64,000 nucleotides of DNA, from positions 434,001 through 498,000 of the forward strand of contig NZ_SBLB01000004.1 in the NCBI RefSeq assembly GCF_004138325.1, written 5' to 3'. Shown here one piece after another: positions 1 to 64,000 of this stretch; positions within the stretch are counted from its first letter, which is position 1, and each line of letters starts with the position of its first letter. The notes beneath the pieces were generated by a model. The model made no database searches. It was given only the letters and a program-made list of their open reading frames with translations, and was not told the DNA's origin. The translations under genes were made by a program, and so were the position numbers. This stretch comes from Spirosoma sordidisoli. Its GTDB lineage: Bacteria > Bacteroidota > Bacteroidia > Cytophagales > Spirosomataceae.

Positions 1-795
1 ATCCGAAAATGGGTTGGGCAGGGTGTTGCGCTGGTGACTGTTGCCGGGTCCCTGCCCGGTCAGGCCGCCATTGGCCAGGGCAATGTACGACTGCTCGACC
101 TGATAGACGATGGTGTCGGAATCCATGAAATTCTTCATCCGGTTGGTAGCCGTTCCGAAGCGTTCGCCGAAGAACAGACCGATGCCGCCAAAGAATACGC
201 AAACGCCCACCATGATGATCAGGTAGCGAACCGGCACCCGGCCAATGTACATCAGCAGAAAACAGGTAAAACCCAGCAGCAGGGCCGTAGAGGTGTTCGA
301 CAGGATAATCAGCGAGCAGATCAGCCCGATCCAGATGATAATGTTGAACAGGACGGTTGGGTCGCTCATGAACCGCTGCCGCTTGGCCAGCATAGCAGCC
401 AGATTCGAGATCAGCGCCAGCTTGGCCAGATCGGAGGGCTGAAACGTCTGGTTGATGATCGGAATCGTTACCCAGCGAGAGGCATCGTTCAGGGTCGACC
501 CCTTGAAAAATGCCCATAACAACAGCGGAATAGACAACCACAGCCCGAACTTGGACAGGCGGGCGTAGTAGACATAGTTGATCTTATGCGCAAAGTACGT
601 GCAGGCCAGACCGACCAGCAGCAGTGAACCATGTTTCAGCAGAAACACTTCGGTGTTGCCGTCCAGCTCCCGAAACGCCTTGGTACCGGTAGCGCTGTAC
701 ACCACCAGTACGCTCATGATCGACAGATAAAGCACGATCCACCAGATCTGGCGATCCCCTTTTAGATGTGTACGAATCCAGTCGCGAAGGAACAT
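1..795 (-). CDS. ftsW: FtsW/RodA-family lipid II polymerase or flippase, C-terminus cut by window edge
   Basis: The reverse strand is open from an ATG at 793-795 to the left edge, giving the first 265 residues of a polytopic SEDS protein of usually about 380-400 residues. Seen: an N-terminal membrane segment (IWWIVLYLSIMSVLVVYS), the family motif FQPSDLAKLALI near residue 120, and near the edge YIALANGGLTGQGPGNS, a signature SEDS loop. SEDS proteins polymerise lipid II at the septum together with a class B PBP. It lies 51 bases after murD, the usual murD-ftsW order of the division cluster. RodA is the alternative; the murD linkage favours FtsW. Confidence 0.93.
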   Translation of the reverse strand, partial: MFLRDWIRTHLKGDRQIWWIVLYLSIMSVLVVYSATGTKAFRELDGNTEVFLLKHGSLLLVGLACTYFAHKINYVYYARLSKFGLWLSIPLLLWAFFKGSTLNDASRWVTIPIINQTFQPSDLAKLALISNLAAMLAKRQRFMSDPTVLFNIIIWIGLICSLIILSNTSTALLLGFTCFLLMYIGRVPVRYLIIMVGVCVFFGGIGLFFGERFGTATNRMKNFMDSDTIVYQVEQSYIALANGGLTGQGPGNSHQRNTLPNPFSD

Positions 796-846
796 GAGTT
801 TGAGGGATGAGGGATGAGCAATATACGATGAGCGAGTTGGCTTCGG

Positions 847-2202
847 TTACGTATTGCCGGCCAGTACATTTTTTACGGCTGCCTTAAACTGGTTGCCCCG
901 GTCTACGTAATTTCTGAACAGATCGAAGCTGGCGCAGGCTGGCGAAAGCAGTACAATATCTCCGGGTTCGGCCAGCGCCAGGCCCATCGATACGGCTTCC
1001 TCTACGCTGCGGGTCTCCTGAATAGACGGCACGACCGGGCCGAAGTAATCTGTCAGTTTATGATTATCGACGCCCAGGCAAATCAGCGCCTTTACCTTCT
1101 GTCGAACCAGATTAGCTAACTGGCTGTAGTCATTACCTTTATCCTGCCCACCTGCAATCCAGACGGTTGGCGCGTCCATGCTGGCCAGCGCATAGTATAC
1201 CGAATCGACATTAGTCGCTTTCGAGTCGTTGATGAACCGAACCCCCCGAATCGTACCGGCAGGTTCCATACGGTGTTCTGCGTTCGCGAACGTGCGTAAC
1301 CCCTCGGCAATGGCCTCGTCTGACACGCCGACCGACTGTGCCGCCAGGATAGCCGCCAGGGCATTGATGGCGTTATGCGGTCCGCGCAGCGTTGTTTCGG
1401 CCTGCGGCATCTGAAACGTATGGCCGTTGCGAATGGCCGTCAGGGTGTTGTCCAGAAAATACCCCCCTTCCTCCACCGGGTTCTCCAGCGAAATGGGTAG
1501 TTGGGCGATAGCCGGATTTCGTTTGGCCAGTTCGGTCTGTATAGGCTGACTCTCGGCAAAATAGATGAATGTATCGTCGGGACGGGCGTTTTGCAGAATC
1601 CGGAATTTGGAATCTACATAGTTCTGAAAAACGTACCCGTAGCGGTCGAGGTGATCAGGAGTGATGTTGAGCAATACCCGCACGTCGAGATGAGTCTGCT
1701 CCATATCGTCGAGCTGGAAGCTGCTTAGCTCGAGCACAAAATAATCGAACGTGTCGTCGATAACCTGCGCGGCAAAGCTATCGCCCACGTTTCCGGCCAG
1801 GCCTACATTGTAACCCGCTGTTTTCAGCAGATGATACGTCAGCAGGGTTGTGGTTGTTTTGCCGTTGCTCCCGGTAATACCGATCAAACGGGCCTTTGTA
1901 TAGCGGGCAGCAAACTCAATTTCGGATATAACGGGCGTTCCCTGCGCCCGTAGTTTTTCGACCAGCGGTACAGTTGCCGGAATACCGGGACTTTTGATCA
2001 CTTCCGAAGCCGCCAGAATACGGGCTTCGGTGTGCTGATTTTCCTCGAACGGAATCTGGGCGGCTTCGAGCGTAGCCCGGTAACTGTCTTTCAGTGAGCC
2101 TTTATCCGACAAAAAGACCTCAAACCCTTTCGCCTGAGCCAGCAGGGCCGCGCCGACTCCACTCTCGCCCCCGCCTAAAATGACTATTTTCTTTGCTGAC
2201 AT
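847..2202 (-). CDS. murD: UDP-N-acetylmuramoyl-L-alanine--D-glutamate ligase
   Basis: Cytoplasmic Mur ligase that adds D-glutamate to UDP-MurNAc-L-Ala using ATP. Length (451 aa) is normal. Seen: an N-terminal Rossmann-like segment (VILGGGESGVGAA), the ATP-binding P-loop GSNGKTT at residues 111-117, the central-domain NITPDHLDRYG motif, and a C-terminal domain with SPACASFDLFRNYVDRG. It precedes ftsW, as in the canonical division/cell-wall cluster, but here it is separated from mraY by about 7.6 kb of ribosomal, sigma-factor and channel genes. The ATG at 2200-2202 gives the expected N-terminus. Confidence 0.97.
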   Translation of the reverse strand: MSAKKIVILGGGESGVGAALLAQAKGFEVFLSDKGSLKDSYRATLEAAQIPFEENQHTEARILAASEVIKSPGIPATVPLVEKLRAQGTPVISEIEFAARYTKARLIGITGSNGKTTTTLLTYHLLKTAGYNVGLAGNVGDSFAAQVIDDTFDYFVLELSSFQLDDMEQTHLDVRVLLNITPDHLDRYGYVFQNYVDSKFRILQNARPDDTFIYFAESQPIQTELAKRNPAIAQLPISLENPVEEGGYFLDNTLTAIRNGHTFQMPQAETTLRGPHNAINALAAILAAQSVGVSDEAIAEGLRTFANAEHRMEPAGTIRGVRFINDSKATNVDSVYYALASMDAPTVWIAGGQDKGNDYSQLANLVRQKVKALICLGVDNHKLTDYFGPVVPSIQETRSVEEAVSMGLALAEPGDIVLLSPACASFDLFRNYVDRGNQFKAAVKNVLAGNT

Positions 2203-2239
2203 GATAACGACGTACTACTGGCAAAATAACGCATAAAAC

Positions 2240-2270
2240 AAAAGCTCCCCGAATGTCCGGAAAGCTTTTA
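2240..2270. terminator. Possible hairpin between murD and mscL
   Basis: AAAAGCT at 2240-2246 pairs with AGCTTTT at 2263-2269, with a short GC extension. The A-tract/T-tract arrangement on both strands fits a weak intrinsic terminator for the mscL transcript entering murD. Confidence 0.4.
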
Positions 2271-2290
2271 CCCTAAGTTTTGCCGTAACG

Positions 2291-2623
2291 CTACTCTTTC
2301 GCGGCCAGTGACTCAGACAGCCGCAACCGGTTGGCCAGCTTGACGATCAGAAAAATGACCCAGGCAATCAGCACAAACTGGATAACTATATTCAGAAAAT
2401 TACCGTAGCGGATGGCCACTTCGGGGCTGGTTCCTGCGGCTTCTTTGAGCACAAGCTTGAGCTGACTGAAATCGATACCGCCAATGAGTAGCCCCAGAAT
2501 AGGGTTAATGATATCTTCAACCAGCGATGTGGTGATTTTGCCGAAAGCAGCACCAATGACAACCCCGACAGCCAGATCGAGTACATTACCCTGGGCGATA
2601 AATGTGCGAAATTCTCTTAGCAT
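2291..2623 (-). CDS. mscL: Large-conductance mechanosensitive channel MscL, copy 1
   Basis: Homopentameric inner-membrane channel that opens under high membrane tension and releases solutes on hypo-osmotic shock. The start was moved inward to the ATG at 2621-2623 so that the protein begins [20 protein letters not shown], the usual MscL amphipathic helix plus TM1; the longer frame has no family similarity upstream. It is 110 aa, with the second membrane helix at about residues 75-98. The cytoplasmic helical bundle that normally ends MscL (about 136 aa) is missing or reduced to a short charged tail. It is a close paralogue of the gene at 2893-3213 and lies downstream of it. Confidence 0.95.
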
Positions 2624-2712
2624 ACAGATGACTGATTTTAGTTTACTAATTGAATAGATCAAAGGTACTAAATGCAACATACTGATCTGCGCACAACTAA
2701 CCAAGTAAAATT

Positions 2713-2728
2713 ACTTTTTTAAAAAAGT
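2713..2728. repeat. 16-bp perfect A/T palindrome upstream of mscL copy 1
   Basis: ACTTTTTTAAAAAAGT is self-complementary and lies 90 bases upstream of the mscL start at 2623, between the two mscL copies. It could be a promoter-proximal A/T tract, a protein-binding site or a small hairpin. No function is shown by the sequence. Confidence 0.5.
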
Positions 2729-2837
2729 TGGTACCTTACAGCCAGGTAAACCATTCTCATTCACTACCCGGGAGGGTTTTGCCGCGTGCTGATTGCGGTC
2801 AAGACGTCGTTCCGATCAGCAGTTGACCAGACGGCAT

Positions 2838-2866
2838 AAAAAAACCCTCCGGCCAAGCGGAGGGTT
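2838..2866 (-). terminator. Intrinsic terminator after mscL copy 2
   Basis: AACCCTCCG (2843-2851) pairs with CGGAGGGTT (2858-2866), followed on the minus strand by a T-run (A-run 2838-2844 on the plus strand). It ends the transcript of the mscL gene at 2893-3213, so the two mscL copies are probably separate units. Confidence 0.85.
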
Positions 2867-2892
2867 GCTGACAGGCAGATAGCCATAGACTT

Positions 2893-3213
2893 TTATGCGT
2901 TCGGTACCTGGCGGCTTCGGTTCGCAGCTTTTACAATCAGGAAGATAACCCAGGCGATCAGCACAAACTGAATAATTGTATTCAGAAAATTACCGTACCG
3001 AATAGCCACTTCGGGCGCTGTACCAACGGCTTCCTTCAACACAATCTTCATCTCTTTAAAGTCGGCCCCCCCCAATACCAGGCCAATAATTGGGTTGAGT
3101 ATATCTTCGATCAGCGATGTGATGATTTTGCCGAAAGCGGCACCAATAACAACCCCGACGGCCAGATCGAGTACGTTACCCTGCGCAATGAATGTGCGAA
3201 ATTCCTTTATCAT
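2893..3213 (-). CDS. mscL: Large-conductance mechanosensitive channel MscL, copy 2
   Basis: Second MscL, 106 aa, starting [20 protein letters not shown]. The pore-lining helix ([14 protein letters not shown]), the periplasmic loop and TM2 ([17 protein letters not shown]) align almost residue for residue with the copy at 2291-2623; differences lie mainly in the loop (residues 46-56) and the tail. Like copy 1 it stops just after TM2 and lacks the usual C-terminal cytoplasmic helix. The pair looks like a tandem duplication next to an MscS-like channel gene at 4304-5128. Confidence 0.95.
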   Translation of the reverse strand: MIKEFRTFIAQGNVLDLAVGVVIGAAFGKIITSLIEDILNPIIGLVLGGADFKEMKIVLKEAVGTAPEVAIRYGNFLNTIIQFVLIAWVIFLIVKAANRSRQVPNA

Positions 3214-3297
3214 GATACAAGTGGGAGTTTAGGTGGTACTAGCAGATACGGCTTCTTTGACGCAGCTTGACCAACCTGGTAACCACCCCGCCCCTTG

Positions 3298-4248
3298 TCA
3301 TTTCTTCCGAAACGTCGTCACGTTGTAGACGAGTCCGATACCCAGCGTCTGCTGGAGTTGCCAGTCGCTGGAGAAATCTTTGTCGAACAAGGCAATTATG
3401 CCCAGGGTCGTACTGATGTATCGACTGACTTTGGCGGTGAGAATGATATCAACGCGATGATCGATGGCATTGAGGGTCTTGTAGTTGGCAAACAGGAGGT
3501 ATTTGGCGTTGATGCTTACGTTCTCGCTCAGATTGCGGGTCAGAGCCGCCTGCAGTTGTAAGGCCAGCCATTCGGTACGAATGCTTCGTCCCGGCTCAAC
3601 GCCGTAGACCGTCGCATTTGGGTCGCGCACCGGAATTTTATCGGCCCCCTCCCGGAAACGGACGCTCTGGTCGGCCAGGAACGTAAACCGTGGCGCAAAC
3701 GGGCTCACCCGCAAGGCAAACCAGTCGTTCGGCTTGTAGGCCAGGCCCCAGGCTATAGTTAGCTGACCGGGCGCCAGAAAATTAGCTACTTTGAAACGTG
3801 TCTGACCGGGCGCCAACCCCGTGTATCGATAGCCTGACGTAAAAAACGACGTGAATGTACCCGACCCAAACATGTCCCACTTGGGCGAGATTTTATAGCC
3901 AGCTACCGAATTCAGCAAAATCTGATCGGCGGCTTTTCGGGTCAACCCCGCCTGCGTCACAAACCCTAATTGAAGATCGGCGGTATTGTCCCACGACCAT
4001 CGTTCTTTTTCGTACAGCGCCCGCGCGGCAACGACGGCTCCGAGGGCTACCGAGTTGACCCCACCCCCCGTCCAGTTATTGAACGAGGCCTGGTTAAAAT
4101 TGACACCTCCGCTAAACGAACGCTGCCAGTAGGATGTATCGGGTTTTATGGCTACGGTGTCTTTGAAGTTGGCGACAATTGTTGAGTCCTGCGCCTGTGC
4201 AGGCTGACAGGCAAGCCAGCCCAGTAGTAAATAGACGTAGTGTTTCAT
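3298..4248 (-). CDS. DUF3078-type outer-membrane beta-barrel protein
   Basis: Secreted protein of 316 aa if started at the ATG at 4246-4248, which gives a clean signal peptide (MKHYVYLLLGWLACQPAQAQ); an upstream in-frame start would run into the preceding gene. After it come SYWQRSFSGGVNFNQASFNNW, typical of the Bacteroidota DUF3078 family, and alternating amphipathic beta strands ending in an aromatic/basic C-terminus (VYNVTTFRKK), compatible with an outer-membrane barrel. The function of the family is unknown to me. It follows the MscS-like gene by 55 bases and is probably co-transcribed with it. Confidence 0.8.
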   Translation of the reverse strand: MKHYVYLLLGWLACQPAQAQDSTIVANFKDTVAIKPDTSYWQRSFSGGVNFNQASFNNWTGGGVNSVALGAVVAARALYEKERWSWDNTADLQLGFVTQAGLTRKAADQILLNSVAGYKISPKWDMFGSGTFTSFFTSGYRYTGLAPGQTRFKVANFLAPGQLTIAWGLAYKPNDWFALRVSPFAPRFTFLADQSVRFREGADKIPVRDPNATVYGVEPGRSIRTEWLALQLQAALTRNLSENVSINAKYLLFANYKTLNAIDHRVDIILTAKVSRYISTTLGIIALFDKDFSSDWQLQQTLGIGLVYNVTTFRKK

Positions 4249-4303
4249 ACCTATAGATTTAGCCGTTTGGACGTCATTCAGCCCCAAAGGCAACGGATTC
4301 ATG

Positions 4304-5128
4304 TTAATAAATCTCTACTTTTTTTGTCTGTAATAGTTGCAGCGGGAATACCGTTGTGGTCTGATCAGTCTGGAGCGTTATCGATGTCGTATCGATCCTG
4401 GTAATCTGTCCCTTCACCCCGTCGATCTCAATGGTTTGTCCTTCCTGATACTTGTTTTTTGTATAGAAGGCAGACAATATGTTGGCCATCAGATCCCGCG
4501 ACGCTATGCCGTATCCGAAGGCAAAGGCAAAAATGACGCCACCGATCATCAGGTTGAAGCTGGACTCGAGCAGCTCCGTATTGATACCAGCCTGACCCAG
4601 CGCACTGATCAGCGTAATCAGGAGAAAGAAAACGAATACGATCGTTCCCAGCAGGCGACCCGATGCGATTTTGAACGACTCACAAACGCTAATAACTGCA
4701 CCTCTTATTGCATCGGCCAGTAACACGCCTACCTGCAGCATAATGGCGGCCGCAATCAGTTTAGGAATGAAGTTTACCAGCGACGATACCATGTCTGTGA
4801 TGGCCGCTACGCCCAACGTTTCGGTTGCCGCTGTAATAAACACGAGCAGAATAAAGTAATAAAGGATTTTCGCTACGATCTCGCTCAGCTTTATTTCCGT
4901 TTTGAGCTGCTTGATGATGCTGATTTCGTTCAGGCGCTCACCAATTTTATCGAAGCCAACCCGGGCCAACACTCGCCTGACCACAAAAGCAGTCAGACGC
5001 GCCACGGCGATGCCGATGATCAGAATAACCAATGCGCCCAGTAAGCGCGGTACAAACTGGATAAACTGATCGATCAGCGTCTGAAAAGTCGTCCGAAGAA
5101 CCTCTGTCAGGTTGGGTAATTGTTTCAT
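4304..5128 (-). CDS. MscS-like small-conductance mechanosensitive channel (conserved TM-helix type)
   Basis: 274 aa inner-membrane protein. Seen: a first TM helix at about residues 26-50 (LLGALVILIIGIAVARLTAFVV), further hydrophobic helices around 85-110, 120-145 and 160-185, then a glycine/alanine-rich helix (GGVIFAFAFGYGIASRDLMANIL) and a short beta domain (GQTIEIDGVKGQITRIDTTSITL) that match the MscS pore helix and upper vestibule. The repeated conserved-TM-helix arrangement and the lack of the large C-terminal MscS domain suggest the short conserved-TM-helix subgroup. It begins 2 bases after the small gene at 5131-5325, so translation is probably coupled. Confidence 0.8.
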   Translation of the reverse strand: MKQLPNLTEVLRTTFQTLIDQFIQFVPRLLGALVILIIGIAVARLTAFVVRRVLARVGFDKIGERLNEISIIKQLKTEIKLSEIVAKILYYFILLVFITAATETLGVAAITDMVSSLVNFIPKLIAAAIMLQVGVLLADAIRGAVISVCESFKIASGRLLGTIVFVFFLLITLISALGQAGINTELLESSFNLMIGGVIFAFAFGYGIASRDLMANILSAFYTKNKYQEGQTIEIDGVKGQITRIDTTSITLQTDQTTTVFPLQLLQTKKVEIY

Positions 5129-5130
5129 AA

Positions 5131-5325
5131 TTAAAAAGATTGGCCAGAATTAGCGACCGGAGGGTCAGCCAGTATAGAGGCTGCTTTAAAGAATTCGCCC
5201 ACGTACAGTTCGATAACTGTCATTGTGTCGCGAATCAGATCAATTTCGGATATAAGTTGCTCCCGCAGTTCGGGTGGGCACGTGGCATCGGGCTCGATTG
5301 CCAGGAAAGGATTTGGTTCATCCAT
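5131..5325 (-). CDS. Small acidic protein of unknown function (64 aa)
   Basis: Begins at the ATG at 5323-5325 (MDEPNPFLAIEPDATCPPEL). It is acidic, has no membrane segment, and contains one long predicted helix (about residues 20-50, REQLISEIDLIRDTMTVIEL). It sits 10 bases after the sigma factor gene at 5336-5941 and 2 bases before the channel gene, so all three look like one transcript. Position suggests a regulator or accessory of the sigma factor or the channel, but I recognise no anti-sigma signature. Real gene status rests on tight operon packing. Confidence 0.65.
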   Translation of the reverse strand: MDEPNPFLAIEPDATCPPELREQLISEIDLIRDTMTVIELYVGEFFKAASILADPPVANSGQSF

Positions 5326-5335
5326 ACTGATACGG

Positions 5336-5941
5336 TCAACGAATGGGCCAGCGGAGCAATACCGCTACTTTAAGTGCCAGAAGCAACCAGAATACAACCG
5401 CTTCGAGGTAATATTTGCGCAGTTTATCACGCGAACGCTTCAGCCGCATTTTCACCGCGCTTTCGGTCAGACCACTCACCTCCGCAATATCCCGGAGGCT
5501 GGCCCCATCCTGATACTTCATTAGCAGCATGGTCCGTTCTTCGTAAGGCATTTTCTCCAGCGCCCACTTGAGTTTCCGGGCTTCAAATTCGGCCAGCTCA
5601 GCGAGTTCGTCGTCCTGTGAATTATCGATCCGATCCCAGCCTTCATCAATGTGTACTTCCGTATGCCGTTGCGCCGACCGTATGTAGTCTGCACAGTGAT
5701 TGTAGGTTATGGAATAAAGCCAGGTCGAAAACTTCGATTGTTCTTTGAAGCTGCCCAGTTTGAGCACCAGCTTTAAAAAGACATCATGAGTAAGGTCTTC
5801 GGCCTGCGCCGGCGATTTGCTAAATGACAGACACTTGCGATACACTTTATCGCAATAGCGTTCGTACAATTGCTCGAAGTACTCATTTCGCTGGGTCTCC
5901 GTGTAACGACGCACCAATTCTTCATCCGAGTAGTCAGCCAT
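5336..5941 (-). CDS. ECF sigma-70 factor with C-terminal membrane helix
   Basis: 201 aa. Region 2 is at about residues 20-90 (LYERYCDKVYRKCLSF, AEDLTHDVFLKLV, FSTWLYSITYNHCADYIR) and region 4 at about 125-175 (PYEERTMLLMKYQDGASLRDIA, LTESAVKMRLKRSRDKL), the DNA-binding helix-turn-helix. Unusually, after region 4 the chain continues into a hydrophobic stretch (EAVVFWLLLALKVAVLLRW, about residues 180-198) long enough to cross the membrane. It heads an operon with the small acidic protein and MscS-like channel and is a close paralogue of the gene at 6120-6671. No anti-sigma gene with a recognisable zinc motif is adjacent. Confidence 0.92.
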   Translation of the reverse strand: MADYSDEELVRRYTETQRNEYFEQLYERYCDKVYRKCLSFSKSPAQAEDLTHDVFLKLVLKLGSFKEQSKFSTWLYSITYNHCADYIRSAQRHTEVHIDEGWDRIDNSQDDELAELAEFEARKLKWALEKMPYEERTMLLMKYQDGASLRDIAEVSGLTESAVKMRLKRSRDKLRKYYLEAVVFWLLLALKVAVLLRWPIR

Positions 5942-5979
5942 ACGGTGGTTATAACCTGTCTAAGACTTGAATTAGCCAG

Positions 5980-5999
5980 AAAGTAACGGTCTATTACTC
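5980..5999 (-). promoter_or_regulatory. Motif shared upstream of both ECF sigma genes, copy B
   Basis: AAAGTAACGGTCTATTACTC (plus strand), 38 bases upstream of the sigma start at 5941. It matches 15 of 20 positions of the motif at 6672-6691 that abuts the paralogous sigma gene. Candidate autoregulatory promoter or binding site. Confidence 0.3.
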
Positions 6000-6012
6000 A
6001 CCGATACTCAAA

Positions 6013-6028
6013 TAATCCCATGGGATTA
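6013..6028. promoter_or_regulatory. 16-bp perfect palindrome upstream of sigma gene
   Basis: TAATCCCATGGGATTA is perfectly self-complementary, 71 bases upstream of the ATG of the sigma gene ending at 5336. It sits between that gene and the terminator of the upstream paralogue, a position fitting an operator. Confidence 0.4.
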
Positions 6029-6031
6029 GCA

Positions 6032-6068
6032 GCAAAAAAGCCCGACTGGAGCAGCCGGGCTTTTTTGC
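6032..6068. terminator. Strong bidirectional intrinsic terminator
   Basis: GCAAAAAAGCCCG (6032-6044) pairs perfectly with CGGGCTTTTTTGC (6056-6068). The A-tract and T-tract make it functional on both strands; here it ends the sigma gene at 6120-6671. Confidence 0.9.
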
Positions 6069-6119
6069 GAAATAGTATACTCTGTTTGTCTACACATCGA
6101 TCTTCGACGGCTGGCGGGT

Positions 6120-6671
6120 TTAATCGTTTTGCCAATAGTACTGACGCAGGCGATCACGGGATCGTTTCAGACGCATCTTCACCGCGCTTTCGGTTAGCGC
6201 ATGCTGCATTGCCAGTTCCTTTACGCTGATACCATCCTGATACCGCTGATGAAGCAGCATCTGCTCGTCAGCGCTCAAACAGGTCATGGCCCGATGAATT
6301 CGGCGGGCTATCTGCTCTTCCTGCTCGGCTATACCATCATCGGCACTGATATCCAGCGTATCCCAGTCGTTATCGCCAGTCAGCGCCTGCCGTTTGTTGG
6401 CGCCCCTGATCTGATCAGTACAATAATTATGCGTTACCGAGTATAGCCAGGTCGAGAACCGGGCCTGGTGTTTGTAACTGTCAAGCCGGGTCATCAACCG
6501 CAGAAAAATGTCCTGGGTTAAATCCTGAGCCTGTACGTCATCTTTTGTAAACGAAAGGCACTTACGATGTACTTTATGGCAATAGCGTTCATACAATTGC
6601 TCAAAGTAGTCATTCTGGTGGGTTTCGAGGTAATTGTTGACCAATTCCTCGTCAGTTAACTTTTGTTTCAT
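6120..6671 (-). CDS. ECF sigma-70 factor, paralogue of the neighbouring one
   Basis: 183 aa. The N-terminus (DEELVNNYLETHQNDYFEQLYERYCHKVHRKCLSF) aligns directly with that of the sigma factor at 5336-5941, which supports the ATG at 6669-6671. Region 2 (VQAQDLTQDIFLRLM, FSTWLYSVTHNYCTDQIRG) and region 4 (LSADEQMLLHQRYQDGISVKELA, LTESAVKMRLKRSRDRLRQYYW) are complete. Unlike its paralogue it ends right after region 4, so it is a soluble ECF factor. A terminator separates the two genes, so they are probably transcribed independently. Confidence 0.93.
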   Translation of the reverse strand: MKQKLTDEELVNNYLETHQNDYFEQLYERYCHKVHRKCLSFTKDDVQAQDLTQDIFLRLMTRLDSYKHQARFSTWLYSVTHNYCTDQIRGANKRQALTGDNDWDTLDISADDGIAEQEEQIARRIHRAMTCLSADEQMLLHQRYQDGISVKELAMQHALTESAVKMRLKRSRDRLRQYYWQND

Positions 6672-6691
6672 AAAGTTACTGTGGGTTACTC
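6672..6691 (-). promoter_or_regulatory. Motif shared upstream of both ECF sigma genes, copy A
   Basis: AAAGTTACTGTGGGTTACTC (plus strand) directly abuts the ATG of the sigma gene at 6671. It resembles 5980-5999 upstream of the paralogue, but at a different distance from the start codon. Confidence 0.3.
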
Positions 6692-6747
6692 GGTAAATTT
6701 AGTTAAATAATTTCATGTACGTAGGTCATTAAGTTGTCAGATTGAAT

Positions 6748-6780
6748 AAAAACAAAAATACCCGGCTCAAAAGCCGGGTA
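6748..6780 (-). terminator. Intrinsic terminator after tsf
   Basis: TACCCGGCT (6759-6767) pairs with AGCCGGGTA (6772-6780), followed on the minus strand by a T-rich tract. It closes the rpsB-tsf unit. Confidence 0.85.
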
Positions 6781-6808
6781 TCTACTAAACGGTAGTTAAC
6801 TACTTATT

Positions 6809-7642
6809 TTATCCTATTGCAACACGTTTGAAGGCTGAAACCGTCAGCCCTTTGCTGGTTTTCTCCAGCAGCTGTGCAATAGTAAGCGAGCTATCTTTTA
6901 CAAACTCCTGATTCAGAAGGGTGTTCTCTTTGTAGAACTTGTTAAGCTTACCCATCGCGATCTTCTCCAGCATAGCTTCAGGCTTTCCTTCCTGACGAGC
7001 CTGCTCTTTACCAATCTCAATCTCACGCTCAACAATGGTAGCATCGACGCCATCCTTGTCAAGAGCAACGGGCTTCATCGCTGCAATCTGCATAGCTACG
7101 TCCTTACCTACTTCGGTCACGTCGGTACCGTTCGTGTTGGTCAATCCAACCAGCACACCCAGTTTACCGTTCGAGTGAATGTACGATACCACTTTGTCGG
7201 CCGAAACGGTTTCGAACGAAGCGACATCGATTTTCTCGCCGATCTTACCCATCAGATCCGTGATATGATCCTGCAGGGCACGACCATCGGCCTGAGGGGT
7301 TGCCAGCAGCGTTTCCTTACTGGAAGCGTTGGTAGCAACAGCCGTGCTCATAACGGCCATAGCCAGATTCTGGAAATCGGCTACTTTCGATACGGGTTCG
7401 GTTTCGCAGGCCAGGGCAATCACTTTGCCGGTTTTACCATCTTCGCTAACGTGAGCCAGTACGATACCTTCTGCAGTAGCGTTGTCGGCCCGTTTGTCGG
7501 CTATTTTCTGACCCTGCTTGCGCAGAATCTCTTTGGCTTTTTCAAAATCGCCGTCGGCTTCGGTGAGGGCCTTTTTGCAATCCATCATCCCGGCTCCGGT
7601 CTCTTGCCGAAGTTTGTTTACGTCAGCAGCAGTAATTGCCAT
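6809..7642 (-). CDS. tsf: Translation elongation factor Ts
   Basis: Nucleotide exchange factor that recycles EF-Tu-GDP in the cytoplasm. 277 aa, the short form usual in Bacteroidota. Seen: the N-terminal UBA-like module with the hallmark KLRQETGAGMMDCKKAL at residues 10-26, then the core with ETEPVSKVADFQNLA and HSNGKLGVLVGL. The C-terminal helices end TIAQLLEK. The ATG at 7640-7642 gives the canonical MAITAADVNKLRQETG start. It follows rpsB as in most bacteria, with a long hairpin in the 200-base gap. Confidence 0.98.
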   Translation of the reverse strand: MAITAADVNKLRQETGAGMMDCKKALTEADGDFEKAKEILRKQGQKIADKRADNATAEGIVLAHVSEDGKTGKVIALACETEPVSKVADFQNLAMAVMSTAVATNASSKETLLATPQADGRALQDHITDLMGKIGEKIDVASFETVSADKVVSYIHSNGKLGVLVGLTNTNGTDVTEVGKDVAMQIAAMKPVALDKDGVDATIVEREIEIGKEQARQEGKPEAMLEKIAMGKLNKFYKENTLLNQEFVKDSSLTIAQLLEKTSKGLTVSAFKRVAIG

Positions 7643-7720
7643 TGTAAAAAACGGTTTTCAGTTGTTAATTTTTCGATTCACAAAGCCGCCTGTTATTAAC
7701 ATAACGGTAAATTTCTTTTT

Positions 7721-7764
7721 ATCAGAAAATAGCCCATAGCGGCTGCTACGGGCTATTTTCTGAT
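7721..7764 (-). terminator. Long hairpin (terminator or attenuator) between rpsB and tsf
   Basis: A perfect 15-bp stem, 7721-7735 with 7750-7764. On the minus strand it carries an A-tract before and a T-tract after a GGGC/GCCC core, the layout of an intrinsic terminator. Placed inside the rpsB-tsf operon it could set the ratio of S2 to EF-Ts. Confidence 0.7.
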
Positions 7765-7842
7765 GTTGATGTCGGGTATCAGTCGGTCGGCTATCAGCAG
7801 CCGTAGCACCAAACCGCCGGAACCGGTATACCGTCAATCAGT

Positions 7843-8688
7843 TTATGCATCCTGCTCATCTTCAGCAACAGCGGCTGGCGAGCCGGTTGCTTCGGGCTGA
7901 TCAGCCAGTTTGCTCTCGTCTTCGGCGCGGGCCTGCACAACGTCTTCGTTACGCTTGGCTTCTTCCTCTTCCTGAACGCGCTGGTCGTCTTTATCCTGTT
8001 TGCGCTCCATCAGCCCTTCTTCGATGGCCCGGCCAATGGCCAGCGTAATCAGAGCGATAGATTTGTACGCATCATCGTTGGCTGGGATCGCGAAATCTAC
8101 TTCCTCGGGGTTCGAGTTGGTATCGCACATAGCAAAAACCGGAATACCCAGACGGTGTGCTTCCGATACGGCAATGTGCTCACGCTTTACGTCGACAACG
8201 AACAGAGCAGCTGGCAGGCGGGTCAGGTCGGCAATACCGCCCAGTACGCGCTCCAGTTTCTCTTTATCGCGGGTTTTGGTCAAACGCTCGCGCTTGGCAA
8301 TGCTCTTGACGGTCTCCTCGTCTTTCAGCATTTTGTCCAGCGTCTGCATTTTTTTCAGCGACTTTCGGATGGTTGCGAAGTTGGTGAGCATACCGCCCTG
8401 CCAGCGGTCAGTCACGTACGGCATTTTCAGGCGACGCGCTTCTTCCGAAACGATTTCCTGAGCCTGCTTCTTCGTAGCCACGAACATCACTTTCCGACCC
8501 GAGCGTACAATGCCTTTGATGGCGTTGCAGGCTTCATCGAGTGCCGCAACCGTTTTGTTAAGGTCAATAATGTGGATGCCGTTTTTCTCCATGAAGATAT
8601 ACGGAGCCATCCGGGGGTCCCACTTCCGCGTTAAGTGGCCAAAGTGCACACCAGCGTCGAGGAGGTCTTTATATTCGATTTGTGCCAT
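7843..8688 (-). CDS. rpsB: 30S ribosomal protein S2 with extended acidic tail
   Basis: 281 aa. The body is a standard S2: [22 protein letters not shown] near the N-terminus, [11 protein letters not shown], and [25 protein letters not shown]. The last about 50 residues ([20 protein letters not shown] onward, ending EDEQDA) form a low-complexity, strongly acidic extension beyond the usual end of about 230-250 residues. S2 sits on the back of the 30S subunit. It heads the rpsB-tsf unit and lies downstream of rplM-rpsI. Confidence 0.98.
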
Positions 8689-8776
8689 TTCAGACTTTGA
8701 AAATGAATGTTGTTAAAAATACGCAGCACCACCCGTCGGCATCATCTAAGGGTAGTCTGGACGATTTTAAATGAAT

Positions 8777-8832
8777 AATGTGTAATGAAAAATAGGCTTA
8801 CAGGACTGTAACGGCATTGTTCATTATACATT
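8777..8832. terminator. Imperfect inverted repeat between rpsI and rpsB
   Basis: AATGTGTAATGAAAAAT (8777-8793) pairs, with two mismatches, with 8816-8832. The same A+T-rich theme recurs as a perfect repeat at 50621-50667, so it may be a member of a dispersed hairpin family that acts as a terminator. Confidence 0.5.
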
Positions 8833-8841
8833 TTCCATTGA

Positions 8842-9228
8842 TTAGCGTTTCGAGAACTGGAACCGACGACGAGCCTTGGCGCGACCGTACTTTTTCCGTT
8901 CTACCATACGCGAATCCCGGGTCAGGAAGCCTTCTTTCTTGAGGGCAGGGCGGAACTCGGCGTTCAGTTCAACCAGTGCGCGGGCAATGGCCATACGGGT
9001 TGCTTCAGCCTGACCGGCTACACCACCACCACGAACATTGACCTTCACGTCGTAGCCACCTACGCCGTTTACCGTTGCGAACGGCTGGTTCAGAATGATT
9101 TGCAACACTTCGGTGGGAAAATACTGTTTGTAGTCTTTTCCGTTCACCGTGATGGCCCCGCTGCCTGCCGACATGTAGATGCGGCTGATGGCAGTCTTCC
9201 GGCGACCAATGGTATTAATACGATCCAT
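8842..9228 (-). CDS. rpsI: 30S ribosomal protein S9
   Basis: 128 aa, starting MDRINTIGRRKTAISRIYMS and ending in the universal basic tail KKYGRAKARRRFQFSKR, which reaches into the P site. Seen: GRRKTAISR near the N-terminus, VRGGGVAGQAEA and GFLTRDSRMVERKKYG. It lies 11 bases downstream of rplM, the near-universal rplM-rpsI pair. Nothing unusual. Confidence 0.98.
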   Translation of the reverse strand: MDRINTIGRRKTAISRIYMSAGSGAITVNGKDYKQYFPTEVLQIILNQPFATVNGVGGYDVKVNVRGGGVAGQAEATRMAIARALVELNAEFRPALKKEGFLTRDSRMVERKKYGRAKARRRFQFSKR

Positions 9229-9239
9229 TCGGCTGTGAC

Positions 9240-9683
9240 TTAGAATTTAACGACTGTGGGTTGCTGAGCCTCATGCGGGTGCTGATCCCCGGCGTATACG
9301 TGCAGGTTGGTAAACAACCGACGGCCTAACCGATTTTTAGGCAACATGCCTTTAACGGCGTGCTCGATGATGCGCTGAGGATGCTTTTCGAGCAGGATAC
9401 GGGGCGACGCGAAGCGCTGACCACCGGGGTAGCCGGTGTGGCGAACGTAGACTTTGTCGGTCATCTTGGCGCCGGTCAGACGAACCTTCTCGGCATTGAT
9501 GACGATTACGTTATCTCCACAGTCAACGTGGGGCGTAAAGTTGGTTTTGTGTTTGCCGCGAATCAGGCGTGCGATCTGGCTGGCCAGCCGACCCAACACC
9601 TCACCCTGAGCGTCAACCACAACCCATTCTTTCTGCGCCGTTTCTTTGTTGGCAGAGATGGTTTTGTAACTGAGCGTATTCAC
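9240..9683 (-). CDS. rplM: 50S ribosomal protein L13, probable GTG start
   Basis: Early-assembly 23S rRNA binding protein. The family's N-terminus in this phylum is (M)[12 protein letters not shown]; the only codon at that place is GTG at 9681-9683, giving 147 aa, the normal length. The frame stays open upstream to about 9788, but that part is unlike L13 and crosses the terminator at 9728-9757, so I reject the longer form. Core motifs: [51 protein letters not shown]. Co-transcribed with rpsI. Confidence 0.95.
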
Positions 9684-9727
9684 TGTTATGGAGACTAATT
9701 GGTTGATTTCTAATGATTTGCTTACGC

Positions 9728-9757
9728 AAAAAACACTCCCGTCCTGAAACGGGAGTG
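9728..9757 (-). terminator. Intrinsic terminator after mraY
   Basis: CACTCCCGT (9734-9742) pairs with ACGGGAGTG (9749-9757), followed on the minus strand by six T residues. It separates the murE-mraY transcript from rplM-rpsI, so the ribosomal genes must have their own promoter. Confidence 0.85.
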
Positions 9758-9807
9758 CAAATATAGGCGGTATACTGCTGAAATACAAGGGAGTGACTGA
9801 AAATCCT

Positions 9808-11016
9808 CTACCGGAGCTTCAGGGTGGCCAGCGCAAGCACGGCCAGAATGATGGCAATGATCCAGAAACGGGTAACGATTTTTGCTTCGTGGTATCCTTT
9901 CTTCTGGAAATGGTGGTGCAGGGGCGACATCAGGAAAATACGCCTGCCCTCGCCATACCTCTGTTTCGTGTATTTGAAATAACTGACCTGCATAATGACC
10001 GATATGTTTTCGATCAGGAAAATACCGCAGACAATAGGAATAAGCAGCTCTTTTCGAATGGCCAGAAACAGAACCGCTATGACGCCCCCCAGCATCAGGC
10101 TGCCCGTATCGCCCATGAACACCTGCGCCGGGTACGAATTGTACCATAGAAACCCAACGCAGGCCCCCACAAAAGCCGCGCAGAAAATCACCAGTTCACC
10201 CGAGTTGGGGATGTACATGATGTTGAGATACTGGGAAAATACTTTGTTACCCGACAGGTAGGCCAGCACCCCGATGGTCAGCCCGATAATAACCGATGTT
10301 CCGGCCGCCAGTCCGTCAATACCATCGGTAATGTTGGCACCGTTCGATACGGCTGTGATGATAAAAATGCAGACCAGTACATATACGATCCAGGTATACT
10401 CGTCGGGTAGTACGCCGAACAGCAGGGAGCTGTAGTCGAATTCGTTATTCTTCAGAAACGGTACCGTTGTCAGCGTCGACTTAACGTCGGTGTACACGTC
10501 CGGTACGTTGGATGTGCTCAGCAGCCGGGGGGCATAAATACGTATCTTCACGTATTCGTTGAAGTACAGCGTCAGGCCAACGATCAATCCCAGACCAACC
10601 TGCCCAACTACTTTGAACTTCCCCTCCAGTCCTTCTTTATTCTTCTTGAAAACTTTGATGTAATCGTCGAGGAAGCCGATCAGCCCGGTCCATACGGTCG
10701 ATACCAGCGCCAGTACCACGTATACGTTCGATAGCTTGGCAAACAGCAGCGCCGGTATCAGCAAAGACGACAGGATGATGAACCCACCCATCGTAGGCGT
10801 ACCGCGCTTCTGCATTTGCCCTTCCAGCCCCAGATCCCGAATCGATTCGCCGATTTGCAGCGTACGTAGTTTATCGATGATACGCCGGCCGAAAATGGCC
10901 GCAATCAGCAGCGAGGTGATGACCGCCCCCAGCGCCCGAAACGAGATGTATTGAAATACCCCGGCCCCCGGAAAGTTGTACCGTTCGTCTAAAAATTGGA
11001 AAAGGTAATACAGCAT
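9808..11016 (-). CDS. mraY: Phospho-N-acetylmuramoyl-pentapeptide-transferase
   Basis: Polytopic inner-membrane enzyme that moves phospho-MurNAc-pentapeptide to undecaprenyl phosphate, making lipid I. 402 aa, longer than the about 360 of E. coli because of an insert around residues 150-210 that is usual in Bacteroidota. Seen: catalytic [35 protein letters not shown], and [11 protein letters not shown]. About ten hydrophobic segments. It follows murE by 102 bases but is followed by ribosomal genes instead of murD. Confidence 0.97.
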
Positions 11017-11031
11017 ACACGAAATGAGTGA

Positions 11032-11099
11032 ATGAGTGGTTGAGCGATTGAGCGAGTTGCCAGTGCATGATTAATTCGCTCAATCACTCAATCGCTCAT
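11032..11099. repeat. Inverted repeat built from GATTGAGC-like heptads
   Basis: 11032-11058 and 11073-11099 are inverted copies of 27 bases with four mismatches, each made of reiterated units resembling GAGTGAT/GAGCGAT. It fills most of the murE-mraY gap and can fold into a long hairpin with a 14-base loop. A related tract of GAGGGAT units lies in the murD-ftsW gap (about 800-835). Confidence 0.7.
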
Positions 11100-11118
11100 C
11101 CATTATTATTGGCCAAAG

Positions 11119-12597
11119 TTACTGATTTCGGCGTTCTGCGAAAGCATCGCGCAGTACGGCCCGGTCGTCAAAATCGTATTTTATCCCGTTGATTTCCTGA
11201 TAGGTTTCGTGGCCTTTACCCGCTACCAAAATGATATCGTGCGGCCGGGCCATGGCAACGGCCCGCTGGATCGCTTCACGCCGGTCTTCGATGGTATTTG
11301 TTTTTTTGAAGTCGACCGGCGACACCCCCGCCTGCATCTGCTCCAGAATAGCCATCGGGTCTTCGTTGCGCGGGTTGTCGGATGTCAGAATGACCCGGTT
11401 GCTGAACCGGCAGGCAATATCGGCCATGATGGGTCGCTTTGCAGCATCGCGGTTGCCTCCGCACCCCACTACGGTGATAATTTGCGGCAGGTAGTCCTGC
11501 TCGTCGGTATGCCGAAGGCCGACAATGGTTTCCAGCACGTTCTGGAGCGCATCGGGCGTATGGGCATAGTCGACAATACCAACAATCTTATCGTCTGATA
11601 CGACCTGCTCGAACCGACCCGGCGGGGGCATCAGAGCCGACAGCTGGGTCAGCACCTCGGTTGGGTCTTCGCCCAGCAGCACAGCCGCTCCGTAGACGCT
11701 TAACAGGTTGTAGGCGTTGAACTTCCCGATCAGCTTGAACCATACCTCCCGATCGTCGACCAGCATGTTCAGGCCAAACAGCGTATCGGCCAGCAGCTTG
11801 CCTTTAAACGTGGCCAGCGTCTGGAGTGAGTACGTTTCCCGGCGGGCGGCTGTGTTTTGCAGCATCACCAGCCCGCGCTTGTCGTCTACGTTGGTCAGCG
11901 CAAAGGCCGAAGCCGGCAGCTGATCGAAGAAGCCTTTCTTGGCCCGGATGTAGTTGTCGAATGTACCGTGAAAATCGAGGTGATCGTGGGTGATATTGGT
12001 GAAGATCCCCCCAGCAAACTGCAAACCCGCAATCCGCTCCTGGACCACGGCGTGTGAACTCACCTCCATGAAGACGTACTGGCAGCCATTGGTCAGCATC
12101 TGGGTGAGCAGCTGGTTGGTCGTGATCACATCGGGGGTGGTATGGGTCGCCGGTATTACCTGATCATCGATCTGGTTCTGCACGGTAGATAGCAGGCCGC
12201 AGCGGTAGCCCAGGGCCCGAAAAAGCCGGAACAGCAGCGTAGCCACCGAGGTTTTGCCGTTTGTACCGGTTACCCCCACGAGTCGTAGTTTCTGCGACGG
12301 TCGGTCGTAAAAGGCAGCGGCTATCAGGCCCAGGGTATGCGGGGTATTCTGGACCCGTACGTAAGCTACCCCATCGGCGGTATTGTCGGGAAGGTCTTCG
12401 CAGAGAATGGCGGCTGCCCCCTGCCGAACGGCGGTTTCGATAAACGCATGGCCGTCGGTCAGGGTGCCGCGAACGGCCACAAACAGGCTACCGGGGCCTA
12501 CCCGGCGTGAATCCATGGTAAGGCTGGTAATATCGGTATTCATACTGCCCGACGTAGCCAGCAGCGGAATTTTATACAGAAGATCGGTTAGTTGCAT
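11119..12597 (-). CDS. murE: UDP-MurNAc-L-alanyl-D-glutamate--meso-diaminopimelate ligase
   Basis: Cytoplasmic Mur ligase adding the third stem-peptide residue. 492 aa. Seen: the ATP loop GTNGKTS at residues 111-117, ITHDHLDFHGTFDNY, the acceptor motif TSDNPRNEDP, whose DNPR marks diaminopimelate rather than lysine specificity, and a C-terminal VAGKGHETYQ. The ATG at 12595-12597 gives a normal start. It begins the minus-strand murE-mraY unit; ftsL and ftsI, usually just upstream, lie on the opposite strand at 18915-21417. Confidence 0.97.
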   Translation of the reverse strand: MQLTDLLYKIPLLATSGSMNTDITSLTMDSRRVGPGSLFVAVRGTLTDGHAFIETAVRQGAAAILCEDLPDNTADGVAYVRVQNTPHTLGLIAAAFYDRPSQKLRLVGVTGTNGKTSVATLLFRLFRALGYRCGLLSTVQNQIDDQVIPATHTTPDVITTNQLLTQMLTNGCQYVFMEVSSHAVVQERIAGLQFAGGIFTNITHDHLDFHGTFDNYIRAKKGFFDQLPASAFALTNVDDKRGLVMLQNTAARRETYSLQTLATFKGKLLADTLFGLNMLVDDREVWFKLIGKFNAYNLLSVYGAAVLLGEDPTEVLTQLSALMPPPGRFEQVVSDDKIVGIVDYAHTPDALQNVLETIVGLRHTDEQDYLPQIITVVGCGGNRDAAKRPIMADIACRFSNRVILTSDNPRNEDPMAILEQMQAGVSPVDFKKTNTIEDRREAIQRAVAMARPHDIILVAGKGHETYQEINGIKYDFDDRAVLRDAFAERRNQ

Positions 12598-12704
12598 GAA
12601 GATGATACGGCCGTACCAGCGGTTAAACGCCGGCCTTCGTTAGTCTGCCACAAAAAAACGGACTAAATACGAAACGATAGCCGGACGAGGGTACCTATAT
12701 TTTC

Positions 12705-12741
12705 TTTTGCAACCCACCACTCGTTTTCTTTGTACCTTTAC
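12705..12741 (+). promoter_or_regulatory. Candidate promoter for accD
   Basis: TTTTG at 12705-12709 and TACCTTTAC at 12733-12741 resemble the phylum's -33 and -7 elements, though the spacing (23 bases) is longer than usual. It lies in the 207-base divergent gap between murE and accD. Confidence 0.35.
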
Positions 12742-12804
12742 GACCCGTTTATGAAAAGCCCTCATCAACGGCGGCTCATAAATCGTAAACCGTAAATAAA
12801 CGTC

Positions 12805-13647
12805 ATGTCTTGGTTCGTCCGAAAAGATAAGGGGATTCTGACCCCGACCGAAATGAAGCGGGAGGCCCCCGACGGTCTTTGGTATCAATGCCCGAACTGC
12901 AAAAAAGTAATGCACACGCGGGAGCATAAGATCAATGCATATACCTGTGTTCACTGCAATTATCACGAAAAAATAGGGTCCGACGCTTATTTCTCGATCC
13001 TCTTCGACGAGAACGCGTTCACCGAGCTTGACCCGAACATGACCTCTGCCGATCCGCTCAAGTTCACCGATACCAAATCGTATCCCGGCCGGGTTAAAGC
13101 CACGATGGCTAAAACCGGCCTCAAAGACGCCGTCCGAACCGCCTACGGGCCCATGAATGGCGTAACGGTAACGGTTGCCTGCATGGACTTTAATTTCATC
13201 GGCGGCTCGATGGGATCGGTCGTTGGCGAAAAAATTGCCCGTGCCGTTGATCACGCTATCCAGAGCCGTACGCCCTTCCTGATGATTTCGCGGTCGGGTG
13301 GCGCGCGCATGATGGAAGCGGGCTACTCGCTGATGCAGATGGCCAAGACATCGGCTAAACTGGCGCTGCTGGCGCAGGCTAAACTGCCGTATGTATCGCT
13401 GCTGACGGATCCGACAACGGGGGGTGTAACGGCATCCTACGCCATGCTGGGCGATTTCAACATTGCCGAACCCGGTGCGCTGATTGGTTTTGCCGGTCCC
13501 CGCGTTATCCGCGAAACCATCGGTAAAGACCTGCCCAAAGATTTCCAGAGCGCCGAATTCGTGCTGGAACATGGCTTTCTGGATTTCATCGTCGACCGGA
13601 AAGACCTGAAAGACAAGCTGTCCAGCCTGTTTACCATGCTCGCCTAG
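12805..13647 (+). CDS. accD: Acetyl-CoA carboxylase carboxyltransferase subunit beta
   Basis: 280 aa subunit that with AccA transfers the carboxyl group from biotin to acetyl-CoA to make malonyl-CoA, the first step of fatty acid synthesis. Seen: an N-terminal zinc ribbon with cysteines 29, 32, 48 and 51, then the crotonase-fold carboxyltransferase domain with [35 protein letters not shown] and [18 protein letters not shown]. Length and start ([11 protein letters not shown]) are typical. Divergent from murE; the radical SAM gene follows after 37 bases. Confidence 0.97.
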
Positions 13648-13684
13648 AAACGGGCTGGTACGGAAAGAAAATTGGTTTATTCGT

Positions 13685-14662
13685 ATGCGCCTTGTCCGAC
13701 ACCCGGTTCTGTGTAACTACTACGTGACGTACCGCTGTAACGCCAGCTGTAGTTTCTGCGATATCTGGGAGCGGCCATCGCCCTATGTTACCCTCGACAA
13801 TGCCCGGGCGAACCTCCGCGATCTTCGTCGGCTGGGCGTTCGGGTCATTGATTTTACGGGGGGAGAGCCATTACTGCACCGCCAGCTGCCCGAGCTCCTG
13901 AGCGAAGCTAAACAGCTCGGCCTCATCACGACCGTTACAACAAACGCGCTGCTCTACCCCAAACAGGCCGAGCGGCTTCGGGGACTGGTCGATATGCTGC
14001 ACTTCTCGCTCGATTCGCCGGTGGCCGAGGAGCATGACCGATCCAGGGGGGTCCGTAGCTTTGACAAAGTGATGGAGTCGATCGACATAGCCCGGCAACT
14101 CGGCGAACGGCCCGACATTCTGTTTACCGTCTTCGACCATAACGTTCACCAGATCCGGGCTATGTACGAAGACATTTGCCGACCCAACGATCTGGTCCTG
14201 ATTCTGAATCCGGTTTTCGAGTACAACAGCGTCGACACCGGCGGGCAGTTATCCGACAGCGCCCTGCGGGATATGGCCTGGTGGGGCAAACAACCCAATG
14301 TTTACCTGAACGACGGCTTCATCCAGCTCCGGCGCGATGGCGGCAACCACATCGACAAACCCGTTTGCCGGGCCGCCAGCACAACCATCGTAATCTCGCC
14401 CGAAAACAAGCTCGTTCTGCCCTGCTATCACCTCGGCCTCTCCGATCACCCGATCAACAACAATCTGTACACCCTCTACCGCTCAGCCGATGTACAGCAG
14501 CTGGTAGCGCAGGAAGGTCGGCTGCCCGGTTGCGAAGGCTGTGCCATCAACTGCTACATGCAGCCGTCATTTGCGGTCGATGTGACGAAGTATTTCTGGA
14601 AAGCCCTGCCCAGCACGCTGAAATACAACTGGATCAAAGGCACCTGGAAACAGCTCGTCTAG
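13685..14662 (+). CDS. Radical SAM protein with C-terminal cysteine cluster
   Basis: 325 aa. The radical SAM iron-sulfur motif CNASCSFC (Cys18, 22, 25) sits near the N-terminus, followed by the GGEPLL motif (about residues 59-64) that binds S-adenosylmethionine. Near the C-terminus, conserved cysteines in KPVCRAA, LPCYH and GCEGCAINCYM suggest a SPASM or twitch-like auxiliary cluster, as in peptide-modifying or anaerobic sulfatase-maturating enzymes. No precursor peptide gene is visible nearby, so the substrate is unknown. The 37-base gap after accD allows co-transcription. Confidence 0.88.
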   Translation: MRLVRHPVLCNYYVTYRCNASCSFCDIWERPSPYVTLDNARANLRDLRRLGVRVIDFTGGEPLLHRQLPELLSEAKQLGLITTVTTNALLYPKQAERLRGLVDMLHFSLDSPVAEEHDRSRGVRSFDKVMESIDIARQLGERPDILFTVFDHNVHQIRAMYEDICRPNDLVLILNPVFEYNSVDTGGQLSDSALRDMAWWGKQPNVYLNDGFIQLRRDGGNHIDKPVCRAASTTIVISPENKLVLPCYHLGLSDHPINNNLYTLYRSADVQQLVAQEGRLPGCEGCAINCYMQPSFAVDVTKYFWKALPSTLKYNWIKGTWKQLV

Positions 14663-14946
14663 CTCCCCTCCCTCCCGACTCCGTACAATTTCTTTTCGCG
14701 CCCCCCGTCAGCTGTTGTTCCACGGGTTTCATCTACACACAGTTTATTTCCAAAGACCTAGAGTGCGGAGGCTGGCGTAACAGATCAGCCCGGACCCCGG
14801 CGCCTTATGCTGCGGTTAACCAAACAATTGAACGACCAGTTTCTACCATCTTATGCAAACGAAAGGGTACCGGGTCAGTATCCTGAGCAGCTACGGTAGT
14901 TTTACTATATAGCCGATTAAGCACATTCCGTAAACGGCCTTTTCTC

Positions 14947-14955
14947 TACTTTTGC
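14947..14955 (+). promoter_or_regulatory. TAnnTTTG promoter element abutting a start codon
   Basis: TACTTTTGC matches the Bacteroidota -7 element exactly and ends 2 bases before the ATG at 14958. Transcription from it would start at or within the first codons, so either the mRNA is leaderless or the true start is further in. Confidence 0.45.
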
Positions 14956-14957
14956 CC

Positions 14958-15770
14958 ATGCTTTACACCGCCGAACAAGTCGCGCAGCTGCCCACCGATA
15001 CCTTCCGTTACCTGCTCGTTTCTCTCAACGATCATATACTGACCATCACCCTGAACCGTCCGCAAAAAAAGAACGCGCTCCACCCGCCCATGCTGGCCGA
15101 ACTGGCTTTCGCCCTGGCCTATGCGCACTACACCGCCGACGTCTGGATCGTTGTGCTGGCGGCTACGGGCGACACGTTCTGCGCTGGTATGGATTTAAAA
15201 TCGCTCTCGGCGGGGAGTGATGAACAGGCGAGCGTGCCCGAACCGGCAGGCCCCGTTCGGCTGGGCGAACTCATGGCCGGTTTACACAAGCCCTGTATAG
15301 CGCGGGTCCAGGGACCGGTTTATGCCGGTGGTTTTTTGCTGGTGGGGGGCAGTACATACGTGGTAGCGGCCAATTCGGCCACCTTTGCCCTGCCCGAAGT
15401 AAAACGGGGGCTGTTCCCGTTTCAGGTTCTGGCCGTTCTGCTCGACATCATGCCAGCCCGGCGGGCCCTCGACCTCTGCCTTCGGGCCCGCACCCTCAAC
15501 GCAGCCGACGCGCAGGAGATCGGGCTGGTGACCCATTCCGTACCCGCCGATGGACTCGACCCAACCGTCCGGCTCCTGACCGACGAACTCAGGCTGTATT
15601 CGCCCGTGGCCATGCAGTTCGGTCTACGGGCCTTCCAGACGCTGAAAAGCCTGCCACCCGATCAGCAGCAGGCCTTTTTACACGATCAGTTTCAGCAGCT
15701 TCAGCAAACCCACGATGCCCGGGAAGGCATGGCGGCTTTTCTGGAAAAACGACTACCTAACTGGGGGTAG
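14958..15770 (+). CDS. Enoyl-CoA hydratase/isomerase family protein
   Basis: 270 aa crotonase-fold protein. Seen: ILTITLNRPQKKNALHPPML near residues 30-50, the oxyanion-hole region FCAGMDLKSLS, and PVYAGGFLLVGGSTYVVA. The second glutamate usual in hydratases is not obvious (ALPEVKRGLFPFQVL lacks the PE.GLGL..GG pattern), so the exact reaction (hydratase, isomerase or CoA hydrolase) cannot be assigned. I chose ATG 14958 over an in-frame TTG six bases upstream. Stand-alone gene. Confidence 0.88.
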   Translation: MLYTAEQVAQLPTDTFRYLLVSLNDHILTITLNRPQKKNALHPPMLAELAFALAYAHYTADVWIVVLAATGDTFCAGMDLKSLSAGSDEQASVPEPAGPVRLGELMAGLHKPCIARVQGPVYAGGFLLVGGSTYVVAANSATFALPEVKRGLFPFQVLAVLLDIMPARRALDLCLRARTLNAADAQEIGLVTHSVPADGLDPTVRLLTDELRLYSPVAMQFGLRAFQTLKSLPPDQQQAFLHDQFQQLQQTHDAREGMAAFLEKRLPNWG

Positions 15771-15774
15771 TAAC

Positions 15775-16218
15775 CTACTGGCACTTTCGGCGGGTGTCGA
15801 TGATGTGCTGAATTTTCCAAGCACCCGATATTCGTACAAGGGTAAACGCATTAGCACCACAATGGCTTTGCTGACCATTGTAATAAAACGAGTAGGGTGT
15901 CCAGACGGTAGCCAGATCGCCATCTACCTTGACCTCCATGCCACTGAGCCGCTCGTCCAGCGCGCCCGCCTTTGCTTTGCCTACCGAGGTGATAAACCGA
16001 TCGATGGCCTGATCGCTGACCGATACCTCGCCCTGCTTATTGACAACACTCTGCAGTCGGGCACCCGGCAGAAATAGGGATTTGAGCGCCGTTGAATCGG
16101 CTCGTTTCATGCCGTCGAACATCTGGGTGATAACGGCTTTGGCAGCCGTTTCGTCGGCGGTTTGCGCCAGAGCGGGAACGGCCAGCAACAGACCGATCAA
16201 AGCAAGTAGTGGTTTCAT
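15775..16218 (-). CDS. Secreted NTF2-like domain protein
   Basis: 147 aa from the ATG at 16216-16218, giving a signal peptide (MKPLLALIGLLLAVPALAQ); the longer open frame has no signal and is rejected. The mature part, AVITQMFDGMKRADSTALKS then a beta-rich half with GDLATVWTPYSFYYNG and GAWKIQHIIDTRRK, has the cone-shaped NTF2/SnoaL-like layout common in periplasmic Bacteroidota proteins. The pocket function is unknown. Its stop is 5 bases from the convergent crotonase gene. Confidence 0.75.
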   Translation of the reverse strand: MKPLLALIGLLLAVPALAQTADETAAKAVITQMFDGMKRADSTALKSLFLPGARLQSVVNKQGEVSVSDQAIDRFITSVGKAKAGALDERLSGMEVKVDGDLATVWTPYSFYYNGQQSHCGANAFTLVRISGAWKIQHIIDTRRKCQ

Positions 16219-16374
16219 ACGTACGAAGGTTACGGCCATTGATGCACCAGAAAACGGCCCCGACCCAAGGTTACAAAAACGCAGGTGAGCCCCCAAATGG
16301 GTTGGTATCAATGGTAACATGTATGCCTGAAAGGTTTTCTGGGAAAAGGGGCCAAGAGTTTAAAACCCGTTTTT

Positions 16375-17136
16375 CTATTGCTGGGCCGGCAGGGGAATGT
16401 AAAAGCCGTCGTTTTTTTTGAACGGCACCTGCGCCGAATACGTCCCGTTAAACTGCTGTACCATGGGTCCCATCACCTGCAGCTTTGGCATCACCTCAAC
16501 CCCGGCCGCCCAGAAAGACGTATCGAGATGAAACTCGGATTTGAAGTCTTTATCGGTCGAGAGCGTCAGGTAATTGCGGAACCTGAGGGGCGACTCGCTG
16601 GGCTCGTACGAATAAACCGCTATATCGATTGGTTTTTTGCGTTCAGGATTCCAGTTAGGCCGCTCGTTCCGAACCGTTGGGGTTCCCGTCAGCCGCAGGG
16701 CCCCGTTCGGCACCACCACAAACCGGCGTTTTTCAAGCCGGGTGCGGGGCGGAATAAACGACACCGCATCGTCTTTCGAAATAGTGCCCGCTACCGAGCC
16801 AATTGTGTAGCGCCAGTAGCGGCTGGTATAGGACGACGTAGCCAGATTGACATCGGCCACATCGGTCCAGTAGTCCATTTTATCTTCGCCAATGATGAAC
16901 GACGACCGTTTCCAGTCGACATACAGCGGGCGGTCGAGTTTATTGACCAGCGAGACGACCATCTGACCGCGCTCACTCGAAAACGAGTAGCGCAGGGTGA
17001 GCGTATCGGTATCGAGTACAAACCCGTCGGCAGCGGGTTGTACATTGCTGCCCCGTAAGGTTACCACCTGGGCCTGCGGTGTGCAGGCCGACAGGGCAGC
17101 CAGTAGGGCGATGACGTAAATAAGCTGTGTTTTCAT
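16375..17136 (-). CDS. Predicted lipoprotein of unknown function
   Basis: 253 aa. The N-terminus MKTQLIYVIALLAALSAC ends in a lipobox with Cys18, so the protein is probably lipid-anchored. The rest is beta-rich (DTLTLRYSFSSERGQMVVSLVNKLDRPLYVDW) and resembles Bacteroidota lipoproteins with an immunoglobulin-like fold, but I recognise no named family. Transcribed alone, between two unrelated units. Confidence 0.75.
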   Translation of the reverse strand: MKTQLIYVIALLAALSACTPQAQVVTLRGSNVQPAADGFVLDTDTLTLRYSFSSERGQMVVSLVNKLDRPLYVDWKRSSFIIGEDKMDYWTDVADVNLATSSYTSRYWRYTIGSVAGTISKDDAVSFIPPRTRLEKRRFVVVPNGALRLTGTPTVRNERPNWNPERKKPIDIAVYSYEPSESPLRFRNYLTLSTDKDFKSEFHLDTSFWAAGVEVMPKLQVMGPMVQQFNGTYSAQVPFKKNDGFYIPLPAQQ

Positions 17137-17296
17137 AGTTTGATGGATCGATCAAATATATAAAACCAACCAGGTTACCATCAACACCTAAAGGTAAATA
17201 AGCGTTGTTTGGCAAACTTTTTTGCCGTTTGCTAGAACGCTTTTGAGAAAGGCGGTGTCTAAACAATTGTGCTTAATCAGTGAGCTTTTTTTTCTC

Positions 17297-17305
17297 TATC
17301 TTTAG
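17297..17305 (+). promoter_or_regulatory. Candidate -7 element for the M28 peptidase gene
   Basis: TATCTTTAG, one mismatch to TAnnTTTG, 22 bases upstream of the chosen ATG at 17328. No well-spaced -33 element was found. Confidence 0.35.
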
Positions 17306-17327
17306 CAACGAATCTTACTCTCGTTCT

Positions 17328-18821
17328 ATGCACCGAACGTTTACCGTGCCGCGACTCCGGCTCGTGCTGTTCACCCTCAGTTCTGCCGGTTTTATAACCG
17401 CCTTCAACCCAGATAAACTCCCGCTCGAAAAAGCCTTTACCCGCATCAACAACGAGGTTCAGCAGCACAGCAAAGCGTACGAAACGCTGTCTGACGCGTC
17501 GCAGCGTATTGGCCATCGCCTGACAGGCAGTACCAACGGCTCCCGGGCGGAAGAGTATGCCCATGCGCTGCTGACCCAGTACGGGTTTGACAACGTGCGC
17601 TACGAACCCTTTGAGGTAGAAGCCTGGGGGCGCGATACCGTTACGCTGGCCGTAGTTCCCAACCGCAGCGACAACTTCCGCGAAGTACCCGTGGTGGCGC
17701 TGGCCCACTCACCCGTCGAAGCCCATATCAAAGGAGAAATCATTGACGTTGGCAATGGTCTGGAAGGCGATTTTGCGGGGCTGCGCGACAAAATCAAGGG
17801 TAAGGTGGTGCTGGTCAATATTGGTCTGGCCGCCCCCACCAAAGGCGCGCGCAACCTGCACCGGTCCGAAAAAACCGCCCTCGCCATTCAGTACGGCGCA
17901 ACGGGGGTCATCATGGTCAACCTGGTTCCCGGCAATGTATTGCTAACCGGCACCGCATCGGTTACGGGGAAGCTTATTCCCATTCCGTCGGTCTGCGTTT
18001 CGCTGGAAAGCGGCCAGGCGATTCGGGGCTGGATGGAAGAAGAACGCGAGCGGCTTCATGCCGTCATCGACATGACCAATACGAGTCGGAAAATTCGCGC
18101 CCGTAACGTCATCGCCACCCTGCGCGGGTCCAAACTCCCCAACGAAAAAATCATTGTAGGCGGTCATCTCGATTCATGGGATCTGGCAACGGGCGCTATC
18201 GATAATGGAATCGGGTCGTTTGCCGTGATGGACATTGCCCGCACCTTCCGCGCCCTGAAGCTGAAGCCCAAACGGACCATCGAGTTCGTGCTGTTCATGG
18301 GCGAAGAGCAGGGGCTGCTCGGCTCACGGGCGAGCGTCGACAACCTGAAGAAAAGCGGGCAGCTGGACCGGGTTCGTTACATGATGAACCTCGACATGAC
18401 CAACGATCCCAGCGGTCTGAATGCCTTCGGCCGTACCGATATACTGCCGTTTCTGACAACCGTCGGCGAAACCATGAAGCAGGTCGAACCCGCCTTTGCC
18501 AACCAGATGCTGAACCAGGCCGGGCTGCACTCCGATCATCAGCCGTTTATGCTGGAGGGCGTACCGGTTGTGGGTATGAACGGTCACCTCGACCGCTCCG
18601 TACTCGACTGTTATCACGCCAACTGCGACCGGATCGACCTCGTCAACCCCGATCAGCTGAAGAATACGGTGCGCTATGCCAGCATGCTCCTCTACGCCCT
18701 GGCCGATGCCGACGATATTCCGACGCGCCGACAAACCGACACCCAAACCCGCGACTACCTGGTTGCCCAGGGGTTACGCACTCCGCTGCAAATTGCGAAC
18801 GAGTGGCGCTGGAAAGAGTAG
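17328..18821 (+). CDS. Secreted M28-family zinc aminopeptidase with PA domain
   Basis: 497 aa from the ATG at 17328; an in-frame upstream start adds 16 residues and spoils the N-terminal export signal (RLVLFTLSSAGFITAF). A protease-associated domain (about residues 130-240) precedes the catalytic part. The five M28 zinc ligands are in place: His280 (GGHLDSWD), Asp293 (AIDNGIG), Glu327 (GEEQGLLGS), Asp356 (NLDM) and His430 (CYHANCD). It should remove N-terminal residues from peptides outside the cytoplasm. Short gap to the ftsL gene downstream. Confidence 0.93.
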   Translation: MHRTFTVPRLRLVLFTLSSAGFITAFNPDKLPLEKAFTRINNEVQQHSKAYETLSDASQRIGHRLTGSTNGSRAEEYAHALLTQYGFDNVRYEPFEVEAWGRDTVTLAVVPNRSDNFREVPVVALAHSPVEAHIKGEIIDVGNGLEGDFAGLRDKIKGKVVLVNIGLAAPTKGARNLHRSEKTALAIQYGATGVIMVNLVPGNVLLTGTASVTGKLIPIPSVCVSLESGQAIRGWMEEERERLHAVIDMTNTSRKIRARNVIATLRGSKLPNEKIIVGGHLDSWDLATGAIDNGIGSFAVMDIARTFRALKLKPKRTIEFVLFMGEEQGLLGSRASVDNLKKSGQLDRVRYMMNLDMTNDPSGLNAFGRTDILPFLTTVGETMKQVEPAFANQMLNQAGLHSDHQPFMLEGVPVVGMNGHLDRSVLDCYHANCDRIDLVNPDQLKNTVRYASMLLYALADADDIPTRRQTDTQTRDYLVAQGLRTPLQIANEWRWKE

Positions 18822-18914
18822 CCGGGACCATTTACTACGAAGGCGATTTCGGGCTACAACAAGCGCCGGGGATTTCGTTACTTTGTCGTATTGCGTCAAG
18901 ACCCTACCCACTTC

Positions 18915-19316
18915 ATGGCAAAAAACACGTTCAAACAGCCCGAACGGGTTGCCAAACAGAAAAAGCAACGGCGGCAGATCAGGCTGGCGTCGTGGCTCAA
19001 CGATTTTATTGGACTCGACCGGCTCTTTGGCGAAGATAACGCCTGGCCGATTCGGCATATCGACCGCATTTTGTGGGTTACCTTCCTGCTGATTATCTAC
19101 ATCGGCCTGAACCACAATGCCGAACGGCTGGTCCGGCGGATTCAGCGGACCAAAACGCAGGTTGATGAGCTTCGTTCGCAGGCTACCGTATTGCAGGCCG
19201 ATTATAACCTCAGCGGCAAGCAATCTGAACTAAGCAAGCGGGTGGCCGCCCTGGGCCTTACCGACAGCAGTCTGACACCACCCCATAAACTCGTTGTCAA
19301 GATCGATGAACATTAA
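18915..19316 (+). CDS. ftsL: FtsL-like division protein
   Basis: 133 aa from the ATG at 18915 (MAKNTFKQPERVAKQKKQRR). Layout: basic cytoplasmic N-terminus, one membrane helix (about residues 54-70, ILWVTFLLIIYIGLN), then a coiled-coil stretch (RRIQRTKTQVDELRSQATVL). That topology plus an 11-base overlap with the downstream PBP gene identifies the Bacteroidota FtsL-like protein, which bridges the divisome to FtsI/FtsW. Sequence conservation in this family is low, so assignment leans on context. Confidence 0.85.
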   Translation: MAKNTFKQPERVAKQKKQRRQIRLASWLNDFIGLDRLFGEDNAWPIRHIDRILWVTFLLIIYIGLNHNAERLVRRIQRTKTQVDELRSQATVLQADYNLSGKQSELSKRVAALGLTDSSLTPPHKLVVKIDEH

Positions 19317-21417
19317 GCAGGACATCATTGCGCGGGCCAATCACGTCTACTACGTGGTTATTTTTCTGGCCATGTGCGTTATCATGCGGCTGGTGTACGT
19401 CCAGTATTTCCAGACGTTCAAGGGCAAATTCTGGCGCGAACGGGTAGCCGCCACCCTGATCCGGCGCGACACCATTCCGGCCATGCGCGGCAATATCTAC
19501 GCAGCCGACGGGAGCCTGCTGGCTACCTCCCTGCCTACCTACGTAGTTGGGCTCGACCCGACGCAGGCCAAACCCGAGTATTTCGCCAAAAAAGTTGACT
19601 CGCTGGGGCTGCTGCTGTCGCGCATCTACAAAGACCGGTCGGCGCGGGACTATACCGATCTGGTACGCGATGCCCGCGCGCGCAAACGCCGGTACGTACT
19701 CCTGAACCGCCGTCGGGTTACGTTTCAGGAGCGGCAGGAAATGCTCAAATGGCCGTTTTTTCGATCGTCGCCCAAGGTGGCGGCCCGGGGCGGTGTGCTG
19801 CGTCCGTATTACGAACGATACCATCCGTTCGGATCGATGGCCGAACGGACCATCGGCAACCTCGATGCCAAAACTGGGCGGGGGCTGATTGGGCTCGAAG
19901 CCTCGTTCCAGCCGGCGCTGGCGGGTAAAAACGCCGTCGGGCTGGTCGAAGTGCTTTCGGGTGGTGTCCGCAAACCGGTTGAAGATGGACCCGACATGCG
20001 CCCCGAGCCGGGTATGGATCTGTACACCACCATCGATATCAACTACCAGGACATGGCCGAGTCGGCGCTGCGGTCGGCGCTGGAAAAATACAACGCGGCC
20101 AAAGGCTGTGTGATCGTGATGGAGGTGGCTACCGGCGAAATTCGGGCCATGGCGAACCTCAGCAAAACCCGCACCGGCTACACCGAAAACTTCAACCACG
20201 CGCTGGCCGGCCGCACAGACCCTGGCTCTACTTTCAAGCTGGCGACCATGATGGCCCTGATGGAAGAAAAAGCCATTTCGCTCGAGCAGCCGGTTGCTAC
20301 GGGCGGAGGCTCAACGATCTACAAAGGGCTACACATCCGCGATGCCAAGCGGGGCGGAGCCGGTACCATCACGGCCCGGCAGGTCTTCGAAAAATCGTCG
20401 AATGTTGGTACGCACATGCTCATGCGCACCTATTTCTACAGCCGCCCGGACCTGTATTGCCAGTACCTGCGCCGGTTTCACCTGACGCAGCCAACCGGCA
20501 TACACATGAAAGGCGAAGCTATACCCGTGGTCCGGAACCCCGATATGAAAGGCTGGAGCAAGGTCTCGCTCACCTCCATGTCGTACGGCTATGAGATGCA
20601 GATCACCCCGCTTCAGATGCTGGCGTTCTACAATGCTGTGGCCAACGGAGGGCGCTGGGTACGACCTACTATTGTCCGGCAGATCAGGCTCGCCAATGAA
20701 CTCATTCAGGACAACGTACCCTACGTGGCACCCGAGCCCATCTGCTCGGTAGAAACTGCCCGCAAGGCACAGGAGCTGCTGCGCGGGGTAGTATCGCACG
20801 GAACGGCCAAGCACATCAACAATCCGCACTACGCCATTGCCGGCAAGACCGGTACGGCCCAGAAAATCATTGATGGTAAATACCAGGTGGGTAAATACTA
20901 CACCTCGTTTATTGGCTACTTCCCGGCCGACAAGCCAAAGTACAGCATGATTACGGTGGTCGATAGTCCGCAGGGCAACAACATCGATCTCCTGTACGCA
21001 GGCTCGGTAGCGGCTCCGGTATTCAAGCAGGTAGCCGACCGGATTGTTGCCTACGATATACGTATGCACGCACCCATCCGGGCCAGCACCCGCCCCAGCA
21101 GCACCACAACCGGTATGCTGGCCGGGTATTCGGACGATCTGCATACCATCAGTACGGCCCTGAACACCCAGAACGAGCCCAGCACCGAAGGCTGGGTCGA
21201 AAAGTCGGCCACGGGCCGCTGGCAATCGCGGCCGACCCGATCGGATCAGGTACCCGACGTACGCGGGTTAACCCTGCGCGATGCGCTCTTTCTGCTCGAA
21301 AACCGCGGGTTTCGGGTTGTGGTAGAGGGCCGGGGCAAGGTGAAAGAGCAGTCTGTAACCCCCGGTACCGGTGCCAGAGAGCTGGCTGAAAAAGTAATCA
21401 CGCTGACGTTGAGCTAG
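19306..21417 (+). CDS. ftsI: Class B penicillin-binding protein with PASTA domain (FtsI/PBP3 type)
   Basis: 703 aa from the ATG at 19306, inside the end of ftsL. A single N-terminal membrane anchor (YYVVIFLAMCVIMRLVYV) is followed by the PBP dimerisation domain (RRDTIPAMRGNIYAADG) and the transpeptidase domain with active-site STFK at 308-311, SSN at 364-366 and KTGT at 514-517. The last about 60 residues (VPDVRGLTLRDALFLLENRG) form one PASTA domain. It cross-links septal peptidoglycan with FtsW. Its usual neighbour murE is about 6.7 kb away on the other strand. Confidence 0.96.
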   Translation: MNIKQDIIARANHVYYVVIFLAMCVIMRLVYVQYFQTFKGKFWRERVAATLIRRDTIPAMRGNIYAADGSLLATSLPTYVVGLDPTQAKPEYFAKKVDSLGLLLSRIYKDRSARDYTDLVRDARARKRRYVLLNRRRVTFQERQEMLKWPFFRSSPKVAARGGVLRPYYERYHPFGSMAERTIGNLDAKTGRGLIGLEASFQPALAGKNAVGLVEVLSGGVRKPVEDGPDMRPEPGMDLYTTIDINYQDMAESALRSALEKYNAAKGCVIVMEVATGEIRAMANLSKTRTGYTENFNHALAGRTDPGSTFKLATMMALMEEKAISLEQPVATGGGSTIYKGLHIRDAKRGGAGTITARQVFEKSSNVGTHMLMRTYFYSRPDLYCQYLRRFHLTQPTGIHMKGEAIPVVRNPDMKGWSKVSLTSMSYGYEMQITPLQMLAFYNAVANGGRWVRPTIVRQIRLANELIQDNVPYVAPEPICSVETARKAQELLRGVVSHGTAKHINNPHYAIAGKTGTAQKIIDGKYQVGKYYTSFIGYFPADKPKYSMITVVDSPQGNNIDLLYAGSVAAPVFKQVADRIVAYDIRMHAPIRASTRPSSTTTGMLAGYSDDLHTISTALNTQNEPSTEGWVEKSATGRWQSRPTRSDQVPDVRGLTLRDALFLLENRGFRVVVEGRGKVKEQSVTPGTGARELAEKVITLTLS

Positions 21418-21452
21418 GCGGTACAATTGTAGTTGTAGAGGATTTACCCGAT

Positions 21453-21660
21453 TTATAAGGCTATACCAATTTGACAGTGTTTAGAGTGTATTGAGAAATT
21501 ATGCTGGTACAAAGCGTCAATCCGTTGCAACATGATTTGGCTGTTAGCCAAATACAGCCAATTCACAGAAGTTGATGTAGCATACTCGTAGTCTTTGCTA
21601 ATCCGTCGAAAGAACAGGGGCGCCCGTGCGCTCCATCCAGGCGATTGACTGTTCCACTAC
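21453..21660 (-). pseudogene. IS5-like transposase C-terminal remnant, frameshifted
   Basis: Read on the minus strand, VVEQSIAWMER (from about 21660) continues after a frame change as FRRISKDYEYATSTSV...WLYLANSQIMLQRI. That order (VVER-type segment, FRR.SKDYEY, LANIQIMLQRI) is the C-terminal end of IS5-type DDE transposases common in this phylum, from my knowledge of those sequences. The catalytic D, D and most of the gene are gone. Confidence 0.65.
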
Positions 21661-21800
21661 CTACGTTCTACGTTTGGCTATGAGTACGAAACCGTGGGCT
21701 GTTTCAGGGCGTGAAGCCTTCTCAAACCGAGCCGCCGGGGCGGTCGGTATTCCATTCGACCAAAGCTCACGACGCTCAACCTTTCTCAATTTCTAAACAC
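21477..21800. mobile_element. Internally deleted insertion-sequence scar with terminal inverted repeats
   Basis: GTGTTTAGA-gtgt-ATTGAGAAA at 21477-21498 and its inverted partner TTTCTCAAT-t-TCTAAACAC at 21782-21800 bound a 324-base stretch holding a transposase C-terminal fragment and non-coding DNA. The two ends differ by a 3-base indel. No clear target-site duplication was found. It lies 40 bases before the HEPN gene, suggesting this patch was reached by transposition. Confidence 0.6.
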
Positions 21801-21840
21801 GCTCTAAAACATTCGGCTCCAAAACAGAAGAATAAAGCCT

Positions 21841-22323
21841 ATGAACAATAGTCAGGATATTCGCTGGCAACAACGGTTTGCTAATTATAAAAAAGCGTTA
21901 GCCAAATTAGATCAGGCGGTTATTCGCATTAAAGCAAATTATTATAGGCACGATGTTTTTCAGGAAGAACTATTTGCCGAAGAAGATGAACTCATCAAGG
22001 AAGGCCTCATTCAACGATTTGAGTACACCCATGAGTTGGCCTGGAATGTCATGAAAGACTTTCTTATGGAAAGAGGAACAACACCTATATATGGCTCCAG
22101 AGACGCAACCCGAGCAGCTTTTGCTACGGGATTAATTAAAAATGGCGAAGCCTGGATGGCTATGATTGCAAGCAGAAACAAAACCTCGCATACGTATACG
22201 TATAACCAGGCAACTGCTGACGAGATTTTTATCGATATTCTAGAGTTATATCACCCTGAGTTCCTCAACTTTCAATACGTTATGGAACAAAACAGGACTG
22301 GTACACAAACAAGTTTATTTTAA
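21841..22323 (+). CDS. HEPN-type partner of a minimal nucleotidyltransferase (HI0074-like)
   Basis: 160 aa, almost all helical. Seen: QRFANYKKALAKLDQAV at the N-terminus, EGLIQRFEYTHELAWNVMKDFL, GSRDATRAAFATGLI, and SRNKTSHTYTYNQA. These are hallmarks of the HI0074 nucleotidyltransferase substrate-binding family, a HEPN fold. In the RNKTSHTY segment R and H correspond to the RX4-6H motif of HEPN RNases. It overlaps the MNT gene by one base (TAATG). Base composition is clearly A+T-richer than the surroundings. Confidence 0.9.
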   Translation: MNNSQDIRWQQRFANYKKALAKLDQAVIRIKANYYRHDVFQEELFAEEDELIKEGLIQRFEYTHELAWNVMKDFLMERGTTPIYGSRDATRAAFATGLIKNGEAWMAMIASRNKTSHTYTYNQATADEIFIDILELYHPEFLNFQYVMEQNRTGTQTSLF

Positions 22324-22595
22324 TGATGCCTTTTGGATTACCCGATAGTGCAACAATGGCACTGCAGCAGATATTCAAACGGTATCCTCAGGTTGACCGG
22401 GCTATTTTGTATGGTTCAAGAGCTAAAGGCAACTATCATACAGGCTCTGATATCGATCTGTGCTTAGAAGGCTCCAAACTAACTATGTCAATTTTATATA
22501 ACATTGAAAATGAAATTGATGATCTTCTGCTACCTTATACAATTGACATTTCGATCAAACATTACATACAAAAACAGACCTTAAAGAACACATAA
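22323..22595 (+). CDS. Minimal nucleotidyltransferase (MNT), C-terminus lost by frameshift
   Basis: 90 aa as read. The nucleotidyltransferase signature GSRAKGNYHTGSDIDL (about residues 36-51) is intact, including the two metal-binding aspartates. The end is abnormal: after QK the frame runs into QTLKNT and stops, while the next frame reads DLKEHITRVGKVFYESG, the normal family end, up to a stop at 22655-22657. Adding one A to the five-A run at 22570-22574 restores it. MNT enzymes adenylylate and silence the HEPN toxin partner. Confidence 0.88.
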   Translation: MMPFGLPDSATMALQQIFKRYPQVDRAILYGSRAKGNYHTGSDIDLCLEGSKLTMSILYNIENEIDDLLLPYTIDISIKHYIQKQTLKNT

Positions 22596-22674
22596 CACGA
22601 GTCGGTAAAGTTTTTTATGAATCTGGTCCTGCACTAAACAGTTCCGACGTTGCGTAGATCGTCTGTTTTCGCTC

Positions 22675-22925
22675 ATGGCCAACCTGACCGACATTGAAGC
22701 GAAAATCATTGCTCCCCTCTACGCCGTCTGGAACAACCGAATCATTCTGAATCACCCCGTTACGGAGAGCTACTGATGGAGGATTTCTACCACTGAATCG
22801 ATCGGAAGCTGTTGTACACCCAGGAGCCACTGCAACAGGGTTTACAATGGATGCGCACCCACAATACCGTACCTATTGGTTTCGGCAAAGAGCTAAAGAA
22901 AACCAACCAATTGAAAAAGGCTTAA
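22675..22925 (+). pseudogene. Decayed gene fragment with one frameshift and one nonsense codon
   Basis: From the ATG at 22675 the frame reads ANLTDIEAKIIAPLYAVWNN; a one-base loss near 22768 shifts it into LLMEDFYH, then TGA at 22792-22794 stands where a tryptophan codon would continue as IDRKLLYTQEPLQQGLQWMR and ends FGKELKKTNQLKKA at a TAA near 22925. The coherent reading across two defects indicates a recently dead gene or gene tail. I do not recognise the family with confidence. Confidence 0.5.
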
Positions 22926-22968
22926 TGCTCCACAACTTCGTTCTGAGCCAGGTATAAAGCGCTTAAAG

Positions 22969-23316
22969 CTAGGTGTAGCGGTAGGCCCACCAGATGAGCA
23001 GGGCCTGCAGCGGCAGCCGCCCCCAGCGCAGCCAGGCCGGCAGTTTCTGAAACCGGCTGCTGGTTGCCATGAACACGTTGGCCGGAAAAACAGCCATCAG
23101 CAGCAGAATAAGCCCCCAGGCGGCCCAGGGGCGGGTGGCGGGCAGCAACAGACCAAGACCCAGTACCACTTCGGCAACCCCGCTCCAGATCACCATCTGG
23201 CTATGAGCGGGTAAGTAGGGCGGCATCATGGCCAGATAGGGTCTGGGATTTATGAAGTGATTCAGCCCGGCCGCGATGTACAAAAAGGCCTGTAGATACA
23301 GAGACAAGGAATTCAT
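22969..23316 (-). CDS. DoxX-family small membrane protein
   Basis: 115 aa with four hydrophobic helices. The N-terminus FLYIAAGLNHFINPRPYLAMMPPYLP and WSGVAEVVLGLGLLLP are typical of DoxX-like proteins, which sit in the inner membrane and are linked to quinone or oxidative-stress functions; the exact role here is unknown. It begins 37 bases after the stop of the hybrid kinase gene and may be its last co-transcribed partner. Confidence 0.85.
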   Translation of the reverse strand: MNSLSLYLQAFLYIAAGLNHFINPRPYLAMMPPYLPAHSQMVIWSGVAEVVLGLGLLLPATRPWAAWGLILLLMAVFPANVFMATSSRFQKLPAWLRWGRLPLQALLIWWAYRYT

Positions 23317-23352
23317 GCCGCAATAAACGACAAAGCCGGTACAGTTGTGTAC

Positions 23353-26229
23353 CTAGTCGGCAGTGGTGCCCCGTAGGGTCGTTTCCAGGGCCAGCCGCAT
23401 AACGGGCAGCTCGGTTTCGATGGCCTGTATGTACTGTTTGACCAGTGGCGCAACGTCGGCGGCTTCGTTACCGGCGGCAATCTGCTCTTCCAGGGTGGCA
23501 ATCAGCGGACTCATGTACGTCAGGCCAAACGTCCGGATGGGCACCTTCTGCGTGTGGATCAGCCGGCCAATTGTTTTTGTGTCCTGTGCGGTCAGGGCCT
23601 GCCGGATCTGCTCCAGTTCAACCGGTGTCTGCTCAAGAAACAGGTCCAGAATCTCAGCCGCAAAGCCCGGATCGTTATCTACCGCGTTCAGTAGCGGTTC
23701 GAGCGTAAAGGCCGAACTGGTGGCGGGCTGGGGCGGAGCCGGGGCTGGCTGGGCCGGCAGCGGATCCGCAACCGCATCAGGACGGGCCATGGGGGTGTAT
23801 TTCCGCATAACGCGCTGCAGCTCCTCAACCTGAAACGGCTTGGGCAAAAAGTCATTCATACCGGCCTGAATACACTGCTCGCGTTCGCTAGCCAGCGCAT
23901 GGGCCGTCATGGCGATGATCGGGACCGAGTTTTGCAGGGTGTTCCGAATGTGGCGGGTGGTGGTGTAACCATCCATGACCGGCATCTGAATATCCATCAG
24001 CACCAGATCAAACGGTTCTTCCTGCAGTTTGTCCAGCGCTTCCTGCCCGTTTTCGGCCACCTGCGCCGTATAGCCCAGCCGCTTGAGGACCTGCAGAGCC
24101 AGCTTCTGGTTCATCATGTTGTCTTCGACAACCAGTATACGCACGTTCTGGCCAATGAGCCCGGATGGCGCTACGAACAGATCACCTTCTGTCTCGACCT
24201 GGCTGGGCGCTATCTTATACGGTATCTCGAGCGTGAAACACGACCCTTCGCCCAGCCGGCTCGTTACGGTTACCCAGCCGCCCTGCATCTCGGTCAGCGA
24301 CTTGACAATATTGAGTCCCAGCCCGGTACCGCCGTAATAGCGGGTCGTAAAATCGCTGGCCTGCCGGAATCGTTCAAAAATATAGGGTAGTACATCGGCA
24401 GCTATGCCGATTCCTGTATCCTGCACCACAAACCGCACCCGAACCAGATCAGCCGTTTCGTCCAGTTTTTCGATTCGGGCGGTTACGCCCCCCTGTTTGG
24501 TGAATTTGATGGCATTACTGAGCAGGTTCAGCAGAATTTGGGTCAGCCGGGTCGGGTCGCCCAGCACGATGGCCGGTAAGGAAGGATCGACATAGACCGT
24601 GAGCTGTAAATTCTTTTCCGAAGCCACGGGCTGGAGCATGGTTCGGATTGAGTCCGTCAGCGAATTGATACTAAACGGGATCGATTCTAAGGGTAACATG
24701 CCAGCTTCAATTTTAGCAATATCGAGGATATCATTAACGATGGTCAGCAGGTTTTTGCCCGCCGTACGAATAAAGCCCAGAAACTCCTGCTGATCCGTAT
24801 TGAGGGGCGTTGTTTCGAGCATGGCCGAGAAGCCAAGAATAGCATTGAGGGGCGTCCGGATTTCGTGGCTCATGTTGGCCAGAAACTGCTTCTCCGTATA
24901 GCGGGCTTCGTTCAGGGCGAACGAGAACCGGTAGGCCAGCACAAGCGCCTGCAGGAAGAAGAAGCCCACATAGCCCACAAACAATATGAGCACAACGGGA
25001 GTGGCAACGCCGAAATACTGCGCCAGAATCAAACTGAATACCGACAGGAGCAGCCCCGTACTCATGAGCGAATACGCGGCTCCCGGGCGCTGCCGCCGAT
25101 AGGCCGTCCAGTACACATACATGGCATACCCAATGTAGGCGACCATCAGGACCAGAAACGGATTCATCAGCTGCGTGAATACGACCGTTGGCAACACCAA
25201 CACCGTTCCGGCAAAGAGGAAACAGATCCAGGTCATGGGCGTAATGATGCGCCGATGGGTATCTTTCGGGTACAGCGACTGCGTATAAATGACAAAGATG
25301 CCGATGGCCAGGTACAGCGATGCGTATTCGAGCCGGAGTGTGAGGCCCCAGGGTAAACCCGGAAACAGGGTATGCAGCGAGTACAGGTTGGTGCCGATCA
25401 GGCGGTAGCTGTACACCAGACAGAACAGGCCGAAATAAAGCATGGGATGATCCATCCGGCTAAAACCGTACAGCCCCAGAAAAAACAAGCCGATCATCAG
25501 CACGCAGCCCGTCAGAAACAGCGCCAGGGCCCGGTCTGTGGCCATACTGGCTTCCATCTGCGTGGTCTCCCCAATCCGTATAGCTTGTGAAGCGCCCCCT
25601 TTGGCGTGGTGAAAATTAGCCACCTGAAGCAGTAGCTGCAGGGTATCGGCAGCTGGCATCCGAACCAGCTGGGTCGACCAGTGCGGAATGGTTTGGGCAG
25701 CGGTAGTGGCCGGGTTGCCATCATGAGCGACGTCTGTACCGTTCACGAACAGCCGATAAGCCGAGTAGTGATCGGGTACTTTCAGCATGATCGGCGCCGA
25801 GCCCGGCGGCAGCAGAACGGTTAGTCTGTAGGTAGCAAACCCCTGGCTGGGTATGGCATGTCTCTGCCATTGGCTGGACGACCATAGCTTCGGAAAATCG
25901 GTGAACTCGTGTGCCGATTCGGGCTGGTTGGGTAAACGCAGCTGGTTCCAGTACCAGACCCACTCCCCCCTCAGCGCCACGTCATCCTGCGAAAGATCCG
26001 TCTGCCTCAAATCCAGCACGCCCTGCCGGGCAACTGGCTGACCCACGGCCGTACCGCCACCCAGTAACCCCAGAAAACCAGTCAATGCAATCAGAATGTA
26101 GGTATATCGGGGCAGGTTACTCCTGAACGAATAGCCCGCAAACGCCTTCACAGGCGGCATATACCCGTCAAAATCACGCTGAAAAACATGGTTTAGATGG
26201 GTATATGGAATGGAACGGTGGTAATGCAT
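23353..26229 (-). CDS. Hybrid histidine kinase: 7TMR-DISM sensor, kinase, receiver, Hpt
   Basis: 958 aa from ATG 26227-26229 (another ATG at 26161-26163 would also leave a full signal sequence). Order: signal/anchor, periplasmic jelly-roll domain (about 75-225, VALRGEWVWYWNQL), seven membrane helices (about 235-440), HisKA with His at about 455 (FLANMSHEIRTPLNAILGF), HATPase (NAIKF, DTGIGI, GGTGLGL), receiver with Asp at about 746 (LVLMDIQMPVMDG), and C-terminal Hpt with LIHTQK (His about 892). A complete intramolecular phosphorelay. The 7TMR-DISM sensor class often detects carbohydrate-like ligands. No cognate regulator lies next to it. Confidence 0.95.
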   Translation of the reverse strand: MHYHRSIPYTHLNHVFQRDFDGYMPPVKAFAGYSFRSNLPRYTYILIALTGFLGLLGGGTAVGQPVARQGVLDLRQTDLSQDDVALRGEWVWYWNQLRLPNQPESAHEFTDFPKLWSSSQWQRHAIPSQGFATYRLTVLLPPGSAPIMLKVPDHYSAYRLFVNGTDVAHDGNPATTAAQTIPHWSTQLVRMPAADTLQLLLQVANFHHAKGGASQAIRIGETTQMEASMATDRALALFLTGCVLMIGLFFLGLYGFSRMDHPMLYFGLFCLVYSYRLIGTNLYSLHTLFPGLPWGLTLRLEYASLYLAIGIFVIYTQSLYPKDTHRRIITPMTWICFLFAGTVLVLPTVVFTQLMNPFLVLMVAYIGYAMYVYWTAYRRQRPGAAYSLMSTGLLLSVFSLILAQYFGVATPVVLILFVGYVGFFFLQALVLAYRFSFALNEARYTEKQFLANMSHEIRTPLNAILGFSAMLETTPLNTDQQEFLGFIRTAGKNLLTIVNDILDIAKIEAGMLPLESIPFSINSLTDSIRTMLQPVASEKNLQLTVYVDPSLPAIVLGDPTRLTQILLNLLSNAIKFTKQGGVTARIEKLDETADLVRVRFVVQDTGIGIAADVLPYIFERFRQASDFTTRYYGGTGLGLNIVKSLTEMQGGWVTVTSRLGEGSCFTLEIPYKIAPSQVETEGDLFVAPSGLIGQNVRILVVEDNMMNQKLALQVLKRLGYTAQVAENGQEALDKLQEEPFDLVLMDIQMPVMDGYTTTRHIRNTLQNSVPIIAMTAHALASEREQCIQAGMNDFLPKPFQVEELQRVMRKYTPMARPDAVADPLPAQPAPAPPQPATSSAFTLEPLLNAVDNDPGFAAEILDLFLEQTPVELEQIRQALTAQDTKTIGRLIHTQKVPIRTFGLTYMSPLIATLEEQIAAGNEAADVAPLVKQYIQAIETELPVMRLALETTLRGTTAD

Positions 26230-26500
26230 CCGCAAATCGTCTACGAATAGCTGAACAGTTAATCACTAATGTAGAAATTGTAGGGGAGAGGCTGTATTGA
26301 AGGCTAAAATTAGAAATTATACTATAAAAATATTTACTTAGGGATATCTTTATTTACTTATACTATTACGTATATACGGAATAAGGCGCTATTCGACTCA
26401 TTAGTTTTCTATAATAATACAACGGATACAAATCACCCTACCCCGTCCCTCCATCGGGTCGCGGCTATGGCTGCGGAGAGCGGAGCCCCTGGTTTCGTAC

Positions 26501-28360
26501 TTAGGGGGTATACCGGAGCCGGGTTACTTTCCCGTCCATCGTAGTCATCAGAACCTCGTACTGACTCAGGGGATACACCCGGTTTACCATGGCGTTGGAG
26601 AGTTTATGAGCCCAGGCAAGCTGTTGCTTTCGCTCATCGACGGCATACAACACCCCATCGTCGGTCGGGATGAACGCCATGCCGTTCCGTACCGTAACCG
26701 GCGAAGGGCTGATCTCGTACCCGTATCCGCAGTTGACGAACCAGGCCGGCTTTGGCGTCTCGGAGCGGGCCGATATAGCCCAGAGTGTGTCGGTCATGCA
26801 TTTGATAAACACCAGCGACCCATCGTCCGACAACCCGCTGGATTCGAATCCTTTATGCTCCGACGATTTCCAGACTTCGCGTCCGGTTTCCGCATCCAGA
26901 GCGGTAAGGGTCCGGTCGGGGGTTTGCAGGAAAATACGTCCGTGGGTCAGCACCGGAATACCGGCAGCGGGCGAGAAATTACGCCCTTTCTTATTGGTCC
27001 AGGTCCAGGCTGGCTGCCCCGATTTCCGGTTCAGCGCGTACAGCGTTGACCCCCATGAGCCCACGTATACCCGTTTTTTGTCAACTACCGGTACCGACTC
27101 GACAAAGCCCTCTACCCCGTTGAACGTCCATCGCTCAGCCCCCGTCCGGAGTGCCAGCGCCCGAAACTTACCTTCCGAACTACCGATGTATACAGTTTGG
27201 CCATCAATACGGGGCGATGCGACGATGGGTTGACCGGTTCTGACCGTCCAGATGGCCTTCCCGTTTCGTTTGTCGAGGCAGTAGATGGTGCCGTCTGTAG
27301 AGGCCACTACGATGCTGTTCTTATGCAGGGCAGGGGTCGAATAGACTTTCCCGCCGGTCATGAACCGCCAGCGCACCGAGCCGTCGGTCAGCGACAAGGC
27401 AACCAGTTCGCCCCGGGTGTTTGGGTAGAACGCCATCTCTTTGTCGGCAATGATGCCGGCGCCAATGTCGCTGCTATCCTGTTTGACCCAGACCGGCCGA
27501 ACCCTGCTGTACTGCTCGTTGATCTGGTACGAAGGTCGGGGAGCGGTGGCTGGTTTTTGCCCGAACCGGTGATTCTGAAGCGCAATTGTTCGCCAGGGGG
27601 CCGCCGTCTGGCCGGGCTGCTCACCAACGGCGGGCGTGCGGACGGCAAACGTCATGGTATCGTTCTGTATGGTAACCAGGTTATAGCCCCCTACCGCGTC
27701 TTTGGCCCGTAGGTTCGAGCGGCCCATCGTTGCCGGTATCCCCTCAAAATCCATGGCTTTGTTGGCATGTCCATGACCACATAGTGCCGCCTGCACGTTG
27801 GTTTTTTTCAGATCGTCGATCAGCAGGTACCAGTTGGCCAGCGCATCGTCCAGCGGGTAGTGGTTCATGAAGATAACGGGTCGGTCGGTGCCGGCCAGTT
27901 TGTCGGTTTCGGACCGCAGCCAGAGAACGTCTTCGCGCGAGACCAGCCCCGGCGACATGCGCATGTTGGGTCCGCTGCCGCAGCCGATGAAACGGTATTT
28001 GCCGTAATCGAACACGAAGCGCTCGGCTCCGAATACCTGCCGAAAGCGGTTACAGCCATTTTCTGACCATTTCGTATCGTGATTTCCCGGAAACAGGTAC
28101 CACTTACGGGTCAGTTTGTCGAGAATCTGTTTAGCCTGGTTCAGCTCCTGTTCGGTGCCAAAATCGGTTATATCGCCGGTGATGACGACAAAATCGAGGT
28201 CTGGGAGGGCATTGATGTCGCTGACCGTTCGCTGCAGGTCTTCGGCTGCAGTGGCCGTCGCCCCTACGTGGGTGTCGGTAACGAAGGCAAACCGGATGGT
28301 CTGGGCCGGACAAATAATACAGATAACGTTGAGCAGGAAAAACGCAGCCAGTCTAAACAT
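26501..28360 (-). CDS. Secreted calcineurin-like phosphoesterase fused to PQQ-type beta-propeller
   Basis: 619 aa with signal peptide (AAFFLLNVICIICPAQT). Residues about 20-210 carry the metallophosphoesterase metal motifs in order: DTHVG, GDITD, GNHDTKW, NHYPLDD and GHGHAN. Residues about 290-619 are repeats of W/Y-containing blades (GSVRWRFMTGGKVYSTPALH, GKAIWTVRTGQPIVASPRI, GAERWTFNGVEGFVESVPVV, GREVWKSSEHKG), a PQQ-like eight-bladed propeller. Likely a periplasmic or surface phosphohydrolase in which the propeller binds polymer or partner; substrate unknown. Single-gene unit. Confidence 0.9.
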   Translation of the reverse strand: MFRLAAFFLLNVICIICPAQTIRFAFVTDTHVGATATAAEDLQRTVSDINALPDLDFVVITGDITDFGTEQELNQAKQILDKLTRKWYLFPGNHDTKWSENGCNRFRQVFGAERFVFDYGKYRFIGCGSGPNMRMSPGLVSREDVLWLRSETDKLAGTDRPVIFMNHYPLDDALANWYLLIDDLKKTNVQAALCGHGHANKAMDFEGIPATMGRSNLRAKDAVGGYNLVTIQNDTMTFAVRTPAVGEQPGQTAAPWRTIALQNHRFGQKPATAPRPSYQINEQYSRVRPVWVKQDSSDIGAGIIADKEMAFYPNTRGELVALSLTDGSVRWRFMTGGKVYSTPALHKNSIVVASTDGTIYCLDKRNGKAIWTVRTGQPIVASPRIDGQTVYIGSSEGKFRALALRTGAERWTFNGVEGFVESVPVVDKKRVYVGSWGSTLYALNRKSGQPAWTWTNKKGRNFSPAAGIPVLTHGRIFLQTPDRTLTALDAETGREVWKSSEHKGFESSGLSDDGSLVFIKCMTDTLWAISARSETPKPAWFVNCGYGYEISPSPVTVRNGMAFIPTDDGVLYAVDERKQQLAWAHKLSNAMVNRVYPLSQYEVLMTTMDGKVTRLRYTP

Positions 28361-28449
28361 ATGACAGAATCGAAATACAAGATTAGCCAGAATAGCCCAA
28401 ACGGCCTATACCCGTCTATTTTTTCTATCTGACAACTCTTTTGACTAGC

Positions 28450-28899
28450 TCAGATTTCTTTCTCCAGACACACGCTGTCGGCATCGTCAACGTAGGGTCC
28501 GTAGGCTGGCGTGGGTCGGTAACCAACTTTCCGATAAAGGGCAATAGCCTCGGGCTGTTTAATGGCCGTCTGGAGTTTCGCGATTCGGTACCCTTCTTCC
28601 CGGCCCCACTGCTCCAGCCCGGCCAGGATATGCTGCGCTACGCCAAGCCGCCGTATGCCCGGCTGCACATACATCCGCTTGATCTCGATGGTTTCGGCAT
28701 CCAGCGGTTTAAAACAGGCGCACCCAACTGCGGCCCCTTCGTTCATGGCAATTACTACCCGGGCGTCGGCCAGGCCCTTGTTGTGCACATCGTACTCACT
28801 CTGCTTGGCTCCGTACCGGACCAGCAGGTCGGCATCCAACTCACCCACCAGCGTCTGAAAGCGCGGGTCGGCAGACGTACATCGTTGTATCGAGATCAT
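28450..28899 (-). CDS. GNAT-family N-acetyltransferase
   Basis: 149 aa. The acetyl-CoA-binding motif A is seen at IEIKRMYVQPGIRRLGVAQHIL (about residues 70-92; R/Q-x-x-G-x-A pattern as RRLGVA) and the C-terminal QPEAIALYRKVGY, typical of GNATs. The substrate cannot be predicted. It is 19 bases downstream of the ATP-grasp gene at 28918-30090 and probably shares its transcript. Confidence 0.9.
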   Translation of the reverse strand: MISIQRCTSADPRFQTLVGELDADLLVRYGAKQSEYDVHNKGLADARVVIAMNEGAAVGCACFKPLDAETIEIKRMYVQPGIRRLGVAQHILAGLEQWGREEGYRIAKLQTAIKQPEAIALYRKVGYRPTPAYGPYVDDADSVCLEKEI

Positions 28900-28917
28900 G
28901 GTGCAGTCAATTCGTTT

Positions 28918-30090
28918 TTATTCGACCACATGGCCTACAAAACCGGCGCCGTTATCGAGAATGAGTTCGCCACGCCGAAAACCGAGTCCACAGGCTTCGC
29001 CCGCGTAGAAGACGCCGGCCTGGTAGGTATGACCCGCCGAATCCTTCGCAAACTCAACGTATTGCTGATAAATTTTCGGAAAGTGTCCGTAGTCGCCCCC
29101 TACTGCCTGCCGCTCGCTGCCATCGGCGTTGAGCACGCGTACGTTGGCGCCTTCGCGACCAAACAGCACTTTTTCAACGCAGGCTTTCCCGGCCAGGGGC
29201 TGGCTGTCGGTCTCGAGCAGGAGCGGATGGTCGGGGTACATCTCCCAGAGGATTTTTAGCATGTATTTGGACTGGAAAAGCAGCGTATAGGCCGGGTTCA
29301 GCACCACCGCCAGTCGTTTCCGGACAATCTCGGTCAGGATCGCCGTCAGGTCGGGTTCTTCTTCGGCAATGGTTTCCCACGGAACGAGCTTAAACCAGAA
29401 GTCGAGCTTTTCGAACTCTCCGTTTTTAGGATTCTGCCAGAAAATACCTTCCTCGGCCGAAAACTCAACCGAATCGATAAAGTCGAACTCCTGCTCAAAA
29501 CCGGCTTCGCGGGCGGCTTCGCCGATGAGCGCTACGTTGGCGTCGTCTTCCGGAAATCCCCGCATGGCCGACAGCAGCAACGTGGGCTGTAAGTCGGGAT
29601 TCAGCGCCAGCAGCTCCTCAAACTGCCCCGTCAGCGTCTCAAACACGGCGTTGAACTGATGACTCTCGTCGAGACCGTTGGCCTTCAGGTGGGCGTACTG
29701 CACCACGGCCGTTTCGGGCAGGCAGGTGGCGGTGTCGGCGTTGAACTCGATCAGCTTGACGGGTTGCCCGTCCACGCCCCCGGCCAGGTCGAACCGCCCG
29801 TAGAGATGAATGTGCCGATCATCGTCCCACGACAGTTTGATAAGCTCAACGAGGTTCTCGGGAATACCCAGTTCGGCAAATCGGTTCTCGTCGATCACGT
29901 GCTGACCGGCCGCTACAAACATCTCGAACAATTCGTTGGCGGCTTCGTAATAGGCGTCGGCCTGAGCCGGGGTAATGATCACCGTTTCGTTGCTCAGATA
30001 CGGTAGCGTATCCTGCCCCAGCATCCAGTCCCAGCCCAGATTACGCAGTTGAACGTCGGGCGAAATAGCGAGAGTTTTGAGAGAGATCAT
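28918..30090 (-). CDS. Glutathionylspermidine synthase-like ATP-grasp enzyme
   Basis: 390 aa from the ATG at 30088-30090 (MISLKTLAISPDVQLRNLGW); the frame upstream of it is dispensable. Seen: LIKLSWDDDRHIHLYGRFDLAG, VKLIEFNADTATCLPE (substrate/ATP site), FWFKLVPWETIAEEEPDL, NPAYTLLFQSKYMLKILWEM and LPLLxTD-like region followed by GREGANVRVL. This is the bacterial glutathionylspermidine synthase family (GspS synthetase half without the amidase); the peptide-like product in such organisms is unknown. Divergent from the nucleoside hydrolase gene with only 54 bases between starts. Confidence 0.88.
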   Translation of the reverse strand: MISLKTLAISPDVQLRNLGWDWMLGQDTLPYLSNETVIITPAQADAYYEAANELFEMFVAAGQHVIDENRFAELGIPENLVELIKLSWDDDRHIHLYGRFDLAGGVDGQPVKLIEFNADTATCLPETAVVQYAHLKANGLDESHQFNAVFETLTGQFEELLALNPDLQPTLLLSAMRGFPEDDANVALIGEAAREAGFEQEFDFIDSVEFSAEEGIFWQNPKNGEFEKLDFWFKLVPWETIAEEEPDLTAILTEIVRKRLAVVLNPAYTLLFQSKYMLKILWEMYPDHPLLLETDSQPLAGKACVEKVLFGREGANVRVLNADGSERQAVGGDYGHFPKIYQQYVEFAKDSAGHTYQAGVFYAGEACGLGFRRGELILDNGAGFVGHVVE

Positions 30091-30144
30091 GAGTATTGGT
30101 ATGGCTGGTAGCTTTCTAGGGTATATAACAACTGGTGGAAACAA

Positions 30145-31212
30145 ATGACTACTAACTTTTATACCAAAGAAATAAGCCCGGGGGGCTGTTGCCTAGCTAT
30201 TTTATTTGGATTGTTCATGGGGCTGATAGCCGGTCAGTCCCAGGCGCAATCTGTCCCGCAAACAGTGGCTAACACTACCCAAAACCGCCATTCGAGCACA
30301 ATTCCGGTTATTTTCGATACGGACATGGGTCCCGACTACGACGATGTAGGCGCCATAGCCCTGCTCCACGCCTATGCCGACAGCGGGCGGGTCCGTATTC
30401 TGGCCACCATAGCCAGCACCAGCTACCCGAACGTTGGCCGGGTACTCGATGTGCTGAACACGTACTTCGGCCGGCCCGATCTTCCCATCGGCGTTCCCAA
30501 AGGCAAAGCCGTTACCGATCAGGACCGGCAGCACTGGTCCGATACGCTCGTGGCCCGCTACCCCCATACCATCCGCTCGAACAGCGACGCCCCCGATGCC
30601 GTTGCGCTGTACCGGCAGCTGCTGGCCAGACAGCCTGACCAGAGCGTAACCCTTATTTCGGTCGGGTTCCTGACCAATCTGGCCAATCTGCTAACCTCCG
30701 GTCCTGACCAGTACTCACCGCTTTCGGGTCGGGACCTGGTTCGCCGTAAGGTAAACCAACTGGTCAGCATGGCTGGCCGGTTTCCGGCCGGCCGCGAGTT
30801 CAACGTCCACATGGACACGCCGGCCTCGAAAATCGTTTACAGCGACTGGCCAACGCCCATGCTGCTGAGTGGCTTCGAGATCGGCGAGAAAATCCACAGC
30901 GGTTTACCCCTCATCCAGAACAGCCGTATCCGGAACAGCCCCGTCAAAGACGTATTCCGCATCAGCATACCGCTCGACAAGAATGATGCCGGTGGCCGCA
31001 TGAGCTGGGACCAGACCGCCGTGCTGGTAGCTGCCGAAGGGTACACGCCCTATTACACCGTTCGAACGGGGCGGCTCACGCTGAACCCCGACGGCTCCAA
31101 CGGCTGGGATGCGTCGGGTCGGGGGCATCAGTACCTGGTTGAACGGGTACCCGCCCGTCAGGTCGAACAGCGCATCAACGAACTCATGCAACACCAGCCC
31201 CTGAAGCGCTGA
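30145..31212 (+). CDS. Secreted inosine-uridine preferring nucleoside hydrolase
   Basis: 355 aa with an N-terminal export signal (LAILFGLFMGLIAGQSQAQ). The nucleoside hydrolase calcium/active-site motif FDTDMGPDYDDVGA is at about residues 57-70, followed by SVGFLTNLANLL and a C-terminal GGRMSWDQTAVLVA. It cleaves the glycosidic bond of ribonucleosides; export suggests scavenging in the periplasm. The family usually shows DTDxGxDDD; here two residues intervene (GPDYDD), as in a Bacteroidota subgroup. Confidence 0.92.
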   Translation: MTTNFYTKEISPGGCCLAILFGLFMGLIAGQSQAQSVPQTVANTTQNRHSSTIPVIFDTDMGPDYDDVGAIALLHAYADSGRVRILATIASTSYPNVGRVLDVLNTYFGRPDLPIGVPKGKAVTDQDRQHWSDTLVARYPHTIRSNSDAPDAVALYRQLLARQPDQSVTLISVGFLTNLANLLTSGPDQYSPLSGRDLVRRKVNQLVSMAGRFPAGREFNVHMDTPASKIVYSDWPTPMLLSGFEIGEKIHSGLPLIQNSRIRNSPVKDVFRISIPLDKNDAGGRMSWDQTAVLVAAEGYTPYYTVRTGRLTLNPDGSNGWDASGRGHQYLVERVPARQVEQRINELMQHQPLKR

Positions 31213-31285
31213 ACTCATGGAAACACAATCAAAGAAAGCGCCTACTTATTGCCGGCGTCTGGTTTTTTATTGCCGGTCTGTTCCG

Positions 31286-31293
31286 TAGTTTTG
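31286..31293 (+). promoter_or_regulatory. TAnnTTTG promoter element upstream of yifB
   Basis: TAGTTTTG, an exact match to the -7 consensus, 32 bases before the ATG at 31326. A T-rich stretch around 31263-31268 may serve as the -33 region. Confidence 0.5.
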
Positions 31294-31325
31294 GCGCTCT
31301 CCAGCAGTCAATTTCGTAACTCTGT

Positions 31326-32867
31326 ATGTTAGCCAAAACATTCGGCGCAGCCGTGTACGGTGTCAATGCCACACTGATTACCATTGAAGTAACCGTTAGT
31401 CAGGGGCTTCACTTCTTCCTGGTAGGCCTGCCCGACAGCGCCGTCAAGGAAAGCGAACAGCGGGTCGAAGCCTCGCTGAAGCACCTGGGCTACCGGATGC
31501 CGCGGCAGAAAATTGTGGTCAACCTGGCGCCGGCCGACATCCGCAAAGAAGGGTCGGCCTACGACCTGCCCATTGGTCTCTGCGTGCTGCAATCGTCCGA
31601 GCAGCTGATTCCCCAGCGCAACCTGGCCGACTATGTGATCATGGGTGAGCTATCCCTCGATGGGCGCCTGCGGCCGATCAAAGGGGTGTTGCCCATTGCC
31701 ATCGAAGCCCGTAAGCAAGGGTTCAAAGGGTTCGTTTTGCCCGCCGAAAACGCGCAGGAAGCCTCTATTGTCAACAATCTCGACATCATCGGGGTCGAAA
31801 CCTTACAGGATGCGGCCGAATTTTTCGAAGGCAAAAAAGATATCGAACCCCTCGTTACCGACACCCGCGACCTGTTTCAGCACCAGATCAATGCGTACGA
31901 AGTCGATTTCTCCCACGTGCAGGGGCAGGAGAACATCAAACGGGCCATGGAGATAGCGGCTGCCGGTGGTCATAACGTCATCATGATTGGTCCGCCGGGT
32001 GCGGGCAAGACCATGCTGGCCAAGCGACTGCCGAGTATCCTGCCGCCCCTGACCCTGCAGGAAGCGCTCGAAACAACCAAGATTCATTCGGTAGCGGGGA
32101 AGCTGGGTACCCGCGCCACCCTGATTGCAACCCGTCCCTACCGGGCTCCGCACCATACCATCAGCGACGCGGCCCTGGTGGGCGGGGGCGGTTTTCCGCA
32201 ACCGGGCGAGATCTCCCTGGCGCATAACGGGGTACTGTTTCTGGATGAGCTACCCGAGTTCAAACGATCGGCGCTGGAGGTGATGCGCCAGCCGCTCGAA
32301 GACCGCAAGGTGAGCATTTCGCGGGCCAGATGGGCAGTGGAGTTTCCGGCTTCGTTCATGCTCATTGCCAGCATGAACCCCTGCCCCTGCGGTTACTACA
32401 ACCACCCCGAAAAAGAATGCGTCTGCGGACCGGGCGTTGTGCAGAAATACCTGGCCAAGATCAGCGGCCCCCTGCTGGACCGGATCGATCTGCACGTTGA
32501 GGTAACCCCTGTGTCGTTCGATCAGATGACCGCCAACCGCCCCGCCGAAACCAGCGAAGCCATTCGGGAGCGGGTTATCCGGGCGCGGGCGCAGCAGACC
32601 GCCCGTTTTGCCGACCAGAGCGGCATCTACTCCAACGCCATGATGTCGTCGCAGATGGTGAAGGAGGTCTGTCAGATCAACGACGCCGGGCGCGCCCTCC
32701 TCAAAACGGCTATGGAACGGCTTGGTCTGTCGGCCCGCGCCTACGACCGCATCCTGAAAGTGTCGCGTACGATTGCCGACCTGGCCGGCACCGACGAAAT
32801 CCGCATCGAGCACCTCGCCGAAGCTATCCAGTACCGGAGCCTGGACCGCGAAAACTGGGCAGGCTAA
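31326..32867 (+). CDS. YifB/ComM-family Mg-chelatase-like AAA+ ATPase
   Basis: 513 aa. An N-terminal Lon-protease-like (ChlI) domain (about residues 20-170) precedes the AAA+ module with Walker A GPPGAGKT (about 221-228), Walker B VLFLDELPEF and the magnesium-chelatase-type NPCPCGYYNHPEKECVC zinc-like insertion. In naturally competent bacteria the family (ComM) acts as a branch-migration helicase in recombination of incoming DNA. Length and motifs are normal. Stand-alone gene. Confidence 0.95.
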   Translation: MLAKTFGAAVYGVNATLITIEVTVSQGLHFFLVGLPDSAVKESEQRVEASLKHLGYRMPRQKIVVNLAPADIRKEGSAYDLPIGLCVLQSSEQLIPQRNLADYVIMGELSLDGRLRPIKGVLPIAIEARKQGFKGFVLPAENAQEASIVNNLDIIGVETLQDAAEFFEGKKDIEPLVTDTRDLFQHQINAYEVDFSHVQGQENIKRAMEIAAAGGHNVIMIGPPGAGKTMLAKRLPSILPPLTLQEALETTKIHSVAGKLGTRATLIATRPYRAPHHTISDAALVGGGGFPQPGEISLAHNGVLFLDELPEFKRSALEVMRQPLEDRKVSISRARWAVEFPASFMLIASMNPCPCGYYNHPEKECVCGPGVVQKYLAKISGPLLDRIDLHVEVTPVSFDQMTANRPAETSEAIRERVIRARAQQTARFADQSGIYSNAMMSSQMVKEVCQINDAGRALLKTAMERLGLSARAYDRILKVSRTIADLAGTDEIRIEHLAEAIQYRSLDRENWAG

Positions 32868-32882
32868 CCCCGGCTGCCCTCG

Positions 32883-33392
32883 CTACTCGACCCGGAACGA
32901 ATACCCATTTTTGGCCCGTTTGAGGCCGGGAATCCGGATTACGGCCAGCAGCAGGGTACCGGCAGCCGCGCTTGACCCCACGGTGAGCAGGAGTCGGGTC
33001 GCGCCCGGCTGTTCTTTGGTCAGGCCCCCGACTATATTACCGGTCAGGCTGATGGCCCCCGGCACGAGCAGCTTCGACGACCGACGGATGGTTGCGCTGG
33101 CCTTCGACACCCGCCGAAGCCCCAGAATATCCCGAACGGGTACCACCTGCGTCCGGCCAAACAGGGCCAGCGTAATCGAATCAGGCCGAATATCGGTGAT
33201 GCGGGCTGCGTAGCGAGCGGTGGTTCCGAACCGGTTCGGCAGCATGATAGACACGTACTGGCCCACCACAACCGACTCAAAAACAGAACCGTCGGGACTG
33301 ATCGTCTGCAGCCGTTGCGCCCCACAGGGCTGGCTGACCAGGACTACAAAAAACAGGAAGCAGAAGTAAGCGAGCGTAACGGGTAAACGCAT
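32883..33392 (-). CDS. Secreted or membrane protein of unknown function
   Basis: 169 aa from the ATG at 33390-33392 with a strong signal peptide (MRLPVTLAYFCFLFFVVLVSQPCGAQ). The middle is a small beta domain (GQYVSIMLPNRFGTTARYAARITDIRPDSITL) that resembles an SH3-like barrel; the C-terminal half has two hydrophobic stretches, so the chain may re-enter a membrane. No family recognised. Twenty-seven bases downstream of the phospholipase gene, probably one transcript. Confidence 0.7.
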   Translation of the reverse strand: MRLPVTLAYFCFLFFVVLVSQPCGAQRLQTISPDGSVFESVVVGQYVSIMLPNRFGTTARYAARITDIRPDSITLALFGRTQVVPVRDILGLRRVSKASATIRRSSKLLVPGAISLTGNIVGGLTKEQPGATRLLLTVGSSAAAGTLLLAVIRIPGLKRAKNGYSFRVE

Positions 33393-33419
33393 AGACAGGC
33401 AGACGGTTAGCATCGGTCC

Positions 33420-34334
33420 TCAGAGCCACTCGACCAGCGAGATGCCAAAACCGATCGTGGTTTGAAAATGATTGTAATCGACCAGGGTTTCGCCGTAGCC
33501 GTTCAGCACCTGAAAATGACCGCGCAGGTTGCCCCAGACCGGATAGGTCCAGTCGAACTGCACCTGCCCCCGGTTGCGGTTGCCCCCCCGGAGCGAATGA
33601 CTTCCCAGCACGGCAAACAGATGACGGTTGGTATGAAAAACCAGCAGGGCATCGGCCCGGCCAATGTTGTCGGTGATGGCCGGATTTTCGTCATCGGCAT
33701 CGGGCAGGCGGTACCAGCCCCGCAGCATCAGGGTCCAGTTGCCTCGCTCCAGACCGGCATGGGCAATGACGCGGTTCCAGCTACGCGAGAGCGGCAGCGA
33801 CCGACCGTTCGACTGGTGGTTGAAGGAGATGCCCAGCATGCGGTTCCGAAGGCCCAGGACCGGAAAGTTGGTGGCGAAGTTGAGGATAACCTCCGGCTCG
33901 TAGTTCGTTTCGCGGAAGGGGCGCGAAAAACGAGTGTTGTAGATCTGCCAGTGCGACTTCTGCGTGTAGCCGATCCATACGTCCCCCCGTTTACCGAGCA
34001 GGCCACGCACGACCTTTATCTTCATGCTGATCTGGTACTTGGCTTCGTAGTTACCGTAGTCGACCTGAAAAGGAAGCGAGTACATGGGATTCTCGCTCAC
34101 AGGCTGCTCGTTCGGGCGGTTCGACCAGCGACCACCCGTAATGTTGAGCGGTTTGTAGGGCGTTACCCGAAATGTACTCTTGCGCGAGGCCGAATCCAGC
34201 TCCCACCGCTCGGCCAGCGAGCCGAAAACGGACTTTCTGGTGAAGAGCGGATCTTCCTGCCCGTGGCCCGGCGTCAGAAAACCACTCAGCAGCCCTATAG
34301 CCAAACCAATTCTATACCCTATTTTGCGATTCAT
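33420..34334 (-). CDS. pldA: Outer-membrane phospholipase A (OMPLA)
   Basis: 304 aa with signal peptide (MNRKIGYRIGLAIGLLSGFL) and alternating beta strands ending in aromatic SLVEWL, an outer-membrane barrel end. The catalytic segment NHQSNGRS...LSRSWNR has His, Ser two residues on and Asn 14 residues on, the same spacing as the E. coli His142-Ser144-Asn156 triad; YGETLVDYNHFQTTIG matches the C-terminal family block. It hydrolyses phospholipids misplaced in the outer leaflet. Confidence 0.93.
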   Translation of the reverse strand: MNRKIGYRIGLAIGLLSGFLTPGHGQEDPLFTRKSVFGSLAERWELDSASRKSTFRVTPYKPLNITGGRWSNRPNEQPVSENPMYSLPFQVDYGNYEAKYQISMKIKVVRGLLGKRGDVWIGYTQKSHWQIYNTRFSRPFRETNYEPEVILNFATNFPVLGLRNRMLGISFNHQSNGRSLPLSRSWNRVIAHAGLERGNWTLMLRGWYRLPDADDENPAITDNIGRADALLVFHTNRHLFAVLGSHSLRGGNRNRGQVQFDWTYPVWGNLRGHFQVLNGYGETLVDYNHFQTTIGFGISLVEWL

Positions 34335-34607
34335 CCGGTGTTGGTTTCTACCAGTCCGATGGATTCGGCTGTGAAAACGATCCCTGAGACGAAATCGAAA
34401 AACAAATGGTAATGAATTAAATAAATACGCTTACCAACCGAAAAAACAAACCGTTGACCGCCAATGATATACACAGATAAACCAGACAACACTTGCGTAC
34501 ATGCGCAGACTCATTTACCGCAATGACTTTATCACCTTTTCGTCATTTCGATCGGTCTGACGGGAGGGTTCCAGAATCCTGTATTCACTTAACTGACTTA
34601 TCAACCT

Positions 34608-35117
34608 ATGCGACAAACACGCTACTGGGTACGGCCTGTACTGATCCTGTGTTTCCTGTTCTTCCGGCTCCCGTCTGTTCAGGCGCAGCTACCCACCCAA
34701 TGGCACGGAACCTGGGCGGGGACCATGCACATCTACCGGCAGCAGGCGCTGGTCGACAGTGTACCGGTGCGGCTAACGATTAAGCCATCCGATAAACCCG
34801 GTGTGCTGACCTGGCGTACCGACTACCTGTCGCCGAAGCAGCCGATGACCAAAGACTATACCCTCGTTACCAAAGACGCGGCCAAAGGCATTTACATCAC
34901 CGACGAAGGGGGTGGCACGGTGCTGACCAACTATCTGTTCGGCAACAAGCTGTTCAATGTTTTCGAGGTGCAGGGCATACTGCTGACGGCTACCTATGAA
35001 CTGCGCGGCAACGAGCTGATTTTTGAGGTAACATCGGGCAAAAAACTGGCTGATCCGGCCAACGGCGTCAGCAGCTATGCCGTCGACAATCTACAGCGGG
35101 TCGTATTCAGGAAGTAG
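34608..35117 (+). CDS. Secreted protein of unknown function, lipocalin-like size
   Basis: 169 aa with signal peptide (VLILCFLFFRLPSVQAQ). The mature part starts WHGTWAGTMHIYRQQALVDSVP and consists of short beta strands ending VDNLQRVVFRK; a lipocalin or calycin-like barrel is possible. I recognise no named family. It is convergent with the sugar isomerase gene, 4 bases from its stop. Confidence 0.75.
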   Translation: MRQTRYWVRPVLILCFLFFRLPSVQAQLPTQWHGTWAGTMHIYRQQALVDSVPVRLTIKPSDKPGVLTWRTDYLSPKQPMTKDYTLVTKDAAKGIYITDEGGGTVLTNYLFGNKLFNVFEVQGILLTATYELRGNELIFEVTSGKKLADPANGVSSYAVDNLQRVVFRK

Positions 35118-35121
35118 GTGG

Positions 35122-36054
35122 TCAGGCCAGCGGAATCGAGGCTTCGTCGGCTTTGCGGATCACGTAGCGCCGGGCTTCGTCGTATTCGGCGGCCGTGCGC
35201 AGGTGTTCGAGCATGAGCGGCACCGACTGCGGCAGCGAGGTTACGTTGCGGAGATAGGTCGTATAGTCCATACCGCCCCGACCGGGCATGGTTTCGGTAA
35301 AATGACCGTCTTTGCCAGTAATATCTTTGGCATGGGCCGATACGACCCACCGCCCCAGCTTGCGAAACGTATCGTTGATCAGCGCCGTGTTGTTGTAATA
35401 CCGATCCGGCGAGTTGATGATGTTGGCTATATCGATATGCGCGCCGAAAGCCGGGCGGTCGATAGCCCGGATAAATTTCAGGTAGGCGTCGGCCCCGTCG
35501 GGCGGGCTCCAGCCCATCATCTCGAGCGCAAATTTGGCGCGTTTCGGTTTTACGGCATCGATGATCCGGCGGCAATTCTCCACGGTCTCCTCAAAAAACT
35601 GCGCGCTCATGTTCCGCGCATCAGGACCGTCCCAGTGGGTAGGGTTGTACGAACCCGCAATGTTCACGCAGGTCAGCGCGCCAACGGCTTCGGCCAGGGC
35701 CAGGCGTTCTGTTACGTACGCCAGATTCTTGGCGCGTCGGGTCGCGTCCTGATCGAGCATGTTCACCCAGGCGCCTACCTCCGCGATGATCACGTTCTGT
35801 TCGGCAAACGCTTTCCGAATGGCGTCGATGCGGGCCGTGTCGGTCAGCTTCACCTCGGGAATATAGGCCGCGCTGTAACGCAACCGGCGGTGTTCCCGCG
35901 CCAGCTCGACCGGATCGTCGCTGTTGAGGAAGACAGGCCCACCCAGCCGTAACGGTTTTTGTTCGGTCAGAAACGCCGGAACAGGCGGTGTCAGCAGGCC
36001 CCCGGTCAGCACAGCCGACGAACGCAGAAAGTAACGACGAGAAACAAACGGCAT
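35122..36054 (-). CDS. Tat-exported sugar phosphate isomerase/epimerase-like TIM-barrel protein
   Basis: 310 aa from the ATG at 36052-36054; the open frame continues upstream but would overlap the divergent gene at 36121. The N-terminus SRRYFLRSSAVLTGGLL carries a twin-arginine signal. The barrel has the xylose-isomerase-like layout with VNIAGSYNP, FALEMMGW (metal-ligand Glu), GAHIDIANIINSPDRYY and VVSAHAKDI (metal His). Paired head to head with a Gfo/Idh/MocA oxidoreductase, a common arrangement for oxidised-sugar or inositol-like catabolism. Confidence 0.88.
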   Translation of the reverse strand: MPFVSRRYFLRSSAVLTGGLLTPPVPAFLTEQKPLRLGGPVFLNSDDPVELAREHRRLRYSAAYIPEVKLTDTARIDAIRKAFAEQNVIIAEVGAWVNMLDQDATRRAKNLAYVTERLALAEAVGALTCVNIAGSYNPTHWDGPDARNMSAQFFEETVENCRRIIDAVKPKRAKFALEMMGWSPPDGADAYLKFIRAIDRPAFGAHIDIANIINSPDRYYNNTALINDTFRKLGRWVVSAHAKDITGKDGHFTETMPGRGGMDYTTYLRNVTSLPQSVPLMLEHLRTAAEYDEARRYVIRKADEASIPLA

Positions 36055-36120
36055 AGATACAGTCGGGTAAATCTGGCAAACAGCCGGCTTTAGATCTGTG
36101 GAATAAAACCCGTCACGCTT

Positions 36121-37572
36121 ATGCAATCTACTCGTCGTACGTTTATTAAAACCCTTTCGGCGGCTTCGGCCCTGACCGCTGCGGGGGGAGTTCAAACGGT
36201 TCTGGGCAACGTTGGCGCCCCCGCTTATATTCCTAACCTGGCCCGCATCAGCCCGAACGATAAAATACGGATTGCAACCATCGGCATGGGTATCCAGGGC
36301 AATTATGACACCATGGCGGCTTTGCGCAATCCGGATGTAGAACTGGTAGCCGTTGCCGATCTGTACGACGGCCGACTCGCCCACGCCAAATCGGCCTTCG
36401 GCAAGGATAAAGAACTCTTCGCCACCCGCGACTTCCGGGAGGTACTGGCCCGTCCCGACGTAGATGCCGTACTGGTCGTTACCCCCGACCACTGGCACGA
36501 CCATATTACCATTGCGGCCCTGAAAGCCGGTAAACATGTGTACTGCGAGAAACCGATGGTGCAGCACATGAACGAAGGCAAACCTGTCATTGACGCCTGG
36601 CGTAAATCAGGCAAAACCATGCAGGTCGGCAGCCAGCGCATCAGCAGCTCGTCGTTTCAGGAAGCGAAACGAATGATTCAGGCGGGCGACATTGGCCAGA
36701 TCAACTACATCGAATCGAACAACGACCGTTTCAACGCCATCGGAGCCTGGAACTACTCGGTACCACCCGATGCCTCGCTGACGACCCTCGACTGGGACCG
36801 TTTCCTGGGCGACGCGCCCAAACGGCCGTTCGACGCCAAGCGCTTTTTCCGGTGGCGCAACTACAAAGATTACGGCACCGGCGTAGCGGGCGATCTGTTC
36901 GTACACCTCATCACGGGCGTTCATTTTGTAACCAACTCGCTCGGCCCAACCCGCATCTACTCGTCGGGTAACCTGGCCTACTGGAAAGACGGGCGCGACG
37001 TACCCGATGTCATGACCAGCGTCATGGACTACCCCAAAACCGACGTCCACGATGCCTTTCAGATGGTACTGCGCGTTAACTTTGCCAATGCCGGTAAAAT
37101 CCAGAACGTAACCCGCATCATCGGCAACGAAGGGCAGATCGAATTTTCGGAAGAGAACCTGATCCTGACCAAAAAGAAACTACCCGTAGCACCCGGCTAC
37201 GGCAATTACGACAGCTACTTTACCTTCACTCCGGAGGTTCAGCAGGAGTTTGTGAAAAAGTACGACGCGCAATACCCGCCCGAAACCCGTACGGCCGAGC
37301 CGGTTAAGGAGGTTCGGTTCGAAGCGCCCAAGAACGAAGACGGCCACGCCCGTCACTTCGCCGACTTCTTCAAGAACGTTCGCGAAGGCAGCCAGGGCAC
37401 CATCGAAGATCCGGTCTTCGGTTTCCGGGCAGCCGCTCCGGTACTGGCCTGCAACGAAAGCTACTTCGAGCAGAAAGTGGTTCACTGGGACCCCGTTACC
37501 ATGACCAGGAAGAGCCCCGCACCTACGGCTACCACCAAAAAACCGGTTACGTCTAAAGCCAGGCGCACCTAG
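36121..37572 (+). CDS. Tat-exported Gfo/Idh/MocA-family oxidoreductase
   Basis: 483 aa. Twin-arginine signal at the N-terminus (TRRTFIKTLSAASALTAAGG). The NAD(P)-binding fold shows IATIGMGIQGNYDTMAAL, VAVADLYDG, VVTPDHWHDHITIAALKAGK and the catalytic-lysine motif VYCEKPM. The C-terminal half is the substrate domain. A Ser/Thr/Lys-rich tail (SPAPTATTKKPVTSKARRT) is unusual. Divergent from the isomerase gene, so both likely work on the same secreted-side carbohydrate. Confidence 0.93.
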   Translation: MQSTRRTFIKTLSAASALTAAGGVQTVLGNVGAPAYIPNLARISPNDKIRIATIGMGIQGNYDTMAALRNPDVELVAVADLYDGRLAHAKSAFGKDKELFATRDFREVLARPDVDAVLVVTPDHWHDHITIAALKAGKHVYCEKPMVQHMNEGKPVIDAWRKSGKTMQVGSQRISSSSFQEAKRMIQAGDIGQINYIESNNDRFNAIGAWNYSVPPDASLTTLDWDRFLGDAPKRPFDAKRFFRWRNYKDYGTGVAGDLFVHLITGVHFVTNSLGPTRIYSSGNLAYWKDGRDVPDVMTSVMDYPKTDVHDAFQMVLRVNFANAGKIQNVTRIIGNEGQIEFSEENLILTKKKLPVAPGYGNYDSYFTFTPEVQQEFVKKYDAQYPPETRTAEPVKEVRFEAPKNEDGHARHFADFFKNVREGSQGTIEDPVFGFRAAAPVLACNESYFEQKVVHWDPVTMTRKSPAPTATTKKPVTSKARRT

Positions 37573-37607
37573 ACCAGCCAGCCGTTTTCAGCAGTATGAT
37601 AGTCCAT

Positions 37608-37653
37608 ACGTCACTGTGGCCAGCCAGCCGTTGCGCCATAGTGACGTATTTTT
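37608..37653 (+). terminator. Intrinsic terminator after the oxidoreductase gene
   Basis: A 13-bp stem (37608-37620 with 37635-37647, one G-U pair) followed by ATTTTTG. It ends about 13 bases before the next gene's ATG, leaving almost no room for a separate promoter. Confidence 0.8.
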
Positions 37654-37665
37654 GTGAACGAACGA

Positions 37666-38364
37666 ATGGCTATGCCGACAACGCCTGTGCCCCAAGCCAC
37701 CACCCGTTACCGCCAGCCCGGCCGATGGATCTGGCGAGGGGCATTGCTGGCGCTACTGCTGTGGATACTGGTCGACGTGTTCGTGCCGGTTCAGCACAGC
37801 ATCCGCCAGTTCGATCCGGCCGAGGTAGCCCGGCTCGAAACGGCCATGTGGCGCTCGTACTATGATAGGCGACCGGTGTTGCTGTTCGGACAGCTGAGGG
37901 GTGGCCTGCAGCAACAGTTTCATGCGCCGTTCTGGCGCTCGGTGGGGCTGGCCATTCAGGCAACCCGAGCTGCGTTTGTCTTTAAGAAGGGTCGGTCGCG
38001 GGCCGACTATGAGCAGGCGTTACCGATCCTTATCGATTATTACGAATCGATTCAGAACCTGAGCGAAGATCGTTTCAACGTGCGCAAACTGGCGGCTTCT
38101 GAGCTTAACTGGTGGATCGTACACCGGCAGCGCGATCGCTACTCCTACGCCGATCTGGCCGACGCGCTCGCGCAGACGGCCGCCGTTCAGTACAACCAGC
38201 CGCCTGCCGTATTTGGCCGCTATGCCCGGCAGCGGGCCGAAGCCATGCGCCTGTGTGATGAAGCAGGGCAGCAGGCGGGCGGGGCCACTGAAACCGACTG
38301 GCAACGGATTGAGCAAGCGCTGAACCAGGCCTGGGCGTCGTTGTATAAAGAAGTACGTCGATAA
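37666..38364 (+). CDS. Membrane-anchored protein of unknown function
   Basis: 232 aa from the ATG at 37666 (MAMPTTPVPQ; a second ATG is at 37672). One membrane helix at about residues 22-43 (WIWRGALLALLLWILVDVFVPV), then a helical, charged soluble part (RLETAMWRSYYDRRPVLLFGQL, ALPILIDYYESIQNLSEDRFN). No motif I can name. It converges on the sigma-like gene at 38372 with 7 bases between stops. Confidence 0.75.
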   Translation: MAMPTTPVPQATTRYRQPGRWIWRGALLALLLWILVDVFVPVQHSIRQFDPAEVARLETAMWRSYYDRRPVLLFGQLRGGLQQQFHAPFWRSVGLAIQATRAAFVFKKGRSRADYEQALPILIDYYESIQNLSEDRFNVRKLAASELNWWIVHRQRDRYSYADLADALAQTAAVQYNQPPAVFGRYARQRAEAMRLCDEAGQQAGGATETDWQRIEQALNQAWASLYKEVRR

Positions 38365-38371
38365 GAGTCGC

Positions 38372-38896
38372 TCATTGGCGGAGCTTCAGCAATGCTTCCC
38401 GCAGCTGCTGGCGGGCACTGGCAACGGGCAACCCCACCGACCCGGCGGCTTCTTCGGGGGTACAATTGCCGAACAGGACTGAGTTCAGAAACTGCTTTTG
38501 TTTTTCTTCCGGACTCTGGGCCACCGCTACAGACTTGTCGAACGAGTGAGCAGGTTGGGTAACTACAACCGAGCCGCTGGCCGACAGCCGAATAGTAGCC
38601 TGGCTGGTGTTCTTTGGGGCGGCCACCGCATTGTTTGCCGTTTGCCGGGCCCGAGTCAGGAGCCAGACAAAGAACGGCTGCTTTTCGGGGCGGTAGGTTT
38701 CAATAGCGGAACGGATATCCGTAAACGTTTCGATCAGCAGCCCAGCCGCTTTCTGATCGTCGCACACGATCTGGTTGATCACGCCGAGCAGTACAGGGGC
38801 GTATTGATCGTACAAACGGGTAAACGCTTCGGTCTTGCCGGTCTTCAGTTCGCTAACCAGCGCAAACTCCTTCGATCGTAAGACAGGTGACAGCAT
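38372..38896 (-). CDS. Degenerate sigma-70-like protein
   Basis: 174 aa. Region 2-like segment: LVSELKTGKTEAFTRLYDQYAPVLLGVINQIV and AAGLLIETFTDIRSAIETY, FFVWLLTRARQTANNAV; region 4-like end: FGNCTPEEAAGSVGLPVASARQQLREALLKLR. This follows the ECF layout, but the helix-turn-helix lacks the usual S.YKEIA pattern and is shortened, and the linker is Ser/Thr/Val-rich. It may be a diverged ECF factor or a regulator that no longer binds polymerase. Confidence 0.7.
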   Translation of the reverse strand: MLSPVLRSKEFALVSELKTGKTEAFTRLYDQYAPVLLGVINQIVCDDQKAAGLLIETFTDIRSAIETYRPEKQPFFVWLLTRARQTANNAVAAPKNTSQATIRLSASGSVVVTQPAHSFDKSVAVAQSPEEKQKQFLNSVLFGNCTPEEAAGSVGLPVASARQQLREALLKLRQ

Positions 38897-39125
38897 TCGG
38901 GTACGTTGTTGAGGTTATTTTTCGTAAAAAGGCCGAATAATCAACTTATCGCCCCTTTTCTATTCATATGTAGCTACCAGTAAACTAAGTATGAATGGAA
39001 AGGTTTTACAAGGTTAATCATATTCGACCTATATACTAGCTTCCTTCTTTCATTAAAAAAATAAGCTGGTAATCCGGGCCGTATGCCTGCTTTGTGGGTT
39101 GTATGTTTATACAGTATACGCTTAC

Positions 39126-40169
39126 ATGCAACTTACCATTTCTCCCGAGAACCCGCTTGAGTGGTTTGCCCTGCGCGCCAATCTGGTTGCGGTTCCCATT
39201 CTGCACGTTCAGATCATGCCGGTACTGGCCAAAGCCGTGCTCGAAGCCGCTGACAAGGGCGTGTTTGAAGCCACAAAGAACGGGCCACAATCGCTCGACA
39301 GCCTGACCGCCGAGCTGCGGCTCAACAAAAAAGCACTGGGCGAACTGTTGGGCCTGCTGACGGCCCTGGGCTATTTCACCTACAAGGATGGGTTGTTCAG
39401 CCTGACCAGCATGGCCCGGCGGTTTACGCTCAAAGATGATCCGAGGTCGGTATACGGCATGATGATTTTCAACAACCGGGTCGTCTGGGACTGGATGAGT
39501 CAGCTGGGTACGTACCTCGAAACGGGCGAAGGGGTTCATTACCACGACAAACTGACGCCCGAACAATGGCGCTATTATCAGGAAGCGATGGTGGCCGCCA
39601 GCAATACCGAAGCGCCCGAGTTTGGCCGCCGGGCACCCGTCCCGAAACAGGCCCGCACCATGCTCGATATTGGCGGCTCACACGGGCAGCACTCGGCAGC
39701 TTTGTGTCGGCGCCTGTCAGGGCTTAGCTCGGTTATTCTCGATCTGCCGGAGGCCATTGACCAGGCGGCTCCCCTGCTGGCCAGGCAGAACATGGGCGAC
39801 CGCGTCCGACATCAGCCCGGCAACGCCCTCACCGACGACTTTGGCGATGCGCAGTACGACATTGTGCTGCTCTCAAGCCTGGCCCACCACTTTACGCCGG
39901 AACAGAATCAGCAGGTGGCCGACAAGGTAGCGCGGGCGCTGCGGCCCGGCGGGGTTTTTATTGTCAACGAGTTTATCCGGCCCGAAACCGGTGCCAGGCC
40001 CGAACTGCTCGGCAGCAGCACCGATCTTTTTTACGGTCTCAGCAGCACAGCGGGCAACTATTCGATCGATGAAATCAGCGAATGGCAGCAGCGAGCCGGT
40101 CTCAAACCGCACAAGGTTGTCCGGTACCGCACCGTTCCCGGCCGGGCCATGGTCGTTGCGAAAAAATAA
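39126..40169 (+). CDS. SAM-dependent O-methyltransferase-like protein
   Basis: 347 aa from the ATG at 39126. An N-terminal winged-helix dimerisation domain (about residues 15-100, GPQSLDSLTAELRLNKKALGEL) is followed by a Rossmann methyltransferase domain with motif I MLDIGGSHGQHSAAL, VILDLPEAIDQA, and post-motif DIVLLSSLAHHFTPEQN and ALRPGGVFIVNEFIRPE. This is the plant-type/antibiotic O-methyltransferase architecture; substrate unknown. The lone gene gives no pathway context. Confidence 0.9.
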   Translation: MQLTISPENPLEWFALRANLVAVPILHVQIMPVLAKAVLEAADKGVFEATKNGPQSLDSLTAELRLNKKALGELLGLLTALGYFTYKDGLFSLTSMARRFTLKDDPRSVYGMMIFNNRVVWDWMSQLGTYLETGEGVHYHDKLTPEQWRYYQEAMVAASNTEAPEFGRRAPVPKQARTMLDIGGSHGQHSAALCRRLSGLSSVILDLPEAIDQAAPLLARQNMGDRVRHQPGNALTDDFGDAQYDIVLLSSLAHHFTPEQNQQVADKVARALRPGGVFIVNEFIRPETGARPELLGSSTDLFYGLSSTAGNYSIDEISEWQQRAGLKPHKVVRYRTVPGRAMVVAKK

Positions 40170-40281
40170 ACACCGGTCGGCAGCGGACCTAACTTCAGGT
40201 AAAGTTTCGGAACTTTGCCGTAGTTCATACCCTGACCGGCAGCGGTACAGATACGCACTCATTCAAAAACAAGATTTATCC

Positions 40282-40587
40282 ATGAAATTCAAAAAACACG
40301 TCTTCATCTGCACCAACCAGAAAGATGCGCCCAAGAAAAGCTGCGGCACCGAACACGGCCTGGCCCTGGTAGAAGCGTTTAAGCAGGAGTTGACCCAGCG
40401 CGGCCTACAGCGTGACATCCGGGCGCAGCGGGCGGGTTGCCTCGATGCCTGCGCCTTTGGCCCGGCACTGGTCGTTTATCCCGAAGGTACCTACTACGGT
40501 AACGTGCAACCGGCCGATGTAGCTGAAATTGTGGAGAGCCATCTGGTCAACGACCAGCCCGTAGAGCGGCTCAAGCTGGACTTCTAA
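40282..40587 (+). CDS. Thioredoxin-like [2Fe-2S] ferredoxin
   Basis: 101 aa from the ATG at 40282; the frame is open far upstream, but that part is antisense-like shadow inside the methyltransferase gene. Four cysteines, Cys10, Cys21, Cys53 and Cys57 (FICTNQ, KSCG, GCLDAC), match the C-x(10-12)-C-x(~30)-C-x3-C pattern of the thioredoxin-fold 2Fe-2S proteins (Nqo2/Aquifex Fd4-like). Likely a soluble electron carrier; partner unknown. Confidence 0.9.
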   Translation: MKFKKHVFICTNQKDAPKKSCGTEHGLALVEAFKQELTQRGLQRDIRAQRAGCLDACAFGPALVVYPEGTYYGNVQPADVAEIVESHLVNDQPVERLKLDF

Positions 40588-40650
40588 ACCCGCCCCCCGT
40601 CCGAACCGATTCATCGCAGCTGGCCCTTGTTTGGGCCTGCTTTTGCTTTT

Positions 40651-41343
40651 ATGAAATATCGCCATCTTTTTTTCGACCTCGACCATACGCTCTGGGATTT
40701 TGACCGCAACTCGGCCGAGTCGCTGACTGAGTTATACGATACCTTTCGGCTGGCCGAGGTAGGCATCTCATCGGCCGAGGAGTTTAGCCGTCATTTCATT
40801 GCGGTCAATAAAAAACTCTGGGCCGACTACGACCGGAATCTGATTGAGCATGGCTACATCCGCCAGCACCGGTTTCCGCTGGTGTATCAGTCGCTGGGTA
40901 TCGATGCATCGGCGGTGAAATACGATCTGAACGCCGAGTACCTGCGGCTGTTACCGCGCAAGCCCCACCTGCTCGACTCGGCGCGGGAAGTACTCGAGTA
41001 CCTGAAAGGTCGGTATACTATGCACATCATTACCAATGGCTTTGCCGAAATTCAGGCCGTGAAGATGGACAGCGCCGAAATTGCTCATTACTTCACCCTG
41101 GTCGTTACCAGCGAAACCGCCAACGCTAAAAAACCCGATCCGCTGGTATTCGAGTATGCCCTGTCGGCCGCCGGCGCCCATGTTTCAGAAAGTCTGATGA
41201 TCGGCGACAATTACGAAGCCGATATCATGGGGGCCAAAGGCGTTGGCCTGGATACTGTTTTCTACAACCAGCAGGGCCTGATCGTCGACGACCAGCCAAC
41301 CTACAACATCAAACACTGGAAAGAACTGCTGGCTATTTTGTAA
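40651..41343 (+). CDS. yjjG: YjjG-family noncanonical pyrimidine nucleotidase (HAD)
   Basis: 230 aa from the ATG at 40651. HAD motif [13 protein letters not shown] with nucleophile Asp9 and acid Asp11, cap domain about residues 15-100, motif II HIITNGF, motif III lysine in [10 protein letters not shown] and motif [23 protein letters not shown]. The family dephosphorylates unusual or damaged pyrimidine nucleoside monophosphates. Start and length are typical. Confidence 0.92.
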
Positions 41344-41473
41344 CGCAAAAACCGTTGCTTCAGGGTTAGTAGTCATACCATCCGTCCGCGTGGACCACGG
41401 TGGCCACGTCAATACTGCGAGCAACAGCTACTTCGGTAACAAACCACAGTCAATACAAATCAACATACCTGAC

Positions 41474-42253
41474 ATGACTATACAAAACGCGACGGCGCTC
41501 GTTACGGGGGGCGCTTCCGGTCTGGGCGAAGCCACGGTCCGGATGCTGGCAGCCAACGGTGCCAACGTGGTTATCGTCGATCTCAACGAAGAACGCGGCA
41601 AAGCCCTGGCCGACGAGTTGGGCGATACCGTCCGGTTTCAGAAAACCGACGTCACGAGCGAAACCGATGTGCAGACAGCTATCAATCTCGCTATCGAGAC
41701 CTTCGGCGGGCTGCATATTAACGTCAACTGCGCGGGTATTGTCGAAGCCCGCAAAACGCTGGGGAAAGTAGACGGCGTTTACGGTGCCCACTCGCTGGCG
41801 GTTTTTCAGAAAACGATTGCCATCAACCTCATCGGCACGTTCAACGTTATTCGGCTGTCGGCCCTGGCCATGGAACAGAACCAGCCCAACACAGAAGGGG
41901 AGCGGGGCGTCATCATTAACACGGCGTCCGTAGCCGCTTATGACGGGCAGATGGGGCAGGCCGCCTATTCGGCATCGAAAGGCGGAATTGTAGGAATGAC
42001 CCTGCCCATAGCCCGCGACCTGGCACGCTCCGGGATTCGGGTCATGACCATTGCGCCGGGTCTGTTCGAAACGCCCCTGCTGCTGGGTCTGCCCGAAGAA
42101 GCGCGGCTGTCGCTGGGTCAGCAGGTACCGTTTCCGTCGCGGCTGGGTCGCCCGGCCGAATACGGCATGCTGGTCAAAAGCATACTCGAAAACCCGATGC
42201 TAAACGGCGAAGTGATCCGGCTGGACGGTGCGATCCGGATGGCCCCGAAATAA
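41474..42253 (+). CDS. Short-chain dehydrogenase, 3-hydroxyacyl-CoA dehydrogenase type II-like
   Basis: 259 aa from the ATG at 41474 ([20 protein letters not shown]). NAD-binding TGGASGLG at 11-18, NCAGIV, the catalytic Ser in [11 protein letters not shown] and YSASK (Tyr about 165, Lys about 169), then [11 protein letters not shown]. The segment order and length match the HSD10/type II 3-hydroxyacyl-CoA dehydrogenase group, which acts on short-chain or branched 3-hydroxyacyl-CoA. Single gene. Confidence 0.9.
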
Positions 42254-42269
42254 GCAGACGCGGTCAGTA

Positions 42270-43091
42270 CTACAGCGGTTTTTCAGCATCGGTCAGGATC
42301 GACCGGATCAGGTGATGGGCGCTTACATCGTTGGAGGTAAACGCCCGCAGCCACCACGTTTCGCGCAGGCCGGCGGCCCGCAGCAGGGCCGCCCCGCGCA
42401 CACCCCGCCGGTAAGCCGTCAGCACCCGCTCAACCAGGGTTTCGAGGTAGTGGAGTTTCTGCTCAACCGCCCGGCGCCCGTTGGTCAGCACGGGGTTGTG
42501 TCCGCAAAAGAGCGTGTCGAAGTCGTAGCCAAGCACCTGCCGCGTTGAGTTGATCATCTGGTAGATATTTTCGCCCCGGCGGAAGATCTTCAGGTTGCCG
42601 ATGTAGAAATCGCCGGCAAACAGCCAGCCTTCGTTCGGTTCCAGCAGCACATGATGATCGTCAGAATGGCCATAGGTCGGGATCGGTTGTAATGCATACG
42701 CCCCCGTACGAAACGGCGCCGGAAACGGTACTACGCCCGGACATCCATCGATCTGGCCGAACCAGAACCGCTCGTACGGCAGCAGCGAAAACGGCCGGGC
42801 AACCCGCTCGGCGGTGAGCGGACCGGCCAGTACGGGGCAGTTATGACGCTGGCGCAGCGCAGCTGCGTTGCCCGAATGATCTTCGTGAAAATGGGTCAGC
42901 GCAATCTGATCGATGGGTAGGCTGGCAAACGTCTGCAACACCTCTTGCTGCATGTGGCGCTGGGCCGTATCGATCAGCAGGCCATCCAGGTAATAACACC
43001 AGACCGGCACCGCCCGCATCCAGCGAACGGGTGAGTACCCAAACCGATAGCCCCGCACCGGCCCGTGCTCCAGGGTTTGACGTATCTTCAT
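42270..43091 (-). CDS. MBL-fold metallo-hydrolase
   Basis: 273 aa from the ATG at 43089-43091. Metal-binding THFHEDHSGN (HxHxDH), GHSDDHHVLL, LFAGDFYIG and FCGHNPV give the full set of metallo-beta-lactamase-fold ligands; glyoxalase II-like or ribonuclease Z-like activity cannot be told apart here. The start codon follows directly after the seven-T run of the terminator at 43092-43124, so expression must depend on read-through from the FKBP gene or on a leaderless start. Confidence 0.88.
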   Translation of the reverse strand: MKIRQTLEHGPVRGYRFGYSPVRWMRAVPVWCYYLDGLLIDTAQRHMQQEVLQTFASLPIDQIALTHFHEDHSGNAAALRQRHNCPVLAGPLTAERVARPFSLLPYERFWFGQIDGCPGVVPFPAPFRTGAYALQPIPTYGHSDDHHVLLEPNEGWLFAGDFYIGNLKIFRRGENIYQMINSTRQVLGYDFDTLFCGHNPVLTNGRRAVEQKLHYLETLVERVLTAYRRGVRGAALLRAAGLRETWWLRAFTSNDVSAHHLIRSILTDAEKPL

Positions 43092-43124
43092 AAAAAAAGC
43101 GGCCCATGCAGAAACATGGGCCGC
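43092..43124 (-). terminator. Strong terminator abutting the next gene's ATG
   Basis: GCGGCCCATG (43099-43108) pairs with CATGGGCCGC (43115-43124), followed on the minus strand by seven T and then directly ATG of the MBL gene. It ends the FKBP transcript. Confidence 0.85.
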
Positions 43125-43150
43125 AAAGAACGGGAAAACGAAGCGCAAAA

Positions 43151-44080
43151 TTACCGGACCGACACCACTTCGACATCAAAGCGGAGGGGCGCTCCGGGCG
43201 GTATGACGTAAACGCCATTCGCGGCCCGACCGGCGGCACCGTACCCCAGCGACGACGGAAAAATAAGAGTCGCTTTCTCGCCTACTTTCAGCTTCGCCAG
43301 ACCTTCTTCAAATCCTTTGATAATGGACGAGTTGCCGAGCGTAAAATCGCGCGTGGTTGTTCCCGATGTACTGTCGAACGCAGCCACGCTCCGCAGCAAC
43401 CGACCGTTATACCGAACAGCCAGGGTAGCACCGGGCGCGAACGTGGTTGAGGTAGGCGAACTGGTCCGGATGAACCGTAATCCGCTCGACGTCACCTCCG
43501 GCGTACCCAGGTTGGTACGGGTGATGTATTCGCTGATCTGCTGATCTTCGGAACGCGACCGCTTCAGCTTCACGTCGAACCGAACCGGCGTGTTGGCCGG
43601 AATGGTACCGCTAACCGAGCCCTGTGACCCATATGCCAGCCGGGCGGGCATGAGTAGCGTAGCCGACGCCCCTTCGCGCATCAGCAGAATACCTTCCTGC
43701 AAACCGGCCAGCAACGAGTTGTTGACAAACGGGTAGTACACCGATTTGGTGGCATAGGTAGTATCAACCACTTTGTCGGTAACTACGCCTGTACCACTGG
43801 TCGGCGACTGCAGGATGTATTGCACATAGCTGAACTCGATCTCTTCGCCAATGACCGGCTGCTTAGCGGTAGCACTGGCGGGTGCCGTAATGACATAATG
43901 CAACCCGGATGCCGTTGTCGACAGCGACAGGCCTTTCGTAGTGGCGTACGATTTGATGTCGTCGATGTTCTTGGTGAACGCTTCCGATTCAGCCTCTACC
44001 GGATCAACCGCGCTTTGATTACACGAAACCAGTCCGCCCATTACCAGGAGACCGAACAGTGCTATTTGAATAATACGCAT
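43151..44080 (-). CDS. FKBP-type peptidyl-prolyl isomerase lipoprotein, two domains
   Basis: 309 aa. Lipobox at the N-terminus (LLVMGGLVSC, Cys20). Two FKBP units follow: one at about residues 60-180 (GEEIEFSYVQYI, LAGLQEGILLMREGASATLLMPARLAYGSQG) and one at about 200-309 (GATLAVRYNGRLL, IIKGFEEGLAKLKVGEKATLIFPSSLGYGAAG, PPGAPLRFDVEVVSV). The second has the better-conserved active-site pattern. Presumably an envelope folding catalyst, anchored to the outer or inner membrane. Confidence 0.92.
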   Translation of the reverse strand: MRIIQIALFGLLVMGGLVSCNQSAVDPVEAESEAFTKNIDDIKSYATTKGLSLSTTASGLHYVITAPASATAKQPVIGEEIEFSYVQYILQSPTSGTGVVTDKVVDTTYATKSVYYPFVNNSLLAGLQEGILLMREGASATLLMPARLAYGSQGSVSGTIPANTPVRFDVKLKRSRSEDQQISEYITRTNLGTPEVTSSGLRFIRTSSPTSTTFAPGATLAVRYNGRLLRSVAAFDSTSGTTTRDFTLGNSSIIKGFEEGLAKLKVGEKATLIFPSSLGYGAAGRAANGVYVIPPGAPLRFDVEVVSVR

Positions 44081-44300
44081 GAAAATAAATTAACAGACAG
44101 ACAAAAATTACTACGCTTATAGACCCTGCTCTGTGGCGAAGGGTTGTAAAAAAAGTTAATAATCGTTAATCGCCCTGATCACCAGACAACCTGGCCAAGT
44201 GGTTCGTACGGTCGGCGCTCCGATCCACCACCGTGGTCCGTGTCCGCACAGGGACGCGTAGTCGGACTACTTATCGGGATGGTTTGTTGCTGACGCGTAT

Positions 44301-44337
44301 GAGACGCGAGGGCGGTCCGCCGTTGCGGTCGCGTCTC
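44301..44337. repeat. Nested palindromic element
   Basis: GAGACGCGA (44301-44309) pairs with TCGCGTCTC (44329-44337), and its loop holds a second palindrome GGCGGTCCGCC (44311-44321). It lies just past the stop of the MBL gene at 44343. Compact, GC-rich and nested, it resembles a dispersed REP-like unit; it may serve as a terminator on the minus strand. Confidence 0.5.
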
Positions 44338-44342
44338 TACGT

Positions 44343-45398
44343 TTAAAACGTGACGGCTTCTCCTGCTTTCAACGCCCTGAACCGGTCCGATGGTATGTTC
44401 TGCTGGCTCAGTGCCCGCTGCAGATCATCAACAGGCTCCGATTCGCCATCGTCGGCGAGAGGAAATGTGCCGAAGTGAATCGCCACACTCTGGGCCGACC
44501 GGACGTCCTGATGGATCTGCACGGCTTCGGCCGGGTTACAGTGGACGGGCGACATGAACCAGTTGGGTTTGTAGGCTCCGATCGGAATCAGCGCCAGCCG
44601 CAACGGCCCGAACTGCTCGCCAATAGCCCGAAAATGCGGTCCGTAGCCCGAATCGCCGGCAAAGTACAATTTACCGGCGGCTTTGCTGTCAATCACGTAG
44701 CCGGCCCACAACGTAGCATTCCGGTCAAAAATACCCCGCCCGGAGAAGTGTTGAGCCGGTACGCAATGAAGGGTTGTGCTGTCAGTGATCGGGGCCGACT
44801 GCCGCCAGTCGAGTTCGGTCACATTGCGGCACCCGTGTTGTTCGAGAAACGCTTTTACCCCCAGCGGACAAAAAACTTTAGGCTGATCGCGGGCGCAGAG
44901 TTTCTGCACCGTGCCAATCTCCAGATGGTCCCAGTGGTTATGACTCAGCAGCAGCACATCGATTTTAGGCAGGTCGTCGAACCGGATACCGGGCGGGCGG
45001 TTGCGCTTCGGGCCGGCAAACTGGAACGGACTGACCCGCTCGTCGTAGATTGGATCGGTCAGAACGTTCAGGCCGTCGAACTGAAGCAGTACCGTTGAAT
45101 GGTTGATAAACGTCGTTCGTACAGCGGCTCCGTCTACGTGGGCGGGTGGTGGCGGGCCGGGCTTGTCGGTATGGTAAGCACCCCAGGGCTGGGTTCGTTC
45201 GTGGTTCAGCTGCCAGCCAATCACCTCACGGAGGCCTTTGGGCGATGGCGCACCCGGGGTAAAAAACGCCTTGCCATCAAAATGGTCGCTGACGGGCCCG
45301 GTATAGCGGGGCGCCGAAATGACGTAGCCGACCACCAGGGCCAGCACAATAAACGTAACCAGCAGAATGCCCACAACGAGCAGTAGTTTCGAGAGCAT
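44343..45398 (-). CDS. MBL-fold hydrolase, NAPE-phospholipase D-like, membrane-anchored
   Basis: 351 aa from the ATG at 45396-45398, 1 base after the waaA stop codon, so translation is probably coupled. N-terminal membrane helix (LLLVVGILLVTFIVLALVVGYVI). Family motifs: INHSTVLLQFDGLNVLTDPIY, LLSHNHWDHLE (metal site), HFSGRGIFDRNATLWAGYVI, YFAGDSGYGPHF and MSPVHCNPAEAV. These are typical of the N-acyl-phosphatidylethanolamine-hydrolysing phospholipase D group. The link with the lipopolysaccharide gene waaA suggests an envelope-lipid role. Confidence 0.9.
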   Translation of the reverse strand: MLSKLLLVVGILLVTFIVLALVVGYVISAPRYTGPVSDHFDGKAFFTPGAPSPKGLREVIGWQLNHERTQPWGAYHTDKPGPPPPAHVDGAAVRTTFINHSTVLLQFDGLNVLTDPIYDERVSPFQFAGPKRNRPPGIRFDDLPKIDVLLLSHNHWDHLEIGTVQKLCARDQPKVFCPLGVKAFLEQHGCRNVTELDWRQSAPITDSTTLHCVPAQHFSGRGIFDRNATLWAGYVIDSKAAGKLYFAGDSGYGPHFRAIGEQFGPLRLALIPIGAYKPNWFMSPVHCNPAEAVQIHQDVRSAQSVAIHFGTFPLADDGESEPVDDLQRALSQQNIPSDRFRALKAGEAVTF

Positions 45399-45399
45399 A

Positions 45400-46695
45400 T
45401 CAATGGGGCAATAGCGTGTGAACCACCTGCATAACCTGCGCCGTTGCGCCAACGTTCCGCTGTACATACGCCCGGCTGATGGCAGCGGCTACGGTGGGGT
45501 CAGCATACTGCCGGTCGAAGGCCGCCGTCAGCTCAGCCACGCTGGTAACCGGAAAAGCGCCCCCCGCTTCGACCAGGTCAACAGCCTCCTGAAACTTACC
45601 ATATACCGGCCCGAAAAAGATCGGCATCCCAAAGGTGGCGGCTTCCAGACTATTATGCAGCCCCTGCCGGAAGGCCCCGCCAATGAAGGCAAACTCGCCA
45701 TACTGGTAAAGCGAGGTAAGCATACCGATATTATCGATAAACAGGACATCGGCCGACACCACGTCGGCTTCGTTCGTCTGCGAAAACCGAACCGATCGCT
45801 TCTGAAGTTGTTTGCGCCATTGCTCAATCGCTTCGGCGTTTATTTCGTGGGGGGCTATGATCACTTTGAGCGGCTTGTCGAACTGGTTCAGAAACGGAAT
45901 CAGCACATCCATGTCCGCTTGCCACGCACTCCCAACAACCAGCACCGGCTGCCCCTGCCTGAACGCCTGCGCCACCGGAATCGCTTTCTTGCCAGCCGCC
46001 ACCTGCGCTACGCGATCGAACCGGGTGTCGCCAGCTCGGCGCGCGTGCTGCACACCAATCTTCCGTAGTAGCTCGACCGATTCCTGGTTCTGGACCAGAA
46101 TATAATCGAAACAGGTGAGCAGATTGCGGTAAAAGCCGCCGTAGGGCTTGAAAAAAAGCTGATCAGGCCGAAAAATGGCCGAAAACAGGACGGTTGGCAC
46201 CCCGGCTGCTTTCAGCGTCTGCAGGTAATTGGCCCAGAATTCGTACTTGATGAAGAAGGCAATACGGGGCTGCGTCAGCGCCACAAACGCCCGCGCCTGC
46301 CGGCTTGTATCGAGTGGCAGGTAAAAGACGTAGTCGGCGCCGTCGTAGTTTTTCCGCACCTCATAGCCCGACGGCGAAAAAAACGTCAGCAGGATCCGGT
46401 AGTCCGGATAGGTTTCCCGAAACGCTTCGATAACCGGACGGCCCTGCTCAAACTCACCCAGCGAAGCCGCATGAAACCACGCCAGCGGCTTTGCCGGACC
46501 AGCTGCCGACTCGCTGGCCAGGCTACGGGCAATATGTGAAAGCAAATCCTGCTGGCCGGTGAGCCATTGCCGGGCTTTAGGGTTGAACGGCGCTACCAGC
46601 CGCAGCAACGTTTTATAGGCAGATAAGCCAGTGTTGTATACTCGGGAAAACAAGCCGATACGTGGTTGGTTAATGACTGCGTAAAGGTACATCAT
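45400..46695 (-). CDS. waaA: 3-deoxy-D-manno-octulosonic acid (Kdo) transferase
   Basis: 431 aa, GT-B glycosyltransferase that attaches Kdo to lipid A precursor at the inner membrane. Seen: an N-terminal hydrophobic anchor region, AWFHAASLGEFEQGRPVIEAF, LLTFFSPSGYEV, YEFWANYLQTLKAAGVPTVLFSAIFR, VGSAWQADMDVLIP and FIGGAFRQGLHNSLEAATFGMPIFFGP. Start at MM (46693-46695). It implies the cell makes lipopolysaccharide with Kdo. Co-transcribed with the NAPE-PLD-like gene. Confidence 0.95.
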   Translation of the reverse strand: MMYLYAVINQPRIGLFSRVYNTGLSAYKTLLRLVAPFNPKARQWLTGQQDLLSHIARSLASESAAGPAKPLAWFHAASLGEFEQGRPVIEAFRETYPDYRILLTFFSPSGYEVRKNYDGADYVFYLPLDTSRQARAFVALTQPRIAFFIKYEFWANYLQTLKAAGVPTVLFSAIFRPDQLFFKPYGGFYRNLLTCFDYILVQNQESVELLRKIGVQHARRAGDTRFDRVAQVAAGKKAIPVAQAFRQGQPVLVVGSAWQADMDVLIPFLNQFDKPLKVIIAPHEINAEAIEQWRKQLQKRSVRFSQTNEADVVSADVLFIDNIGMLTSLYQYGEFAFIGGAFRQGLHNSLEAATFGMPIFFGPVYGKFQEAVDLVEAGGAFPVTSVAELTAAFDRQYADPTVAAAISRAYVQRNVGATAQVMQVVHTLLPH

Positions 46696-46736
46696 CCAAC
46701 GAGGATGACCCGCCCCGAGAACTAACGACTACGCGC

Positions 46737-47048
46737 ATGCAAACGTACGACACCCTGACCGAAGCACTTGACGCCCTCCGTAAGCAAGGCTTCACCCGAG
46801 ACTACAACCTGAAGTCAGACTGCCTCAAATGCCAGCAGGACGGCATAGAGATGCGACCGGCCGACTTCGATATCGTAGACGTGTACCGCTTCGAGGGCAT
46901 GACCGACCCCGGCGACTCGACCGTACTGTACGCTATCGAGGAAACAGAGACCGGCAAAAAAGGCACGCTGGTCGACGCCTATGGCCCCTACGCCGATGCC
47001 GTATCGTCAGAAATGGCAGAAAAGCTACGCTATTCGCCCGAGGAATAA
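46737..47048 (+). CDS. Small conserved protein, often mislabelled phosphoribosylpyrophosphate synthetase
   Basis: 103 aa (MQTYDTLTEALDALRKQGFT). No phosphoribosylpyrophosphate-binding loop or any part of a real PRPP synthetase is present, although database entries for this Bacteroidota family often carry that name (from memory). Seen: a helix, a CLKC pair (Cys29, Cys32), and beta strands DFDIVDVYRFEGMTDPGDSTVLYAI. Function unknown. It is divergent from waaA and precedes the ytxJ gene. Confidence 0.8.
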   Translation: MQTYDTLTEALDALRKQGFTRDYNLKSDCLKCQQDGIEMRPADFDIVDVYRFEGMTDPGDSTVLYAIEETETGKKGTLVDAYGPYADAVSSEMAEKLRYSPEE

Positions 47049-47070
47049 ACGAACTTTTTACGCTGTAATT

Positions 47071-47078
47071 TACTTTTG
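47071..47078 (+). promoter_or_regulatory. TAnnTTTG promoter element upstream of ytxJ
   Basis: TACTTTTG, an exact -7 consensus, 25 bases before the ATG at 47104. No clear -33 partner. Confidence 0.5.
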
Positions 47079-47103
47079 TGCTAACAGAATCAGTGTTGGT
47101 ACA

Positions 47104-47433
47104 ATGAACTGGAATAAACTCACTAGCGACGCTCAACTCGCTGACATTAAAGAAGAGTCGGCGCAGCATCCCGTGCTGATTTTCAAACATAGCACAACCT
47201 GTTCCATCAGTGCTATGGCGCTCAGCCGTATGGAACGCAATTGGAACGAACAACTCGGCGTAAAGCCTTATTATCTGGATTTGCTGGCTAACCGCCCCAT
47301 TTCGAACAAGATAGAGCACGAATTTGGTGTCGAACACGAGTCGCCCCAGGTTCTGCTGATCCGCAACGGGCAGTGCGTATATGATGCTTCGCACATGGCT
47401 ATTTCGTTTGCCGGTTTGCAGCAGGCCATATAA
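47104..47433 (+). CDS. ytxJ: YtxJ-like bacillithiol-system redox protein
   Basis: 109 aa from the ATG at 47104. Thioredoxin-like fold: LIFKHSTTCSISAMALSRM with a single active-site cysteine (about residue 33), YYLDLLANRPISNKIEHEFGV and a cis-proline loop SPQVLLIRNGQCVYDASH. This is the monothiol bacilliredoxin-like YtxJ family, which reduces mixed disulfides of proteins with bacillithiol. It hints that the organism uses bacillithiol; no biosynthesis genes (bshA-C) are in the window. Confidence 0.9.
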   Translation: MNWNKLTSDAQLADIKEESAQHPVLIFKHSTTCSISAMALSRMERNWNEQLGVKPYYLDLLANRPISNKIEHEFGVEHESPQVLLIRNGQCVYDASHMAISFAGLQQAI

Positions 47434-47456
47434 GGCCAGCCCCTGAGAATACGTAA

Positions 47457-47510
47457 AATGGTTAATGTACATGCAGGAAGCCCCAGGCTTTACATGCTAC
47501 ATTAACCATT
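47457..47510. terminator. Long bidirectional hairpin between ytxJ and folB
   Basis: A 13-bp perfect outer stem (47457-47469 with 47498-47510) and inner pairing AAGCC/GGCTT (47478-47482 with 47486-47490) fill the gap between two convergent genes. Typical bidirectional terminator position. Confidence 0.75.
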
Positions 47511-47524
47511 CTTCGTTTCAGACC

Positions 47525-47875
47525 CTATTCTCTGAGCGTGATGCGGGCCCGGTGGCACACCCCCCCGATGGGCGGATTGAATTTGGAGACACTGACCTCA
47601 ACCGAGTCGACATCCGGATACTGTTGGCGAATATCGACAATGATGCTGTGGGCCAGGTGTTCGAGCAGGCGGGCGGGCCGCTGCATGACGTTGGCCGTAA
47701 TGCGGTAGAGGGCTTCGTAATTGACGGTAGCGCTGAGCCGGTCGCGACGGGCCGCTTCGGAGAAGTCGGCGGTGACGACGATGTCGACGGCATATTTGTT
47801 ACCGATCTTTTGCTCTTCGTCGTAGAAGCCGTGGTACGAAAAAAACTCGAGGCCTTCCAGGGCTATAGTTCCCAT
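47525..47875 (-). CDS. folB: Dihydroneopterin aldolase
   Basis: 116 aa from the ATG at 47873-47875 (MGTIALEGLEFFSYHGFYDEE). Splits 7,8-dihydroneopterin in folate synthesis. Seen: FSYHGFYDEEQKIGNKYAVDI (substrate loop), SATVNYEALYRIT with the conserved tyrosine, and LLEHLAHSIIVDI. Length is normal. It lies 44 bases downstream of the DivIVA-like gene. Confidence 0.93.
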   Translation of the reverse strand: MGTIALEGLEFFSYHGFYDEEQKIGNKYAVDIVVTADFSEAARRDRLSATVNYEALYRITANVMQRPARLLEHLAHSIIVDIRQQYPDVDSVEVSVSKFNPPIGGVCHRARITLRE

Positions 47876-47919
47876 AAATAACGCGAGTAGATACCGGCTG
47901 TCTGTTGAGCCGGCTCTCA

Positions 47920-48858
47920 TTAAATCTGGTCGAAGAACGAACCGCTTTTCTTCGGCTCAGTCGCAACCGCTACTTCATTGGGTTTCTCCGTAAGCTCGAC
48001 CGGTTCAGCCGCCTGCGGCTGAGCGTCGGCAACTGGCGTGGTTACGGGTTCGGCGGGTTCAGCCAGTTCGGCAACGGGGGTTTCGTCGGCCGTTGGTTCG
48101 GGATCCGGCTGCGGCTCGGGGGTTTCCTCTATGGCATCGTTGAGTCGGGCAACCAGTTCATCATCGACCGGGATGGCTTCCGGAACGGCGGTTTCGCGCT
48201 CGACCAGCGGAGGCAGCTCAGCCGGGTCGGGCTCGGCAGCAGGGGCCGGGAGTTCAGCTACGGGCTGGGCATCGCGCGCTTCGATATCGGAGGTGATCTG
48301 CGTGGCTACCTCGTCAATTTTACCCTTCAGGTTCTGTTTGGCAAACTTCTTCTCGAAGCGGTCAACGCTCTCAACGGCATGACTGGCCAGCGACCGAATC
48401 TGAACGGCCAGGTTTTCCTTGTAGTTCTCCAGCGCCTTGAAGTCGCTCTCCATGGCTTTCAGATCGTTCAGGATGTTGTCTTTCAGGTAGCGAGCCTGAT
48501 TTTCGGCATCCTGCACCATCAGGACGGAGCGTTTGCGGGCTTCGGCCAGCATCTCGTCGGCCTTTTGGCGAGCCTCCGACACATACTGTTCGGCGGCCTT
48601 GTTAGCCTGATCGGTAATCTGAGCACTGGTATCTTCTGCCGTTTTCAGAGTCCGAAACAGCGTCATCTCTACCTCTTTCAGCTTGCCCAGCTCTTTCTCG
48701 GCCAGTTCAAGCTGCATCTTCAACATTTTATATTCGCCCGTGACACGCTCCCATTCCTGCGAGAGCGACACTAAAAATGCGTCGACATCTTCGGGTTTAT
48801 AGCCGCGTAACACCCGTTCAAATGTGTGCTGGCGAATTTCGATGGCTGTGATTTTCAT
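47920..48858 (-). CDS. DivIVA-domain protein
   Basis: 312 aa from the ATG at 48856-48858. N-terminus MKITAIEIRQHTFERVLRGYKPEDVDAFLVSL is the DivIVA membrane-curvature-binding segment; residues about 30-200 form coiled coils (EWERVTGEYKMLKMQLELAEKEL). The last about 100 residues are a low-complexity, Pro/Glu/Ala-rich tail (PELPAPAAEPDPAELPPLVE). In Gram-positives such proteins mark poles and septa; in this phylum the role is not settled. The tail is likely disordered. Confidence 0.88.
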   Translation of the reverse strand: MKITAIEIRQHTFERVLRGYKPEDVDAFLVSLSQEWERVTGEYKMLKMQLELAEKELGKLKEVEMTLFRTLKTAEDTSAQITDQANKAAEQYVSEARQKADEMLAEARKRSVLMVQDAENQARYLKDNILNDLKAMESDFKALENYKENLAVQIRSLASHAVESVDRFEKKFAKQNLKGKIDEVATQITSDIEARDAQPVAELPAPAAEPDPAELPPLVERETAVPEAIPVDDELVARLNDAIEETPEPQPDPEPTADETPVAELAEPAEPVTTPVADAQPQAAEPVELTEKPNEVAVATEPKKSGSFFDQI

Positions 48859-48977
48859 CGGTGCGCTTCGGTTTAGGTATTTACAGACATACCGGTTGAG
48901 GGTGAAGTAACGTCCATTCTGTGGATTTAACAAAATTACGGGTAGAAAACCATGCTACTGGTCTACTTACTGGCTTT

Positions 48978-49877
48978 TCAGGTCAACGACCAGACCGAAA
49001 TGGTTCTGTCATCACTCGCCGACAGCAACTGACGGTTACTATCGGTCCAGAGTAGTTTATTCACCGAGGTTCCATGACCCGCATGCCGGGCGCGATCGAC
49101 CACTTTCAGCAGTTTGTAGGTGGCCGCATCCCATATCTTGATCGACTTATCCATGCTCGCCGTAGCAAATAAGGTGCCATCCGGCGAATATGTCAGGTGA
49201 TTAATGGCAAACAGATGAGCTACTACGTCCTGATGCAGGGCATAACTGGCTTCAACATCCCACACTTTCAGATGGGCATCGCGCCCGGCCGAGATCATGT
49301 GCCGGAAATCCGGCGCGTACAGCAGCGCGAAGACCGAATTGGTATGGGCCGGTATGACCCGCTTCAGCTCGTAAGTACCAAGGTCAAAAATACGGACGCT
49401 ATGGTCGCTGTACCCTACGGCGACCTCCCGCTCAACCGGGTTGATGGCTACACAGCGGGCCGCCATATCAGACGCTTTCAAGTGCTTCTTTACGGCTACT
49501 TCCCTGGTATCGAGTACCACAACCACACCATCGCCCAGGGCTACGAACGCATCGTTGCGGTAGAACTTGATATCGAAAATGGCGGATGAGGTCAGTTTGA
49601 GGGAGGCCACTTCCCGTTTCTGCAGCACATCGATCAGGTGTACACCGTCGTAGTTCTGGCCCACCCACAGCAAACCACTGTCGCGATGCAGTCCCAGCGC
49701 GTAGACCGAAGCCGGCACCGTAGCGACCAGCTCGCCCCGGTCGGGCCGGTCGAGTTGCCAGCGCACCACCTGCCCATCGCCCCCCGATGAGAAGAACTGC
49801 TCGGGGGTCAGGCCGTGTTCGAGCGTATAAACACTATCGCGGTGCCCACCGAAGGTGTCAATTTTTTGTACGAGCAT
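48978..49877 (-). CDS. WD40-repeat beta-propeller protein
   Basis: 299 aa from the ATG at 49875-49877 (MLVQKIDTFGGHRDSVYTLEHG). Seven repeats of the GH...WD type can be followed, for example AHTNSVFALLYAPDFRHMISAGRDAHLKVWDV and HLFAINHLTYSPDGTLFATASMDKSIKIWDA. No catalytic domain; a cytoplasmic scaffold. The start lies within 110 bases of the divergent Sfp-type gene. Confidence 0.92.
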   Translation of the reverse strand: MLVQKIDTFGGHRDSVYTLEHGLTPEQFFSSGGDGQVVRWQLDRPDRGELVATVPASVYALGLHRDSGLLWVGQNYDGVHLIDVLQKREVASLKLTSSAIFDIKFYRNDAFVALGDGVVVVLDTREVAVKKHLKASDMAARCVAINPVEREVAVGYSDHSVRIFDLGTYELKRVIPAHTNSVFALLYAPDFRHMISAGRDAHLKVWDVEASYALHQDVVAHLFAINHLTYSPDGTLFATASMDKSIKIWDAATYKLLKVVDRARHAGHGTSVNKLLWTDSNRQLLSASDDRTISVWSLT

Positions 49878-49982
49878 GAAAAAGAATACCGAATATTGAA
49901 CACTGAAGACCGACAGGCGACTAAAGTGCCAGGAAAGGCGCACCGTTTTTCGCGGGTCGGCAGTCAAAATTCAACATTATTA

Positions 49983-50615
49983 ATGCCTTCGCCAACCGTT
50001 CTCAGCATCACGCCCGACTGTACGGCGGTGCTGCACCCCATTTCTGACACGGAGCCCACCCTCCGCCAGCGCCTGACGCTGACCACCGGCGAAGAGGAGG
50101 AGCTGGCGCGGATTACGCACCCCGAACAACGGGTAGAGTGGCTGGCCTGCCGGGTGGCCGTTCGGCAGCTGGTCGAAGCAGCAGGCTGGACCTATGCAGG
50201 TTTGCAGAAAGATGAGTACGGCAAACCGCACCTGGTCGGCTCAGCCTGGCACATATCGATTTCCCATACCGGCGGCTGGGCTGCCGCCGTACTGCACCGA
50301 ACCCGGCCCGTAGGCATCGACATCGAACCCATGCGCGACAAGTTTACGCGGGTGGTACCCCGTATTCTGTCAGCCGCCGAGATTCATCATGCCGCCGGTA
50401 ACGCAGCCCGGCTGGCCGTATACTGGTGTGCGAAAGAGAGCTTGTACAAATTATACGGAAAGCGGCAGCTCACCTTCCGTCAGCATCTGCTCATCGACCC
50501 CTTCGCCGACGGCGCCGAGCAGCTGACTGGCCATGTGCGGTTACCGGATCACGAAGAGCAGCTGACGATCCGCTGTTTCCGCATCGGTCCCGGCCTGCTG
50601 GCCGTAGCGTTCTAA
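49983..50615 (+). CDS. 4'-phosphopantetheinyl transferase (Sfp type)
   Basis: 210 aa from the ATG at 49983; the frame upstream is open but lies in the divergent promoter gap. Motifs: WHISISHTGGWAAAVL, VGIDIEPM (magnesium-binding Asp113 and Glu115) and WCAKESLYK (Lys151, Glu152). It activates carrier proteins by adding phosphopantetheine. No polyketide or peptide synthetase is in the window, so the target may be the fatty acid carrier protein. Confidence 0.92.
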   Translation: MPSPTVLSITPDCTAVLHPISDTEPTLRQRLTLTTGEEEELARITHPEQRVEWLACRVAVRQLVEAAGWTYAGLQKDEYGKPHLVGSAWHISISHTGGWAAAVLHRTRPVGIDIEPMRDKFTRVVPRILSAAEIHHAAGNAARLAVYWCAKESLYKLYGKRQLTFRQHLLIDPFADGAEQLTGHVRLPDHEEQLTIRCFRIGPGLLAVAF

Positions 50616-50620
50616 CTAAA

Positions 50621-50667
50621 TAATGGATAATGAAAAATAGAGCCACCTCATTTTTCATTATCCATTA
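50621..50667. terminator. Perfect 18-bp inverted repeat between convergent genes
   Basis: TAATGGATAATGAAAAAT (50621-50638) and its exact complement (50650-50667) with an 11-base loop. It lies between the converging transferase and SirB1-like genes and resembles the imperfect repeat at 8777-8832. Confidence 0.75.
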
Positions 50668-50685
50668 CCCGTTATTCGTTCTGTA

Positions 50686-51558
50686 TCACCGTTGCGTATA
50701 GTCGGAGAGGGGCAGGCCGTCGCCGTCGTCTTTAACGGTTTCCAGAATCCGCTCCACTTCTTCTACCCGTTCGGTATCGCCGTTTTTTTCGAAGGCCAGC
50801 GTCAGATTCCGCAGCACCCGCCGTACGATATCGGCATTGGTGCAGGGTTGATAAAACGTATCGAGTCGTTTGATGTTGAGCTGGTCGATGTACTGATCGA
50901 TGTCTTTTTTGGTAAAGACCAGCCCCCGGTTGAACACGTTGATGTAGAACTGGACGCCATTGTGTTTATAGGTCAGCACAAACAGATTGGGCAGGTTCAC
51001 GCCATAGATCGGCATGTTGAGCCGCTTGGCGATGAGCATATACAGCACACACAGCGTAATCGGATTGCCCCGGCGCGTTTCGAGCACCTGATTAATCATG
51101 GAGTTGGCCGGCGAATGAAAATGCTTGGTGTTGGGCGCAAACTTCAGCTTGGTAAAAAACGCATTGTTGATAGCCCGCACCTGCTCGTCGGGGTGCATGT
51201 CGGGCTTGAAGTCGATCCAGACGTCGTAGTAAAGCTGCTCAACTTCCTGCTTCAGTTTATCGAGCGAGAGGTCGGGATACTGGTAGGTGGCCACGATCCA
51301 GAGTCCTTCGAGCAGGTCCATGGCTCCGCCGTTTTTCCAGTCGCGCATCCGTTCCAGCACCGACTCGTATTGCAGATCGTGAATAATTTCTTCGATGCGT
51401 TTCTGAAGAGCCGGGTTAAAACTGCCCTCCCACTCGGTTTCCAACAGCGGAATCATTTTTCCGCCCATTTGCCGGATTTGCTGCTCGACGTGCTCAACCA
51501 CTTCCTGGTCTTCGTCGTCCAAAAGAGAAATGAGGGCTTTTAATTGGTTATCATTCAT
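50686..51558 (-). CDS. SirB1/transglutaminase-like family protein
   Basis: 290 aa from the ATG at 51556-51558. An N-terminal helical region (LISLLDDEDQEVVEHVEQQIRQ) is followed by the SirB1 transglutaminase-like core with RRGNPITLCVLYMLIAKRLNMPIYGVNLPNLFVL and a C-terminal tetratricopeptide-like end. The catalytic cysteine of real transglutaminases corresponds to the TLCVLY cysteine. Cellular role unknown. Confidence 0.85.
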   Translation of the reverse strand: MNDNQLKALISLLDDEDQEVVEHVEQQIRQMGGKMIPLLETEWEGSFNPALQKRIEEIIHDLQYESVLERMRDWKNGGAMDLLEGLWIVATYQYPDLSLDKLKQEVEQLYYDVWIDFKPDMHPDEQVRAINNAFFTKLKFAPNTKHFHSPANSMINQVLETRRGNPITLCVLYMLIAKRLNMPIYGVNLPNLFVLTYKHNGVQFYINVFNRGLVFTKKDIDQYIDQLNIKRLDTFYQPCTNADIVRRVLRNLTLAFEKNGDTERVEEVERILETVKDDGDGLPLSDYTQR

Positions 51559-51602
51559 ACGTTTCAGCAACTTGACTGGGTGACCCCAGGATAAATACTG
51601 CT

Positions 51603-51632
51603 TTTGGAAACCTATCGAATATACTACTTTTG
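51603..51632 (+). promoter_or_regulatory. Promoter of galE operon
   Basis: TTTG at 51603-51606 and TACTTTTG at 51625-51632 with an 18-base spacer, close to the Bacteroidota TTTG-N19-TAnnTTTG consensus. It lies about 57 bases upstream of the galE start. Confidence 0.7.
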
Positions 51633-51641
51633 TTGCGCTCA

Positions 51642-51680
51642 ATGAGCCGCCTTAGTAAAATAATAACAAAATTTTTATAA
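51642..51680 (+). other. Possible 12-codon leader reading frame before galE
   Basis: ATG at 51642 encodes MSRLSKIITKFL and stops at 51678-51680, eight bases before the TTG start of galE and out of frame with it. It begins just after the promoter. It may be chance, or a leader peptide. Confidence 0.25.
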
Positions 51681-51688
51681 AAAACGGT

Positions 51689-52726
51689 TTGACACCTACA
51701 GGTAGGGCACCCAGAATTTTAGTGACGGGCGGAGCCGGTTTTATTGGCTCCCACACGGTCGTTTCGTTGGTCGAAGCCGGTTTCGAACCGGTTATTGTCG
51801 ACAACTTCTCCAACTCCCAGCAATCGGCTCTCGATGGCCTGCGCGCCATCCTGAACCGCGACGTGACCTGCTATTCGGTCGACTGTAACGACCGGGCGGC
51901 TATGACCGAGATCTTCGAGAAAGAAGAGCTCCGCGGAGTCATTCACTTTGCGGCCTATAAAGCGGTTGGCGAGTCGGTTCAGCAGCCGCTGAAGTACTAC
52001 CGCAACAACCTCGACTCGCTGCTGCTGCTGCTCGAACTGATGCCGGCCTACGGCGTGCAGAACCTGGTTTTTTCATCGTCCTGCACCGTTTATGGCCAGC
52101 CCGAGCAGCTTCCGGTAACCGAAGAAACACCCCGGCTCCCGGCTCAGTCGCCCTACGGCAACACCAAAGCCATCAGCGAAGATATCATCCGCGATACCGT
52201 ACAGGCTCAGGTGCCCATCCGGGCGCTGGCGCTGCGGTATTTCAACCCCGTTGGGGCCCACCCCTCAGCCCAGATCGGCGAACTGCCGCTGGGCGTTCCG
52301 GCTAACCTGGTTCCGTTCATTACGCAAACGGCCGCCGGTATACGCCAGAGCCTGACCGTATACGGCAGCGATTACAACACCCCCGACGGCACCTGTATCC
52401 GCGATTATATACACGTGATGGATCTGGCCGAAGCCCACGTTCAGGCGCTCAAAAAACTCAACGAAGCCGAAAACGAGGCCAGCTACGACGTGATCAACAT
52501 CGGCACCGGCCGGGGCGAAACGGTCCTGACCATTATCAATACCTTTGAGCAGGAAACAGGCGTGAAGCTCAACTACACCATGGGACCTCGCCGGGCAGGC
52601 GATGTAGAACAGGTGTACGCCGATGTAACGAAAGCCCGTCGCGAACTGGGCTGGACCGCCCGGCGAACCCTGGCCGAGTCGCTCCGCGATGCCTGGCGCT
52701 GGCAGGAAAAACTCAGTTTATCTTAG
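51689..52726 (+). CDS. galE: UDP-glucose 4-epimerase, TTG start
   Basis: 345 aa. NAD-binding ILVTGGAGFIGSHTVV at the N-terminus, the catalytic SSSCTVYG and SPYGNTKAISE (Tyr-x3-Lys), RYFNPVGAHPSAQIGE and GTCIRDYIHVMDLAEAH are all typical of GalE. There is no ATG in frame ahead of the NAD-binding motif: the frame closes upstream at 51656-51658, and the best start is TTG at 51689. It interconverts UDP-glucose and UDP-galactose for surface glycans. First gene of the nucleotide-sugar operon. Confidence 0.95.
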   Translation: MTPTGRAPRILVTGGAGFIGSHTVVSLVEAGFEPVIVDNFSNSQQSALDGLRAILNRDVTCYSVDCNDRAAMTEIFEKEELRGVIHFAAYKAVGESVQQPLKYYRNNLDSLLLLLELMPAYGVQNLVFSSSCTVYGQPEQLPVTEETPRLPAQSPYGNTKAISEDIIRDTVQAQVPIRALALRYFNPVGAHPSAQIGELPLGVPANLVPFITQTAAGIRQSLTVYGSDYNTPDGTCIRDYIHVMDLAEAHVQALKKLNEAENEASYDVINIGTGRGETVLTIINTFEQETGVKLNYTMGPRRAGDVEQVYADVTKARRELGWTARRTLAESLRDAWRWQEKLSLS

Positions 52727-52807
52727 TTGGTTACGGGGTATTCAGACTGGCAGCCAGTATTGCCAGCCTGTCTGAACGCCCGGTATGGCAAATCGAATAT
52801 AACTACC

Positions 52808-53869
52808 ATGAAACTTCTTATCACCGGCGGGGCCGGCTTTATCGGATCACACGTAGTCCGGCTGTTTGTTACCAAATACCCGGAGTATCAGATTTATAAC
52901 CTCGACAAACTGACCTACGCCGGTAATCTGGCTAACCTGTCAGACATCGAACACGCCCCGAACTACACCTTCATCAAAGGCGATATTACCGACGCCAAAT
53001 TTATCGACGACATGTTCGCCGAGCTGGCGTTCGATGGCGTCATCCACCTCGCAGCAGAGTCGCACGTAGACCGGTCCATTACCGACCCCATGTCGTTTGT
53101 CATGACCAACGTGGTGGGCACAGTAAACCTGCTCAACGCGGCCAAAAACACCTGGGCAGCCGGGGCGTCGGGTTTCGACGGCAAGCGGTTCTACCACGTC
53201 TCGACCGATGAGGTATACGGTTCGCTGCACAACCCCGACGAGTTCTTCACCGAAGAAACCGCCTACGACCCGCAGTCGCCCTATTCGGCTTCCAAGGCCG
53301 CTTCGGATCACTTCGTTCGCGCTTATGGCAACACCTATAAGCTGCCGGTTGTGCTCAGCAACTGCTCCAACAACTACGGTCCCAATCATTTTCCGGAGAA
53401 GCTGATTCCGCTCATGATTCACAACATCCAGACCAACAAACCGCTGCCGGTTTACGGCAAAGGCGAGAACGTTCGGGACTGGCTGTTTGTAGTTGATCAC
53501 GCCCGCGCTATCGATGCCGTATTTCATAACGGCCGCCTGGGCGAGACCTACAACATCGGCGGGTTCAACGAGTGGAAAAACATTGACCTCGTTCACCTGC
53601 TGTGTACCATCATGGACCGTAAGCTGGGTCGGCCCGAAGGTACCTCGGCTCAGCTGATCACCTACGTTACCGACCGCGCCGGACACGACCTCCGCTACGC
53701 CATCGACGCCCATAAGATTATGAACGAGCTGGGCTGGCAGCCATCACTCCAGTTCGAGCAGGGCCTCGAAAAAACGGTCGACTGGTTCCTCGAAAACCAG
53801 GAGTGGCTCGACAACGTAACGTCGGGTAACTACCAGAAGTATTACGAAAGCATGTACACTAACCGATAA
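52808..53869 (+). CDS. rfbB: dTDP-glucose 4,6-dehydratase
   Basis: 353 aa from the ATG at 52808. NAD-binding ITGGAGFIGSHVVRLF, HLAAESHVDRSI, catalytic YHVSTDEVYGSL (Thr-Asp-Glu) and SPYSASKAASDH (Tyr-x3-Lys), YGPNHFPEKLIPLMI and RDWLFVVDHARAI are diagnostic. It makes dTDP-4-keto-6-deoxyglucose, precursor of rhamnose and other deoxysugars. Its usual partner rfbA follows only after a 1.8-kb two-gene insert; rfbC and rfbD are not in the window. Confidence 0.96.
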   Translation: MKLLITGGAGFIGSHVVRLFVTKYPEYQIYNLDKLTYAGNLANLSDIEHAPNYTFIKGDITDAKFIDDMFAELAFDGVIHLAAESHVDRSITDPMSFVMTNVVGTVNLLNAAKNTWAAGASGFDGKRFYHVSTDEVYGSLHNPDEFFTEETAYDPQSPYSASKAASDHFVRAYGNTYKLPVVLSNCSNNYGPNHFPEKLIPLMIHNIQTNKPLPVYGKGENVRDWLFVVDHARAIDAVFHNGRLGETYNIGGFNEWKNIDLVHLLCTIMDRKLGRPEGTSAQLITYVTDRAGHDLRYAIDAHKIMNELGWQPSLQFEQGLEKTVDWFLENQEWLDNVTSGNYQKYYESMYTNR

Positions 53870-53874
53870 TTCTA

Positions 53875-54966
53875 ATGAAGCTGGTCAGTTTTTCGTGCAA
53901 GGCCTATGGTCACTCGATCCAAGAAATCAATCTACAGCAGGTTAATCTGCTTGTAGGGCGGAATGGAAGTGGCAAATCATACGCGCTGCGCTCTATTGAA
54001 AGATTGGCCGATGTCATTTCAGAAAAAAGCTGGCATCCCGTTGTTCGGGAATGGAAAGCTGAATTTGAAGATGAAGCAGGTAAACAGTTAGCTTATTCTT
54101 TTGGGTGGACTGAAAAGGGGGTTTCTATTCAATACGAACAACTAGTATGGGACGGCATAATTCTAATTGAGCGTAATCAGGATGGCTGCTTTGTCTATTC
54201 TAGTGTTACAGATAAAAGAGAAGAAGTCACTCCGCCCAAAACAAAACTGGTTATCAACGTTCGCCGGGACACAAAACTTCATCCAGAATTTGAGAAGTTG
54301 ATTCACTGGGCCGAATCCTGTTACAGTTTCCGCTTCGGCACGATTGTTCCAGAGGTAGAGGATATTGACAGGAAGTTGTCAAAGTTTAACTTCTCGCCTT
54401 TAGATCAAACAAAAACCGATTATACGCCAGGCGATTTGTTTAATGATTTAGAGCATAAGCAGCAGTGGAAGATTCTTGATTTGATGCAAGACTTCGGTTA
54501 CCGTTTTGAGGTTCTGAAATCTAGAGGTACTACTGATCCGAAAAGTGTTGAGTATCGTGAAAAAGGCTGGGCTCGACCATATGACATCACGCTCACCTCA
54601 CAAGGTACCTTCAGGGTATTTATCCTTCTGGCTTATTTCCTTCGTCTAGTCAACACAGCAAAGCCACAACTCATTCTGATCGATGATCTTGGCGAAGGGC
54701 TTGACTATAGCAGGTCCGTTAAACTAGGTAAGTTCCTCTTTGATGAATGTCAAAAAGCCGGAGTGCAGTTGATTGCCACCTCCAACGACGGTTTTTTAAT
54801 GGACGCCATTCCAATTGAATACTGGAATGTCTTACGGCGAACAGGAACTGAAATTACCGCTTTGAACGCTGAAAATCATCTTGAACTCTTCCAGAATTTC
54901 GCTTACACCGGGCTTTCTAACTTTGACTTTTTCTCATCAGATTATATTGATACCCACCTGAAATGA
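53875..54966 (+). CDS. ABC/SMC-like AAA ATPase of a putative defence pair
   Basis: 363 aa. Walker A GRNGSGKS at 28-35, a degenerate signature (TLTSQGTFR, about 239-247), Walker B LILIDDLGEGLD (about 266-277) and a switch motif IATSND. This is the AAA_21/OLD-like ATPase layout, without a fused nuclease. It starts 5 bases after the rfbB stop and overlaps the next gene by 4 bases (ATGA). A+T-richer than its flanks, so probably acquired. Such ATPases pair with TOPRIM-like partners in PARIS, Gabija-like and OLD-like anti-phage systems. Confidence 0.85.
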   Translation: MKLVSFSCKAYGHSIQEINLQQVNLLVGRNGSGKSYALRSIERLADVISEKSWHPVVREWKAEFEDEAGKQLAYSFGWTEKGVSIQYEQLVWDGIILIERNQDGCFVYSSVTDKREEVTPPKTKLVINVRRDTKLHPEFEKLIHWAESCYSFRFGTIVPEVEDIDRKLSKFNFSPLDQTKTDYTPGDLFNDLEHKQQWKILDLMQDFGYRFEVLKSRGTTDPKSVEYREKGWARPYDITLTSQGTFRVFILLAYFLRLVNTAKPQLILIDDLGEGLDYSRSVKLGKFLFDECQKAGVQLIATSNDGFLMDAIPIEYWNVLRRTGTEITALNAENHLELFQNFAYTGLSNFDFFSSDYIDTHLK

Positions 54967-55664
54967 GAAAAATTGCAGTTTTTGTAGAAGGACAGGCTGA
55001 ATTAATTTTTGTTCGGGAGTTTTTGTTAAAGTGGTTCAACTACAACATTGATTTGGAGTGCCGTAATTTATTTACTGATGGTCAGTCTCATCAGGCAGAA
55101 TTCGATTTTCCAATCTCCACTGCACCTATCCATGTTCAGGTTATCAATGTAGGCGGAGACGGGAATGTTTTATCAAGGATGCTCGGACGAGAGCAACTTT
55201 TACACAACGCCGGTTACGAAACAATCATCGGCTTAAGAGACATGTATTCTGAGGAGTACAAAAAAAAGGTAAAAAACCAAACTGTTGATCCAGCAATAAG
55301 CGAGCTGTTCAAAAACGGTGCTACCGTTACAATTTACCAAAGGGCAAAGCAACCTGACTCAATGAAGCTTTGCTTCGCTATTATGGAAATTGAAGCATGG
55401 TGGCTTGGTATACCCACCGTTTGGCATAGTTTCGATTCTACAATTCAGAACCAGTTTGCTGATGCTTTTACCAGGCCGGAATCCGTTTTTCACCCAGCCA
55501 CTCTAATAAATAAGCTTCTCCAATCAAGACACCAATCTTATAAGAAATATAAGGGTGAGGTTGAGTCGATTGTAAGTCGTATTTCTTTGCAAGACTACAT
55601 CGATCTGCGAGACAGTCAGCGATGTCCCTCTTTTTGTGAGTTCGTTGATCACATTAACACTTAA
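54963..55664 (+). CDS. TOPRIM-like / DUF4276-type partner of the ATPase
   Basis: 233 aa. N-terminus KIAVFVEGQAELIFVREFLLKWF has the TOPRIM-like VEG...E pattern with the conserved glutamate; TIIGLRDMYSEEY follows at the place of the acidic motif; KLCFAIMEIEAWWLGI is the block typical of the DUF4276/RloB-like group. Overlaps the ATPase gene by 4 bases, implying a stoichiometric pair. In related systems this protein is the toxic nuclease effector released by the ATPase. Exact family needs profile searching. Confidence 0.8.
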   Translation: MRKIAVFVEGQAELIFVREFLLKWFNYNIDLECRNLFTDGQSHQAEFDFPISTAPIHVQVINVGGDGNVLSRMLGREQLLHNAGYETIIGLRDMYSEEYKKKVKNQTVDPAISELFKNGATVTIYQRAKQPDSMKLCFAIMEIEAWWLGIPTVWHSFDSTIQNQFADAFTRPESVFHPATLINKLLQSRHQSYKKYKGEVESIVSRISLQDYIDLRDSQRCPSFCEFVDHINT

Positions 55665-55702
55665 CAACACTTGAACATAATCAATAATTAAACTACCTTA
55701 AA

Positions 55703-56563
55703 ATGAAAGGTATTATCCTTGCCGGTGGGTCAGGTACCCGACTCCATCCGCTTACCCTGGCCGTCAGTAAACAGCTTATGCCTGTTTATGACAAGCCTAT
55801 GATTTATTACCCCCTCTCGATTCTGATGCTGGCGGGTATTCGCGATATCCTGATCATTTCGACGCCCCATGACCTGCCTCACTTCGAAAAGTTGCTGGGC
55901 GACGGCGCCCGGCTGGGATGCCGGTTCAGCTATGCCGTACAGCCCAGTCCCGATGGACTGGCGCAGGCGTTCATCATTGGCGAAGAGTTTATCGGCGCTG
56001 ACAAGGTAGCGCTGGTACTGGGCGACAATATCTTTTACGGGTCGGGCCTGTCCAAGCTCCTCCAGGCCAACAACGATCCTGACGGGGGCGTGGTGTACGC
56101 GTATCAGGTTCACGATCCCGAGCGTTACGGCGTCGTTGAGTTCGATGATGATTTCAACGTCTTGTCGATCGAAGAGAAGCCGGAGAGTCCCAAGTCGAAC
56201 TATGCCGTGCCAGGTTTGTACTTCTACGACAACGAGGTCGTTACCATTGCCAAGAACATAAAACCATCGCCCCGGGGCGAGCTGGAAATTACCGACGTAA
56301 ACCGGGTTTACCTGGAGCGCGGCAAACTCAAAGTAGGCGTACTGGACCGCGGAACGGCCTGGCTCGATACCGGTACGTTCGAGTCGCTGATTCAGGCGGG
56401 TCAGTTTGTTCACGTCATCGAAGAGCGCCAGGGCCTGAAAATTGGCTGTCCTGAGGAGATTGCCTACCGGATGAAGTTTATCACGGCCGAGCAACTGACC
56501 GAAATTGCCAAACCACTCGTCAAGAGCGGCTACGGGCAATATCTGCTGAACCTGCTGAAATAA
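55703..56563 (+). CDS. rfbA: Glucose-1-phosphate thymidylyltransferase
   Basis: 286 aa. Nucleotidyltransferase signature [59 protein letters not shown] and [14 protein letters not shown] are all family-specific. Makes dTDP-glucose, substrate of rfbB. Tail [10 protein letters not shown] is normal. It restarts the nucleotide-sugar operon 38 bases after the TOPRIM-like gene and is followed by a terminator. Confidence 0.96.
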
Positions 56564-56588
56564 GCCAGCCTGTCTTACCTGCTGGCTA

Positions 56589-56624
56589 CAAAAAAAGCGC
56601 CGGGGCATCTGCTCCGGCGTTTTC
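56589..56624 (+). terminator. Intrinsic terminator after rfbA
   Basis: CGCCGG (56598-56603) pairs with CCGGCG (56614-56619), with an A-tract before and TTTT after. It ends the nucleotide-sugar operon. Confidence 0.8.
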
Positions 56625-56970
56625 ATTAACCTAACCTATGAGATATTCGGACCGCCGTAGCGGCAAATTCGTTTCAGAGAATGCTCTCTGATACACAACA
56701 AAGGTAGAGCCGCTTCGGCAACCGGTCTAGCGCGAAAACCCTGCTTTTTGGCTAGCCACTGCAATACAGCATAACTCCGCATTCTACTGCGTATTTCTAC
56801 GTATTAACGAGCCCGAAACCGGTCTAAACAGCTGACTAGTAAGCAACGAAGCGTCTATAGTATCGTAAGCCCGCTTGTATAAATAGAAAAAGACGTTGTA
56901 TGTTCGTGACGGGCTGCAACTGGTAGCTGGATGCAGCTCATCTCGTTTACTTCTTTTCCTTTTTCTGTAT
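56625..56970. other. Intergenic stretch without recognised gene
   Basis: About 345 bases between the rfbA terminator and the next ATG at 56971. No reading frame, tRNA or strong repeat was found; ACCGGTCTA occurs twice (near 56723 and 56817). A pyrimidine-rich run precedes the ATG. Confidence 0.5.
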
Positions 56971-57372
56971 ATGTCCGTTTTTACTGAAGATGCCGGCCGT
57001 TTTCTGAACGCCCGCGAAACCAAAACCATGACGGGCGCCTACCGCGACCGTAAAGTATCTGTTGGTCTGAAACCCGACGACTATATTCGTTCCGAGTATT
57101 TCGGGATCAACCAGGTTATGCATCTGCTCAAACAGCCCGGCTGCGTAGGGCTGCGCGTTCACCACGCCAAACGCTGGGAAGATGCCGACGGCAACCCGAC
57201 CGAACCCGGCCAGGGACAGCTGATTCCCCGCGTACTTTTATCTGGTGTCGACGCCAATGGTCACGATATGCCCATCCGGGCCAGTCAATCAGGTCTGAAA
57301 GATATGCCGGGAGATGGCGACGACGAGACGCTGGGCGATGGTCATACCTGCCCTCGTCATTGCGGTCAATAA
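56971..57372 (+). CDS. Small protein of unknown function with CPxHCG tail
   Basis: 133 aa from the ATG at 56971 (MSVFTEDAGRFLNARETKTM); the upstream part of the frame is hydrophobic and unconserved-looking. Soluble, with DDYIRSEYFGINQVMHLLKQPGCVGLRVHHA in the middle and a glycine/aspartate-rich end GDGDDETLGDGHTCPRHCGQ. The CPxHC pair plus a histidine could bind metal. No family recognised. Twelve bases separate it from the membrane protein gene downstream. Confidence 0.7.
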   Translation: MSVFTEDAGRFLNARETKTMTGAYRDRKVSVGLKPDDYIRSEYFGINQVMHLLKQPGCVGLRVHHAKRWEDADGNPTEPGQGQLIPRVLLSGVDANGHDMPIRASQSGLKDMPGDGDDETLGDGHTCPRHCGQ

Positions 57373-57383
57373 GCATATATAGC

Positions 57384-58055
57384 ATGGAAAGGCTACTGGA
57401 ATTAGCAGAGAAATACCCCCTCGATTTCGTCTCTCACTTGTCCAGTGGCCTTCCTATTTTGGTGGGCATACTAACCTTTCGCTACCATTCTGTCGTTCGG
57501 CGTTATATCTGGCTCCTGTTTATTTTCTTCTTCTGCAAGGATTCTCTTTCGCTCTATCATACCTACCACGTCACCAGTAACCTGTATATTCAGAACGCTG
57601 AGACGTTTTTTGCCACGCTATTCATTGCGCTGATTTATTACAACTGCTTCTCGAATCGCCTACCCAGGCAACTTATTGTCTACAGCTGCGCCCTGGCCAT
57701 CGGCGTCATCGTGCTGACGTTTGATAGTGAACGCGTTTCATTCATGAACCTGCTCGCGTTCCGTTTTTTTGCCATCGGCCTCTCCCTCTCCTACTTCAAT
57801 AAAATTATTCAGGACCTGCGAATCAAGCACATCCTGAAACATACCATGTTCTGGTTTAGCTCCGGCCTGCTGATCTACGCCACGGGCACCTTCTTTGTCA
57901 GCCTCTTCATCGAATTCCTGTTCGACCCCAGTCAGGTCGACGACGCCACCTTCGATTCGTACTGGAATCTGAACAACAGCCTGTTCGTTATTTTCTCGGT
58001 GCTTTCGGCCATTGGCCTGTGGTTTAGCCGGGGCGACCGCGAAAACATGGTATAG
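57384..58055 (+). CDS. Polytopic membrane protein of unknown function
   Basis: 223 aa from the ATG at 57384. Six or seven hydrophobic helices (GLPILVGILTF, YIWLLFIFFFCKDSLSLYH, FFATLFIALIYYNCF, LIVYSCALAIGVIVLTF, MNLLAFRFFAIGLSLSYF, TMFWFSSGLLIYATGTFFVSLF, LFVIFSVLSAIGLWF). This resembles the bare membrane sensor part of some Bacteroidota signalling proteins but carries no kinase or output domain. Likely co-transcribed with the upstream small gene. Confidence 0.75.
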   Translation: MERLLELAEKYPLDFVSHLSSGLPILVGILTFRYHSVVRRYIWLLFIFFFCKDSLSLYHTYHVTSNLYIQNAETFFATLFIALIYYNCFSNRLPRQLIVYSCALAIGVIVLTFDSERVSFMNLLAFRFFAIGLSLSYFNKIIQDLRIKHILKHTMFWFSSGLLIYATGTFFVSLFIEFLFDPSQVDDATFDSYWNLNNSLFVIFSVLSAIGLWFSRGDRENMV

Positions 58056-58143
58056 ATTACCTTCTGTCGACTTCTCCTATAGCCGGTATCGTTTGACGTT
58101 AACACTACGGAAAAACCGGCCGCGTTGCTTTTTCGATAAAACC

Positions 58144-58157
58144 GTATGCATGCATAC
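58144..58157. promoter_or_regulatory. 14-bp perfect palindrome, probable MarR operator
   Basis: GTATGCATGCATAC is self-complementary and lies 58 bases upstream of the marR-like start, 18 bases ahead of a TAGCTTTAC -7-like element at 58176-58184, so it overlaps the expected -33 region. MarR dimers bind palindromes of this size. Confidence 0.6.
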
Positions 58158-58175
58158 CATTTATTGAAAAAATAG

Positions 58176-58184
58176 TAGCTTTAC
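58176..58184 (+). promoter_or_regulatory. Candidate -7 element of the MarR-fad operon
   Basis: TAGCTTTAC, one mismatch to TAnnTTTG, 31 bases upstream of the ATG at 58216. Confidence 0.4.
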
Positions 58185-58215
58185 ATCACAGAACGTGAAC
58201 AGGACGACGCCAGCT

Positions 58216-58686
58216 ATGAAGAAGGAGAAAACCGTTGATTTTCACATCAAGTGGGGGTGGCATGCCATTTCGCGCATGTACAACGCCTACGCAGCCCGCT
58301 ATGACATGACGATGGCCATTGGCTACGTCCTGCTCAATATTGACCTCGACGAGGGTACGCCGGCCACCAAAATCGGGCCGCTGCTCGGTATGGAACCCCG
58401 GTCGCTGGTTCGGATGCTGAAAAGCCTCGAAGAACGCGGCTGGATCCGGCGCGAGGTCGACGGTAACGACAAACGGTTTGTCCGCATCTTTCTGACCGAA
58501 GAGGGCCGCGCCAAACGGGAAACCGCCCGCGAAGGCGTCATTCAGTTCAACAACATGATTCGTGAGCGTATTCCGCTCGACAAGCTCGTGCTGTTTTTCG
58601 AGGTTATGAAAGACATTAACCGGATTGTTGAGGAAGAAAACGCCAAAATCAAAGCCAACGAAGCGGAAGAGTTAACCCTGGAGTAA
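58216..58686 (+). CDS. MarR-family transcriptional regulator
   Basis: 156 aa from the ATG at 58216 (MKKEKTVDFHIKWGWHAISR). Winged helix: TMAIGYVLLNIDLDEGTPATKIGPLLGMEPRSLVRMLKSLEERGWIRREVDGNDKRFVRIFLTEEGRA, with the wing at DGNDKRF. C-terminal helices for dimerisation. It sits 88 bases before the fatty-acid oxidation gene, so it probably represses that operon and itself in response to an acyl ligand. Confidence 0.93.
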   Translation: MKKEKTVDFHIKWGWHAISRMYNAYAARYDMTMAIGYVLLNIDLDEGTPATKIGPLLGMEPRSLVRMLKSLEERGWIRREVDGNDKRFVRIFLTEEGRAKRETAREGVIQFNNMIRERIPLDKLVLFFEVMKDINRIVEEENAKIKANEAEELTLE

Positions 58687-58774
58687 GAACCTAAAAACCG
58701 AAAAAGACAGGCTGTGGTCACGGAATGCCTGACTGGCACCGCCGGGCAGCGGCCTGTTTTCATCAACCAGAACC

Positions 58775-61213
58775 ATGGAAACAACCCTGGAAAAACCCAA
58801 AGCAACCACCATCAAGAATAGAACCATCCGGCGCGTAGCGGTGCTGGGGTCGGGCATCATGGGGTCCCGTATTGCGGCCCACTTCGCCAATATTGGCGCC
58901 GATATTTTGCTGCTGGATATGGTTCCGAAAGAACCGAGTGCGGCCGAACAGGCCAAAGGCCTCACGACCGACAGCCCCGCCGTTCGCAACCGGATCGTTA
59001 CGGACGCTTTTCAGACCATGCTGAAAGCCAGCCCGGCTTCACTCTATAGTCCCAAATTTGCCCAACGGATCAAGCTGGGCAACTTTGATGACAACCTGAA
59101 AGAGATCAGCGCCTACGACTGGGTAATTGAAGTGGTTGTTGAACGGCTCGACATCAAACGCTCGATCTACGAGCGCGTGGAGCAGTACCGGAAGCCGGGC
59201 ACGCTGATCACGTCCAACACCTCCGGTATTCCGATGCACCTGCTGACCGAAGGCCGGAGCGACGATTTCCGGCGCCATTTTGCGGGTACTCACTTCTTCA
59301 ACCCGCCCCGCTACCTGCGCCTGCTCGAAGTTATTCCGGGCCCCGATACCGACCCGGCCGTTATCGATTTCCTAATGAACTACGGCGATCTGTATCTCGG
59401 CAAAACAACGGTTCTCTGTAAAGATACGCCCGGCTTCATTGCCAACCGACTCGGTATTCAGTCGCTGATTCAGACCATTCGGGTGGCCGAAGATATGGGA
59501 CTGACCGTCGAAGAAGTCGACAAACTCACCGGTCCGGTAGTTGGGCGCCCCAAGTCGGGTACGTTCCGGCTCTCCGACGTAGTTGGCCTCGACACCACCG
59601 TCAACGTGGCCAGCAATCTTGTCAAGCTGGACTATGACGAGTCGCGGGCCAGTTTCGAACTGCCAGCCTCGGTGCAGAAACTGATGGAGAACAAATGGCT
59701 CGGCGATAAAACGGGGCAGGGTTATTACAAAAAGACAAAAGACGACAAAGGGCAGACCCAGATTCTGGCTCTCGACCTGAAGTCGTTCGAGTATAAACCA
59801 TCGGAAAAGGTGCGCTTTACGACGCTCGATAGCACAAAAGCGATCGACAACCTGCGCAAGCGCTTTCCGGTGCTGCTGGCCGGTACCGACAAAGCAGGCG
59901 AGTTTTACCGCCGGACTTTTGCCGATGGCTTCGCCTATGCTACGCACCGCATCCCCGAAATTTCGGACGAACTATACCGGATCGATGCGGCCATCACGAC
60001 CGGCTTCGGCTGGCAAATGGGTCTGTTCGAAACCTGGGACGCCATTGGCGTTCGGAAAGGCGTCGAGATCATCGAAGCGCAGGGTAAAAAACCAGCCCAG
60101 TGGGTCTACGACATGCTGGCCGCCGGTATCGAGCAGTTCTACAAGGTAGACAACGGGAAACGGATGTATTACGACATTCCGACCAACGCCTACAAAGCCA
60201 TTCCCGGGACCGAAGCCTTTACGATTCTCGAAAACCTCAGCAACAATATTGTCTGGAAAAACGCGGGCGCCAATATCATCGACCTCGGCGATGGTATTCT
60301 GAACGTAGAATTCCGGTCCAAGATGAACACCTTTGGTCAGGAAGTATCCGAAGCCCTGATGAAAGGGATCACGCTGGCCGAGAAAGATTTCCGGGGCCTG
60401 GTTGTCGGCAATGACTCGACCGAAGCCTTTTCGGCGGGTGCCAACCTCGGTACGCTGTTCATGTTTGCCGTTGAGCAGGAATTTGACGAGGTCAACCTGA
60501 TGATTGCGCAGTTCCAGCAACTTATTACCCGACTGCGGTACTCGTCTATCCCGGTCGTGGTAGCGCCCCATACGCTCACGCTGGGCGGAGGCTGCGAAGC
60601 CGTCCTGCACGCCGACCGCGTTGTGGCCCATGCCGAAAGCTACATTGGTCTGGTCGAGGTAGGGGTTGGCCTGATTCCGGCCGGTGGTGGTACCAAAGAA
60701 ATGGCCGCCCGGGCGTCGGATCTTATCCAGGCTGGTGACCCGGAGCTGAACATCGTGCAGAACGTGTTCATGAACATTGCCACGGCGAAGGTGTCGACCT
60801 CGGCTCAGGAAGCCCGCGAGATGAACTACCTCCGCCCCACCGATCAGATTGTGCTGAACCGCAGCCGGCTGATTGCCGAAGCCAAGCAGGCCGCTATTGA
60901 GCTGGCCGACAATGGCTATACCCAGCCCAAACCACGCACCGACATTCGGGTGCAGGGCAAAACGGGCATTGCGCTGTTCAAAGCGGGTCTGACGGCTATG
61001 CGCATGGGTAAATACATCTCGGATCACGACATGAAGATTGCCGACAAGCTGGCTTATGTCATCTGCGGGGGCGACCTCAGTGCGCCACAGAACGTATCGG
61101 AGCAGTATCTGCTCGACCTGGAGCGCGAAGCCTTCCTGTCGCTGACCGGCGAGAAAAAGACCCTCGAACGCATCCAGAGCCTGCTGACCGGCGGCAAACC
61201 GCTGCGGAACTAA
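58775..61213 (+). CDS. Bifunctional 3-hydroxyacyl-CoA dehydrogenase / enoyl-CoA hydratase
   Basis: 812 aa. N-terminal dehydrogenase: VAVLGSGIMGSRIAAHFANIG, GTLITSNTSGIPM, HFFNPPRYLRLLEVIPGPDT, KDTPGFIANRLG. C-terminal crotonase domain from about residue 500: GLVVGNDSTEAFSAGANLGTL and HTLTLGGGCEAVLHADRVVAHAESYIGLVEVGVGLIPAGGGTKE. Dehydrogenase first, hydratase second is the FadN-type order, unlike E. coli FadB. Beta-oxidation of fatty acids. The thiolase that usually follows in this phylum is absent here. Confidence 0.95.
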   Translation: METTLEKPKATTIKNRTIRRVAVLGSGIMGSRIAAHFANIGADILLLDMVPKEPSAAEQAKGLTTDSPAVRNRIVTDAFQTMLKASPASLYSPKFAQRIKLGNFDDNLKEISAYDWVIEVVVERLDIKRSIYERVEQYRKPGTLITSNTSGIPMHLLTEGRSDDFRRHFAGTHFFNPPRYLRLLEVIPGPDTDPAVIDFLMNYGDLYLGKTTVLCKDTPGFIANRLGIQSLIQTIRVAEDMGLTVEEVDKLTGPVVGRPKSGTFRLSDVVGLDTTVNVASNLVKLDYDESRASFELPASVQKLMENKWLGDKTGQGYYKKTKDDKGQTQILALDLKSFEYKPSEKVRFTTLDSTKAIDNLRKRFPVLLAGTDKAGEFYRRTFADGFAYATHRIPEISDELYRIDAAITTGFGWQMGLFETWDAIGVRKGVEIIEAQGKKPAQWVYDMLAAGIEQFYKVDNGKRMYYDIPTNAYKAIPGTEAFTILENLSNNIVWKNAGANIIDLGDGILNVEFRSKMNTFGQEVSEALMKGITLAEKDFRGLVVGNDSTEAFSAGANLGTLFMFAVEQEFDEVNLMIAQFQQLITRLRYSSIPVVVAPHTLTLGGGCEAVLHADRVVAHAESYIGLVEVGVGLIPAGGGTKEMAARASDLIQAGDPELNIVQNVFMNIATAKVSTSAQEAREMNYLRPTDQIVLNRSRLIAEAKQAAIELADNGYTQPKPRTDIRVQGKTGIALFKAGLTAMRMGKYISDHDMKIADKLAYVICGGDLSAPQNVSEQYLLDLEREAFLSLTGEKKTLERIQSLLTGGKPLRN

Positions 61214-61288
61214 GCCGCGCCATCCCGATGCCACTGATACGTATTTGAGACCCATTAGGGCGACAGGTCCATAGCAGTAGTAGTCTAA

Positions 61289-61357
61289 TAAAGAAACCCC
61301 GTTGGGGCGACATGGTAGCTCAAGCTTACACTATGTCGCCCCAACGGGGTTTCTTTA
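61289..61357. terminator. 25-bp perfect inverted repeat, bidirectional terminator
   Basis: 61289-61313 is an exact inverted copy of 61333-61357, with a 19-base loop. The stem runs TAAAGAAACCCCG..., giving A-tract/T-tract ends on both strands. It separates the converging fad and dedA units. Confidence 0.85.
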
Positions 61358-61465
61358 TACGGGTCCTCACGATTATCCCCCGGTACAGTTAATACCCCTT
61401 TACAAAAGATCCCTCCTACCGTCGGGATGACAAAAAACCACTCCCGCAGCCTGTCCCGGCCATAG

Positions 61466-62107
61466 CTACACGTTTTCAGCCCGTCTTTCGCGCCGGGCGT
61501 TGAGGTAACCCCGCACCACGGTGAAGGTCGTAACGGCGAGGAAGAAGATAATGATCCAGTGTACGTAGTCGACGATCCACGGAAAACGTTCGCCGAAGAA
61601 ATAGCCTCCGCCCACCAGCGTGAAGACCCATACGGCTCCGCCAATGATATTGTAGAGCATAAAGAACCGGAAATCCATATGGATCAGACCGGCCAGCAGC
61701 GGGGCAAACGTGCGCACGACGGGCAGAAACCGGGCCACGATCAGCGCGCTGGTCCCGTATTTCTCGAACGCCTTGCGGGTATCTTCGATGTATTGTTTCT
61801 TGAAAAACAGCGAATCGGGCCGGTTTTGCAGTCGGGCGCCGAAAAAGTGGCCGGTCCCGTAGCCCAGCAGCGAGCCCAGCACAGCCGCCCCAAAGATACA
61901 GCCCAGCAGCAGCCAGAGCGGCACATCGAGCAGGCGGGTACCCGCAAAAACGCCCGACAGAAACAGCAGGTAATCGCCCGGCAGAAAGAACCCGAAGAAA
62001 ATGCCGTTCTCTACAAAAATGATCAGCGTAATCAGCACCAGACCACCCGTGCGGATAATTTCTTCGGAATTGAGCAGATACTGAAAAAATTCGACGATTT
62101 GGTTCAT
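61466..62107 (-). CDS. DedA-family membrane protein
   Basis: 213 aa with about five hydrophobic segments. Seen: FVENGIFFGFFLPGDYLLFLSGVFAG, LLGYGTGHFFGARL, FFKKQYIEDTRKAFEKYGTSALIVARFLPVVRTFAPLLAGLIHM and WVFTLVGGGYFFGE. DedA/VTT proteins scramble or flip lipid carriers such as undecaprenyl phosphate in other bacteria. Begins 21 bases after the ABC-F gene, likely one transcript. Confidence 0.93.
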   Translation of the reverse strand: MNQIVEFFQYLLNSEEIIRTGGLVLITLIIFVENGIFFGFFLPGDYLLFLSGVFAGTRLLDVPLWLLLGCIFGAAVLGSLLGYGTGHFFGARLQNRPDSLFFKKQYIEDTRKAFEKYGTSALIVARFLPVVRTFAPLLAGLIHMDFRFFMLYNIIGGAVWVFTLVGGGYFFGERFPWIVDYVHWIIIFFLAVTTFTVVRGYLNARRERRAENV

Positions 62108-62128
62108 GGTGCAGACTGGACGTCCGTT

Positions 62129-64000
62129 CTACATATATTCGGCTAACTCAAGCCAGCGGTCTGACTTGTCGGCAATGGCCAGATCGAGCTGTTCGATCTC
62201 GCGGGCCCAGGCGGTTAGCTGTTCGTGATGCCCACCCGCGTTGAGTAGACCCAGCACCTCGCTTTTTCGTTGCTCCAGCGATTCGATTTCTTTCTCCAGC
62301 GCTTCGTATTCGCGTATCTCTTTGTACGACGGCTTCCGTTTGGCGGCCGGTGCGCTGGCAGGAGCCACTGGCTGAGAAACCACAGCGGTTGCGGTTTGGT
62401 TCTTCGCCCCGTTGGCCGATGATTTAGCCTGCGGTGACGAGGCAGTTGTTTTGGGCTGCGAATCGCGCCATTCGCGATAATCGGTGTAGTTGCCGGGATA
62501 ATCGCGGACTTTACCTTCTCCTTCCAGCACAAAGACGTGATCAACGAGCCGATCCATAAAATAGCGGTCGTGGGTCACGATCAGCACACAACCCGCAAAG
62601 TTGAGCAGGAAATCTTCCAGCACGTTCAGCGTTGTGATGTCGAGGTCGTTGGTCGGCTCGTCGAGGATCAGGAAGTTGGGGTTCTGTACCAGCACCAGCA
62701 ACAGCTGCAGCCGCCGTTTTTCGCCCCCGCTCAGCTTGGCCACAAAATCGTACTGCTTGGAGCGGTCGAACAGAAACCGGCTCAGCAGTTGCGTAGCCGT
62801 AACGGTATCACCGTTGGCCAGCTTCATGACCTCGGCCACGTCCTGCACGACGTCGATGACCCGCTGGTTTTCGGGCAAATCGAGTTCAGTCTGGGTGTAG
62901 TAGCCGAACTTAACGGTGCCGCCGGTGGTAATTTTTCCCGAATCGGGCCGGAGCTGGCCGGTCAGCATGTTCATCAGCGTGGTTTTACCCATGCCGTTTT
63001 TGCCAATCAGCCCCACCCGGTCGAGCCGTTTAAAGGTGTAGTTGAAATGATCGAGCAGCACCTTGTCGCCAAAGCGTTTGCTCAGGTTTTCTACCTCCAG
63101 AATTTTGCTGCCCAGCCGGGTCATCCGCAGATTCAGGTCCAGTTCGCCGTCGTTGCGTTTGCCGCTGGTTTTTTCTTTGAGGTCTTCAAAGGCATCGACC
63201 CGATACTGCGCTTTGGTACCCCGGGCTTTGGGCTGCCGGCGCATCCATTCCAGCTCCCGCCTGAACGTATTCCGATCTTTGGCCAGCTCTGAAGCGGCTG
63301 CGGTTTCGCGCTCGTCTTTCTTCTCCAGAAAGTAGGCGTAATTGCCTTTGTAAGTATAGAGCTGCCCGCCGTCCAGTTCGGCGATCTGGTTACAGACCCG
63401 ATCCAGGAAATACCGGTCGTGGGAGACCATCAGCAGCGTACCGTTGTTGGTATTGAGGTGATTTTCGAGGTACTCGATGGCTTCGAGGTCGAGGTGGTTG
63501 GTAGGCTCGTCGAGAATGAGCAGGTCGGGCGCCTGAATAAGCACCCGGGCCAGCGCGACCCGTTTGCGCTGCCCGCCCGACAGCGAACTGACCGGCTGGT
63601 TAACGTCCTGAATACCCAGTTCGCCCAGCATCTGCCGGATCTGCGACTCGTAATCCCAGGCTTCGAGCTTCTCCATCTGGACCATGGCCCGCTCCAGCGC
63701 TGCGTGATCGTCGGTAGCCAGGGCATGCTCATAGGCGCGAACGGCATCGAGCTGGGCGCTCTCGCCCGCCAGTACGGCTTCCATCACCGTCAGGGCATTA
63801 TCGAACTCGGGCTGCTGGTCGAGGTAGCCGACTGTAATGTCCTTGCGCTGGCTGACCACGCCGGCATCGGGCGGCATGGCACCGGCCAGAATAGACAGCA
63901 ACGTCGTTTTTCCCGATCCGTTGGCACCCACGATGGCTACCTTGTCGCCCCGGTTGACGCCGAACGTCAGGTTCCGGAAAAGTGTACGGTCGCCGTATGT
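62129..64000 (-). CDS. ABC-F family ATPase (Uup-like), 5' end cut by window edge
   Basis: The frame runs from the right edge (TYGDRTLFRNLTFGVNRGDK) without a start in the window; 623 residues are visible. Two ABC modules: first Walker A GANGSGKTT, signature LSGGQRKRVALA, Walker B LLILDEPTNHLD; second Walker A GKNGMGKTT, signature LSGGEKRRLQLL, Walker B FLILDEPTNDLD. A linker of charged helices separates them and the end is a Glu/Lys/Gln-rich coiled coil (YEALEKEIESLEQRKSEVLG) as in Uup. No membrane domain. ABC-F proteins act on ribosomes or, for Uup, on DNA/ribosome maintenance. Confidence 0.95.
   Translation of the reverse strand, partial: TYGDRTLFRNLTFGVNRGDKVAIVGANGSGKTTLLSILAGAMPPDAGVVSQRKDITVGYLDQQPEFDNALTVMEAVLAGESAQLDAVRAYEHALATDDHAALERAMVQMEKLEAWDYESQIRQMLGELGIQDVNQPVSSLSGGQRKRVALARVLIQAPDLLILDEPTNHLDLEAIEYLENHLNTNNGTLLMVSHDRYFLDRVCNQIAELDGGQLYTYKGNYAYFLEKKDERETAAASELAKDRNTFRRELEWMRRQPKARGTKAQYRVDAFEDLKEKTSGKRNDGELDLNLRMTRLGSKILEVENLSKRFGDKVLLDHFNYTFKRLDRVGLIGKNGMGKTTLMNMLTGQLRPDSGKITTGGTVKFGYYTQTELDLPENQRVIDVVQDVAEVMKLANGDTVTATQLLSRFLFDRSKQYDFVAKLSGGEKRRLQLLLVLVQNPNFLILDEPTNDLDITTLNVLEDFLLNFAGCVLIVTHDRYFMDRLVDHVFVLEGEGKVRDYPGNYTDYREWRDSQPKTTASSPQAKSSANGAKNQTATAVVSQPVAPASAPAAKRKPSYKEIREYEALEKEIESLEQRKSEVLGLLNAGGHHEQLTAWAREIEQLDLAIADKSDRWLELAEYM

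Follow-up and report, generated by a model that had tools for sequence, protein, structure and literature searches.

A pair of genes encoding an ABC-type ATPase and a DUF4276 TOPRIM-like protein lies between rfbB and rfbA in a surface-sugar gene cluster of Spirosoma sordidisoli. We think it likely that the two genes were acquired horizontally and make up a compact system of OLD/PARIS type with two components, in which the ATPase would serve as sensor and the TOPRIM protein as nuclease, with transcription probably from the galE promoter. Below, the window means the whole 64,000-nucleotide stretch of DNA that was analysed, and its features are collected in Table 1.

Table 1. Features of the locus; positions are counted from the first base of the window
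Feature	Position	Strand	Basis
Promoter match TTTG-N18-TAnnTTTG, possible operon promoter	51603..51632	+	56 bp 5' of listed galE start
galE-type epimerase	51689..52726	+	Pfam GDP_Man_Dehyd/Epimerase
rfbB, dTDP-glucose 4,6-dehydratase type	52808..53869	+	Pfam; present in 35/36 genus genomes
Inserted stretch, replacing the sister's 67-bp spacer	53870..55701	+	blastn against sister L011/L100
ABC-type ATPase, 363 aa, AAA_21	53875..54966	+	
Walker A GRNGSGKS, ATPase residues 28-35	53956..53979	+	G33, K34 invariant in 53 sequences
ABC signature, family form L(T/S)SQG	54592..54606	+	alignment of 53 sequences
Walker B LILIDD, ATPase residues 266-271	54670..54687	+	D270, D271 invariant in 53 sequences
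ATGA overlap of ATPase and DUF4276 genes, 4 bases	54963..54966	+	
DUF4276 TOPRIM-like protein, 233 aa	54963..55664	+	
First acidic motif VEGQAE, residues 8-13 (E9, E13)	54984..55001	+	E9, G10, E13 invariant, 54 sequences
Second acidic residue D93	55239..55241	+	invariant, 54 sequences
Third acidic pair E142, E144	55386..55394	+	invariant, 54 sequences
rfbA, glucose-1-phosphate thymidylyltransferase type	55703..56563	+	Pfam NTP_transferase

Insertion between rfbB and rfbA

On the + strand the genes follow one another in the order galE, rfbB, ATPase, DUF4276 and rfbA, the first being the gene that we take, by similarity, to be galE. The packing is tight, with gaps of 5 bp on the rfbB side of the pair and 38 bp on the rfbA side. 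The ORF list agrees with an earlier, sequence-only reading of this DNA in the positions, lengths and 4-base overlap of the two genes, and the motifs that it named, GRNGSGKS, LILIDD and VEGQAE, are found in the two proteins at the residues given in Table 1. The pair is also, as that reading had it, A+T-richer than its flanks. Its G+C content is 0.419 versus 0.547 for the window, with 0.428 for the ATPase gene and 0.406 for the DUF4276 gene against 0.55-0.59 for galE, rfbB and rfbA; at third codon positions the values are 0.43 and 0.40 against 0.68-0.74.

The claim that these genes had been inserted is supported by the spacing of rfbB and rfbA in related genomes. The two genes share a contig in 35 of the 36 genus genomes (the remaining one has no rfbB match), and the gap between them is 28-123 bp in 34 congeners versus 1836 bp here. 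All 34 measured congeners lack the pair, rather than all carrying it at native composition, which would have spoken against an insertion. A DUF4276 relative is present in one of the 36 genus genomes and in 8 of 222 family genomes. The insert extends from just past the rfbB stop codon to two bases before the rfbA start codon. Outside the genus, 41 rfbB-rfbA gaps read by eye among the matches listed measure 2-177 bp except three; a 1024-bp gap in G039 holds an rmlD-like gene, as in its sisters, and the gap in G128 is 290 bp. In G114, from another genus of the family, an unrelated 147-aa gene with a G+C content of 0.46, lower than its flanks, fills a 586-bp gap (L182 4561-5004).

Over about 17 kb the flanks match those of the nearest sister, G190, at about 95% identity, and the blastn alignment reaches both junctions. 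In steps of 150 bases the identity dips to 65% (48037), 80% (56749) and 87% (52661), with no dip at the junctions; a short unaligned gap at 61233-61456 is likewise away from them, and no clear donor tract was found in the flanks in this comparison. Transfer of the whole rfb block into this genome in a single event is not supported, given the identity of the flanks and of the RfbB and RfbA proteins, which are 99% identical to the sister's. The sister's rfbA copy has E. coli rfbA as its best match among the yardstick proteins described below. Among the adjoining genes, which by Pfam are glycan genes, we found no insertion mechanism.

Two further features of rfb spacers and operon ends were seen by eye. 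Long GAATGAGTGAATG-like inverted repeats, differing between species, seem to occupy several of the spacers of L014, L034 and other congeners, and in this genome the insert stands in place of any such spacer. Within the Arcicella genus group, three genomes carry directly 3' of rfbA a low-G+C gene for a P-loop protein of about 198 aa, zeta-toxin-like in appearance and perhaps another operon passenger (L181 7724-8320, L185 6931-7530, L188 2914-3510).

Relatives of the pair occupy the same place in Arcicella. The order is galE-rfbB-pair-rfbA in Arcicella rosea (L120 = G040; gaps of 2 and 7 bp), where a second copy of rfbBA lacks the pair, and galE-rfbB-pair-rmlD in Arcicella sp. (L124 = G044; gaps of 5 and 3 bp). 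In a tree of 46 concatenated pairs, these two and the window pair form one clade (UFBoot 96), although identity to the window proteins is only 36-37% for their ATPases and 48-49% for their DUF4276 proteins. Such a distribution could also arise if the pair were an ancient resident of the family's rfb operon, lost nearly everywhere rather than recently gained here: two genera share the place and the clade, the identities of the pair compare with 82-87% for RfbB, pointing to old divergence or fast change, and the flanks show no clear donor tract. We find this history unlikely; it demands that all 34 congeners measured have lost the pair, and the composition of the pair is still foreign.

Protein families and relation to known systems

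The ATPase matches Pfam AAA_21 (5.9e-12). In an alignment of 53 sequences its invariant residues include G33, K34, G244, R247, D270, D271 and E274-D277, with S242 nearly so. The sequence-only reading had called the ABC signature degenerate; the alignment shows instead that the family as a whole normally has this form (consensus LSQGMFR). The second protein matches Pfam DUF4276 at 3.2e-7, with 31.2 bits against a cut-off of 30.2, and E9, G10, E13, D93, E142, E144, W146, P178 and K195 are invariant in 54 sequences. Its three acidic groups lie at or past the ends of predicted strands 2-8, 87-93 and 134-139. Acidic groups at strand ends are the pattern expected of a TOPRIM site.

The defence-type ATPase and TOPRIM pair proposed from the sequence finds support in fold and family matches (AlphaFold2, Pfam, PADLOC), its activity being predicted. 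The AlphaFold2 models match PARIS AriA/AriB, OLD, GajA and PtuA, in answer to the structure comparison that had been suggested. A placement among housekeeping repair folds would have counted against defence; the ATPase model is about as similar to SMC/Rad50 heads as it is to AriA. The predicted structure of the DUF4276 protein clusters with those of OLD, PARIS and Gabija, at weak Foldseek E-values (best 1.8e-3). When sequence profiles were searched against solved structures, A3 had no match at 1e-5, and the two matches of A4 were at chance level (E 0.52 and 0.92).

By sequence the pair appears to be a divergent HEC-01-like pair. It shares both component kinds, HEC-01A and HEC-01B, with that candidate system, with weak scores (3.7e-13 for the ATPase, 5.3e-7 for the partner) judged by E-value rather than by PADLOC's own cut-offs and system rules. 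All 17 ATPase homologues match HEC-01A PDLC04175 at 1e-4, and all 17 DUF4276 homologues match HEC-01B PDLC04188 and PDLC04205 at 0.01; a few of the latter, one or two per model, also match mad4, PDC-M38B, PDC-M49B and others. The HEC-01A match is unspecific, because the AriA and AbiLi models score higher on the window ATPase. For the window partner, the only Pfam and PADLOC matches are to DUF4276, to OLD-like_TOPRIM (weakly) and to HEC-01B models, the last accounting for all seven PADLOC models at E<=1. HEC stands for Hma-embedded candidate, and a 2026 paper describes antiviral activity for several HECs, HEC-06 included, with most putative defence candidates awaiting testing (PMC12988326). The literature that we searched, which included few subscription papers or preprints, contained no use of the word DUF4276, and the matches listed showed nothing on HEC-01 activity or on the pair in glycan operons.

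Membership in PARIS was rejected on the partner family, which is DUF4276 and not AriB, while the fold agrees. The AriB model is absent from the seven PADLOC matches of the window partner (E<=1) and from the 23 families matched by the 17 homologues (E<=0.01), and the partner is nevertheless predicted to have an AriB-like fold. The solved AriA and AriB chains are numbered to 444 and 308, in contrast to 363 and 233 aa here. With class 1 OLD and GajA the pair shares an ABC ATPase and an OLD-fold TOPRIM. In those systems both reside in one polypeptide (PMC10568477), whereas the window pair consists of two ORFs. Unlike Gabija, which has a UvrD-like GajB next door, the pair has rfbB and rfbA as neighbours. 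The ATPase matches the AbiLi model (4e-17), a likeness to AbiL (AbiLi/AbiLii) and RloA/RloB. AbiLii and RloB are the partners of AbiLi and RloA, and the window partner matched neither model in Pfam or PADLOC. As to the suggested distinct subtype, the sequences place the pair outside PARIS, as a divergent relative of PADLOC HEC-01; it is a variant both by sequence and by its glycan-operon home.

Relatives and surface-glycan loci

From 84,980 species genomes we took the best 80 of 285 relatives, ranked by likeness to the window ATPase. A DUF4276 gene lies directly 3' of the ATPase gene in 72 of these 80, with the exact 4-base overlap in 39, so the two-gene unit is more than chance. Three of the eight relatives without an adjacent partner run off the contig. 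At L107, L123, L134 and L141 the ATPase gene has no DUF4276 partner though the contig continues, and L123 and L134 adjoin glycan genes.

Both genes are present in 7 of 8 IMG/VR viral-contig loci, which indicates that the pair travels on phage-like DNA; the DUF4276 protein had no tblastn match in 50,697 phage records. Two plasmids matched, one of B. finegoldii, in a polysaccharide operon, and one of Paraburkholderia, outside such an operon. Many relatives lie among housekeeping genes (gyrB, argS and catalase families), and by eye two different relatives (L126, L140) lie 110 and 166 bp past an ileS-like gene.

The defence company around relatives is modest. Among the PADLOC matches listed for 137 nearest neighbours (five of 142 were left out, four very large and one a broken-ATPase piece), mad3 and AriA have four members each, and PtuA, AriAB, HEC-06 and AbiLi one each. 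The matches listed for 129 control proteins (142 drawn from 181, less 13 very large ones) were to helicase, reverse-transcriptase, Cas1, AriB and other models, one member each. AAA_21 (6/137) and Epimerase (5/137) occur among the neighbours and in neither case among the controls' matches listed (top 25).

In Parabacteroides faecalis a second ATPase and a small VEG-type protein, by eye perhaps another ATPase-TOPRIM pair, follow soon after the glycan-locus pair (L138 12346-13945). At L134 11558-13545, fcl-/gmd-like genes and a partnerless ATPase are followed by an ATPase and a gene whose end looks HNH-like, by eye a Septu-like arrangement; the neighbour scan leaves unnamed the one member that matched PtuA.

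Surface-glycan genes recur around the relatives. At L105, outside the clade of the window and the two Arcicella pairs, the pair has an accC-like gene (by eye) on one side and rfbB-rfbA on the other, and stands 5' of rfbB. The annotated B. finegoldii plasmid operon (L206) comprises an UpxY antiterminator, an export protein, a tyrosine kinase, the pair, a sugar transporter and glycosyltransferases. From ORFs read by eye, L128 and L138 are inside polysaccharide genes and L123, L131 and L134 adjoin them. The sugar-transferase family PF02397 has 0-9 copies per host genome (mean about 2.6), so landing beside such a gene should be rare.

To count glycan-like ORFs we used 34 E. coli K-12 glycan proteins as a yardstick (phmmer E<1e-10), a set without further polysaccharide genes of the two E. 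coli regions (such as galF, gmm, wbbL, wzb, wzyE, acetyltransferases). Controls were 96 of 97 stretches (L234 was left out beforehand, its contig being as long as one that carries a pair) from 70 of the 80 host genomes, mostly contig starts and of uneven length. Around the best 80 of 285 relatives, 34 of 957 ORFs were glycan-like versus 7 of 1069 in controls (locus permutation p 0.0014), and 9 of the 80 loci versus 1 of 96 controls held at least two. For the same 80, the rate peaks within 1.5 kb of the pair (17/238 ORFs), and in six a glycan-like gene of the same direction adjoins the pair at no more than 300 bp, the control figure being 8 of 773 ORFs at least 200 aa long (Fisher p 0.0009). 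Stretches of at least 15 kb alone gave 21/665 versus 6/897, and 5 of 36 clusters at 50% ATPase identity held at least two glycan-like ORFs versus 1 of 96 controls. In the closer, Bacteroidota-rich half (L101-L144) the count was 31/559 versus 6/863 in controls from nearly the same hosts; L145-L180 showed no excess (3/398).

The signal was not repeated in 11 further chromosomal loci, which gave two lone glycan-like ORFs (one at L316 and, at L095, an rfbA-like gene on the same strand as the pair and some 4 kb away) and no adjacency. These loci are L310-L319, L095 and L097, of which 11 of 12 count since L310 is the same place as L143; they are a selection, in which G042, G046, G341 and second copies in G044 and G392 were left out. 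The eight viral loci held no glycan-like ORF. The glycan-operon link drawn in the sequence-only reading gains support from the shared place in Arcicella, the polysaccharide-locus cases and the enrichment, but for closer relatives only. Some of these are found in surface-sugar clusters at a higher rate than expected, so the placement may not be accidental.

One explanation, to which we give a little less than an even chance, is that glycan loci and tight operons often take up foreign DNA and the pair is ordinary defence cargo. The unrelated low-G+C gene in G114 and the many kinds of genes that relatives adjoin are consistent with such hitch-hiking. However, the control stretches do not gauge insertion hotspots, and one clade of pairs at one site in two genera suggests non-random landing. 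An explanation that we consider improbable is that the pair is kept in glycan operons because it needs surface-glycan synthesis for its expression, its trigger or its benefit; it would serve as a back-up while the receptor glycan is being produced, and would switch along with phase-variable capsules. The clade of three rfbB-adjacent pairs, the separate cases (L105, L123, L128, L138, L206) and the two enrichments argue for glycan-linked immunity. Yet 74 of the best 80 of 285 relatives have no adjacent glycan-like gene, the excess is missing from L145-L180, the further chromosomal loci and the viral loci, and the supporting cases are partly related by ancestry. Slightly more doubtful still is a general form in which Bacteroidota surface-glycan operons would be a recurrent home of the DUF4276 branch of ATPase-TOPRIM immunity, a promoterless cassette keeping suicide-type defence in step with phage-bound glycans, with copies in capsule operons switching with the capsule.

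Proposed function and expression

In our preferred reading, the compact OLD/PARIS-type pair, the ABC ATPase would sense an infection cue as trigger; through contact with the separate TOPRIM (DUF4276) nuclease it would keep the latter silent and then release or activate it. The freed nuclease would cut nucleic acid, the possible substrates being tRNA, the target of AriB, and DNA, that of OLD, and the cutting would kill or arrest the infected cell, giving a putative anti-phage effect. That the pair is no immune system, its ATPase and nuclease serving instead in regulation or repair and working on DNA or RNA of the cell itself, seems quite improbable: the likeness of the ATPase to Rad50/SMC heads and the many relatives without defence neighbours would suit it, but the pair is patchy, low in G+C and found on viral contigs and plasmids, and the DUF4276 structure as predicted clusters with OLD, PARIS and Gabija. 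The pair offers a small, testable member of the poorly described candidate family HEC-01/DUF4276 and raises the question of whether intracellular abortive defence is genetically coupled to phage-receptor synthesis. If it is, gut Bacteroidota that switch their capsules would switch their immunity as well, and a search of glycan loci for further hidden defence genes would be worthwhile.

The pair is probably co-transcribed with galE-rfbB-rfbA from the galE promoter. TTTG-N18-TAnnTTTG is a Bacteroidota-type promoter motif, and the match 5' of galE is the only strict one on the + strand of the 64-kb window. The sister keeps it with one base different (L100:6592), as the sole + strand match in its 19 kb; the 19 kb of A. 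rosea contain three on the + strand, one of them 5' of galE (L091:5654), and the 10.8 kb of Arcicella sp. none (L092). A scan found no + strand terminator-like site between rfbB and rfbA. Private promoters are also possible, because sigma-70-like + strand sites lie at 53583 (inside rfbB), 55199 (inside the DUF4276 gene), 55654 and 55661 (just 5' of rfbA), the region holding 10 such sites versus 5.3 expected under a sigma-70 consensus whose worth in Bacteroidota is uncertain, and because one relaxed Bacteroidota-type match lies inside the DUF4276 gene.
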